NCBI RefSeq assembly: GCF_026914265.1
Contig: NC_069135.1
Coordinates: forward strand, 2,621,001 to 2,685,000
From: Mya arenaria
Taxonomy: Eukaryota > Mollusca > Bivalvia > Myida > Myidae
Length of the DNA stretch: 64,000 bases
Direction: 5' to 3'
Shown: positions 1 through 64,000 of the stretch, piece after piece
Layout of the letters: each line of letters opens with the position of its first letter
Position numbering within the stretch: the stretch's first letter is position 1
Notes under the pieces: generated by a model
The model's database searches: none
What the model was told of the DNA's origin: nothing
Seen by the model: only the letters and a program-made list of their open reading frames with translations
Program-made: the position numbers and the translations under genes

Positions 1-1530
1 TCTGCTTAGAATTTTAGAAACATTCGTATGTGTTTAGACAAGATATATAATTGCTCCCATTGTCTGATAATGTACATATTTGCGTCATTTGCAAGCAGTG
101 TTCTTTGGTTCATTTCTTTGGCATTGGTATTAAGTCACTTGATATCAGAATTACGGTCAATAGTATTGGCAAGTTTTTATTCATAAAACAAAACAAAAAA
201 GAAGACAATGGGAAACCTTGATGTACTCCTCGTCGGATATTTTTGGCGAATCAAGGTGGCCATTGTTTTGTATTAAGCTTGATACCTCTCTTTGGAATGT
301 TGTTACCCATCGAATAATAGTTGGACCGAAATTCCGAAGTTTCAAGAACTGGATCATGCAAGTTCATGATTAACACTATCGAAGGCTTTTTGAAATTAGC
401 CAAATCTAGCAGACCATTTTGTTTAAGAAATAAATAACTTCCTCAATAAGTATGATAATTTCTCAAATATACCTCCTATTAAAAAATAAATAATTAGTCA
501 ATATGATTTTAGGGAGAACATTTTTAAGTCTGATTGCAATGTTTGTTTTCATTGGCCTCCGTGGCTATGTTGTATTAAATCGACATTTGATAACCTAGTA
601 GATCTCTAATTTGCTAGAGTTTCAACGTAATTTCGATGGTTTGGCAACAACGATATTACGCCTTGTCTGTTTACATCAGTGGGATTTCCTTTTTGAAATG
701 AAAAGTGCATGTCTTTACATCATCTTCTTTTAATATTGGCCAAAAGCGCTTGAAGAATTCTGCTGTAAATCCATCTGAACCAAGGCTTATTTATAATTCA
801 TACATTTAAAGCTTTCTCGCATTCAAATCCGTTTAAATTCCTTTACATGTGTGTTTTCCTTCATTCTTTAGACATTCTGTAATTGGAACGTTGAAAGTCA
901 ATATTCTGGTAGTCGTTTCGCAACAAGGAAAACTTAAATAGTGATGTTGTTATTTTAAAATATCACTTGTGTAAGTAAAAAATTTAGTACCGATTTTAGT
1001 ATCTTCCAATTTTTTATTTTCTCTCATGTATTCATTTGTTAAATGTTTAATACTATAGATATCGGTGTTACTTTAAAGCTCGTTTTGAAGATGATATAAT
1101 GATACGATTTTATTCAATTTCATCCATATCCATTTCTTTTTTCCTCTTCGTTGCATATTTAATTCTTGTTTTAATTGAGTTCTTCCCAGAACGTGCCATG
1201 CAGGGTTGCAAGCGTTATTATCTGTACCAGTGAATTAAATTGTAGATAGTTATGATTCAACAAAACTGTCTCCGTTAATAATCTATCATTAAATGTAAAA
1301 TAGCCTTTGTAGATGAATACCTCATAAACTGTGTTTTTGTTGGATTAAGTTCTTGTCACATATCGTGGATGTTGAAGGTCACTAATATAGTATTTATTTT
1401 ACCTGTAGCTTTTTATGTAAATTAATGTAATCGTTTACTTTATCTAACTGTTTGTCAATAATAGGTTTGATGTCACCATTAATGATAACATTTGTATTAA
1501 TACCAGCCCAAACGTTATATCATACATAAT
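1..1530 (-). mobile_element. Decayed non-LTR retrotransposon (endonuclease plus reverse transcriptase remnants)
   Basis: Read on the minus strand, this stretch resembles an ORF2 protein of an L1/Tx1-like LINE broken by many stops and frameshifts. From about 1500 down to 1150 there are endonuclease-like phrases (INGDIKPIID, then LNPTKTQF and IDYLL). From about 790 down to 720 comes the reverse-transcriptase signature GSDGFTAEFFKRFW. At 398-370 there is KAFDSVNHE, and at 272-218 NNGHLDSPKISDE, which sits where these elements have the block before RGVRQGCPLSP. The order endonuclease then RT is right for a LINE. The element probably continues left of the window. No intact frame remains, so it is a fossil. 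The clade call is from motif memory only. Confidence 0.72.
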
Positions 1531-2076
1531 CGTAACCTTAAAGATTCAGTAGTTTTTGTGTTATTGTTGTTGTTTTTCAGAAATACACTTGTCTAGTTTA
1601 GACATTACATACACGTTGCATTTTACAGCCTTACATAATGATACGATGGCACATAAAAAGCAATACAAAGGGGAAAAAAACAAGAAGAAAAAACATTCCA
1701 AAAACGTATTAGTGTATACAGCATTGACCGTTTATTTCATTAAGCATTTTGTTTAACGGTAAAATAAAAACAAGGGCAAATCATTATTCAATAAACAGTA
1801 AACAAAATGCCTTCTATACTATTGTAAATAATGTTAAATATACTGTCAATTGGTTTACATAGTCAACCTATATACTTCCATGATTTTAGACTTATGAAGA
1901 TAAACAGTGATCAGAAATCAGAAATTTGAAAAACAAACTATTTAAATAAAATTTGTTTTTATTTAAATAGCATTCTTATGTATAAGTATTTGTAATAATA
2001 TCCAGTGTACACATTTAATTATGTGCGTTCTATGGTTTCCTATAAAACAACTAAACCCGTAGTCTCTCTCGACAAG
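1531..2076. other. AT-rich sequence with no gene seen, probably intron of the cyclase paralogue
   Basis: Nothing with coding character is visible between the LINE remnant and the first cyclase exon. It ends in a pyrimidine-containing 3' splice region finishing in AAG, a less common acceptor than CAG or TAG. Confidence 0.5.
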
Positions 2077-3952
2077 GTTCCGTGGTAGCTGGTGTGGTGG
2101 GAACCAAGATGCCGCACTACTGTGTGTTCGGGGAGGCCGTCAACGTCGCCTCCAAAATGGAGGCACTCGGCAAACGTACGTACCTGGAATATTCATGTGA
2201 TACTGAATATACACCTGTATGTGTGCATAAAAATGAGCATTATTTATCAATTCATTTACCATTTGTTTTCTTTTTAACGAAACATAATGTTCGTCTGTTA
2301 GCCTTTTGGCTAGCCCTCGGACATCTTTCTATTCTTAGTAGTTATGCCAGAGCACTGCTGTTAAAAATTACAGTTTGACTTTTGTGTAATATCAAGTGTC
2401 AAAACAGGCAGCGCAATTTGGTTGCAAAGATTGCTATGTTGTAATCGGCATTTCTACAGTGTTTTGAGCCATACCATTCGCCATGTTATACCTAAATATA
2501 TCAGAAGCTTCTGTACATTTCTTGTCAAAATCAGTGTTACTCAATGGCTCAAGTGATGTTCTAACTAATCCACTGCATCATGCTGCACTAAAAATGACAT
2601 ATTCGAATAAAAACACACCATTTATATCAAAAGGCAGAGACAGTTTAAAATTTAAATGTATGACATTTTGTTAGGTTTAAAAGGATACTTTAATTGCGGT
2701 AGTCAGCTGAGAAATTCAAAATTAGTGAACAATCAAGTACAGGCATAGATTAGTTAAGTTTTCTACTGTCTTGTTTTAATCAACTTGAGAAGTGTTATTA
2801 GATTATAAAATCTTATGATATATGCTGTAAGGTCCGTGATGCAGTTTCTTATTTTAATCAAGCAACCAATTCACCATGAGTAACAACATATTGTTTATGA
2901 GAGTCGGTGACGCTGTAGTGTCCGTGCCGCTAAAGTGTCCGTGACTCAGCCTTCAATTTTTGCTATTATTTCTACCGATTTTCTTCGACTTGTACTTTAA
3001 CTACCATGGTATGAAACGTATAAGCCCCATTTATGTATTACACAGTAGGATTGAAAAGCCCGGTACATTTAACCAATTGTATGACTATAATCCTTGTGTA
3101 TTTATCTCTTATAAGTCTGATATGCTCCATGTATATATCCCATGGTATGATTTCAGCGAGTAAGATCCACCTGAGCGACACGACAGCCAACATCCTTTTA
3201 GAGCTAGGAGGGTTCGTCGTCCAGGAGCGGGGAAACTTTGCAGAAAATGTAAGTAAAGCAATGTTCCACTGTGAGGTCCGTCTGAAGTGCTATGCTGTGT
3301 GTATAGCTGTGAGGGCAGTTAAATCCGTATTTTTCACATTTTTCTGCTTTTGAACCCAGGCTTATCGGTGCTTCATTTCTTGAAAATAAGTTCTTACCAC
3401 CCACACAGGTTGACCACGACCTGATGATGGCGTTCAAGGGGAAAGTTCGCACGTACTGGCTGGTGAGCAAAGAGGGATTCGCTCCGCTTGACTTGGATTA
3501 CTCGACGCACGAGGCAGCGGAGACGGACGTTACCATCAGGCCAATGTATGTAGGCGTGGCTAGGGAAACATGTATACTGCCAAGTGTTTCATGCTAGTGT
3601 CTTTCGACACTACATTACCAACAAATGTTATTTTAATTGTTTATTGTTCAAAGATGAAAAATTGCAATGTTGAGTTGGTCAGGCCTAGATTTGTTTGTGT
3701 AACCACCTAATGAAGTCAAATATTCGCGATAATGTGTTATATAAAATACAAACAAATATTTATTGGGGACTCTCGTTGTTACTTTGCAATTATAATATAT
3801 CTTATCACCGATTAGAAAGTAGTTTTTGCATCATAAATCAACTATCAAATATTGATATATTTCTCTCACTTGTTCGCTTCTCCACTTTCAGCCCGGTCGA
3901 CACATCTCTCACGGACCTGAAGGAGGAGGTCGATACCCTGATAATAGCGTGA
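2077..3952 (+). CDS. Membrane guanylate cyclase paralogue, 3' part (last four exons)
   Basis: Four exons match the last four exons of the complete cyclase at 22203-31459 in length, phase and sequence: 2077-2175, 3157-3248, 3409-3545 and 3892-3952 (stop TGA 3950-3952). They encode the C-terminal half of the class III cyclase domain: [51 protein letters not shown] and the tail EEVDTLIIA. The Cys of HYCVFGE is the guanine-specifying residue in guanylate cyclases. The position normally filled by the transition-state Arg (SRME in the family) is Lys (SKME). No stop or frameshift lies in these exons. Upstream exons are not visible in the preceding 2 kb, which holds a LINE remnant, so they are either left of the window or lost. 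Exon 3 is 9 bases longer than in the other copy, an in-frame insertion near THEAAE. Confidence 0.85.
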
Positions 3953-5054
3953 CACGTGACTACATTCCACGCGTACAAAATGCTCTGTAGATCAGTTTTC
4001 AGTTGACTTAAAACTCTTTTTTTACTTTTTTTGAAATGCTTAGCGGAGTGTGTTTCTGCAATACCCGACATGTAAACACTAATTGGATGCTTAACTTAAA
4101 ATAATTACATGTATATCACCTTTTATGATACAGCCCCCACAATTGTTCTTTCCGGGCATAATTCCACGACAAAGGTGGTACTTATTTACGAACAAGATAA
4201 ATGATTGTAATGGAAAAACATTAACATCACTCATTAAATGTGTATAGAATTTATAGGAAATGTTTACCAATTTATAGTGTTATGTTACTCACAATATTGA
4301 GTACACACTGAATTTATTGAATATAAGGACACATCACCTGGAGCAGCATATAGTATTATTTTTCTATCACAGATCAAGAAAGATTTAATTAAGTGAGTTT
4401 ATGAATTTACGCCTAATACTGGTATTACAGATTGCTTATAGATTGTTCATGCAAATGTAAAAGCTGTTTACCAAAAGTTTACATTTTTAGGCGTCTGTGG
4501 GCTTCTTTTGTCGTTTGAATACAAATTATTTCAAATAAGTATTTATTTTATAACATGCTTATACATCTATGCATATAGTGTCTGTTATTGTGATATGCGC
4601 AGAGTGTGGTGTTCGCTATAAAAAGTTGTCGTCAAAATACTTGTTTGTTGTTCCATCCTATGAGGTTAGAGTTTTTGCTGCATTATGGCCTTATCCCGCC
4701 CAATCCCCACTGTAGTTTAAAGAAACCTTTAGATGCCCGGGGTTATTTACCCTCATTGTTGAGATAACAAATTGCTTGCCACCCAAAGCGAGACTTAACT
4801 TAGAGGCGATAGGAAAGAAGGGGAATTCCCGGAGAAATTTCTGTGCGCGTCACATTGGTCCGGCTGTAATCTTTCACCAACAAGGGAGGTTCCCTTATAT
4901 ACAAGACGACTTAAAAGCAAATATTTCTTAAATAAGTAGTAAGTCTGGCCCTTATTACTGTACCAACGGATGTTTCGCCATTGTAACACGTATGCTTACA
5001 AACACCAACCAATGTAGTGAATGTATGCTGTCATAGAATGAAACTGCTTCATAA
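3953..5054. other. 3' flank of cyclase paralogue, duplicated relative to 31460-32260
   Basis: Short matches occur in the same order in both downstream flanks: the stop followed by CACGTG and ATTCCACGCG, then GAATATAAGGACACATCAC (about 4318 here, about 31889 there), then a block near 4590-4615 like 32206-32230. The tandem duplication therefore extended well beyond the coding region. No separate gene is seen. Confidence 0.6.
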
Positions 5055-6592
5055 GCTGATAAGACCTTGTAATTAGGTTATGATCTTTACATATGCGTTA
5101 TAAGGTGTGACGCTGATAAGACATTGTAATTAGGTTATGATCTTTACAAATACGTTATAAGCTGTGTTACTGATAAGACCTTGTAATTAGGTCATGATCT
5201 TTACAAACACGTTATAAGGTGTTTCGCTCATAACACCATGTAATAAGGTCATGATTTACAAACACGTTATAAGGTGTGTCGCTGATAAGACCTTGTAATT
5301 AGGTCATGATCTTTACAAACACGTTATAAGGTGTTTCGCTCATAACACCATGCAATTAGGTCATGATTTACAAACACGTTATAAGGTGTGTCGCTGATAA
5401 GACCTTGTAATTAGGTCATGATCTTAACAAACACGTTATAAGGTGTTTCGCTCATAATACCATGTAATTAGGTCATGATTAACAAACACGTTATAAGGTG
5501 AGACAATGTTAAGACCTTGTAATTAGGTCATGATCTTTACAAAAACGTTAAAAGGTGTGTCGCTGATAAGAACTTGTAATTTGGTCATGATCTTTACAAA
5601 TACGTTATAAGGTGTGTCGCTTATAATACCTTGTAATTAGGTCATGATCTTTACAAAAACGTTATAAGGTGTGTCGCTGATAAGACCTTGTAATTAGGTC
5701 ATGATCTTAACAAACACGTTATAAGGTGTGTCGCTGATAAGACCTTGTAATTAGGTCATGATTTTTACAAAAACGTTATAAGGTGTGTCAATGATTAAAC
5801 ATTGTAATTAGGTCAAGATCTTTACAAATACGTTATAAGGTGTGTCGCTGATAAGACCTTGTAATTAGGTCATGGTCTTAAAAAACGTTATAAGGTGGGT
5901 CGCTGATATAACCTTGTAATTAGGTCATGCTCTTTACAAATACGTTAAAAGGTGTGTCGCTGATAAGACCTTGTAATTAGGTCATGATCTTTACAAATAC
6001 GTCATAAGGTGTGTCGCTTATAATACCTTGTAATTAGGTCATGATCTTTACAAATACGTTATGAGGTGTGTCGCTGATAAGACCTTGTAATTAGGTCATG
6101 ATCTTTCCAAATACGTTATAAAGTGTGTCGCTGATAAGACCTTGTAGTTAGGTCATGATCTTTACAAAAACTTGTAGTTAGGTCATGATCTTTACAAACA
6201 CGTTATAAGGTGTGTCAACGATTAGACATTGTTATTAGGTCAAGATCTTTACAAATACGTTATAAGGTGTGTCGCTGATAAGACCTTGTAATTAGGTCAT
6301 GGTCTTAAAAAACGTTATAAGGTGGGTCGCTGATATAACCTTGTAATTAGGTCATGCTCTTTACAAATACGTTAAAAGGTGTGTCGCTGATAAGACCTTG
6401 TAATTAGGTCATGATCTTTACAAGTACGTTATAAGGTGTGACGCTTATAATACCTTGTAATTAGGTCATGATCTTTACAAAAACGTTATAGGGTGTGTCG
6501 CTGATAAGACCTTGTAGTTAGGTCATGATCTTTCCAAATACGTTATAAGGTGTGTCGCTGATAAGACCTTGTAATTAGGTCATGCTCTTTAG
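5055..6592. repeat. 57-bp tandem satellite, about 27 copies
   Basis: The unit reads roughly GCTGATAAGACCTTGTAATT, then AGGTCATGATCTTTACAAA, then TACGTTATAAGGTGTGTC. Each unit contains the inverted pair GACCT-N7-AGGTC. A block of about 170 bp at about 5784-5952 recurs nearly unchanged at about 6211-6380, including a shortened unit with GGTCTTAAAAAACG, which shows a higher-order duplication. Confidence 0.92.
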
Positions 6593-8730
6593 TTAATAGG
6601 CAAAATGTGTGTCACAGTGTCATTATCTAAGACCGAAAATAAATTATTGAATATCTTTCCAGGATATGCTAGAAGAGCAAAATTGAGTGAAATAAGTATA
6701 TGTATCTCAGTGTTTGCTAGTGCAGGATTTCGTTATATGGGCAAATGCGACATAGTTCGCGGTGTGCTGTGTAAACTTCATGTCAAATTTTGGCAGAGGC
6801 ATGCCATTGCTCTCAGTGAGCATTTTCGTTTGGGCCTTGACAGCGCGAATTTTTTTATGATGACAGTGTATAAATCGGATGAAAGTCTCTTCGCAGTAAC
6901 TAGGACTAACTTGTTTATCAAAATAAGACATGTGTCAATGATAGTGTGTATTATTTAGTTTGCATGGAGATGAAATATTTGAAGTCAATTTGTTTTTTAT
7001 ACTAAACAAATATTTATGTTTATTTTCATGTGATGCCGTAAAGAAAATTGCCGATTGATGAGAGCATAAATTTAACCAAAATTTAAGAACATGCAGTAGC
7101 TAACCATCTTAATATTGCGAAGACGGAACAGACCTGTACAAATCAGATAGTATGCAAATATGCACATGCTGATGTGTGATACATATCAATATCACTTTAC
7201 ATAATTCACATTCGTCAACGGGATGACAACTCCTACCTTACGATAAATGGAAATTCCCGTGCAATCCGTTTGGAAATTTTAGCAATAATTGCAGTCCTAA
7301 AACCTTCCCAGATCATATTCTTCCCAACTGGAAAAAATAAGATCCTATTCTGCACAACTGGAAAAATAAGACCTCATTTGTCACACATTTCGAACATATA
7401 TGTCACAGCTCCTGAGAAATTTGTGATCGAAGCCGGTTTTTTATGTGCCATGAAATCACATTCGTCACTGGTCAGAAACTGCATGAATATTTAAACAAAA
7501 AAGTACTATTTATTTACATCTGAGTCTCATATACCGCACTTTGCTATTGTCAGTGTTGCAGATATAATTTGTTGATATACATGTATGAGTATATATTCTA
7601 GTTATAAAGAATCTTTGATTATGTTGGTGCTGTTTGCGTTTCTGTTAGTTCTAGGAGAGGACAACGTAGTTGTTTGCTTGTTCGATTGTTATTATATGCG
7701 TCGTTGTGTTAGGTTTATAGTCTATAAATATAGTGAATCCCGGACCTCTACCTCTGAGTTTGTTTTTGCTTAAAGTTAAGATGTGGAATGTAAGAATTAT
7801 TGTTATTGTTTTAGTTGGTGTTGGAGATATATGTGCTGTTGTAGGCTCAGTACTTCCGTATTGCATACATTTTGAAATATTAACTGTTACACAGTGACAA
7901 ATGATTGGTTACAAACGGCCTCCATACGGTACCGCCATTGCGGAAAGATACCAAAGCCTGTTGGTGAGGGCTATGAAGGAATCGTCTTGTCCCTTTCGTC
8001 TGTCCGTCCGTCCGTCCGTCCGTCCGTCCGTCCTGGAACATTGGGACTAGTCTACTGCTCCATGACTCCATATGTTTTTGAAGTATTGACTTCAAACTTC
8101 ATACACATATTGGCTGTGTTGAGGAGAAGTGCTATGCATAAGAAACATTGTTTTGTGTATATTATTTTGAGAGTGATTGCCCTTTGATTGTTATAGACTG
8201 ATTTGTTTTACTTCTCGCCATAACTCCGTAAGTTTTTGAGGTATCGTATGGTATTTTCAGAGCTTTTGCCCTTTGACTATTTTTATACATTTGTGCTTAT
8301 TGTCTTTCTGTTACCATCCCTCTCCTAGCGTTGATTGAACAGCAACAATTGAAGATTATGTTAAATATTAAGTAGGCAAAACATGAACAATAATTTTCCT
8401 GCTTTTAATAAAGCAATGGTCAACGGAACAATCACTGCACTTAAAAAATGTACTATAATATATTCCATGTGTTGTGTTACCTATACATTCACCATGTTTG
8501 TGTTTACATATGTGGTGACGAATACAATTTTCCATGTACAAGTCATAATAAACTATCTGTTCTGTTGTATCATGTTGTGTTGTGTTGTGTTCTATACATG
8601 TCCGTTTACAGATACTTAAACCGTATATACCTTAATACTGTAACGCGTAAATAGCTAACTTATAGCATACTATTTACACTGCAATATTATAGGTATAACA
8701 TTAAAACACTAGTCTATCCGCATTTATAGT
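6593..8730. other. Intergenic region, no convincing gene
   Basis: Open frames here, such as 6605-6958 (plus), lack recognisable domains and have no supporting splice structure. The only structured stretch is the CCGT-type microsatellite and its flanks listed separately. Confidence 0.5.
7900..8300. repeat. Probable interspersed repeat with a GTCC microsatellite
   Basis: A run of GTCC units at about 8002-8033 is followed by two related phrases, CTCCATATGTTTTTGAAGTA (about 8065) and CTCCGTAAGTTTTTGAGGTA (about 8226). This layout suggests a dispersed repeat rather than unique sequence. The family is not identified. Confidence 0.4.
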
Positions 8731-8736
8731 TTTATT
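8731..8736 (-). terminator. Poly(A) signal AATAAA for the SLC26 gene
   Basis: TTTATT on the plus strand reads AATAAA on the minus strand, about 320 bases past the SLC26 stop. It is a plausible polyadenylation signal and would give a short 3' UTR. Not verified by transcript data. Confidence 0.4.
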
Positions 8737-9056
8737 ACAATTCGGGAAATAGTTTTAATATAAATCGGAAATATTTCAAACACATCGGATATGTACAGTA
8801 ATGTTTCACATAGACAAAACAGCGATATCATTACACACACACATACATACACACAATGGTCTGTGTAAGCATAATTTAAATCATGAAATATCATACATCC
8901 ATGTTGATGGAATCGGGACACACAGGCTTTTGTACAAAACCGCTCCACATTTACCACCATTACCGGCTATTGTACCGTTAATCATTGAGGGTTATCAGAA
9001 ACATGAACACCGCACTGCCATTACAGATTAAGTAATTTGCACTCTCTGTTATTTAT

Positions 9057-12000
9057 CTAATACATACTACGAGCACTTTTATTTGGTTTTTCGTTGTCTT
9101 TAAGATTCACCATATCGAAGTCATCGTCATTAATTAGCGATCCCTCTCTCTTAAAAGTAACCACTTTCTTCACATCAGAGGAGGACCCTGCTGCTCCGGC
9201 GTTGCTTAGCAACCCAACTGTCTCGTGGCGAACTTCTTTGAGCTCATAATCAAAATCACTTGTATCAAACCACAACTCTTCGTCGTCAGATTTAACGTCA
9301 TTTAACTCAGATTGATCTTTATTCTTCGCCTGTTCTGCCTCTTCGTCATCCTCGTCATCGTCGTTGAAGTTATCTTCATCGTCATCCAATGGTTTGTCAG
9401 GATTACTGTTGTTGAGTTCAACCATAAGTCTGACGTGGTCCTTTGGTGGAAACTGTCTCTGTGTAAGGAAATATATGGTCCAATTAAATGTGTGGCTAAG
9501 TGAAGAAAATTTGCATATCCACATACGCAACGTTCGCCGTTACTCGGTTACAATAAAATAGGGGTGAAAACATTATTATTCAAAATATCTCGACGTAGAT
9601 GCTAAACTCATTATAATACGTTGTTGCTGTTTTTGTTGTTGTTGTTGTTATAATTATTATTGTTGTTGTGTTTCTTGTTGTTGTCTATGCCATTTATTCA
9701 CTAAAAAGTTAACAGTACCTTGAATTCCTCATCGACGATTTCCTGGCCAATAATCACCGCCTCGTGCACGGTAAAAAACAGGCACGTGTAATCTACGGAC
9801 TTGTAGAACTCAGCGTTCCTCAGCATCATCCGTACGTCCGCTAGAAGTATACAAACAGACATATATAAATCATGTTTATCGTAATTTTTATATATCATAT
9901 TGTATGTATCTTATTTCAATTGTTTTCAACCCCTGTAAGAACATAAGGGTGTGTGCGTGGTTGTTGCTGGTTGAAAACTGTACCGCGACGCGCTATCACA
10001 CACGGATACAGTAGTACTTCAACTGACAAGTTGGTATAGTTTCCAATTTGTATGTGCAGAACTATTTTAAGATACAAGGGTTGCACACAATCACAAAACT
10101 ATGGATGAAAAAACATTTTCTCTTTACCTTTAATGTAAACGTTTTACATAATAATATCATTCGATTTCTCATAAAATATTTACATTCCCTGAAAGGTTTT
10201 GCTCATTTAGTAAAAAAGTTGTTTCGAACATTGCTTTTGTTTATAAATTGTAGCACAAATAAAAGTTAAACTTACGTTTACATCCTGCTAAAAATACTTT
10301 GATGCCAACGTTTTTGTAGTCTTTTACAACCTGAAAAAGATGTCACATTAGTAATTTCAGGCATACACGCGCATATAAAAACAAACGTCCGAACCGGATA
10401 AAAACTAAAGAAAAGGTAAAAAAAGGCGCCAAATAAAAAATGGCGGACAACTGAACCCACGATTATGAGAAAGAGTTACCTCACTTAATAATTATAACAT
10501 TTCCTCAAAAGGGTTTGTTTAATTGTAAGTGATCTCTGTATGCGAGGTGACTCACATCAGACATCATCCGAACGGCGACGGTGTCAACATAGTTGACGAC
10601 GGAGAGGTCGATAATAAGGATATTGATGGGGGGCTGCCACGCCTTGGCGAATCTGTTCAGCACGAGCCGGTGTTCCGCCGCCTCCTTCAACTGCTCCTCG
10701 TATGTGTCAACCGGCCGCGGTGTCACCGCCCCCAAGCTGTACTGCCGCCCCAGGGCACGTGCCTGGAAGGTTAATCGTCATATTAGATAAAGACTTACAT
10801 AATTCTACGATACTGACCCTGTAAAATAATTAGTTTTATGTTGTGACATTGGTTAAGTCGCGTATATGTAGAAGAGAGGTTGTATCCTGTATAATGTGAA
10901 TGAATTTATAATGGTCAATATCATACCGTGTGCTGTAAGGCCAAATCGTTTGAACTGAACGTGTTTGTAGAACAATGACACCAGTATGTGGTGTAACCGC
11001 TTATTTCCAAATGTTTAATTTAAAGTTTAAAACATACCGCTTTGCTTTTTCTCTCCAACTCAACCTGCTCGAGTTCCTGCCTCCTCCGCACGAGTGTCTC
11101 GTGCATGGCCCGGCGTTTCCGCTTGAGCAACTTTCGGGGGATGAGACCGGTCTTCTCGTACAGGCGATCACGGAAATGCTCGGCGTTGGCGAAGTAGATT
11201 GACGTCTCGAACCGGAAGATCTTCATTCCGGGAACTTCAACTACCTATACAAATGGGTCATTGCCATCAGAAACAACTTATTGAATCAGGGTATCTCTTT
11301 ATACAAACAGTTAACTGTGTGAACGTAACCAAAGTTAACGACTTGGGATACATCATTAGAGTGTTTCTGTATGCTCAAACAAAGGAGAATGTGTGGGCTT
11401 CTTATCAACGAACGTGTCGTAGGATTTAATGAGATTTTTAACAATTGCTGAAAAGTTTACACTATGCTAATGTAAAGTTAAAGTTTTAGTTCGATTTCTG
11501 TAGGTAGCAAAGAATTCAACTGAATTTGCGATATGTTGTCGTAACATTTTTTTTTTATTTGCATGTATTGACGCTCATGACATAACAGCATGACATTGAT
11601 AATGACCTGTTTATTGGTTGTCTTGTCCTTGTATGCGCCGGTCCCCGGGAACTGCCCCAACTGGCTCATCTGGGGTCTGTCAAGACGGAAGAAATACATA
11701 CATTTATTCTATTGAACAGAAATCTTCCTAGGGCAATAATCAATCGGGAGACTGCTGTTTCTAAAGGTGTTACTACCAACGCAAATACAGATCCGGTTCA
11801 TGCTTACTTCTGCGAGTGTCTGAGAACAAAGTAGAGAGAGAAGACGATGCCTATGAGAAGTCCCAGGGCCACGTCCAGCACGACCACTGCCGTAAACGTC
11901 ACCAACCACACAGCCTGCAAACAAGGGTGTGGTATACATAATTATTAACGTCGTCTTTTTGTAGCATACTGGCATATATAACTAGATCATGTCGGTCACT

Positions 12001-15000
12001 ATGTTCGTTTCAATACAATACGATATCTACATGTACCTCGTTATCATCCATGCCAGTTCCTGTTTGACTGTATTGACAGTCCATGTTCTAGAGCGCACGA
12101 CATAGTACACCCGGCGCTCATTGTGAAAAAAAACCTTTAATAACTCTTTTTCAAAAACTAAAACTCCATATATTTAAACATGTTTCAAATCTAGTGAGCC
12201 TATAACTAATTGTGAAATCAACGTGTCTTTATGTGTGCTGGTTTAGAACATAGCGTTTAAAGTACCCTGGGGATCCCACGTGCAGTTTGACCACTCAATT
12301 ATTCATATATATACAAAACGCCTCGTCGAGCCCGCTGTTACATGATACTCATGATGAAGTCGGGTAGCTTCATTAAAATGTTATGACTTATTAATATTTC
12401 ACAGTCACCAGAACTCTAATATAGAAAGCAAAATCCATTGACATATTGAAGTATAAATCAATAGCCATTCAAGTACCAGTACCTACATGTTTTTTTAAAC
12501 GATGGAATTCAATTTTTAAATGTATGGACAGTATCTGCATTGTTCACTTTCTATTTTAGAAAATACAGAAATGCCCGAGTCTCAAAGCAGCATATTGGTT
12601 GTGGTTCTTTTCCAACAAGGAATAAACGGCGAAAATTGTGTAAAATCAGTCAATATTTGTGGGTGAACAACATAGAAAAATGTGTTGTCAATGACAGGTT
12701 ATACATCTTCCACGCATATCAAGCGTTCAAAAATGTGCCAGTTGTATTGTCTGTTCATAGAATAACTTGATATAAGTATATGGGAGATGAAATTTATATT
12801 TAAAGTAAACACAATTTCTAAAAACAAATATATAAATTTCATAATGTTCTAAGTTTTCACAAACCAAGACAATGACCTATTCCCATAACGCCCTGTCCCT
12901 TTTCAGCAGCACCCTTTCCCTTTCTAGCCTGGCTAAAACCTTTACATATAGAAAATGATGCCCCTACTAATGGCGCCGATGGTACAACTATGCAATTAGG
13001 CCCCTATTAAGAGCGCCGATGATACAGTCAGGTAATAAAGCTTATATGAAGCGTTCCGACGATATATACTACTGGGCAATAAGGCCCCTATTGAGGCCCC
13101 TATTTAGATGATACAGCTAGGCAATGAAACCCTTACATGGGGGTAGGTATGTGGTGAATCTAGGCATTGAGCCCCCTATGGTTCCGAATTGCAGTTAGAC
13201 AATAATGCTCCTATTGAGGATTCCGACGATGCCAAACATTGAGGCCCCTATGAGGGTGTCAATATTACAGTTATGCAATATGGCCATCAGACACTAGTTA
13301 GTCACTCTGATACCGTTTGTAAGCAGTATCTTCAGGGGCATGAATTTAGGAATCGCTCCCAGAACCTGGAGGCTTAGATGGTTGACACTTACGAGGTCCT
13401 TTTTGGAGAGCCGCCAGAGTCGCTTGATTTCCCTGAACTGGAGAAACATGCCCTTCAGTGTAACTATCACGATACTCGCCAGGATACACTGGAAATGACA
13501 GAGAATGAGTTAAAATACATAAAAATATTATGATATTCAACAGTTTTACAAGACACTGCAAAGGCTATAATCCCATCTTTAGCATTAAGATAACATAATA
13601 ATGATGGAGAGCATTCTGAAATTATATGTACAGTGTGACTGTCAGTTGCAGTGGAAGAGTAAAAACGATGATAACATTCAAATGTATACGACTATGTGAA
13701 AGCTATACCTCTGGTAGAGACTCGAACAACGGCCCTATGTAGAGCAGCACGACCAGCACCACAGTGGACGAGACCAGACCCACAACCTGGCATGATAGGA
13801 GGGTAGGGGGTTATAATATGCTAGCATTAGTCATGCACGTGGGAATTACTACTACTTACACATTTTTAGAATACTTAAGAATTACTAAGCTTAAGGATTT
13901 ATAATAAATTTTAAATATGTTTTAGTGTTACGGATGTAAGTCCGCAGCCTGGTGAAAGAAAAAATTTAATGTGTATACTAGTAAACGTATTATAATTCTA
14001 TGGTAAATATGATAAGAGATATAATGCGAGTCCTTTGGCTCCCTTACGAGGCGGGCACGGTGGGCGGTGGGCGTGGGTTCCACATGTGGACGCACGTGCT
14101 GATGCTCGAGGCGTGATTGGTCACTGAACTTTTGAATGATTTTAAATGATTTGGTTTGGATTGTTTTTATTAAGCCAGAATCGAGTGTAAAAAGTTAACA
14201 AAAAAAATAGTAAGAGAGCCAAAAGAAAGCAAAATCGTTGAAAATTCGATGAAGTGACCAATCAGATGTTCCTCCTGGTTTCGCACATGCGCACACACCT
14301 GAGTTTTCCCCCCGACTTCCTCCTGAACGGCACTGTCCAGGAGTGATCCCACACACACCATCGAGTTCATCACCGACCCGACAACGTTACAGATGCCAAA
14401 GGCAAGCATTTCCTACAATCAAAGTTTAAAAATGTACAGCAGTGTCAGTAGTATACTGTCTCAATCAACACAACCATCGTTTTCCATAACTCGCGCCAAC
14501 CATCCTTCAATTGACAGCTTCATAAGCCGCGAGCTATAGCAAACGATGGCTATGCATGAGTCCAGGCATTAAACGACAGGAATACCTGGGTCTTTCCGCC
14601 TGCGGTGTCCTGCACGAGGGATCGCGAGAGCGAGGCGGCGGAACAGTAGGCAGAGAAAAACGAGCTGACAAAGTTACACACGCCGCTCGCCACCAATTCC
14701 TTAACATCGGAGAAATTCATGTCAGCATTATGGGTGAGAAGCATACAAAACATTAAAGCGAGAAAACATTTTTATCGTTAAAATACAAAATCAAAGTGTG
14801 TATTGTTCACAGCTATCATAACCCTTCACCAGTCCGAGGGATCAGGATTTCAATGACAAAATGGCATTATCAATAAATATCCACATGGACATGGACATGA
14901 ACATTCTTGCATTTTGACGCGCAAATGTCTAGGTCCCCAGTAGGGGTTTGACATTAATGGCAGTTAGATAGATAGATAGTAAGAACGTGCTATGTATGCC

Positions 15001-18000
15001 AATATTTGAGACTTCTATTATTTGATATAACTGTTAAAACCACATCCTTGTATTACAATTGCACATGTTGTATAGACTGGGCGACTCCGCTGGCTTCATC
15101 CGCTTATATCAGCATGAGGTTTAAATAAGTTATATGTGGAAACAAACGCCATAATATCATGTTTATCAGAATATTTCGCTTATACATCTATGTGATACAT
15201 TATATGGAACAAAGCATCCGGCCGTACCTGGTTGGCATTAACCCTGTAACCGTGTTTATCCGCGAGGATCTTGGCCATGGAGAAGGAAATTGCAAATGCT
15301 ATAAACCCGATCGTTAGTCCGTCCCCAAGCACTTCCGGGATGTACCGGAAATGATGCACCGTCGGCACGGGCAGCCTGCAAGTGCGCAATTCATCACTCG
15401 TTATTAGAACTGAAATCTTTGTGTTTTATTGCATATATCATAACGCCTTAAACGAGTAAAATATGTACTGAACATTATGAAACGGAGACAAATCGTAAAT
15501 AAAACGTGAAATTAATCTGTCTCTGTTGAGAAATGACCAATGCCAATGGTACAACTGTTTAATGTTTCTAAGGGTACAGCACCGGCGTACAACTCTTACC
15601 CAGAAGGGATGTCGCCGACCACAGTAACGCCAAACTTTGTGTCCAGTTTTGTGTAGTAAGACACGATTGTGCTGACCATGATCTGCAGACAACAAAAATA
15701 TATATTCCTTTCATTTTGTTTATATAATAGGTGATTATATTGTAAAAAATCTTTTATTATTCATGTTTGATGTCAGAAATCCGAAAGTAAATGTCTTGCA
15801 TATTGTGAATACCAATGCGTCTAAGATTATCATTTTCCAACATTGCAAGGGTGGATATAATGGAATATCAGAGAAAATGTCACTCACAACAACGAGCTCT
15901 ATGGGCACGGGCATGAGGAGGTGTGGCTTGCACTCCTTGTTGTTGTTGATGCCCTCCTTGATAAGCACGAGTAACAGGATGCACGTGGCAGACGCTGTGA
16001 ACGTCACCATGTTCGTCGTATGGATGTTCAGGAAAAACTCGCGGTAAAACTGAAATATGGAGGAATATTTTACCAAATAATATCAGATCATATCATTATC
16101 TTAAAAACCCCTAATACTAGCAAATTTAGTTAGAGACATATTAAGATTTATTTTATATTCTCATGTACGTATATATGTATGTAAAAGATTCCTAAGAAAA
16201 TGTAATACGTATTGGAAACTTTCAAGAATGCATGTATACTGTGATAGTTGTCAAAAAGAAAATACTCGTTCTATAAGCTGTTAAAGGTTATACAGTTACA
16301 CACGTAGATTAGAGACAGTGGTCCGTGGTAGGTGTGGACGTTGACGCCGAACGCATGCTTGATTTGGCTAGAGAACACGTGCACCGCCGCCCCCGTCGTA
16401 AAGCCGGAGATGAAGGGGTCCGACATAAAGGAGGCCAGGAAGCCCAGCCGTGTGACGCCCATCAGCAGCTGCAGATAAATTTATAAAGCTGTAATACTGC
16501 AGCCCAATAAAAACTGATCATTCATTTCCAATGTAATAAATGTTAAATATATTAGAATACAACTCTACTTATTTAGCCAATGGAATTGCAGATAGATTCA
16601 TTCCTTAGTTTATTTAATTTTATTCATTCACGAAGTCATTTTGTAAAGAAAATTTCGTTATCAATTATTTATTTACTGTATTTACCTCCTAGTATGTGTA
16701 AGTAATCTCACCTGAACGACTCCAACTACAAATGTCAAGGACAGCGCGAAGCCCAGTTTGATGGGATTCGCGTACCCGTCCGTCCGTACGAGGGGCTCGA
16801 TTTGTGGGTTGGGTGGGATCAGTGTGCTACCGTTACCCAGCAACATAGGCGCGAGTGTGGAGTTTCCCTCGTTTAGGACTTTCAGACCCACGTGACTTTG
16901 ATACCCCTTGTTGACCACCTGACCCACCATGAGGCTGATTACGGCGAACGTACCTGGCGTAGAAATAGATAGATGCAATATCGCTTATACATAGAATCAA
17001 GTGTTTGCTCATTATTCAAAAGCCAAGTTTGTCAATCTATTGTTTGTATGTTCTAACAACAAAAACACTCAGCTGACGTTTCAGTCTCGACTGAGTGATG
17101 TATGGCTGTATCGGTTTGGTTTCGTAATCAATCTACTTTTGAGAAAGAGTCGGTGGTGTTTTTTATATATAGCACTTGAAGTATCAGAAGTCATACGTTA
17201 ACATATGATACAGGGATGCGCACTTACCGATGGAGACGTGCCTGGAGGAGCCGAAGAAGAAGTAGAGAAGGACGGGGAAGAAGGACGTGTACAGGCCATA
17301 GATGGGCGGCAGCTGGGCCAGGAATCCGTAGGCCATACCTGTAACACGAGGGGAGAGTGGGGTGAATGATCGTTATATCTAGCGTTCAATATAACAAGGC
17401 TAGGCTGATGACAACTCATACAACATACCGTACAAGCAAACATAAGTAAAAAAAAGTGCTATTATTGTTTCTTAATTACAGCTTATATGATAATTTTGTT
17501 TTTATCATGGCATTATTGGCATTCATAAAACGTTGCCAAATAACAGATTTTCATTCTAACAAAATTTAATTATTATTTCAATCTTGAACTAATTCGGGCT
17601 GGGGGGAATAATATGATAGGTATGTTTTTGCGTATGTTTTAATACAACCCATCGTCGGCAACCACGGAACTTAAATCAATTAAGCTTTATAATTTCTCAA
17701 CGAAGCATGATATAAAATTGTATCGTGACATACGTTGTAAACTCTAACAATAACCTGGTGGAGGTGATATTACTTACCTTGAGGAATATGCATGATGCCG
17801 ACGGTGAGCCCGGCAACGACGTCCTGAAGCAGGTTCTTCCTTATACTGTACCGTCGCATGATGCGGATAAAGGGGAACATCTCGTGCATTACCTTGCTGC
17901 AACACGCGCGGTTGCAGTTCACTTTTGGGCAACATTTTCTGAAAAAAATATGATTTAAAATTCATCTTCAAAATTTAAAATAACAAACCGAATTTGAGCA

Positions 18001-18374
18001 TCACTTTAACAAAACTAAAACAGTGACATAATTGTCAGTTCGAACCGTAGCTAGACCACAGGTTCAATTTGTGAATATAAATCTTACAGAAAATGAAAGT
18101 TGGGCCGTTTGAGTTAAAGAACTACAATTTAAACTTTATATCATCTAAGTTCGTGTATAACACTTGCAATACAAAATCTAGTTATTCATTTAGTTCCATC
18201 GCAAACAAACCTGGTTTCTTGAAGGACGGATTTCGTGTGGTGTTTTATGTTTAGGGTGTTTTCGATGCCTGCGCGTATCCGCTGCTGGGAGGCGTCCAAC
18301 ATGGCCACTCGGTACCGCCGCTTCTTCGTCTTGGATAGCAGCTGCTCCCGTAGTTCGCGATTGATGCTCGCCAT
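9057..18374 (-). CDS. SLC26-family anion transporter with STAS domain
   Basis: Exons in order (minus): 18374-18211, 17938-17778, 17338-17228, 16953-16712, 16468-16304, 16049-15888, 15682-15600, 15375-15228, 14699-14586 or 14412-14299, 13786-13709, 13488-13393, 11914-11808, 11676-11607, 11244-11038, 10762-10556, 10330-10276, 9840-9719, 9458-9057. All are GT-AG and phases join, giving 897 residues with one alternative exon. SLC26 signatures: [59 protein letters not shown] and LWRLSKKDL. The cytosolic STAS domain starts at [19 protein letters not shown], has a basic insert with KRKRR, and resumes at [15 protein letters not shown]. The last exon is strongly acidic (runs of Asp/Glu). The protein should move chloride, bicarbonate, sulfate or similar anions across the plasma membrane. 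Human orthologue not assignable by eye. Confidence 0.93.
12886..13285. repeat. Degenerate tandem repeat of about 40 bp in an SLC26 intron
   Basis: Recurring phrases GGCCCCTATT, GCGCCGATGAT and ACAGTTAGGCAATA occur roughly every 40 bases, about nine times, with many mismatches. It lies in the long intron between 11914 and 13393. Confidence 0.7.
14299..14412 (-). other. SLC26 alternative exon B (Leu-Asp version of the anion site)
   Basis: A second 114-base exon with the same phase and the same first and last residues ([10 protein letters not shown] to VGGKTQ), lying 173 bases after exon A. It is fully open, with acceptor TTGTAG and donor GTGTGT. The motif is SLLDSAVQ, so the Ser-Arg pair becomes Leu-Asp. 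Inclusion of both exons would keep the frame but duplicate a membrane helix, so mutually exclusive splicing is the simplest reading. This is inference; no transcript data are available. Confidence 0.85.
14586..14699 (-). other. SLC26 alternative exon A (Ser-Arg anion-site version)
   Basis: A 114-base exon, phase 0 at both ends, 38 residues, from [10 protein letters not shown] to AGGKTQ. It carries SLSRSLVQ. In prestin and relatives the Ser-Arg of this motif, at the start of transmembrane helix 10, lines the central anion site; here they would be residues 437-438. Acceptor TTAAG, donor GTATTC. It reads directly after NANQ of the preceding exon and before VVGLVSS of the next, as in other SLC26 proteins. 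Confidence 0.88.
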
Positions 18375-19599
18375 GGTAACCGAACACGAGTTATTTGTCC
18401 AAATACGTTTTTAAAAATGGTATATAATTATATGCATTTATTTTTTCAAACAATCCATATACTAATCATAATGTAAACACATTCAAAATGTCATTATGAG
18501 GTCAACAGTTTTTATTCGTTGATTTTTAAGTAACCTGTCCTTGTTCTCACTTCCACGATGTCTTTTCAATTGCAAAAGCTCTGATGGTCACAGTTCTGAG
18601 TTTCCGGTTTCAGATGCCCAGCCTTCTGCTGACTGCACGAGGTATTCGAGCGCCGTGAGGAGGTATGTAAACGTATGTCGTATCCAGATAAAGAACATAA
18701 AAATCACCATCTTATTATCTGCGATTAAAACTCTATTTAATAAATGAATAAAGTATACTTCTCGTAAAATACCAGTTAATATTAATATGTGTTTAATCAC
18801 TTAAAATAAATATTCGCGATTGTTGTGTTAGCGTGTTCTTCGAAACACAAAGCATCCAATTGAAATGAAATCCTCAAATATACAGCAGTCTATTTTGCCA
18901 AATGAAGTGTGAATTTTGACAAGATATCAATTGTTTGAACCATGTGACAGTGCCAGTGATTGACGGGACCTATCAATTTCACATCACATAATCGATGATC
19001 GTTACAAATCACCAATAAGTTTTTATTGTTTTAATTGCCTACAGCAAAATGCCAAAACTCACTTTTGCGGCTTTCTTTTTGTTGGATGTGAACGTAAATT
19101 TGTTATCGTTTCAAGCAACAACAAATTCAATATTTAGCCGCGTTAGGTCGTAAATTCTTCAAATGTCCAGGGCATAAATGGCAATCACTTAAGATATCCG
19201 ATCATGGTACGATTTATTATTAAGCTTGTCAGTTCGTTCGGCCATTGGCAATAATGTTAAATGTTGATGCATGTGCCCCTTGTAATGTTGGTATAATTTG
19301 AAGGAGTATCGCTGATTGATAAAACTATGTCCAAAAAGACAACTACAATATACATTCAGATATTACAGTTTGTTTGGGGTTTATTTACTTTATTTTAACT
19401 GAAATCGAACATGAACTATTCCGTTTTGCAATATCCTTAGACAAAGACGTCGAGTTTCTAATAAAAAAGGAGAATTTTTATTTACTACAAGCTTACAGCC
19501 TATGAGATACATATAATATAAACATGTATTATATATAAATACTTTCGGTATAACAACTTTCAAAATCAATCATAATGTATAAACAAAATGAAGTGCTTA
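18375..19599. other. Upstream region of SLC26; one GC-richer segment
   Basis: Mostly AT-rich with no gene recognised. About 18541-18662 is richer in GC than its neighbours, is open in plus-strand reading, and ends in GAGGAG followed by GTATGT, a donor-like junction. It could be a 5' exon or promoter element of a neighbouring gene, but nothing confirms that. Confidence 0.35.
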
Positions 19600-20965
19600 T
19601 AAATGCCTCCAACATTCACCTTATTGTACACCAGGCCTCCAACATTCACATAATTGTACACCGGGCCTCCAACATTCACATAATTGTATACCGGGCCTCC
19701 AACATTCACATAATTGCACACTAGGTCTCAAACATTCACATAATTGTACATCGGGCCTCCAACATACACATAAGTGTACACCGGGCCTCCAACATTCACA
19801 TAATTGTACACTAGGCCTCCAACATTCACATAATTGTGCACAAGGCCTCCAACATTCACATAATTGTACACCGGGCCTCCAACATTCACATAAGTGTACA
19901 CCAGGTCTCCAACATTCACATAATTGTACACCAGGCCTCCAACATTCACATAATTGTACACCAGGCCTCCAACATTCATATAATTGTACACTAGGCCTCC
20001 AACATTCACATAATTGTGCACAAGGCCTGCAACATTCACATAATTGTACACCGGGCCACCAACATTCACATAAGTGTACACCAGGCCTCCAACATTCACA
20101 TAATTGTACACCAGGCCTCCAACATTCACATTAGTGTACACCAGTCCTCAAACATTCACATAATTGTACACCAGGCCACAAACATTCATATAATTGTACA
20201 CCGGGCCTCCAACATTTACATAAGTGTACACCAGGCCTCCAACATTCACATAATTGTACACCAGGCCACTAACATTAACATAATTGTACACCATGCCCCA
20301 ATATTCACATAATTGTACACCAGGTCACAAACATTCACATAATTGTACACCAGGCCACAAACATTCATATAATTGTACACCAGGACTCCAACATTCACAT
20401 AATTGTATACCAGGCCCCAACATTTACATAATTGTACACCAGGCCACTAACATTAACATAATTGTACACCAGGCCCCAACATTCACATAATTGTACACCA
20501 GGTCAAAAACATTCACATAATTGTACACCTTGCCTCCAACATTCACATAATTGTAGACCAGGCCTCAAACATTCACAAAATGGTACACCAGGCCTCCAAC
20601 ATACACATAATTGTACATCAGCCCACAAACATTCACATAATTGTACACCAGTCCTCCAACATTCACATTGTTGTACACCAGGCCCCAACATTCACATAAT
20701 TGTACACCACTCCTCCAACATTCACATAATTGTACACTAGGCTTCCATTATTCACATAATTGTACACCAGTCCTCAAACATTCACATAATTGTACACTAG
20801 GCCTCCAACATTCACATAATTGTACACCAGACCTCCAACATTCGCATAATTGTACACCAGGCCCCAACATTCACATAATTGTACACCAGTCCTCCAACAT
20901 TCACATAATTGTACACCAGGCCTCCAACATTCACATAATTGTACACTAGTCCTCAAACATTTTTG
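19600..20965. repeat. 30-bp tandem satellite, about 45 copies
   Basis: The unit is CCTCCAACATTCACATAA followed by TTGTACACCAGG. Because 30 is divisible by three, several frames stay open as 10-residue peptide repeats; these are not treated as genes. A six-unit higher-order copy is visible: the variants GTGCACAAGG and CACTAGG at 19801-19900 recur 180 bases later at 19981-20080. The array lies between the divergently transcribed SLC26 and cyclase genes. Confidence 0.93.
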
Positions 20966-21244
20966 AGTACTGGACACTTTAGCTTGCACTATTCTTTGTT
21001 TAATATTGCAATCTTCCAAACTGATCATATACATACTCAAAACAATGTTTAAGAAAGAAATTAATGTACATTTCAGACATTACATACATACACGATATTC
21101 GGTAGTTCGTGAGCTATTTTTCAATGTGTTTTTACTGTTATTGTTGTAAAATAGGCCACATAAAACGAAAACGATTTTTCGTTCAAAGGATTTATCGCAC
21201 ATACATATTGTTTCGAAAACCAACAAAATGTAACCACATGATGA

Positions 21245-21280
<36 letters not shown>

Positions 21281-22202
21281 TGATGATGATGATGATGATG
21301 ATGATGAAAATCAATGAAAATCAATGAAAATCAATTGATAAATATAGCGAAGTTTTTAAAGAGTATACTGGATTATTTTAGAAATACACCAGGCTAATTA
21401 GCAATTACATCAATTTTGCTATAAATCGTTACATAATTGTACAAATATATTTATAGTATAAGTCTAAGTTAACTCAACAAGATAAATAATACTGTTGTTG
21501 TTTTGGTTTGTGGGGGGGGGGGGGGGGGGGGCGGTTCTTTAGTACTAACACAGCTTGAACTTTATTAATAGTGTGTTCATTTGTTGTAAACCTCGTACCA
21601 CATGTATTATATGTGCAGATTGTACAATAAAATTGGTAAACTTTCATTCTATAACTCTTTCAGGCACTGACATGTTAAATGGCGTTAAGGAAGGCATTGA
21701 TTTTTTCAAAAAGGTGCAAATAGGCCGATTTTAGGGATGATAATAAGATGCTAATAACTCACAATTGTCCGTTACCATGGTGATTTTAGCACAAACATGG
21801 ATGCTAATGTCTTGGTTAAAATGGTCGGAAATTACAAGACTTCTTCGAGAATGGGTAGATTGAGTAAATTACTATTTTAGACATATCTTATGTGAAGCAT
21901 GGATACAATTTCAGTCAGGAGATTCCAGTAAAGTATGTCATTGTTTTTTTATATATAAAACAGTATGCTGTTGTCTTACATAAGGTTCCGATTTCAACCT
22001 CATCCTGGCATGTTTGCAGAAGACGGAGTTGTTATTGTTTTGTTTTTTAATTCAAAGCATACCATAGCATGTAACTGTACATTTCAGAGTTCAAGAGTTT
22101 GTCCTTACAATCACAGTTGCCTCGACAAATCACCTTTAGTTGGTTGGTGTTCATCTAGTGGTCATCTAGTGGTCATCTAGTGGTCATTTAAAGTCCTCCA
22201 AA
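20966..22202. other. Upstream region of the NIT guanylate cyclase
   Basis: Contains a GAT/GAC trinucleotide microsatellite at about 21239-21306, a run of 20 G at 21512-21531, and three direct copies of GGTCATCTAGT just upstream of the start (about 22152-22185). No coding sequence was recognised. Confidence 0.6.
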
Positions 22203-25200
22203 ATGCCGTGGTGGAGTAAAAGCAAGGGGACCATTCATCCTGCAAAGGTACGACGATTATACTATTAACATAGACGATTCGGAATTAATAGTATGCTAGT
22301 ACTCAATAATATAATGCATTTTCTTTTCTGAAGATATATTCATTGACTTTATAAACCGTTTCTGGGAAATGAAAATCAAAAGGATGATTTGTCAATAACT
22401 AACTCATTTTACAACATTATATTGTTTAAAACTTCACGGTCCATTTACAAAATCCGAATTATTTATAGGCAAACATTATAGCTTGATTTAAATATTTTTA
22501 ATGCATTATCATGTTTAACTCATGTTACATTATGATCAAAACAAAAAAGCATCTAATTTGTGTACAAATATTAGCCTTTATAAAGTGTTGTTTCTTTAAA
22601 TTATTACCTACGTGTGCACAAAATCTCCAGTTGAAAAAGCTCACACATATCGGTAATCGTGTTTCATCTGTTCAAAATTCATATGCTTTTTTGGTTTTGA
22701 TCATTAAAATCAAATGAGTTACACATGGTAATTCATTAAAACTATATTTTGAGCCTTTTTGTTTTCGAATCCAGAGAATGATACACATTAAGAAATTATC
22801 AAGCTGATCATAGTTTGAAATGATGCCCAATAGTGGTGTGATACCTAAAATAGTGTGCTAAATTGGGCAAGCACTTTATAATGTTCGAAATACTAGGAGT
22901 AGAAAGCGTGAAAGTGAAGACAAGTATGTACTATACTTCTCACCCAGCGGTAGAGCCAGTCCAGAAGCCCGCGTTCATATGAACATAACTGTACAGATGC
23001 ATACATTTCTATAGCAGGTTGGTCTGCAGGCGTCCATTTCCGGCTCGACGGCATCCATGACGCCGTCCCAGCTCGACGCCGCCATTATGAACATGCTTTC
23101 CGTCAACAACACCGGCAACAGGTGCCAGAACGCATGCAGAGGTACGCACCTGCTTTCAAAGTGAAAAGTCTGCTTCTATATAACAAATACCGCTTCTATA
23201 CGCAAGTTCCTTGTACAAAATGTATATAATTATAGTAAACTGTGTCTGGTATACTAGGAATTACAATTTGTACCGCTTGACCAACTGTTCATTTGTAGAG
23301 AAATGTGTCGTGCTCATTTCGATATTTAACATTGTGTTGCTTCTTTCACCAGACTGCAGTTAAAAAACTTTGTAGAAGGCAGTTACAGAATAACAATTGC
23401 AGATAATCAGCTATCTTTTAATTCCGTCTACTGTTTAAAAGTCATACATTCCACAGTTCTTCGCATCCTGTGCAACTGCAAATATTACACGATTGTGTTT
23501 ATTATAATTGCTAATCACACTGTCGCGCATATTTATTTCGCTAGATCTGCTCAAAGATGGGCGATATCGTTTTAAATACTTTAAGTACTGTACAAAAGTG
23601 TTTAAAAGCATTTTACTCTGTCAGTTATGACTTTAATAAAAACTGTACATTATACGTCCGACAATGGAACACTACACCCATGGATAATAATCATGATGAT
23701 GATTTACTTCGACAAGCAAGTCGATAAGTCCATAACTTCTACCTTTACCCCACCCAACCTATTTCACAGGTGACCCGATCACGACCGCAGGCCAGCGGAA
23801 TCAGATGATCAAGATGTTGGCCATCATCCTCATCCCCGTCCTCATCTTGGTCGGCCTAACCGGAAACTCTTTCGGAACCACTCTCAACAATTACCTCTAC
23901 TCAAACTCCATTAGATCTACCCTACTCTTCAGGTAGGTTAATTGTCAATACTGTACTCTTCTAGATGTTCTTAGTGTTTTGTTTAATCCAACGTTTTCTA
24001 TCTTTTCAAAAAATATTATAATTATGCCTGGTACTCCAGTATGACCTATCCTATAACTGTCTGGTGCAATTTTAACAGAGCCTGGTGACTGTAATTTTTT
24101 AAGTAAGTGTTGGCAAACATGCAAAAAGTGTCATTTTACCAGACTGTTCATCGTAAAAGCGGAGAATGATAGTTATGGAATGTATGTAATCACTCTTTAT
24201 TTGACCCTCCAGTTTGGACATGGCATACATGATCCGGGCCCTGCAGCGAGAGCGGGACGGCAGCGCCCTCTACTTGAGCTCCATCAGGCCGGAAACCAAG
24301 GGTTTCCTCCTTGAACGTTACCAGGTAACACTGCGAGACACGCCATGGCAATATTATAGGTGTTGGTTGTTTTATATCTTAAAATGGCTCACAAATTTGT
24401 TAACTAGTCTTCATTTATTGTTTTCGTGATTGGCATTAAACATTGTTCTCGTTGGCTTCAATTTCAATTATGGTCCTCGCTGGCATTAAATATTGTACAT
24501 GTTTGCTTGATTCATTTTCCTCTTTGCATTAAACATTGTTCTCGTTTATAACTTTATATTAATCATTGTCCTCATTGGCATAAAGCTTTGTCCTCATTGA
24601 CATAAAATAGTGTTGTCATTGGCATAAAACATTGTCCTCATTGGCATAAAACATTGTCCTCATTGGCATAAAACATTGTTCATAAAACACTGTTCTCATT
24701 GGCATAAATCATTGTCCTCATTAGCATAAAGCATTGTTCTCATTGACATAACGCATTGTTCTCTTTGGCATAACTCATTGTCCTCATTAGCATAAAACAG
24801 CGTTCTCATTGGCATTAAACATTGTTCTCATTGGCACAAATCATTGTCCTCTTTGGTATAAAGCATTGTCCTCATTGGCATAACTCATTGTTCTCATTGG
24901 CATAAATCATCGTCCTCCTTGACATAAAGCATTGTTCTCATTGGCATTTATCATTGACCTCATTGGCATAAATCATTGTCCTCATTGGCATAACTCATTG
25001 TTCTCATTGGCATAAATCATCGTCCTCCTTGACAAAAAGCATTGTCCTCATTGGCATAAATCATTGTCCTCATTGGCATAAAGCATTGTCCTAATTGTCA
25101 TAAATCATTGTTCTTATTGGCATAAATCATTGTCCTCCTTGGCATAAATCATTGTTCTCATTGGCATAAATCATTGTTCTCATGTGCATAAAGCATTGTC

Positions 25201-28200
25201 CTCATTGGCATTAAGCATTGTTCTTATTGGCATAAATCATTGTCCTCCTTGGCATAAAGCATTGTTCTCATTGGCATTTATCATTGACCTCATTGGCATT
25301 AATAATTGATCTCGATGACAACATTCATTGTCCTATTTGGCACAAATCATTGTTCTCGGTACGATTTTTAACGGGTTTTGATTATTCTATCCCAGGACAC
25401 GGACGAGGCTGTACAGACGCTGCCGTATTGGCCGTCCTCCCTTAGCAGCACGCGTTCAGAGTTCGACTCTAGTGAGACCTTTCTCAAGACGCTCAACAGG
25501 CACAGGTAAACAGACGACATTTCTGGGACATTCTTATACTTAAGTCATTAGCTTAACATTCTGTCATGGCGGAAAAGTAGCAGGTACAAAGTCCCCGGCT
25601 CGTGTGAGACCTTCCTCAAGGTCCACAACAGGCATATGTAAAGACATAAAAAGCGACAGCAAACGGTTTCTTTGATAATTGCACACATGTCTTTGGCCGA
25701 GATCGATGCCCGAAAAAATGAGAATGCTCTGATTAATGGGTATGAGCGTTACGGATCCAAGCTATGTTACCGTAACACCATTCGCATTACTTTTAAACGT
25801 ACGAAAGTTCTTTGGCATATCTTGGACTATATGACATAGCGATTTTTCAAATTTCAAGAACTGGACAAGCCGCTGTTAGTCGACCTCGACAATGTTTCCC
25901 TACACATAATTCTCACTGAACATCCCCAAACAGAGACTGATCATTTCAAGCTATCGTTTGTGCCTCCAAATAATTAATTTTTATGGACATATTCAAGACA
26001 ATAAAACGTAATAAAACAAATTACAAAATCATCGATTTTATATTACGTGATACACCAGTCACGGAACCATAAAGGGCTTAAGTCATGATTGCTGTCCCTA
26101 CCGCAGGTACGAGCTGGACACGCTGCAGGTGACGTTCCACGACGAGCTAATGACGTACTCCGAGTGGATTGAGGTCTTCATCAAGTGGTTCTACAAGTCC
26201 ATTACGGAGGCTAGGGCCGAAAAGGCGAGTATCGATACACATACAGAACTATAGCTAAAGCACACATACACAAGTATACATGCCGAACTACCGTATTTAA
26301 TATCACTCATACAGACGTACACATGTCAAACTACAGTTATATCACACAACACACACAAGCAAGTACATATGCCTTATAACAGGATGTGTTAAAAGTATTC
26401 ATATAATAAACAAAGGTTAGTACATGTATATTAAACGACAACTCTATATTTCCGCAGGTGTGGAAGGCGTTTGTGGCGTACCAGGAGCTGCTGGTGGCCT
26501 CCGAGTACCTGGGACGGGAACGGGCCATGGGTGTCATCTTCTATACCCTCGGGGAGTTCCCCACCAGGGAGGAGTACCTCTACTTCGTGGAAAGTCAGGT
26601 ACACCAGATGATTGTGACGAAATAATGATGAGTATAGTCATGATGTTTTGTTGTGGTATTCTCTGCTGTGAATGTCATGACGATCGTCACTATTAAATGA
26701 CATTAGCCTGTTAATGACCACTGCCAGCGTCATCACGGTCAGTCCCTTTGTGAGACAATTATTATAAAGTTGTATAATTATCATGTGGAAATGATAGTAC
26801 AAATTAAGATTTTCGAGAAATCACGTTAACGGAGAGGACACACTACGTCATTGCGTAGCTATGGTTGTTTTCGTCAATTTTCAGGACACATCTAATGCCT
26901 CATTTGCGGCTGCGCGGCAATATTCCCAAATCGCCAAGGAGATATATGACGCGAAAATCAAAGACAACCCGGAAATTATGCAGACAATCAAGAACAAGCG
27001 CGCGGAGATCCGCTCGCGCAACACCGGGGCAGACGACAACACGGTCGGGTCCCTGGACGAGGCCAAGTACTGGTTCGAAAACATGACATATTTCCAGGTA
27101 AACATGACGCTAGATGTGTCGCCAAATGCTTTACTTATCATGAACAGTTCAAATGGTCTGAAACATATATGGCCAGTTATTACCCTGCGTAGCTACACTA
27201 CGTTAATTAACAATCTCTTTGACTATTACCTTACAACAAGAAATTTGAACAGCGATAAATATCAACAGAATTAAAAATTATTCAGCAATCCGATTTGCTA
27301 CCGTACAGGATATAATCAAAGAAGCCCAGGTGTCACTAGCCCTGACTATCGATGGACTGCTGGAGGCCCGACAGAAGACGGACCTGACCAACATCATCAT
27401 CATCTGCATCATCTTCTCAGCTGTGCTCATCCTGTGTCCCATCATCATCTACGCCGTCTACAGCCTCACAGTCGAGATCCAGAGGTGCTCTATTCACATC
27501 GCTGACAGGTAGGATGGTGGAATTATCTTCGTTAACATCTTCACTTATGGCAGATCTTCAATGAAAATGTCAGATTCCTAGGAATTACACATATAAAATG
27601 ATGCATGTCCAGTTGATGCTAACCTGCCTTCTCCTCTCCAGAACAAAAGCGCTATCGAAGGAGAAGAAACGGACGGACACGCTGCTGTATCAGATGTTGC
27701 CTAAGCAGGTTGCGGAGCAGCTGAAGCAGAACCAGGAAGTAACGACAGAGGAGTTTGTGCACGCCACCATCATGTTCTCCGACATCGTGGGCTTCACACA
27801 GATCTCCTCACGCAGCTCCCCACTACAGGTAGGTGCCGCTATCGTCAGTTACGGGTAGTGGAAGGTGGCACGCTATCGTCAGTTACGGTTAGGGCACAGA
27901 CATACATTTGTCTTTCTCTTGATTCACGAAAAAAAATATTCCGAAAAGAGTACCTTACCAATTTCGGTTGTTGCACAATATCAATTAATCTTACCGCTTA
28001 ACTTTCTGATTCAAAACGTATTGTATTAAAAGGCTTAACATGCCGTTAATCAAGATGTTGTTTATCTTGTTTAATTGGTCAAATTAGAAACTACTTAATT
28101 GTAGGTGTTGGGATGGCAGACTATTTTATGAAATAGGGCTTTATGCAGTACAAAATTATAGCAATAATTTCCTGAAACTTTTCTTTATTATGACTGCCGG

Positions 28201-31200
28201 CGCCACAGTGTTTGCTTCTGTACCATTATCCGTCGAATACATGCTTATATCTATTCTTGCAGATTGTGGAGATGTTAAACATGATCTACTCGTGCCTAGA
28301 TGACCGGATAGAGATGTATGACGTCTACAAGGTGGAGACTATCGGGGACGCCTATCTCGTTGTCTCTGGTATGGCACTGTGTAACTTGAGGGTGTTCAAC
28401 GGTCAATCTAGTAACATAATTATGTACTTCATATGGTCATTCTGGAGTCATATATTGCAACAGGGTGTATTACGGGGTATTCTAGTAAATATTTTACATT
28501 ATTAGTCATGAAGAAAGAACTGTGTCAGTAATTATCAAAAAGTTCGGTAGATCGTTAATCAAATTAAACAAATATACTCTTTTAAATCTTTCTCTTGGTA
28601 CAGAATTGATGTTCCGTGTGCGTTGTTGTCTCTTAAATTTTCTGTTTCGTCTTCGTCACAGTGCGATATGTGCGTGTCCTCATTGGTAAATGGCATCTTG
28701 TTTATCGGAATATTACATTAGAATAAATGTTTGCGATACATAACAAGTGCCAGTCTTCCCCAGGTGTGCCCAACCCAAACGGGAAGCTGCATGCGTCCGA
28801 GATCGCCTCTCTGTCCATCGACATCCTGGAGCACGTGCACCGTATGGAGATTCCCCACATACCCGGAACATACGTCAAGCTTCGTATTGGCTGTCACAGT
28901 GGTACGTAGATTACAGGGATTAGTTCTGTTCCTTCATTTGTTCATTCTGAGTTTATTGTTAATTACAGTTTGTTAAATGGCCTGGTTACCACTTGACCAT
29001 ATATATGGTTACTTTTCGAGCACTGTTTTTGTTAATTAATGAAAATATGTCCCGCCCCGACCTTACTAAGAAGTTTTCATTTGAAAAAAAGGCTGATTTC
29101 TTTTTCAAGTTGTTTGATGCCTATATTAATCCACCTGTATCCCAACCCTAAACGTATCTCTGGACCAGGTTCCGTGGTAGCTGGTGTGGTGGGAACCAAG
29201 ATGCCGCACTACTGCGTGTTCGGGGAAGCCGTCAACGTCGCCTCGAAAATGGAGGCACTCGGCAAACGTACGTACCTGAATATACACCGGTGAAATTCTA
29301 ACTAATACCGTGGTATATTGCATCCTTTATCTATTGATTATTTTCCATCTGCTTTGACAGAACTCTGAAATAGGATATTTTCGCCGTTATGATGTTGCAT
29401 TTCTACGTGACAAAAATAACATACTTTGATACAAAAATACATATCTATCAATAAGTATTGACAGTTCAAATTAACCTGATTTGTATTTGTAATTTTATTT
29501 ATTAAGGATAACTTTAAAATGATACTTATATTGAGAACTTTGGATGATTTTCCAGAATTAATAGTTTTAATAAAAAAAAAAGATTCCCAACACAATAAAT
29601 GAAGAATGTTTATCATTTTGAATTTAGAATAATAAAAGGGAAGTATCAGTCTGTCAGACTACCGGTAAAATCAACAGTTTACATAAATCCGAAAGATAAC
29701 AAATACACAATTGGATATAGATCATGAACTAACCGAACATGGCTGCTCAATATACTGTGAACATGGCGTTTGCGGTTTTTTTTTATAATAAATTTGAAGA
29801 TATTGATTAGCCCGGTGCATATATGCACCTATTATCAGTATCATTGGTAAGCCCTGTGCATATATATCCCATGGTATAGCTGATGAGACCCATATATATC
29901 CCACGGCATGGCTAATAAGTGTATATACCCCTTATTATCATTGGTAAGCCCCATGCATATATATCCCATGGAATGTATATATACCATGGTATGACTCTGA
30001 ACACGCCCCGTTCATATATTTCATGGTAGGACTAATGATACCCGTTTATACATCCCATGTTATGGCTGTTTATCCCCGTTAAAGTATTGCATTTGATGGC
30101 TGATAAGCACTGTATATATGAACCATGTTATGATTTCAGCGAGTAAGATCCACCTGAGCGACACGACGGCCAACATCCTTACCGAGCTGGGAGGCTTCGT
30201 CGTCCAGGAGCGGGAAGACTTTGCCGAAAAGGTAATTTTCTCTGTGGGATCCGTCGGTCAGCACAGTTCCTCCGTAGGATCCGTGTGATGTTTTTTTGTG
30301 TGGGTCCGTCTGTAGTGTCATGCTGTGGAATACATTTAAAATGTTCCTCTTTGGAGACCTTCTGTTTGCGAAGAAAAAGGGAGAGTGGTCCTATAAGCCA
30401 TTGCGTATGTGAACAAATATAAATTTGAGTGTTTCGGCAATTAAATTAGTTGATTATCATAAACAAGTTGATGCTTGATTTCTTTAAAGTATTTCCTGTT
30501 TGTCCAAACAGGGTGACCACGACCTGATGATGGCGTTTAAGGGCATCGTGCGAACGTTCTGGCTGGTGAGCAAGGAGGGGTTCGCTCCCTTGGATTTGGA
30601 CTACTTGGCCATGGAGACCGACATTACCAGCAAGCCTGTGTATGAAAGAGTTGATTGGCATCAAATGTATACGATGCACATGCATGCCTGTGTCTTTCTG
30701 TCCTTAAAGTTCAAAAATGAATTATATAAATACCATGATGAGCTGTGTGTTATTGACCATTTAAATAAAGTAATTTTAAATAATAACAAACAAATATTTA
30801 CTATAAGGACTTGTGTTGTTATTTTACAAAAAAAACTCATGAATTTTTCGGGGTTCCATGGAGGTAAAAATCATTATTTTTTCAGATTGATATCTATGTT
30901 AAAACAAATATCATTTCCGTTTTCTTACTTAAATCCACAATTGGTTTATTTCATGAATTTCTGTGAACGTTAACTGTATAATGTTTGAATTATTATTACT
31001 TTTTAACAGAAAAAATATGAAGAAATAAATATGAGTTATGGACCTGCAGAAACATATACGCTGCGTGGGCAGTCATTTCGTAGTCATGTAACCACGGACA
31101 TAATATAGTCCATTGGCCTATAAAGTAAAACCTCAAGGGAAGGAAACTGGTGCTTGCATATTAATGAATTACTCTTAAATTAAATATAATAGAACCTTTA

Positions 31201-31459
31201 TAAGTTTTGTATGATAAAAGCTTGAAAAGAATAAACCAAATGAGCGGCAAAACCGTTATCGTCTAGGTGACAGGTGGACAAAGTGGCACTGGCGATGTCA
31301 TAGTGATTGATGACTGATAAGAAAGTGGTTTAAAATTGGGTGTCATAAATAAACTATTAATTGATTTTTCTCTCACATGTTCGCTTCTCAACTTTCAGAC
31401 CACCCGACTCACCTGTCAACGATCCGAAAGAGGGGGCTGATGACCTGACAATAGCGTGA
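22203..31459 (+). CDS. NIT-domain transmembrane guanylate cyclase
   Basis: Sixteen exons: 22203-22247, 23018-23141, 23770-23932, 24213-24324, 25396-25505, 26107-26224, 26458-26598, 26885-27097, 27309-27508, 27642-27828, 28263-28368, 28764-28901, 29169-29267, 30140-30231, 30512-30639, 31399-31459. They join in phase to 678 residues. Membrane helix 1 is about residues 72-90 ([16 protein letters not shown]). A nitrate/nitrite-sensor-like domain follows ([35 protein letters not shown]), then helix 2 at about 371-395, a signalling helix ([19 protein letters not shown]) and the cyclase domain. Metal Asp are D456 (MFSDIVGFT) and D500 (ETIGDAY); guanine-selecting residues are E496 and C568; N575 is present, but K579 replaces the usual Arg. 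It should make cGMP as a dimer at the membrane. Intron 6 has a GC donor. Related NIT cyclases are known in marine invertebrates; ligand unknown here. Confidence 0.93.
24424..25365. repeat. 22-bp tandem repeat in cyclase intron 4, about 40 copies
   Basis: The unit is CATTGTCCTCATTGGCATAAAT (given here as CATTGTCCTC plus ATTGGCATAAAT), with T/C and A/G variants. It fills almost the whole intron between the exons ending at 24324 and starting at 25396. Confidence 0.92.
25583..25640 (+). pseudogene. Partial decayed copy of cyclase exon 5 end
   Basis: Seventy-odd bases after exon 5, the phrase TGTGAGACCTTCCTCAAGG and then CACAACAGGCATATGTAAAG repeat the exon end (GTGAGACCTTTCTCAAGACG, CTCAACAGGCACAGGTAAAC). 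The donor is changed from AGGTAAA to ATGTAAA. It looks like a short tandem duplication of the exon 3' end and donor. Confidence 0.7.
29800..30135. repeat. Degenerate CCATGG-rich repeat ending at the exon 14 acceptor
   Basis: Units of roughly 35-40 bases contain GCATATATATCCCATGG and then TATGGCTGATAAGCCC. The last unit runs into the splice acceptor (CCATGTTATGATTTCAG). A shorter version of the same repeat precedes the matching acceptor in the paralogue (about 3000-3156), so it predates the gene duplication or was copied with it. Confidence 0.65.
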
Positions 31460-32260
31460 CACGTGTCCACATTCCACGCGCGTCATCTGCCACGTGACAC
31501 GATTTATGCGTTCCTCAGTTTACGCATGATTGAGATTTCTCATCATTACGAAATGCTTTGTTATTTCATTTATTTTCAGTGGCGTAGTTATAACAAGTTA
31601 AACTCGACATTCAACAACTTTTTTGTTGCTTAACGATTTGATTTTAAGAGTTTTATTACACTTCCCCCTTCTGATATACTAGCCCACATTTGGTGTGTTT
31701 TCTTGTCTGTAAAATTCCATGCAAATTGTGGTACTTATTTACGAACAAGACAAATATCTGTAATGGAAGACTAAATGTGTATTCAGTGTACATGTATATA
31801 CATACATTCACAGAAAATGACATGTTGGCCAATGTAATTTGTTATATAACACATAACTTTGAGTCCACACTGTTTGATGATTATTTATTGAATATAAGGA
31901 CACATCACGGACACCGGTACAAGCAATATATATATATGTTATCGATCGAGTGTTTATTTTATTCGGCGTACTTTCATTCTCTATATTGTGCTGTATGTTG
32001 TAGTCTTGTTTTCACAATTTTGAAGGATAAGAATTGACGTCTCTTGGTATTGTCAAAGGTTTTGCCAAGAAAAGCTGTTTTACCATGGACTTCAATTTAA
32101 GGGCGTCAAGTTAGGGCCTTTAGGTTTCGTTTGCAGTTTTTCATTCGAATAATTATAATTACGATATTGCATGCTTGTACATTCGTGTATATTATCTGTT
32201 ATTGCGATATGCACAGAGCGTGGTGTTTGTTATTAGTTCTTAGTGATGAATAAAGAAGTT
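31460..32260 (+). other. 3' UTR of the NIT cyclase with AATAAA at 32249-32254
   Basis: The region after the stop shares ordered matches with 3953-4620 downstream of the paralogue. AATAAA at 32249-32254 lies just after the last shared block and is the likely polyadenylation signal. The extent of the UTR is inferred. Confidence 0.5.
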
Positions 32261-34440
32261 ATTTGTGTTTCCTTCACAAGGGGTAGTTGTTTGTGTTTCC
32301 ATCACACGAAGTAGTTGTTGGTGTTTTTAAAGGTCTGCCCGCGAACATTGGCAATAGTGATAGAAAAAAATAAACACAGCCGAGAGACGCTGTACCAACA
32401 GTATAGCTGATAGTGCAACGCGTACTCTACCAAACACCAATTTTAACCTTTCATAACTAGATAATACGGTATGTATAGAAGAATAATGGAGACAATGTCA
32501 GTGATTTACTTTAGATTTAAAAAAAATGTTATAATAATGTGGTCAAGTTATCAGTAATACGAGTGATCAAGATTCAAAGACGAAAACAAAGAAATATAAA
32601 GCAAATACTCGCATGCGCAGACAAGTAGGAGTTACAACAAAATTAATACAGTAGCTGTAATAAAGAAAAGTATAAACTAGATCTGGGACCAAGAACAATA
32701 CTACTCCATGATTAGATCACTTACAAATAACTTGAAAACTTTAGAATCCTTAATTAACAAAATCATTAATAAAAATCGCTGTATTTTCTTACAGTATCTG
32801 GGTTTCTTACATTTTGAAATTTCTCTAGACTTCAGGATAATAGGTCTTATGAAAACCCGACTATGTCTTGTTGTTGTCAAGTTACTGAATATTAATCACA
32901 GATGAGTAAATAGTGCATTTCACCACAAATATCATTTAAAGACAAAGAATACCTTCTATTGGTAGATGGTACACAATTACATTTGTGATTGCTAGCACGA
33001 ATATTTCGTACTCGATTCGCGTCTGTTGACATGTGCGATCTATACCATTGTCTGGAAAACGAGATTTTGACAATATATTTATTAAGGTACCTAAAAATTT
33101 CACATCGAAATTAAAGAAACCAGTTTAACCGTAGATGGTTTATTAAATTGTCCGGAGCATGGTTGTTGGAATTGACCCGCAAAAGTTACATATTATATAT
33201 CTGTATTTCCATGAACAATATAAACATGGTATCCAGTGTTTAAAAGAAGAGGAGATATGGTGATAAATTGATAATTAAAGAAGATAGAAGAGGAGAGAAG
33301 TCTTAATATTAACTTTAAGCATTCTCTTCAATCCTTTTCCTGTTAACTTGTAGTATGTTAATGTATTAACAATATATTAGTAGAGTATGTTCAAACAAAA
33401 GAGATAATACAGACATGTTGAACTATTTTACATAAAATATCAAAACATTTAAACTGATTTGGCAGTCCGAAGAGGAGAGAAGTCTTAATATTAACTTAAA
33501 GCATTCTCGTCTATCCTTTTCCATGTTAACTTACATAAAATATCAAAACATTTAAACTGATTTTGGCAGTCCGGAAAGCTTTGGAATCAGAAACAACCTA
33601 AAGACAAGGAAATTGCCAAAGGACAGTCTATTGGGGAAAAAATGTACTTATCATTACGTTAATGTGGCCACGACACTTCACTTTTAAAGGGAAGTAACTA
33701 TATAGATATTTAATATCAATTTAGTCGCGTTTTATCTTTCTTGGTAAATGAGGAAAACATAAGGGAAGTAACTCGTCTGTCCATGTTTGGGTGCATGGGA
33801 AGTAATGAATTTAACACCACAATTGAACCCTGTGGGCGCCCCCTGATCACTGTTATTGTTATATTTCCTTTTCGTATTCAATGCAAAAAACAAATCAATT
33901 AAAAGCCATGGAAGTGTGTTTTGAAAATCCTTTATTACTGTACCTACTTGAGATACTGTGTTATAATGATGGAAATGGAAGAATATATAAAATCTCTAGC
34001 GTTTGACAATCAGAGAATGTATAGTTACTGTACAGTAACGTTAATTGTTTTTCTACTTATCTTCTTTTCTCCTTTGAAACAGGGCACAAATTCATTTATA
34101 TATAGGGTATTTGAATCTGATCTACAAGCATAATTTAGCGAGAATCGATTAGTTTCATTTCACTTCATTTAATGAGTATTTCCACGGACCATTACTTCTT
34201 GATTGTTTATGTTTGCCATATAAATACCATCACTGTAAATGTACTGGTCTATCTTCTTTAACGCAGGCAATCCAGATATTTAATTTGGGTGGACTATTGA
34301 ATCATTTAATGAGAGCGATAATTGAGCAAAGTACTGAATTCTGTTAAATGTCAAGATACGCATGTACTTCTATAGCAGTAACTACGGTATTTTCATGACG
34401 CACAATACACAAATCCCGACCTACAACTTGCGCGTATTTT
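32261..34440. other. Intergenic region between cyclase and BTG
   Basis: AT-rich with no recognised gene. A local tandem duplication is visible: AGAGGAGAGAAGTCTTAATA at about 33290 recurs at about 33472, and ACATAAAATATCAAAACATT at about 33430 recurs at about 33532. GGGAAGTAACT occurs at about 33690 and 33763. Confidence 0.5.
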
Positions 34441-34457
34441 TGTTTACAAGTCATTAT

Positions 34458-34558
34458 CTATTTTTAGTACTCCCAAATATGGAATAATTAATATGTGACG
34501 TTGTCAGAAGTAAACCGCTTTCATTGGTCAATTCATTCAGCGTGACTACCTGACGTAA
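34458..34558 (+). promoter_or_regulatory. Clustered MEF2, CArG, CRE and CCAAT motifs upstream of BTG
   Basis: Within 101 bases lie CTATTTTTAG (34458-34467, fits the MEF2 consensus), CCAAATATGG (34473-34482, a perfect CC(A/T)6GG serum response factor box), TGACGT (34496-34501), ATTGG (34523-34527, inverted CCAAT) and TGACGTAA (34551-34558). This is the usual toolkit of immediate-early promoters and lies 260-360 bases before the BTG start codon. Function is inferred from motifs only. Confidence 0.55.
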
Positions 34559-34816
34559 ATAATATTGATTTGCTAGGAGAGAAGGACGCCATTTTTCGGG
34601 AGACGACGAACAAAGACAGCAGCAATATTTTAGCGAAGAACGGTGGCAAAAGTGATAGAAAAGTGTGAGAGCATTGAGAATCGTATCATACCACTAAATG
34701 CTTGAAACGAAACAAAGAAATTAAAGCTGAATTACAGGAAAAAGTGGTAACATTTCGAGGGACGTGTTTGCCTAAAAAAAAATCGTAAAACGAAAAATTG
34801 AAACTTCTAAATAGGT

Positions 34817-35338
34817 ATGAAGGACGAAATCAAAAGTGCTGTGGACTTTCTTACAAACATCTTACGCTCAAGAGATAATGTAAACGAAAAGCAACGAAAC
34901 GAGTTTAATACAATTTTGAGGAACTTGTTGAGCGCTCGATTCCAGGGACATTGGTTTCCGCAAAATCCCATGAAAGGGAGTGGCTACAGATGTATTCGAT
35001 TGAACCACAATATGGACCCCCTTATTCTCCAAGCTGGAGAAACTTGTGGACTTAATTGTGCATTTTTGGAGTCAACATTCCCACGAGAACTCACCATCTG
35101 GGTGGATCCTAGGGACGTTTCCTTCAGAATCGGTGAGGATGGCAGTGTGGGCATTCTCTTCCAGTCAGAAAACACTTCATCTCAACTAGCAACTAGTGAT
35201 CTCTCCCCCATTCACCATAGCAACAAGAACTTAAGCAGTACCCTTATGTCGTGCAAGGACCAATTCATGAATGCTTTGCCCAGTCTTGCCTCGGAATCCC
35301 TCCACTATAAGCAGTTTGCTGGCTTTGTGTCAAGCTAG
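34817..35338 (+). CDS. BTG1/BTG2-type anti-proliferative protein
   Basis: A single uninterrupted 173-residue frame. An in-frame TAA at 34808-34810 precedes the ATG, so the start is secure. Box A is at residues 45-63 (HWFPQNPMKGSGYRCIRLN) and box B at 91-115 (ELTIWVDPRDVSFRIGEDGS and following). Y57, W95 and D97 correspond to the BTG2 residues that contact the CAF1/CNOT7 deadenylase, so the protein should recruit CCR4-NOT to mRNAs and restrain proliferation. The tail after about residue 120 is serine-rich and not conserved with vertebrate BTG1/2. Vertebrate BTG1 and BTG2 have an intron near the GYRCIRIN segment; here the coding region is intronless, from intron loss or retroposition. BTG1 versus BTG2 cannot be decided. 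Confidence 0.93.
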   Translation: MKDEIKSAVDFLTNILRSRDNVNEKQRNEFNTILRNLLSARFQGHWFPQNPMKGSGYRCIRLNHNMDPLILQAGETCGLNCAFLESTFPRELTIWVDPRDVSFRIGEDGSVGILFQSENTSSQLATSDLSPIHHSNKNLSSTLMSCKDQFMNALPSLASESLHYKQFAGFVSS

Positions 35339-35915
35339 CCTGTTTCCAGGGATGACTTCTAACTCTCAATTCAGGGCAAAACATTTCTCATTGATGTGGA
35401 TTCCGCTCATGCTTTACGGACTATGATATTGCCATTTTTAATAAATTTTAGTCTTAAATCATGTATTATTGTGATTATGTTAGGTTCAGTTGGATGTAGT
35501 GCTGTTGTATTGTGATAAATCCTTACGGGCAATGTGTTAATAGTACATGATTACTTTTACTTGTGACAGCAATTATGTTTTTAATCTTTATTGCCATATG
35601 TGATTCCTACTATGTTTGGAGTTTTACATATTAGCACACAAACCTTACATTTCAACATTTTCTTGGCCTGTTGATGCTCAGGATGACCATTTGTATCATA
35701 TGACTGTGTTTTAATTGATGCGCCAAGCGCATATAGACTTATTGTCTTTCATATAACAATATACCCATCCTGATCTCGACTAGGATTTAGTATTTAATAT
35801 GTATGTATAGAATGATATGTGTATTTGACCAAAGTTTGGGGATCTTTGTATAAAATCTCTTCCGTGGTGCAAATAACAATTATTTTAATATATAAAATGT
35901 GCAAAATAAAGATTA
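35339..35915 (+). other. 3' UTR of BTG with two AATAAA signals
   Basis: AATAAA occurs at 35440-35445 and 35905-35910; the second is followed by an A-rich stretch. Two 3' ends of about 100 and 570 bases are possible. Confidence 0.5.
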
Positions 35916-38669
35916 AAAATATTAAAAAATGAATATTTATGTTGTTTTGTGGTTTCTTAAAGCCATTTTGTACAAACTATTGAGTGAGGTATAATTTGGA
36001 TATAATTCTTAAAATGAAAATCCAGTTTGTGTGATGGTTTACGTATTTTGCTAACAGACATTCTTCTTGCTGAAAATAGAATTCAATGCAATATTTGCCA
36101 AAAATAGTTAGCTATTAACAGACTTAAAGGTATACAGCGACAAAATCGGATAAACATGTTTGCTGTCTTCAAACCATTTGTCTTATTTGTAATGACCTAA
36201 GCAAAGTAAATGAATGGCTGGTTAGTAATGCCAAACTCGTGTAAGAATGATTTGTAAGACCTTAGCTCAAATTCATAAAACATTTTCATTTTCTAACTGA
36301 AGTTTTAATTCCTGATTTAATTGTGCTTTAAAATGTAGGTCTTGCCGTATTTTCATTTGCTAATATTGTAAAATACACTGAAGTTTTTGATAAAAACACC
36401 AAATCTTTTCTTTAAATTTGTCATGATTTTTTTAAATTGACTTTAGTTCGGAAATGACTAAAGATGTTTTATGAATACCAGCCCAGCATGAGTTCATTTT
36501 CCTGACTGCATTATGACTTAGTGTTGGAACATGGTACAGATTATAAAGCCTACAGAATCAGAAAATGGTCGTCACAGCAATCTGGTAGTAAACAAGTAAC
36601 AACACACGGGACTTCGGGATGTCTAAAGCTGATTTTGTGTCTACTTAAAAATTTGTTTTGAATCAACAGATGCAAATTACTATCAAGAACAAAACTCAGT
36701 TACCCACTGAAGCATAAGAATGATACTCGAAACAAGGTTGACCAGTCTATTTTAAGTTTTGCTGCAAGTACTCATAACTCACTAACCACTAGAAGAAACT
36801 TGATCAAACAAACTGGAAAATCAAGACACCTGCTGGTAGACAACACTATTTTCCATATAAATTATAATGCAAATCATGACTCTTGTTTTTATAAAAGTTT
36901 TGCATTCAATTAAGTCACACTTCCACTTTTGTGTTTGATAGAAACTAAAAACTGAACATAAAACATTCATGTACCACCTTCATTGAAGTAGGTTTTATCA
37001 CTCTTGCATGTTTTAATGCAAATTATGATGCCTGTATAATTACCATTAAGTTCATATCTCACTTCCTGTGTTTAATTGAAACTTACACAGCATTTCAGTC
37101 AACAGGCTTAAAAAAATGCAAATAAGGTAATTCATGCATGTTCTTATACATGCAAATTATGGCCTTTGTTCAACTGAGGAATAAGTCAATATCTCATTCA
37201 TATCAAGTCTTACCCTGTAATTGATTTAAACATACATGGTAAACTATGCTTTTAAAAATATTTCAACAATCTTAGGGGTACATAATTGTAGTCTAGCATC
37301 AAGAACAGAGGCAAGCAAACTAGATTCATGTGAGACATGTATATGAACTGGAACAAGGATTGTTGATTTGACCATGCACGTCTATGATTATATCATTACA
37401 CAGATATGCCAATGTTAAAAACAACATGAAATTATATCAACGCATAACAGGTAACATTGGTTCAAGCTCAAACTGTTCACAGTGGTTTGCGAATAGGTGA
37501 GAGATTCAGGCCTAAATGTCACTCCTGGAAAAAAATAATTATACACCGACACAAATCAGACCTAGAAATGCATGAATACTGACAAAATATGCAATTTGAT
37601 GGATCAGAACACTTCTTACATTTTAAGGTTGGGACTTAATTATACAGTATACTATTATACTGATTTTGTCAATGGTTATATATATTTCTGATTTATCTGT
37701 CCGAGTATACATAATATGAGTTAAGGTATTTCCAAGAGTACAACTAAGGCCCTTAATTGTCCACCTATCCTCAAACTTCTGTTAAACCATGGTCCAGCCT
37801 CACTGACCAGTCCACAAGTTGCTGAGACCTTGGCGTAGTCTTGATGGTCCCTTGCTAGTTCACACAGAAGCTGCCTGTATGCTGGATCAATGTGAATGTA
37901 TAATTATACACAAATATCTATGCATAATGGTAGGGGTCGACCTCAAAAATAGGCATTCACATCAATCTGTCCTGCAGCACATAGGAAAAGGTCTTGGTGT
38001 TCAGCTAGGCCCAATATGGGTCGCTAATCCATTTCAAATTAACAGAAAGGTAGATATAGGACCAGTCCAGCCATTATTGGTCTGTGAGCTAATTCTCTTC
38101 AACTTCCAGCTTGAATTCAATGAGACTGTTTTGAATTCTTTAGAGATATAATCAGCAGGCACTGTTTGATGATTTTCACGGAGATATGACCCTTTTTATT
38201 ATATTTGGGAGTATTAAATTTATGATGGGTCCAAATAACATGTTGTGCTTGATGTCAATTTCTGTCCAGCAACTACTTGTTAGAATTCAATGGAACTTCA
38301 TCATTATGAGAAACTTTACTTAGAAGAGGAGATGGACATATTATTCCTGCTCGAGACAATTAAAACTGCTATCTTCCATTATGACATTCATAATATGAAT
38401 TACTAAAAAAGTAATCTTGTATTATAAGGTTCAATAAGTTTAAATGCACGTGCCACGTTCCGTCCGTAATTTCAATCATTTGAGTGTAGTTGTAAACACT
38501 TTTGCATGAACAATTTCCATTTTTAATCATGTTTCAGCCACTTATTGTAATAAGTACACTTTAAAATGTAAAATGAGTAAAAAATCACGTAGCACAAGAC
38601 TACGTTCTTATATTGACGCAGTTATGCCCCTGTGAATCGAATACTCTTCTTTCGGAGATACAAAATTAA
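35916..38669. other. Intergenic region between BTG and IPPK
   Basis: AT-rich. The 110-codon open frame at 37819-38151 (plus) has no domain I recognise and no neighbouring exon structure, so it is not called. Nothing else is supported. Confidence 0.45.
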
Positions 38670-41600
38670 ATGGAACAAAACATGGCTGATTCTGGAAAAT
38701 GGAAATTTCGGGGAGAAGGAAACGCTTTTCTAGTGCTCACGAACACGCAGGTCAGTAGATAATAAAAAAAGTTCATTATAAGGACACAAAGATACTCTTT
38801 GGCAGGTAGTATCCAGTTAATCGCTTGTTAACGTTTGAATATTTTAGTCCATCCTCATCAGTGACATGACTCACTGAACTGAGTCTCCAGGATCCAAGAA
38901 AAAGAGGCATCATTTTAACATATTTATGATTTTTTAAGTTTTGTTACCGTGTAAGTGTTTCTTTGTGTTGTTCATGTGTTATTGAAACATGGTCACATAA
39001 ATGTATCTGCATATTAAGTTGAATGTTGCAGGAGAAAATGGTGTTTCGACTGGCAAAGTCAACTCACTGGGGGAAAGGTCATCTCTGCAAGACTGGGAAG
39101 GTAGCACAATCATGTTTAAGCAAAATAATAAACAGAAAATGACTTGTTTATTAATAAACAGAAAACTATGCAAGTGAAATATTATAATTAATCACTTAAT
39201 ATATATGGGTTACAGGGTATGGTTCAGTTGAGTAAACTGTAAATTAATAATAAACTATATATAATGATACAATACTGTTACTATTAAGACATAATATCTG
39301 CTGTTCAACTTCCAACACTGATAAAATAGAAGATATTAAATAAGTGGTCATTCATACCGGAATTTCTTGAAAATAATAATCTAAAATGGATAAAAAGACA
39401 ATGCTTGTCTAGTAATTTAGTTAAAATCATTTTATATTAAATGAACACAAATGTGGTTTTCTAGTTGTATCATATGTACTAAATTGTGTAATTAGTAAGA
39501 GCTGCATCATGCAATTTGGACCTTCTGACATAGTAATTTCCAGTCAATTGTAACCATGGTCCCCTCAGGTCCAGGGAATAGCGGGGTCTTTGACTTTCGG
39601 TCCAGCCAATCCCAGGTAAAATCTCCATCCTGCGGGGACAAACTGCTGGTAAAATCCTAGTCTAAAATAGTAGATGTGTTATACGGGATTCTTCCAATCC
39701 CTAACGTCTAAACGGGAATGTGCAAAAAACGGGGGTGTTTTAAAAATATTGAAATTGTTTTAAGTGAAGTATTTTATGGTTGAAATTGATCATAAAGAGT
39801 TATATTCATATTTTACCATGTAAGTGAAATGTTATTTTGCACTAAACAAGCATTTAATGCATTAAAACAAGTTGTTTACCTTTCCAATAAAACGAAAATT
39901 GACTGACACAGACAACAATTATGCGAAGGGGAACAACTCGATACAATCGTAACAACTCGGCCATGGCCGAAATGTTCCGAGCGATTTAAAACTGTGCCCT
40001 GAAAGCCTTGCAGGTGCCCTTCATGTATATATCGTTATGTTTTGACAGAATGAAATGAAAAAAAGCCGTCAAACTCATAATTATAAGTTGGATATTTATT
40101 TTTTATAAGTTGGATATTTATTTTTTGTGTACGGAACTAATATAAAATAACATTATCTGGTAATATTTCTTGTTTTTATGATATTTTATAGGCGCTATAT
40201 GCTTTAACCCGGAATCTTGATCGGAACAACTACCCACTTTTGATACTAAACAATTTGTACGTGACGGATTTGCCATATCATAAATCTAAAACGAATCCGT
40301 CAACGTACAATTATTTGGACTAGTAAAATCCCAGCTGAATACCCCCGCATTCCGGGGACGTCCTAGGTTAGGCCCTTTCCCACGCTATTATCGACGCGAA
40401 AACAAAACCACCACATTCACTTAGCACTGCGGGCTACCTGGGAGGTAAAAACATGGCCCATTTCCCCCCCACTATCCCTGGTATAACCCTGACCTGGGGG
40501 AGTGGGGGGGTATGGTTACAATTGACTGGTGCATAATTATTACATATAAAATTATAGTTAATAAGGAATGCAACAAATAAGGTATCTTTCAAAGTGTATA
40601 TATTCAAATTTCTTTAAATTAAAGGTTTTGCCAGATCATTTTCTTGAGGAATTATGATTTCACTGCAACCACAGCTTTCTTCCCAACTTATTTTGACTCG
40701 TAATGTCAACAGCCTGATTGTTTAAAAATGCTTAAATGATTCATCAATCAGTATATAATTTAATATAATAATATATATAATTTAAATGTATAAAGTCACA
40801 TTTACATACATGTACTGTGAAATCATTTATATTCGTTGGCATGAATTTTCGTGGTTTGCCGAAAATTTACAATTTCGTTGGTACTTGAATTCGTGGATTT
40901 TCATTTTTGAAAAAAAATAATTAAACTGCGATCGTCCTAGATCGTCTGCATTATCTCCACGCGCTGGCCCGTGATTTCCGTCTTCTATGTCACTCGGTTT
41001 ATGACACTCGCTAAATTGGTACGACATGCCAATTAGTGCATATACCCATGTCAATTATAGATTTAATTGGAAATTAAGGTCTTAAAAGAAGATGTACCCT
41101 GATCATAAATACGGATAAGCGAAGCCATTTAATGCCAATTAAGAATTTTGCAAACTTTTAAAACACAGAGAAGGTCCGTATATTTGAGTAAATAATCCCA
41201 AAAGATAGGTGAAGTTCACAATTCAATCACTTTTGAATATCATCTTATTTCATATCAAATCATTTCAATATTTATTCACACATTTTTGTTTAATAAGTAT
41301 AATGAAAGCGTTGTTTTGTACATTGTCACGTTGGGTGCTCAGTAGCCTCCAATGTAATGGATTTATTATTTCATTAAAGAAAAAAATAGAGAACCGACAC
41401 TCATCACTCACATCTTGTAAACCTTGAGATTTTCATGAACAGCACACGTTTAGGCACGTGCTTCTGTCATTTGGTTCATTAAAACACATTTAAATGATTT
41501 GGTTTATAATTTGATAAAGGCAGATATATATTAACAAAACAATTATAGTAAGATATACAGCGAGACAGATATTTATGCTGTATACTGCGGCCTCTGGTAC

Positions 41601-44600
41601 GAATAAACTAAAGTATGTACATAACATGGCAATTGAAAATGTAAATCAAGGGTCCATATTTCCTGGGATCTTGAATTCGTGGATAACCTAACACTCGAAA
41701 ACCACGAACATTAATGCCCCATGAACATTAATGATTTCACAGTATATCAAAAAAATAAAATGACTTTGTCTTGAGGCATCATTTATGATATGAATTAAAT
41801 TAAAAGCTTATATATAATTATTATTGTTGAATGTTGACTAAATTTAGTACTGCCATTATTTTTTTTCATTTCAGACCACCGCTGAGAAGGTTCATACAGA
41901 AATGGGTTTAGTGGTTGATTACATGAAGAATGTCATGCAGCCTCTTCTCTCACCCTCATTTGTCGTCCTCCCTGTAAGTGCCTTGTGGATCTGTTCAAGT
42001 TTTAAACAACTGTTTCAAAAAAATTAGTTTGTTTGATTATAACATCAAACCGATATTATTAAGCCAAAATTCACATGAGTACTCACTCCTGAAACATGTC
42101 TATTTCTTAGGTAATATTTCTTAGGTAATGTTAGTATTATTTTTGAAGTGTTTGGTCTATGACATTTTAGGAGCTGCGTCTGTTGGATGGAGGTATATTG
42201 GAGGAGGCAGAAAACCAGATCCAGGAATCCAGACCAGGTACAGTACTGCAGCTCTCTTGTGTTGTGAATCTGATGCATTCTTAATTTGCAACTGGAGGGA
42301 GAATTTTGATCAAAGTAAATGTACATGAAATATGTGTAGTAGTTCTTCTGGGTTCATGGAAAATCAACTAATTGCCGAATGTTTGGGAAAGTAATTACAA
42401 CCATGGAAAATTTAAAACACTTTTTAAACAGAAACTCCATTGAATCTGCCAAAACAGGCAAGTCAACTTTGCTGAATGCTGCATTTTAAGTCGACATCAT
42501 GACAGGTTTCAAGAGAGTATCAAGTTCTTCCTATAAACACAAAATCTGATGAATAAATGTTAATGTGGTTTGTAAGAAAAACCTTGTTACTAAATTGTGA
42601 GTACTGGTATTTAAAAAGGACTACTTTTATGTTAAGTAAAATATGAGTAATGCTCTACAAATACAGTATGTTGATTTAATCCTTTCAATGTACAGCCCAG
42701 CGTAAAGGCAAGGAGGTAGAACACAGTACAATAGACCCTGATATGCTGTCAGCCCTCGTCCTGCCTGATTTGTGTTATGTACAAGGTCGTGGGACGAACC
42801 TGGACAACACCACACCCACTATCAGTGTGGAAATCAAAGTAAGGTCATCTAAGTTTATAACAATTAACTTGCTATTAAGGCTTTATAAAGCTAGATTGTT
42901 ACAGTGTAGCTGGTAACGTTTAGCACTGCACTCAAGTAGAAATCAGTACTTGTGTACATTTTTAACAAATGTCAAATTTGATAACAACACGATCTTGAAG
43001 GTGAAAGTAACACTTAAACCACTTCTCTTTTTGGGATGAAAACCACCTACCGGTACTCTAGTTTTAGAAAACACACCTATATCACCGCCCTGGTTGAGAG
43101 TATACCTACCACCTCTAGGGTGAGAGGACTTGTCATACCACTCCCCTGGTGGAGATCAAACCCACTACCTTGAGGGTTGGGGTCCCAACATATCACTCCA
43201 CTTTTGGGGATCAAACCTCAACCTTGATGGTGAAAGTATACACCTATACCACACCCTGGTGGGGAACAAACCGCAACCTAGAGGGTTAGGGTATGCACAC
43301 TTCACTCCTGTTAGGCATCAAACTGCACTGTGCCTTGAATGTGAGAGAACACCTATACCACTCCCCTGGTGAGGATCAAACTGCAACCTTGAGGGTGAGA
43401 GTACACCTATACCAACCCTGGATGGGTGTCAAGCGGCAATCATGAGGTTTAGGATACCCACCTTTACCATCCCCTTGGTGGGGAATCAAACAGTTAACCT
43501 TGAGGGTTAAAATACTCCTATACCACTCCCCTGGTGGGGATCAAACCCACCACCAAAGACCACTTCCTAGGTGGGGATTCAACCGCCCACACTTGACCAC
43601 TCCCCTAGCAGGGATTTAAACCACAACCTTGAGGGTGAGAGTACACCTAGACCACTCCCATGGTGGGGATTAAACCCACCACCCAAGACCACTTCCCTGG
43701 TGGGAATTTAAACCATAACCTTGAGGGTGAGAGTACACCTATCACTCCCTGGGTGGGACTCAAACCACAATCTTCAGGGTTAGGATCCCACCTATACCCC
43801 TGGTGGTGATCAAACCCACCACCCTAGAACACTCCCCTAGTCGGGATTCAACCGCCCACCATAGACCACTTACCTAGTGGGGATCAAACCACCCTCCCTA
43901 GACCACTCCACTAGCGGGGATCAAACCCACCACCCTACTCCGCTAGTCGGGATTCAACTGCCCACCATAGACCACTCACCTGGTGGGGATCAAACCCACC
44001 GCCCTAGACCACTCCCCTAGTGAAGATTTAACCACCCACCATAGACCACTCACCTGGTGGGGATCAAACCACCGTCCCTAGACCACTCCACTAGCGGGAA
44101 TCAAACCCACCACCCTGTACCACTCCTCTGGTGGGGATCAAACTCACCACCCTAGACCACTCCCCTGCTGGGGATTCAAACCAACCACCCTATCCCACTC
44201 CCCTAGTGGGGATTCAACCACCCACCCTAGACAACTCCCCTAGTGGGGATTGAACTGCCCACCCTAGACCACTCCCTTGGTGGGGATCAAACCAACCACC
44301 CTAGACCACGCCCCTATTTGGGATTTAACCGCCCACCCTAGACCACTCCACTAATGGGGATTTAAACCACAACCTTGAAGGTGAGAGTACTGCTAGACCA
44401 CTCCTGTGGTTGGGATTAAACCCACCACCCAAGACCCCCCCCCTATTCAAGATTCAAACCAACCACCCTAGACCAGTCCCCTAGTGGGGATCAATCCCAC
44501 CACCATAGACCATTCCCCTATTTGGGATCAAACCAACCACCCTAGACCAGTCCCCTAGTGGGGATCAATCCCACCACCATAGACCACTCCCCTTGTGGGG

Positions 44601-47600
44601 ATCAAACCAACCACCCAAGACTAGTTCCCTAGTGGGGATCAAACCAACCACCCTAGATCAGTCCCCTAGTTGGGATCAAACCAACCACCCTTGACCAGTC
44701 CCCTAGTGGGGATCAAACCCACCACCCTAGACCAGTCCCCTAGTGGGGATTCAACAGTCCACCCTAGACCAGTCCCCTAGTGGGGATTCAAATGTCCACC
44801 CTAGACCACTCCCTTAGTGGGGATTCAACTGTCCACCCTAGACCACTCCCGTAGCAGGGATTTTAACCCCAACCTTGAGGGTGAGAGTACACCTAGACCA
44901 CTCCCAAGGTGGGGATTAAACCCACCACCCTAGACCACTCCTCTGGTGGGGATCAAACCCACCACCTTAGACAACTCCCTTGGTGGGAATCAAACCCACC
45001 ACCCTAGACAACTCACTTGGTGGGGATCAAATCCACCACCCTAGACAACTCCCCTGGTGGGGATCAAACCCACCACCCTAGACAACTCCCCTGGTGAGAA
45101 TTGAAACAACAACCTTGAGGGTGAGAGTTACGTATACACCACTCCCCTGGTGGGGATACCTATATCATTCTCCTGGAAGAGTGGACACCCTCACCACTAC
45201 TCAGCCTCATTAGCGTCTTCGGATATTTGTATTGGGTGTTCTTTGGTCAATAATTGTATTAGTGATAATATTGAGCTGTATCCGCAAGAAATAGCTGTCT
45301 GTAGCTTAATTGAACTCAACAACAAAAAATGAGGCATTTGGTAGACATGTACAATTCTTAATGACCAAGATTCCAAACTGAAATATTGAAAGCCTTTCCA
45401 TGACTAATTGTTTTAAACATATGGATCTAACATTAATTTACATCTGTTGTGAAACTTTGAATCCTTTGTTAAGTGCTTTTTGCCATTAAATGGCTAGGAA
45501 TCACTCTGAATTATTAAATGAATGTTCAAATGACTTGAATTACACAATCTGCAATGGAAATTAAACAAGGAGGAAATCATTCGTTAAATGTAAATGCTAT
45601 CAAGATTGTACTACTACCCCTAGGGTGAATGTATTAACCTTTGCCAGTAATCTAACCAACCCTTCAAGGCTGCTTAAAAGCTAATTTACCAATCCTAGCT
45701 ACGAACTACAGTAAATTTATTGTTTCATAGCCCGTATGACAGGGAAAGTCAGGCAATTTCCTTAAATGAACATAAATAGGCTAGTCAGCCTTCATTGTGG
45801 TCATATGTGATGGTAGGTATTACGTTTCAGTGACTGTCGGCGTATGGTTACTCGGTAAGATTGCTGACAGCTCATTAAAAGTTAATTAAGCTGTTAATGG
45901 TCACAATATTTCTCTGATCCGACATCAGCATACATTAACTGTTTCGCCCTATATAGACACCAGACATGAAGGCTACATGCATACTTGTAAATATGTTCTC
46001 TTTGACTTGCCTAACTGTCAATGTGTTACATAATAATCTTGCACACTTTCTTATAGCTTACTGGCATGGACATGGCTTGTCAAGTTATCAATAGTTAGTA
46101 TTATCTTCGTTGGCCTCCGATATTTTGCCAACATATTTGTGTAGCCAATTGTAGAATCTCTGTGATATTCAAAATGTCTTCCCTACTGTATAGCCAGTTA
46201 TAGTGCCTCTGTGATATTTAATGTGCCTTCCCTTCTATATAGCCAGTTATAGTGCCTCTGTGATATTTAATGTGCCTTCCCTTCTATATAGCCAGTTATA
46301 GTGCCTCTGTGATATTTAATGTGCCTTTCCTTCTCCATAGCCAGTTATAGTGCCTCTGTGATATTTAATGTGCCTTCCCTTCTATATAGCCAGTTATAGT
46401 GCCTCTGTTATAGCATCTCTGTGATATTCAAAATGTCTTCCCTTCTAAATAGCCAGTGATAGTGTCTCTGTTATAGCCAGTTATATCAATTCTGTGATAT
46501 TCCACATGTCTTCCCTTCACTATAGCTAGCTATAGTGTCTCTGTTATAGACAGTTATATCATCTCTGTGATATTCAACATGTCTTCCCTTCACTATAGCT
46601 AGCTATAGTGTCTCTGTTATAGCCAGTTATATCATCTCTGTGATATTCATCATGTCTTCCCCTCAATATAGCTAGCTATAGTGTCTCTGTTATAGCCAGT
46701 AATATCATGTCTGTGATATTCAACATGTCTTCCCTTCACTATAGCTAGCTAGTGTGTCTCTGTTATAGCCAGTTATATCATCTCTGTGATATTCAACATG
46801 TCTTCCCTTCACTATAGCTAGCTATTGTGTCTCTGTTATAGCCAGTTATATCAATTCTGTGATATTCCACATGTCTTCCCTTCACTATAGCTAGCTATTG
46901 TGTCTCTGTTATAGACAGTTATATCAATTCTGTGATATTCCACATGTCTTCCCTTCACTATAGCTAGCTATTGTGTCTCTGTTATAGACAGTTATATCAT
47001 CTCTGTGATATTCAACATGTCTTCCCTTCACTATAGCTAGCTATTGTGTCTCTGTTATAGCCAGTTATATCAATTCTGTGATATTCCACATGTCTTCCCT
47101 TCACTATAGCTAGCTATAGTGTCTCTGTTATAGCCAGTTATATCATCTCTGTGATATTCAACATGTCTTCCCTTCACTAAAGCTAGCTAGTTATTGTATA
47201 TATTTTATAGTCAGTCATAGTTTCTCTGTTATATTCAACATGTCTTCCTTACTTTTTCAGCCAAAGAAAGCATTTAAACACAGCCATGATTCCCTGAACA
47301 TTTCATCGGAGGAGAAATCTCAAGTGTGCAAGTTTTGCATGCATCAAAGATTAAAGGTAAGAAATTGTATTTATCTGAAATGAAATTATTTTTACTGCTT
47401 TCTTATATGAAGAATTATTTGTATTAATTAGTGTTTTGGACACCAGTTTTGCCTGTGCCAGTTATGATTTAAAAAAAACTTTAAATCATTCTTCTGACTA
47501 TACGCTTTTTTGGAAAATTCTGCATCTTCCTCTAGAAGACATTGTTTGACTGGAAACAAACAGTTCTTGCAGTACTGTACAACTTGAGGATAATAATCTG

Positions 47601-50600
47601 TCAAAATGGCATTTTCTTGTCATATTATTGTAAATGAAAAGCTACCACCTGAACAATGTATCCTCTGTTTGCTGACAAGAGTAAGGCCGGTTGTGGTCTG
47701 TATTTAAGATGATTGCACTGGAGTTCTGGCATTTATTATGTATGCATGTTTTTGAAAGAAAAGCTGTGCTTCCTTTTGTCATTATAATTGTATGCATGTA
47801 ATTGAGTGTACTTAAATTACTTAATTTTTTGTGGCATATGTGCAGTTGTCATACTAATATTCCCTAGTAAAATGAACAACTGGCATCCATTTGCTAGTGT
47901 TTTGCACAACTGACATCAATTCACTGGTGTTGGACAACTGTCATCTATTCACTGGTGTTTTGGACAACTGGCATCCATTCACTGATGATTCTGACAACTG
48001 GCATTCATTCACTGGTGTTTCTGACAACTGGCATCCATTCACTGGTGTTTTGGACCACTGGCATCCATTCACTACTGTTTAGTACAACTGGCATCCATTC
48101 ACTGGTGTTTTGGACAACTGGCATCCATTCACTGGTGTTTTGTACAACTGGCATCCATTCACTGGTGTTTTGGACAACTGGTATCCATTTACTATTGTTT
48201 AATACAACTGGCATCCATTCACTAGTGTTTTGGATAACTGGCATCCATTCACTGGTGTTTTTGGACAACTGGCATCTATTCACTGGTGTTGTGGACAACT
48301 GGCATCAATTCACTGATAATTCTGACAACTGGCATTCATTCACTGGTGTTTCTGACAACTGGCATCCATTCACTGGTGTTTTGGACAACTGGCATCAATT
48401 CACTGACAATTCTGACAACTGACATCCATTCACTGGTGTTTTTGGACAACTGGCATCCATTCACTGGTGTTTTGGACAACTGGCATCCATTCACTGGTGT
48501 TTTTGGACAACTGGCATCCATTCACTGGTGTTTTGGACAACTGGCATCCATTCACTGGTGTTTTGGACAAATGGCATCCATTCACTGGTGTTTTGGACAA
48601 CTGGCAACCATTCACTGGTGTTTTGGACAACGTGCATCCATTCACTGGTGTTTTGGACAACTGGCAACCATTCACTTGTGTTTTTGGACTACTGGCATCC
48701 ATTCATTGGTGTTTTGGACAACTGGCATCCATTCACTGGTGTTTTTGGACAACTGGCATCCATTCACTGGTGTTTTGGACAACTGGCATCCATTCACTGG
48801 TGTTTTGGACAACTGGCATCCATTCACTGGTGTTTTGCCAAATGGCATCCATTCACTGGTGTTTTGGACAACTGGCATCCATTCACTGGTGTTTTGGACA
48901 ACTGGCATCCATTCACTGGTGTTTTTGGACTACTGGCATCCATTCACTGGTGTTTTGGACAACTGGCATCCATTCACTGGTGTTTTGCCAAATGGCATCC
49001 ATTCACTGGTGTTTTGGACAACTGGCATCCATTCACTGGTGTTTTGCCAAATGGCATCCATTTACAGTTGTTTTGGACAAATGCCAAATGCACAATCTTT
49101 CGTTGTTGATTGATGCATTTCAGGGCAAATGTTTTGCTGCAAAGCAAATATTGTTACAACTTATCTGCATGAGTGCAACCCCAAAGGTTATATACACAAG
49201 TCAGATTCTGTTCAGCAAAGAAAACTAGGTCAAAACTGACATAAAGTTATGATTCTCTCTTGAAAATGACAAAGTTCATTTAAAATGACATTATACTTGT
49301 ACATAACATATTACATTCCCACTAAACCTGAGGAGACATGCCACAAGCTCATATGGTATCAAGTTTTACTTGTGCAGTGTTTAACCTCAGTTTTACAAGC
49401 AAAACAACATCTTAAAATTAATTTCTTTTTATGATATCAGTTTCTGTTTTTACATGAATCTAAATGGGGAGAGATGTATTTTAAATGCTGTAAACAATTA
49501 AATTGCATAGCAACCGATTCCAGAGACATTGTTACACAAACTGGCAACAAATACTGACATTTCACAGGCCTGTATTGATTTCCGGGAATGTTTCATAGCT
49601 TTATCCTTTGTCATATTCTTGGAATTCTCTCCTAGCCCTGACAGTGTGAATAGATCAGATTAATATCCTGAGATTGAACCTTGGTTTCTAGGGATTGATG
49701 ATATGAAATGAACATTATACATTATAACTGCTTCATTAAAAATGAATATAATGTGAAAGAACAAAAGAAACTTTCCCTGAAAACTTAAACTTGAGAGTAT
49801 GTTAAAATGAATTGTGTTTTGCATCTCTTAAGTGTTTTTGCTTCATCTTTATTCTCATCTAATCAGTGAAAATGTTGTATGACAGACAGCACGTCAACCA
49901 TATGTTTCTTCTCAAGTTAAAATCTCCTGGTGGGTTTCTTATGGAATATTGTTTATGCAACAAGTCCCCTGCAGTGTAATTATTAGAAGTAGCCATATAT
50001 GTACCTCCTTAACTTTCAGATATTTAAAGCCTACGCCTTTTAAGTAGCTGAATGACGGTACATAAGAGTTGTATCTTGCCAGGTTTGACCGGGGGTTAGT
50101 TGGGATTGCTGGCCTGGGTGAGACCAGGGGTTAGTAAATGTACTGGTCTTGCTGGCCGGTTAGACAGTGGGTTAGTTGGTTAACTAGTGTTGCTGGCTGG
50201 GTAAACCAGGTGCCAGTTTCTCGAAACTTTTTGTCCCTTATAACAGTATTAAGCTAATCTCACTATTTTTTTTATATTTAATTCGCATATTGTAAACTTC
50301 ATTCATAGTTATTAGACATTAAATAGGAATTACTTTTAGGGTTATCACAATAAAACATATTTTATTTACCATAATCAAATTAAAGTATGTGTTTTGTCTA
50401 ATTGAAGTAAGCTACTTAAGCCTGTTAAGCTAAAGAAGTTTCGAAAAATTTGGACGAGAGGTTGTTGGTGTACAGGTGTTGGTGGCCGGGTTAGACAGGG
50501 GTTAGCTGGTGTACTGGTGCTGGTGGCAGGGTAATACCAGGGGTTAGTTGGTTAACTGGTGTTGGTGGCCAGGTAAGACCAGGGGTTAGCTGGTGTACTG

Positions 50601-53600
50601 GTGCTGGTGGCAGGGTAATACCAGGGGTTAGTTGGTTAACTGGTGTTGGTGGCCAGGTAAGACCAGGGGTTAGCTGGTGTACTGGTGCTGGTGGCAGGGT
50701 AATACCAGGGGTTAGTTGGTTAACTGGAGTTGGTGGCCAGGTAAGACCAGGGGTTAGTTGGTGTACTGGTGTTGGTGGCAGGGTAATACCAGGGGTTAGT
50801 TGGTTTACTGGTGTTGGTGGCCAGGTTATACCAGGGGTTAGCTGGTGTACTTGTACTGGTGGCAGGGTAATACCAGGGGTTAGTTGGTTTACTGGTGTTG
50901 GTGGCAGGGTAATACCAGGGGTTAGTTGGTGTACTGGTGTTGGTGGCAGGGTAATACCAGGGGTTAGTTGGTTTACTGGTGTTGGTGGCCAGGTAAGACC
51001 AGGGGTTAGTTGGTGTACTTGTACTGGTGGCAGGGTAATACCAGGGGTTAGTTGGTTAACTGGTGTTGGTGGCCAGGTAAGACCAGGGGTTAGTTGGTGT
51101 ACTGGTGTTGGTGGCAGGGTAATACCAGGGGTTAGTTGGTTTACTGGTGTTGGTGGCCAGGTTATACCAGGGGTTAGCTGGTGTACTCGTACTGGTGGCA
51201 GGGTAATACCAGGGGTTAGTTGGTTAACTGGTGTTGGTGGCCAGGTAAGACCAGGGGTTAGCTGGTGTACTGGTGCTGGTGGCCAGATTAGACCAGGGGT
51301 TTGTTGATGTACAGGTGTTGGTGACCAGGTAAGACCAGGGGTTAGTTGGTGTACTGGTGTTAGTGGCCGGGTTAGACCAGGGGTTAGTGAGTGTATTGGT
51401 GCTGGTGGCCAGGTTAGACCAGGGGTTAGTTGGTGTATTGGTGCTGGTGGCCAGGTTAGACCAGGGGTTAGTTGGTGTACTGGTGTTGGTGGCCAGGTTA
51501 GACCAGGGTTTTTTTAATGTACTTGTGTTGCTTCTGATCCTAACAATCACAGATTTGCGTTTGGTGTCATCATGTTTCTTTGCATTTATTTAGAGTTTCA
51601 TCATATTATAAGACACTGGTAGTGCGGAGAATTGTACACATATTCCAACAATTCGGATAAAAAGCAAGATAAAATCAAATAAAAACATTGCCCAAACATT
51701 GCCTTATAGATATTAGTGTATCTGTAGTTCTCAAACATAAAGTAGGTTGTGTTATCAGGACAGGAAATTTATCCACTTTATCCGGGATAATTTCATGATG
51801 AAATCAGAAAACAGAGATAGCAGTGTTTGCTTATAAATGTGTGCCCTGTGGTCCCAGTATGCCCTATCTATTGCATGATACTTTATTTCCTTATACATGG
51901 TATAAAATAAGATGCGTCTTGTTTGTAGGTCACAGTAAATCCCCTATAGAAACCACAACAGGGTTTTTTGTTCTTATGTAAACGGTGGTTTCCCTGATGA
52001 TGTTTTTCTTATGTTTTTTGTCCTTGTAATTTTCCACTTTTAAGGAAAGTTAATTTGGTTTTGTAAGTGTTAACAAATTGAGCTGAAGGCCATTTATTAT
52101 TTAAAGGCTTTCATGGAAATAAATGAAATGCAGTTCACTTAATATGATGTTGTTGTTTTTTGTTTTGTTTCTATAGGAAATGCATGTAAATAAAAACGAC
52201 ATACCCGGTAAGACCGCTAGTAATTGAATTAAATTGTGAGAAATATAAACATATCATCATATATAAATGAACATTGTATGAAAGCTTTTGAAATTGACAA
52301 AATATGTACCCAAAACCATTTCTGAAATTGTTTTGTTTGCTGAGGAGCAGGCATTAATTTGTCATCCTTGTTTACGTAATAGTGATGCATCTCCCAACTC
52401 CAGTTATTAAAATTACACACATATGCGTGGGTTGTGGAGATTACACATGGTGACATGCTTCAGTAGCCGGTTTATATAGTGACGGCACCCAGAATGCAAG
52501 TTGTGAAGATCATGCATGGGTGCTTCAGCAGCTATGTAATAATTACCACAACCACTACCTGAGTTATTGAGATTATGCCCAAGTGCTTCAGTCATCAATG
52601 TTATAGTAACTTTACACACAGCCTGAGTTATTAGGGAGGGTAGTGGGTCCTGTGACTGTTCTGTATCAAGGACAACATTAAATAACAAGCGTGTGATGTA
52701 AGTGAATAGCAATTTAATTCCTTGGAATGCTTGTTATTGAACAGATAAGCCCCTCCTACATGTTAATGATTCGCTATGGGGGTTAATGTGAAGACGAGAA
52801 TAAAAGAAACACTCAAACACAGAACAACTAGAAAAAATGGAATGATTAAGACATAAAGGGATGTCAATTTCAAATCAGGGCAGAGCTGCTCATTTAACGC
52901 CAAAGGATCCAGTATATAATTGTTATAAGGTGGGGGGTGAAAGTTTTGCAGTACAGTTAATGATTTCATGGCCTGATCATAAAACACCCTACAGCTTTTT
53001 GTCTAGAAAAAGATTTAAAAAAAAAAAGATAAATAAAGTTAAACAAGAAATGGTCTGTTATTAATTTGAGTTGTGGTAGTTGTTTTATAAGCTTTAATAT
53101 CAGAAATATACTGGTATTCGCATAAACCACAATGCGTTTCAACAGTGTCCTTTTCAAATCAACAACATACGATATATTTTTCATGAGTTTCATCCTGTTA
53201 CAGAAGTGGGATTTTCCTTGTTTACTTGTTTCGTTGCTTTTCACCGAGTACAAACTGCCTGGATATACAATAATGAAGCACACCTACGCATTATCTAACA
53301 TTTTGAAATGCATTTGAGTAACTATGAATTGATAGACTTTTGAGTGTGTGTTTTCAGCACTTACAAACCACTCATTAGTGGGTTTAGATGTAAGTGGACC
53401 TAAGAACATTGACCTATAATGACCGTAACACAAAAAGATAAACGTTAGTTGACACGCTCGTAACTGATTAATAAGTCATAAACATTATGAACAGGTTATT
53501 GTCTTACTTGGTTTAACTCCGTCACCAGTGGTTAGGAACATTTTGATAGATTATTATCACCTCAGTGCAAATTCGGCAGATTTATTCTCAAGATTTTTTT

Positions 53601-56600
53601 TATTTACTGGCCGATGTTAAACTAAATGATGGGCATTTGTCTGTTAGTGTGTGTTATAGAATTAATTTCAATATTATATAACAGGGTTAACAAGGATCAG
53701 AAATTATAAAAAATATTTTGAAAAAATATTCGCAAGAACCAATCTTTTATTGAAGTTCAGATCAAAAGATAGTTTTGCACAGTATGTGGTAGTTCTGTAA
53801 TATTCTATAGCTGGGCACGTAATGGACATGCTTTACAAAACCTATAAACTGTCAGTGCACTTTATTTGTTTGGTCAAATATGACCACAGGTCAAATTTGT
53901 AGATAAACTTAATTGCTTGTTGTGTACTTTCAGGCAAAAGAAGGCCAGTGGCCAGAGACAAGCAGATACTGTCCGCTAGATCTCTTCTCGGGGTAAGTGA
54001 CCACTGTCCTCTAGAATCTCTTCTCCCAGTGAGCTAAAATTTCTCTTCTTTGCGTAAGTGACCACTGTCAAGTATATCTTGTTATGGGTAAGTGACCTCT
54101 GTCCAGTACATCTTGTTCTGTGGTAAGTGACCAATGTCCAATAGATCTTGTGATGGGGTAAGTGGCAAATGTCTAGTAGATCTTGATATGGGTAAGTGAA
54201 TACAGTGCAGTAGATCTTGTTATGGGGTAAGTGACCACTGTCCAATAGATTTTGTTAGGGGGTAAGTGACAACTGTCCAGTAGATCCTGTTATGGGGTAA
54301 GTGACCACTGTCCAATAGTTCTTAATATGGGGTAAGTGACCACTGTACAGTACATCTTGTTCTGTGGTAAGTGACCAATGTCCAATAGATCTTGTGATGG
54401 GGTAAGTGGCAAATGTCTAGTAGATCTTGATATGGGTAAGTGAACACAGTGCAGTAGATCTTGTTATGGGGTAAGTGACCACTGTCCAATAGATTTTGTT
54501 AGGGGGTAAGTGACAACTGTCCAGTAGATCCTGTTATGGGGTAAGTGACCACTGTCCAATAGTTCTTATTATGGGGTTAGTGACCACTGTACAGTAGATC
54601 TTGTTTTGTTGTAAGTGATGAATGTCCAGTAGATCTTGTGATGGGGTAAGTGGCAAATTTCCAGTAGATCTTGTTATGTGGTAAGTGACCAATGTCCAGT
54701 TTATTTTATTATGTGGTAAGTGATCGCTGTCCAATAGATCTTGTTTTGTGGTAAATGACCAATGTCCAGTAGATGTTATTATGGTGTAAGTGACCACTGT
54801 CCAGTATATCTTATTATGGGGTAAGTGACCACTGTCCAATAGATCTTCTTATGGGGTAATCGACCAATGTCCAGTAATTCTTGATATGGGGTAAGTAGCC
54901 AATGTCCAGGTGATCTTGTTTTGTGGTAGGTGACCAATGTCCAGTGGAACTTATTATGGGGTAAGTGACCACTGTCCAATATATCATGTTATTGGGTATG
55001 TGACCACTGACCAGTAGTTTCTGTTTTGCAGTAAGTGACCATTGTCCAGTAGTTGTTTGCTGGTAGGTGACCACTGCCCTCCAAGTATGTGACTGTCCTC
55101 AAGATAGGTGACCATTGTACACAAGATGGTGTCTTTCAGGGTTAAGTGGACACCGGTAGTGTAATAGTATTACTACTATTAAACAAATCTGAAATTAAAT
55201 GCATTTTCAAGCACTCTTTCAGTATTCACTTTATCTTAGGTTCTGGGAAACAGGATTTGTTCATTATGACTTAAATTGTAATATCCTCTCATCTGCATGA
55301 TCTAATGATAGTCTGTTTCTCTCCATGATTGAAACCAGGTTGCAGGAAAATAAAACACAAGTAGTTACAGTGTTAAGTGAGTCAAGACTCATGACTGGCT
55401 TCCCATTCACTCACTGTCAGCTGTTAATGCTATAAATAGATTTGTTGTTAAGCGGGGTCTTTCCAATGTAGTTTCTACTTAATACTCTTTGTTTGCATTT
55501 GAGTTCAGTGGAGCAGTCCACTGGTATTTTGTCTGAAGAAAGAGTATTGGTTTAACAGTGTGTATTGAAGGTCCTGTTTCAACCCTGACCTCCCCAATAT
55601 CAATGAAAACCCATAAATCTGGAAAATAATCCCTGCAGCTTTTGTCCATTTCAGCTGGCTTAATGATTAGAGTACCGCTAGGTTAAATGAAGTGTGCCCT
55701 GGCAGATGAATGCACTTCAGTGTCAGGGGCTAGAACATGGGGCCTCATACAGGGGTACTATTTATAGGGATTCAGGTTTGGGCTTGTTTATCCGAAGAGC
55801 TCTATAGGGATCCTTGTTAAGACTCTATGTTTCCTAAAACACCTTTTGTTGCCTGACCTTTACTGTTACATTAAAACTATGTCAACAATTTATTCACCAA
55901 ATATTATCAAAATATTTTCTCCTGTTGCATTGTAACATAAATGTCAGCATTCTTTGTTTGGAATGTGACAACATGTGCAGTGTTTTAAACAAAGATTTGA
56001 AAGGGTGATATGAGCTCCCTTCTGGCCCTGTTTCGTGTCAATCAGGGGTTTGCCTGTTAGAGCAGGCCTGGCCATTATCTATCTATAATTATCAAGTAGT
56101 GGACAGAACTGCCACAGGCTATAACATGATCAAGTTTGTGTAATGTCAGGTATACTGGACCCACCAGATATTACTGACAAGTGTTTGTTTACATCAAGTT
56201 AGCTAAAGTCTCATGAATGTTGTATAGATCAATGGATCAATATTTATTCATTAATGAGATGGCAATTTAGACATGCCTGTCATATGGAGTTGTTCTTGTC
56301 AACACAGACATTTTCTCACATCTATAGAAAGTACATTAGTCAAAGGGAAAAAGCTGTTACTGTTGTTTTGATTGCCTTTAGCAAGTATCTTTTGATGCAC
56401 AATCCATTTTCACAGCTCTTTGTTGGGACCATTCCATGTACACACAACCCCTAAAGGGATAAGATGCTTTAAACATTTGTTTTGTCACTACCAAGTCTTG
56501 TAACAAAGGCTTTGATCTTGTGTGGTTGTAATCTGGAGGCATTCAGCCAACTTGAGTTAATCTGATAGCCCAAGCTTTGCCAAAGCCCTGTTGGGATTAG

Positions 56601-59600
56601 GTAATTCAGGTAATGAAATAAACATTTGATAAGTTTGTTTGCTTGTACCACAATGGTACATGGGATATTGAATAGCCCTGTTGGACACAAACCAAAAGCT
56701 TAAGAACAAATCCCCCATTGTGTTTACATCCACCCTTAGCTTATCAAGTTTCAAGACTTTTAAATTGTCTTACACCCAATGGATCATTACTTAATTATAA
56801 TAGTTTATTGTTGAGCTCCACTGTATTCAATTATTTTGATTTTGACATTTTGTTAAAACGAACTGAAAACTTGCTTCAAAAACTGTCTTTTTGACTGCAT
56901 TAGGTTTATTTCCATTTTGACATAATTGGTCATAAAAATTGAATATCTGAAACTACTTGCTAATTTCAGCTGAACTTGTCCAATTACTGTTTAGTGAGTT
57001 ACACCCATAGCTTGGTGAAACATTTTCCCAGGGCTTGAGAACAAAGAAATCCTCCATACAAAACCACCCCCATCTGTTCCCCTGGTTTCAATACACAAAA
57101 CTGGAGGCTCATGATTGGCGGCATGTTGAGGAATTTTAACTTCCTTTAATCAGGCAAGTGTGCCGCCTGGCAGACCTTTGATCCTGACGGGCTTTCTGCC
57201 CGGGATTGAATGTGCTTTGTCAGTAGGCGGCAGGGGATGTTATTTTCTTTTACCGTTTAATATGAGCCAAACAGGGGTATCAGCTTAGGGGCTTTGTTCT
57301 GTGCGGAGATTTTGTTGAATACAACAAGCAGGTATAAATACAATATTTACCTTGCATAACATATGACAAGGGTCACGTAGCTTTATAAAGCTGCCATTCC
57401 TAACATTCACACATATTTACCATGTTATTCTATATAATCTTTCTCTCAGCAGTTATTTATAATCAATGTCTGCACGGAGACGGAGACGTAATTGTCCTTG
57501 CCCTTACATGGTTTGTTCCTCGCAAATGTCATCCAGCACATGTTTTACAATGTGATCATGCGGCAAGAGGCTTACCTGCATGCTTGTAAATACAACGTGC
57601 CGCGATCCAAGTTAGTCGATGTGTTACAAAAAAAGTGAAAACGTTCTGTCTCACATGTTTTTCAAAGTGTTTGATTTATAAGAAAGTGCCTTATGAATGG
57701 TTCCAGTTCAGTCAGTCAGACTGACTGTATTTTTTCACCATTTGACTATGCATTATTTCTAATTAACTTGTCAACTTGAAGTCTTTCTGTTAGGATGGCA
57801 TCCAATCAATGGGTATAAACAAGATAATAAGATAGAAACGTGAGCATGAACAAGTATGTAGTAAACAATGAAGGTAAAGTAAGATTAATTGTTTGGCTCA
57901 CTGATAAACAAGCAACATGAGCTCTTTGAAGCTTCTAATAGTGGCGAAATGAAGAAATGTTCTGTTTCATAAATTCCCTGTATCTAGTTGGAAAGCTGGT
58001 GACAAAAAGTCAAGTGGGCCACATCCAGTGTCACATGTAATGAGTGCCTTTTATGGGATGTCTAAATCAAGAAGTATCCCTGTGTCGCCCAGTCTCCTGA
58101 AACAGCTGTATGCAAATCATCTTGGTAACAGCTGCCCAACATTGCCCTACTTTATTGTATGGTTACACTCCACCGATTTTCAACGAAAACAACCACCTCC
58201 CAGTAATGGGCGAAACCGTTTTCATTTGCAGAAAAAATAATGTTTGTATGTGGATTGTGATCATTAAAGTGTGCCTAAATGAAACTGTCATGTCATCTAT
58301 AGCAATTAAAAAATGTTGAATAAATGTTGATAGAAATTTAATGTTGCAATGGTTTTGAAAAAATGTTAAACAACAGCTATTGATGAGCATTCCACGGCTT
58401 GGTCTTGTAATACTGAGTACATGTAAGTTGAGTCATGTTTTTGGCCAGTTATCATATCATCAGTTTGATTTATCTGACAATAGAAAATGTAAAGAGCTTA
58501 AATCATTCAAAGATAAGATATGCAAAGACGATCATATTTGGAGATATTCAAGTACCGTACAAAGCAATGACTACCGGCCCAGTGCTAGATATCGTATAAC
58601 TCGAGGGGGGGGGGGGGGACAATGGAACATTTGACAAGAGCTATTCCTGAATCGGCACAAAATGACAACATTGATACCAGTCGGTTTTGGGAGTGATTAT
58701 TCATGTTTTCAAGCTGTTAGATTGTCATATTACTGCTAGTGTGTTTGTATCACTAACTATGTTTACTGCAAAATTTTGATGCACAAAATCTCATTTTGTG
58801 GTTTTTGTTTGCAGATTTATGATGATTTTTTATGTGAAGATGCAGTGATTTGCAAACTAGTTTCATTTGTCATTTACCTGAAACTTGAATCTCATTTGTA
58901 AACCAAGTCTGTACCAAATTGATGTAATTGTCTGTTCTTGCTAAATAATTGCTTGTCAATTGCCATGTTGCAACACATTAAGCTAATTCATGCAATCTCT
59001 GCCCAGATCTCACAGTTTCTATGTAAGACTTTCTTGGGGCTTAGCCCAGGGCTTAAATTTCAATAAAAATGTACATAAATGGGTAAATGGCCACTGTTTA
59101 CCTGTTAATAAGAGCAAAGAAACTGGTAGCTTGCAACACTGGAATGACTAAACTGTGACCGACATTATAATAGGACAGATTGAAACACCCAGCTGTTACA
59201 ATCTCAGTGCTCTCATCAGTATTGCTATATCGGTCAAACTTGTAAAATGTTGGTTTATATAGCCAAAAATTTATGTTCAAAGAGCATATTATTGAGTGAG
59301 TTGAATATTACAGAGTACTTTGTTATTTATTTGACATTTCATTACAAGGCTCTTGTGTTCTGTCATCCTCTCAAATTTGTCCTATATTCAATTAAGTATT
59401 GTTCGTTTTGAGCCTTTCAGGGGATCAGGCCTATCTCTTTATTACGAAACAACATAATATTTACCGAAACAACATAATATTTACCATATATGTATAAAAT
59501 TAAGACCATATTTAGTGCAGAGGGTCTTGTCTTTGTATTATTGGTGAAGCAGAAATGACTGTGACATATTATTTAACGTTCTTTAAAGTTTGTTCGTAAG

Positions 59601-62600
59601 GTAAACAACTGTACATACTCGTATATATTAATATAAAAGAGTAAAAAAACATAAATGAATGTATGCCTCCTATCAATCTTGGTGTGGAAGTCATGTCTTG
59701 TGGTTTAATATAATCAGATTGGCCTGCACGCCTATACCGCAAACTTTTATGTTATCAGAAATCTTTGTACCAACTCATTGTCAAGTAAAAAACGCAGGCT
59801 GACATCAGCAAATGTGAAACATAATGTATGCCTTTCGCAATTTTGGTTTACCCACAAACAAGACTGATAAGTAATCACTACACGATGTTGTTCGAGATGA
59901 AAAGAAAAGATCTTGTGTACTATAATGTAGTATGAAGTATTGCGTGCATATTTTGAAAGATTGTAGTGGTCGTTTATTTTTAGTCATGTCTGTTATGCAC
60001 TAATAACGCTGAGGCCTCTTGAAGGGACATTTTCCTCTTATGTTTTGATATGATAAATTGTTGTTTAGTTTTACAAAATTTATTTTCTTTAATTTCAGAA
60101 ATAGACAACGAATGAGACATGCTTTGATAGCGCTGGCTGAAACTCCACAGAATAATCTACGAATATGTCAAGTGAGATACTTGGTTGACTCTATATTATT
60201 GTTTTTTGTGAAATTCAAGATTTTATCTTTAACATGTTATTGTGGTATTTAAGATATCAGCTGATACATGTATTACTGAAGTTCAAAGCACTGGTTAACA
60301 TGAAACCAGAATACAGCAGAGAGTGAAACTGTGGAACAATTAAATACATTTGTATCAAACAAAATTTTGACACAATTAAAATTGTCAATTTGTTCTATAG
60401 CCTGGGGAGGTCTGTACTTTGATGTTATAGATGAAAGTCTGGTAATGTGTGAAGTAGATGGTATCTGTCTGTGGTCATTTTAGTAAATACAGTCCAAACT
60501 GGCCAAAGGCTACTGTCATGGTCATTAATTTAAGAGCAATGATAACAATCTCTGATAGTATGTATGTACTGCTGTGATAGAAGGGAGATAACCATTTCTT
60601 TTGATCAAAATATTATATCAGAAGATGGTAAAGGGAAGTAATCAAAACATGATGGAGTGTCAAGTAGTGTAGCCCTATGCTTGTTTTTGACACATATTCA
60701 TATTAAGTATGCAGCCAGTCTGCACCATTTTCTGAAGAAGTCTGGTCTGTCATCCTAAAGACTCATTTTAATTACTGTTATGAGCCCATTGATATTCCTT
60801 TTTACTAAATCACCTTTAAGGATGTGTTCAACTGATAGCGATACCTGAATTGAACTTACTTGTGGTGAAAGAGCAAGAAGACTTAATAAAAAAACATTAT
60901 ATTTTAAGAATCTGGTTTAGTCAATCTTTCAGGTGTAACAAGTCATCATAACCCTCACATTCATTCAACAGGGACAGGAAATATGTTAGTTTTTGGACTT
61001 TTGGCCTTTTTTGAAGTTGAATAAAACTGTGTATATCGTGGCAAGTGTCTGATTCCTTTTACCATATGCTATTTCCAGTAAAAAAGTAATGTAAAAGACT
61101 TAGCTATTTCATCTGCATGGCTGAAAACCACAAATTAATGACATTTCCTGGGCTACATGCATTGCAAAATATCAATTCCCCATTTATTTCACAAACATGA
61201 CAAGTTACATATTACTTTACCGATAAAAAAATAAGCAATGTTCTATATCCTCATGTTTAATACAGAAAAAATATGTGATAGTTATAATGAACAAGAAACA
61301 AGGTAAAGTATGTGATAAGGCCTACAAAAAAAATACATTTGGTTCGGGTAACCCGACCCTACCTACGGAATAGGCGCCCTACCGTTTTTATAGTCAATTT
61401 GAAAAAAAAAAAAAAACCTTAAATGCTTATACAGAAGATAATTTTAACACTATTCTCCAATGATAAAAATAATATTCTTATATAAAGCCTTATAAAAAAA
61501 ACAAAAACAAAAAACCTACCCTACCTATTTTTGAAAAGGATGTTACCCTAACCAAACCATTTATTTTTTTAGGCCTTAATGACTATTGTAACCAAACAAA
61601 TTTCTCGATTTCATGATTTCTATGATCTACAGAGTTAAACAAATCTTAGAAGCCTTTAACGCAAAATTTAAGACATGCTGAAAAGGGAGTAAGGGAAACA
61701 AAAAACAAACATTTTGCAATAATTGCAAAAAAGATCAAATCTCTAACTTTAAATGCGATCCTATTGTGGCAAACATAAGGAACGTTTTGGTGTACAGTCA
61801 AACCTGTATTAAGTGGCCACCCTTGGGAAATGATCAAAGTGGCTGCTTAAGACAGGTGGCCACTTAATCCAGGTTTGACATTTCCACCACTGTAGCTTTA
61901 TTCAGAGATGGAGTATGTATCTTAACCACCACCTCACACCACAATCAATAACATCTGTATCAATATTATTGAAGAATGTTGAATACAAATGCATTTGTAC
62001 AGTTAAAAAAAACTTTATTTCAATTTTATAAATAAAACACATTACATAAAAGTTGATACAAGGCATAAACAAAACACACCACATATCAGTCTACACATTT
62101 ACATGTTTATACACATTTTTAGTTCACTTTTTAAAGTAGTCCGTACATTAAATAAATGTTGATGCATAGGATAAACAAAACACACCACAGATCAGTCTAC
62201 ACATTTACACAACTACATGTGCATACACATTTCCTGTAATTTTCCTCTGTCTTTTTGCATTTGGATTCCATTGCTATCATATTCCTCCACAATTTCACGC
62301 TTACGCTTAAGTAAGAAATTGATTTGAGTCCTTCCACAGTTAAATTGCTTGGCAACACTTCTTGCACTACGGCCGTTTTCTAATAACTTTATACACTCGA
62401 CACGTTCTTTAAGAGTCAAACACTTTCGATTAGTCATTTTTTCAGCCATAATCAAAGTTAAAAAAATATCAAGAACAATGCATTGTAAATATCCGTTCGT
62501 AGAAAATAAATCCGTGCACTTTGAAAAATAATATTGAAGTGAATAAAAATCGTAACTCGTTTCAAGCTGTCGAATGACAATGCAAACTGTGAATTCATAA

Positions 62601-63966
62601 TAACCGGTGTTTTTGTTGGTATTTAATAATTAACTTCTTAATTATTTAATTATCGTATTAATTGTGTCATTAATTGTGTCAATTCTGATCAAAACATTCG
62701 CCGACGTGTAATAAACATGATTTCTCGATGAGTAAACACGCATGGCAATCGTGTGATGCAATTATCATTTTCATTGGATGACGGAGATACCCGAGGCCGT
62801 CGTTCTTCTCCGTACACTTCTATACTTCTATACGCAATTAAAGCTGTGTATTGCAAAAAATATAAGCGGAAGTGTCAGTGACAAGGGATTAGTGGCCGCT
62901 AATTAGTGATTATATGGCTTCATGGAGACAAAAATTTGTGGCCGTGGCCGCGTTAGACAGTTGGCCGCTTAATGCACGTACATTATATAGTAAAAACGTA
63001 CGGGGGGAATTTGGAGTGGCCCGTTAAGGCAGGTGGCCATTTAAAGCAGGTGACCGTTCAACCAGGTTTGACTGTAATTTAGTAAGTTGGACCCTATCAA
63101 AGTTAAAAAGATTTTTACTATCAATTTCACTTAAGTAAAGCCTACTGTTGTACATTGAACTATATACATGTGTTGTATGATTGCAGGATGGGGAGGAGGT
63201 TCACGGAGCATGGAACAAATTTGACCTGTCTGAAGTACTTCAAATGTTCTTTGCCTGTAGTCTTTCTACCATCTCCAACGGACACCACTCTAGATATAAG
63301 TGAGACAATTATCTTCACCCATTGGGGGTGCACAGAGAGCATTGCTTATCAGGGCTTTCCCCAGGCATGCGCTCTGGTACAGGAGCATCTTTTTTTTTTA
63401 AAAATCCGTATCACCGGAGCGTTTGAAAAGCGTATAGCGTAAAGATCAAAGTCCCGGGGGGCTTGTCCTTATTCAAAAACTTTCCCTTGAGAGTGCACCA
63501 AAATTAGCCATTTGTCAGTGGAAATATAAAAAAATGAAATCAACTCAAACCATGCAAAGCTAGTGCCTGTATTATATTCTGGGGAAGCCCTGCTTATCAT
63601 TATGTCTCACCTTACAACTGCATGGACGTCATTTTAAAAAAAGAACACAACAATGAATGCAGAATTGATGGTTTTCCTTCACGGATACAAGTTGTTGCCG
63701 CTGTGGTTAGACCTTGTGTTGGAGGCCCTGCTCTTGGTCCCCACAGACTAGGATGGGGCGGGTGTAGGCATTACCCCACACACACCTTTCTCATGTATGC
63801 ACCAAAAATTTCAGGTTGTTGCCGCGTTTTCTAGACCTGGTGTTGGAGGCCCTGCTCTATGTCCCCGAGGATGAGGGTGGGGCGAGTGTAGACATTTCCC
63901 AACCCACCATGTGTTCATCTCCCGTGCAATATTGCCAGAACAGCAGACCCGAGACGTCTAATTACT
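38670..63966 (+). CDS. IPPK: Inositol-pentakisphosphate 2-kinase, first ten exons
   Basis: Exons: 38670-38750, 39032-39100, 41875-41973, 42171-42237, 42696-42838, 47261-47356, 53934-53992, 60099-60171, 63187-63299, 63815-63966. All are GT-AG and join in phase to about 317 codons; the 3' end lies outside the window. TAA at 38667-38669 directly precedes the ATG; a second in-frame ATG is at 38682. Family motifs in order: WKFRGEGNAFLVL (nucleotide loop), TISVEIKPKKAF (EIKPK signature), KSQVCKFCMHQRLK, RYCPLDLFSGNRQRM and LAETPQNNLRIC. The enzyme phosphorylates InsP5 at position 2 using ATP to give InsP6 (phytate). The CKFC pair may take part in zinc binding, as in plant IPK1, but this is a guess. 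Introns 5, 6 and 7 (4.4, 6.6 and 6.1 kb) are largely minisatellites and transposons. Confidence 0.93.
39540..40529. mobile_element. 990-bp element with terminal inverted repeats in IPPK intron 2
   Basis: The left end CCAGTCAATTGTAACCAT is matched by the reverse complement of the right end (ATGGTTACAATTGACTGG). The similarity continues inward as GGTCC/CCAGGG and GATAGTGGGG-like blocks for about 50 bases. No transposase frame is seen, so it looks like a non-autonomous DNA element. Confidence 0.8.
40813..41744. mobile_element. 932-bp MITE-like element in IPPK intron 2
   Basis: The left end TACTGTGAAATCATTTAT and the following TTTTCGTGGTTT and GAATTCGTGGAT blocks are matched in inverted order at the right end (ATCCACGAATTC, AACCACGAACATTAATG, AATGATTTCACAGTA). 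TA at both edges suggests TA target sites. No coding sequence remains. Confidence 0.8.
43040..45170. repeat. Tandem array of about 35 bp in IPPK intron 5, about 60 copies
   Basis: The unit is CCACTCCCCTGGTGGGGAT then CAAACCCACCACCCTAGA. Many copies contain the dyad CCCCTAGTGGGG or CCCCTGGTGGGG. A variant with CCTTGAGGGTGAGAGTACAC recurs at the start, middle and end of the array. Confidence 0.93.
46140..47250. repeat. Acceptor-like tandem array just upstream of IPPK exon 6
   Basis: Units of about 49 bases at the left become about 73 bases to the right. The core is GATATTCAACATGTCTTCCC followed by TTCACTATAG and CTAGCTATAG. The final unit is the real 3' splice region (TATTCAACATGTCTTCC, TTACTTTTTCAG) of exon 6, so the array repeats pyrimidine-rich acceptor-like sequence. 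Confidence 0.92.
47866..49085. repeat. 30-bp tandem array in IPPK intron 6, about 40 copies
   Basis: The unit is CTGGCATCCATTCACTGG then TGTTTTGGACAA, with one-base length variants (GTTTTTGG). The period is divisible by three, so long frames such as 48286-49113 (275 codons) remain open; these are artefacts of the periodicity. Confidence 0.93.
49086..50079. other. Intron 6 unique sequence
   Basis: AT-rich intronic sequence with nothing recognised. Confidence 0.5.
50080..51525. repeat. 42-bp tandem array carrying donor-like GGCCAGGTAAGACC
   Basis: Two 42-base unit types alternate to give an 84-base higher-order unit: one contains GGTGGCAGGGTAATACCAGG, the other GGTGGCCAGGTAAGACCAGG. Both share GGTTAGTTGGTGTACTGGTG. 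The second type contains CAGGTAAGA, a full match to the 5' splice-site consensus. The array is interrupted at 50213-50453 by a separate insertion. Confidence 0.92.
50213..50453. mobile_element. Small MITE-like insertion inside the 42-bp array
   Basis: The left end CCAGTTTCTCGAAACTTTTT and the inverse of the right end (CCAAATTTTTCGAAACTTCT) match imperfectly over about 40 bases, and the interior is AT-rich. The flanks are array units on both sides, so the insertion is younger than the array start. Confidence 0.6.
51526..53933. other. Intron 6, right part, no gene seen
   Basis: AT-rich sequence. A short exon-like open segment at 52175-52208 was considered and rejected because exon 6 joins exon 7 without a gap in the protein alignment. 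Confidence 0.5.
53968..55140. repeat. 35-bp array founded by the IPPK exon 7 end and its donor
   Basis: The last 25 bases of exon 7 (ACTGTCCGCTAGATC then TCTTCTCGGG) followed by the donor GTAAGTGACC align base for base with the array unit (ACTGTCCAGTAGATC, TTGTTATGGG, GTAAGTGACC). About 30 units follow. A block of about seven units at 54086-54320 recurs at about 54345-54565. Most units retain GGG|GTAAGT. Confidence 0.93.
55141..60098. other. Rest of IPPK intron 7
   Basis: About 5 kb of mainly AT-rich sequence without a recognisable gene. It contains a run of 14 G at 58605-58618 and a short duplication GAAACAACATAATATTTACC at about 59445 and 59465. Confidence 0.5.
61316..61578. mobile_element. 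263-bp MITE in IPPK intron 8
   Basis: The left end TAAGGCCTACAAAAAAAATA with GGTTCGGGTAAC and the inverse of the right end (TAAGGCCTAAAAAAATAAAT with GGTTAGGGTAAC) form terminal inverted repeats of about 37 bases. TA at both edges may be the target site. There is no coding content. Confidence 0.75.
61795..63074. mobile_element. 1280-bp pogo/Tigger-like DNA transposon, internally deleted
   Basis: The ends are CAGTCAAACCTG at the left and CAGGTTTGACTG at the right, each flanked by TA (61793-61794 and 63075-63076), as expected for the Tc1/mariner-pogo group. The left end also carries an inverted copy of itself (GTGGCCACTTAATCCAGG ending at 61879), giving a possible hairpin. Two direct copies of a block near AACAAAACACACCACA lie at about 62070 and 62175. 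Only an N-terminal transposase fragment remains. Confidence 0.85.
62213..62455 (-). pseudogene. Transposase N-terminal helix-turn-helix fragment (pogo/CENP-B type)
   Basis: An 80-residue minus-strand frame starting MIMAEKMTNRKCLTLKERVE, with LLENGRSARSVAKQFNCGRT typical of the psq/CENP-B-like DNA-binding helix-turn-helix of Tigger transposases. The DDE catalytic part is absent. It lies inside the TIR-bounded element at 61795-63074. Confidence 0.8.
63691..63814 (+). pseudogene. Decayed tandem copy of IPPK exon 10
   Basis: A 124-base unit directly precedes exon 10 and aligns with its first 124 bases. It reads LLPLWLDLVLEALLLVPTD and then a stop, against LLPRFLDLVLEALLYVPED in the real exon. 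The base pair before it is AA instead of AG, so the in-phase acceptor is missing. Its last bases contain the acceptor AAAATTTCAG that the functional exon uses. Confidence 0.8.
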
Positions 63967-64000
63967 GTAAGTAGACTTAAGGTGATTAATTAATTGGTGA

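Follow-up and report, generated by a model that had tools for sequence, protein, structure and literature searches.

The 35-bp unit of a minisatellite that directly follows IPPK coding exon E spans the boundary between that exon and its intron, as supported by alignment of the unit consensus to the exon end and donor, and the exon was the likely founder of the array as judged from the sequence. In the window (the whole stretch of 64,000 nucleotides analysed), exon E occupied 53934..53992 (+ strand; 59 nt; AKEGQWPETSRYCPLDLFS plus GG; exon 7 of the first-pass annotation), and its true 5' splice site, GTAAGT, occupied 53993..53998 (+ strand). Tandem Repeats Finder (TRF) delimited the array at 54054-55052, with a period of 35, 28.6 copies and 79% matches, in agreement with the approximately 30 intronic repeats of the first-pass annotation.

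Coding exons backed by sequence similarity numbered four upstream of exon E and one downstream. Exon C was at 47261..47356 (+ strand; PKKAFKHSHD...CMHQRLK; phase 0 end; donor AAG|GTAAGA), and exon F, the next after E, was at 60099..60171 (+ strand; NRQRMRHALIALAETPQNNLRICQ; phase 2 join). The exon translations matched PF06090 as IPPK (E 6.2e-25) with a query that still included ten residues from a later rejected exon, and the four upstream exons joined to E and F, without the rejected exon, matched the solved IPPK chain 5mw8_A (E 2.6e-26). Another candidate, a 31-nt exon at about 52178-52208, was discarded: its residues sat in a gap of the 5mw8_A alignment, and it would disrupt the frame between its flanking exons, which joined well without it. 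The motif of exon E, YCPLDLFSG, had the counterparts YCPLDLYSG in 5mw8_A and YDPLDLFSG in 4axd_A, both solved IPPK chains, which we take to be from mouse and from a plant, respectively; the conservation attributed earlier to CPLDLFSG was seen as CPLDLYSG and DPLDLFSG. A scan of bacterial and archaeal contigs and of viral contigs with 76 IPPK residues found no relative, a result made little informative by the type of collection. A perfect 14-bp duplication (TATTTCTTAGGTAA) was observed at 42101-42129, some 40 nt before an IPPK acceptor.

Manual division of the stretch 53968-55155 gave 35 units, with the exon copy counted among them. The founder unit (53968..54002, + strand), consisting of the last 25 exonic and first 10 intronic nt, matched the unit consensus (ACTGTCCAGTAGATCTTGTTATGGGGTAAGTGACC; in unit scoring, built from the 35-nt units among units 5-31) without gaps at 28/35 sites, against 22/35 at the best place outside the array (42723, + strand), and the ungapped alignment of exon end plus donor described in the first-pass annotation was reproduced. 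Local alignment of the doubled consensus to 3,486 overlapping window pieces on both strands scored 34 at the exon and 24 at the next piece. The 25 exonic nt alone matched at 18/25; among 125,614 positions on both strands, a count that takes in the exon itself, 18 was reached by the exon only and 17 by two others. When the register was set by the donor, the true donor had 18/25 and the next had 12/25 among 284 + strand GTAA sites outside arrays (true donor included in the count), and this comparison was fairer because the donor fixes the register. Most of the similarity between exon and consensus fell on positions that the amino acid sequence dictates. When the peptide of the exon was recoded at random with synonymous codons, 27,586 of 200,000 recodings matched the consensus at 18/25 or more (mean 15.9), and synonymous sites thus added little; this recoding control is no null for homology and was not used as one.

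Units 2 and 3 (54003..54063, + strand) were exon-like and irregular in length, and both retained the exon's TCTCTTCT. Units 4-32 (54064..55070, + strand) formed a homogenised body of mostly 35-bp units that held most of the decoy donors, and units 33-35 (55071..55155, + strand) formed a degenerate 3' edge at near-equal distance to consensus and exon, with weak exon-likeness. Like units 2 and 3, units 32-35 were irregular or short of full length. No Rfam family reached its gathering threshold within the window. A segmental duplication was present within the array at 54098..54585 (+ strand): 54098-54341 and 54342-54585, of seven units each, were identical at 239/244 sites, and mean identity between units was 80% (28 units). 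The seven-unit, 244-bp duplication is much younger than the average unit pair. Tandem arrays are often mis-assembled, and this internal duplication could partly be an assembly doubling, both of which would speak for an array that is an assembly artefact or heavily mis-sized. Such an error is highly improbable, since at a mean unit-to-unit identity of 80% most copies are individually distinguishable, and seven other arrays with other units (author's grouping) occurred in the same window.

Similarity to the exon was concentrated next to the exon. Unit 2 (54003-54033, + strand), aligned to the exon alone, scored 34, against a maximum of 21 among 5,272 other pieces. Unit 3 scored 16 (not significant; 270 of the 5,272 pieces as high), unit 34 scored 18 (reached by 10 pieces), and the 3'-most unit was hardly above background (17 with the donor, against a background mean of 11.7 and a best score of 26 elsewhere). 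Unit-to-exon identity, on which the nucleation proposed by the first-pass annotation depended, was thus better than chance in unit 2, not significant in unit 3 and weak in units 34 and 35. The score difference, exon minus consensus, was +10.5 in unit 2 and +7 in unit 3, between -5 and -13 in units 4-32, and -2, 0 and +0.5 in units 33-35. The two most exon-like of the 34 units were the two adjoining the exon (a chance of 1 in 561 from position only). In a tree of the aligned units rooted on the exon (about 35-44 columns; units 33 and 34 left out as too short; no support values), unit 2, the last unit and unit 3 branched off before all interior units, with unit 2 next to the exon. The motif is common to the solved IPPK chains, and the exon would therefore be the older part and not derived from the array, which makes exon to array the sensible direction of copying. 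Nucleation of a minisatellite on the exon-intron boundary, as first proposed, was in line with the unit match, the exon-like unit 2 and the exon-rooted tree, all of which point to the exon as likely founder. Alternatively, units 2 and 3 could descend from another duplication of the exon at a later time, instead of surviving from the first.

Part of the match would also be expected from an unrelated intronic minisatellite lying beside the exon, with a likeness due to the shared donor consensus and chance. Ten of the 28 matching sites were intronic, and six of those were the common GTAAGT; the 18 matches in the exonic 25 nt were one ahead of two other places; and the 42-bp array in the intron upstream of exon E had seven strong decoy donors, yet matched 0/10 IPPK junctions tested. 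This explanation is hardly credible against the difference at the donor-set register (18/25 and 12/25) and against the score of unit 2 to the exon alone (34 and at most 21), and the GTAA-site comparison and unit scoring together would leave it close to refuted.

GTAAGT occurred 24 times downstream of the true donor (34 downstream units) and at 0.27 per kb in the rest of the window (+ strand). The exact 9-mer of the true donor (GGGGTAAGT) was present at 13 of these 24 sites. The series of a true donor and many decoys was therefore as described in the first-pass annotation, and its wording that most copies keep GGG|GTAAGT was too strong. On a simple donor matrix, 17 array donors equalled or outscored the true donor. 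The intron is in phase 2 and the frame reads GG|G TAA, a stop at once if unspliced, so that use of a decoy would truncate IPPK after ...CPLDLFSG. Extensions to 6 of the 21 listed decoys were translated and all stopped directly after LFSG; the remaining listed decoys would stop likewise because their extensions run through the same bases. The coding-like repeats that decoy use was earlier expected to add to the mRNA would, given this immediate stop, not be added to the protein.

Regulated decoy use, by which mRNA with the in-frame TAA would be degraded and the array would be an unproductive-splicing switch tuning the level of IPPK, is compatible with the 17 array donors at least equal to the true donor and with an extension that stops at once in frame, the form expected of an unproductive isoform. 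It is improbable in view of the two systems with which the array can be compared. In intron 7 of human coagulation factor VII (F7), which has 37-bp repeats, the most upstream repeated donor alone is normally used according to excerpts of a review (PMC6627357), where donor choice is ascribed to 'oriented scanning' (Borensztajn 2006, cited in PMC6627357). The minisatellite-like tandem copies of lancelet intron-exon boundaries known as mirages are reported or suggested to be harmless to splicing in excerpts of PMC3087553 and PMC3902484.

The explanation preferred with high confidence is duplication of the 35-bp boundary, expansion within the intron with a homogenised middle, selection on the exon and, most likely, use of the first donor. 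The initial event would have been a 35-bp tandem duplication across the 3' end of the IPPK exon and the adjoining 5' splice site. The intronic copies, we infer, may then have increased to about 30 units through slippage, unequal exchange or conversion, which would also have homogenised the middle of the array. The exon would meanwhile have been kept by selection on the CPLDLFSG motif. The first donor, presumably alone, is most likely still used in splicing, and the array would therefore be a tolerated, near-neutral passenger. Precedents for such arrays are the lancelet mirages and F7, both reportedly spliced at the correct site, and they support boundary duplication as the best explanation.

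A second boundary array of IPPK was found at 46159..47260 (+ strand), with 49/73-bp units. It occupied 46159-47224 and continued into the acceptor of exon C, where the real intron end, ...TTCAACATGTCTTCCTTACTTTTTCAG|, was its last, partial copy (47225-47260). The last 40 intron nt before exon C scored 47 against this array; 1,967 random 40-mers reached 26 at most, and the other four IPPK acceptors tested scored 13-17. This array is the mirror image of the exon E case, with the 3' instead of the 5' splice site. Its unit was almost wholly intronic, with hardly any exon sequence, and its direction was therefore not readable; the acceptor at the array end is real. The 57-, 30-, 44-, 37-, 30- and 42-bp arrays, six of eight by the author's grouping, matched 0/10 IPPK junction pieces above the maximum of random pieces, in a comparison confined to the junctions of IPPK. 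That splice junctions themselves seed minisatellites in this genome, as one array starting at a 5' site and another ending at a 3' site of a single gene might suggest, is unlikely. If true, it would mean junction-linked nucleation, with co-transcriptional breaks or splice-site slippage as examples of a mechanism, and junction-seeded arrays would continually supply decoy sites and eventually new splice sites.

The IPPK span (41875-63966) contained five minisatellite arrays with different units, covering 6,885/22,091 bp (author's bounds). The 42-bp array (50060-51530), well inside the C-E intron, had seven donor-like sites whose scores equalled or exceeded that of the true donor of exon E. Elsewhere in the window, the 57-bp array (5055-6591) had 18 moderate donor-like sites (+ strand) and a 427-bp higher-order repeat, and a long open frame (34811-35335) had a BTG/Tob-family look by eye.

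The exon E array is not unique, lancelet mirages and the repeats of F7 intron 7 being of the same kind. As given in excerpts of PMC3087553, mirages copy both 5' and 3' ends, their haplotypes differ in length and their edges escape homogenisation; many copies carry splice signals, and regular splicing is suggested to be undisturbed (PMC3087553; PMC3902484). The mirage genes named there are Adh3 and troponin C (as cited in PMC3087553, PMC3902484), the globins BflGb6 and BflGb9, and PGBD5 (PMC3087553; PMC3902484), the last a further mirage whose authors suggest that such repeats leave splicing alone (PMC3902484). Like mirages, the IPPK unit spanned a coding exon-intron boundary (28/35 over 25 exonic and 10 intronic nt), splice signals were present in many copies (24 GTAAGT, 13 with the exact 9-mer), and the array was homogenised inside, with exon-like units 2-3 and a diverged 3' edge of weak exon-likeness. 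Unlike mirages, the IPPK array had about 30 copies of 35 bp; for the two BflGb6 haplotypes the same excerpts give 6 and 3 copies, each of 150-160 bp, and they put Adh3 mirage units at 10-72 bp.

As in F7 intron 7, the true IPPK donor was the first in a series of near-identical repeated donors; the F7 excerpts are silent on exon sequence in the unit, which the IPPK unit contains. Internal tandem repeats with a mean unit length of about 30 bp occur in human segmental-duplication genes, in part at exon-intron boundaries, where they alter splicing and can give rise to new introns, as stated in excerpts of PMC2812944; in IPPK, by contrast, decoy use would end the protein at once. Papers on earthworm metallothionein, seabream myostatin and reduced penetrance, from a literature search without IPPK by name, described no closer case in the parts seen. 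No new class is opened by the IPPK array, because mirages and F7 already do likewise.

If the source of the window is not a lancelet, the mirage pattern would extend to another animal group. The IPPK array provides a clean natural series, in which one real donor is followed by many near-equal ones, and its founder can still be read because it is protein-coding. It would allow a test, outside F7, of whether position is what makes the first donor win, and it also informs how boundary minisatellites start and spread.
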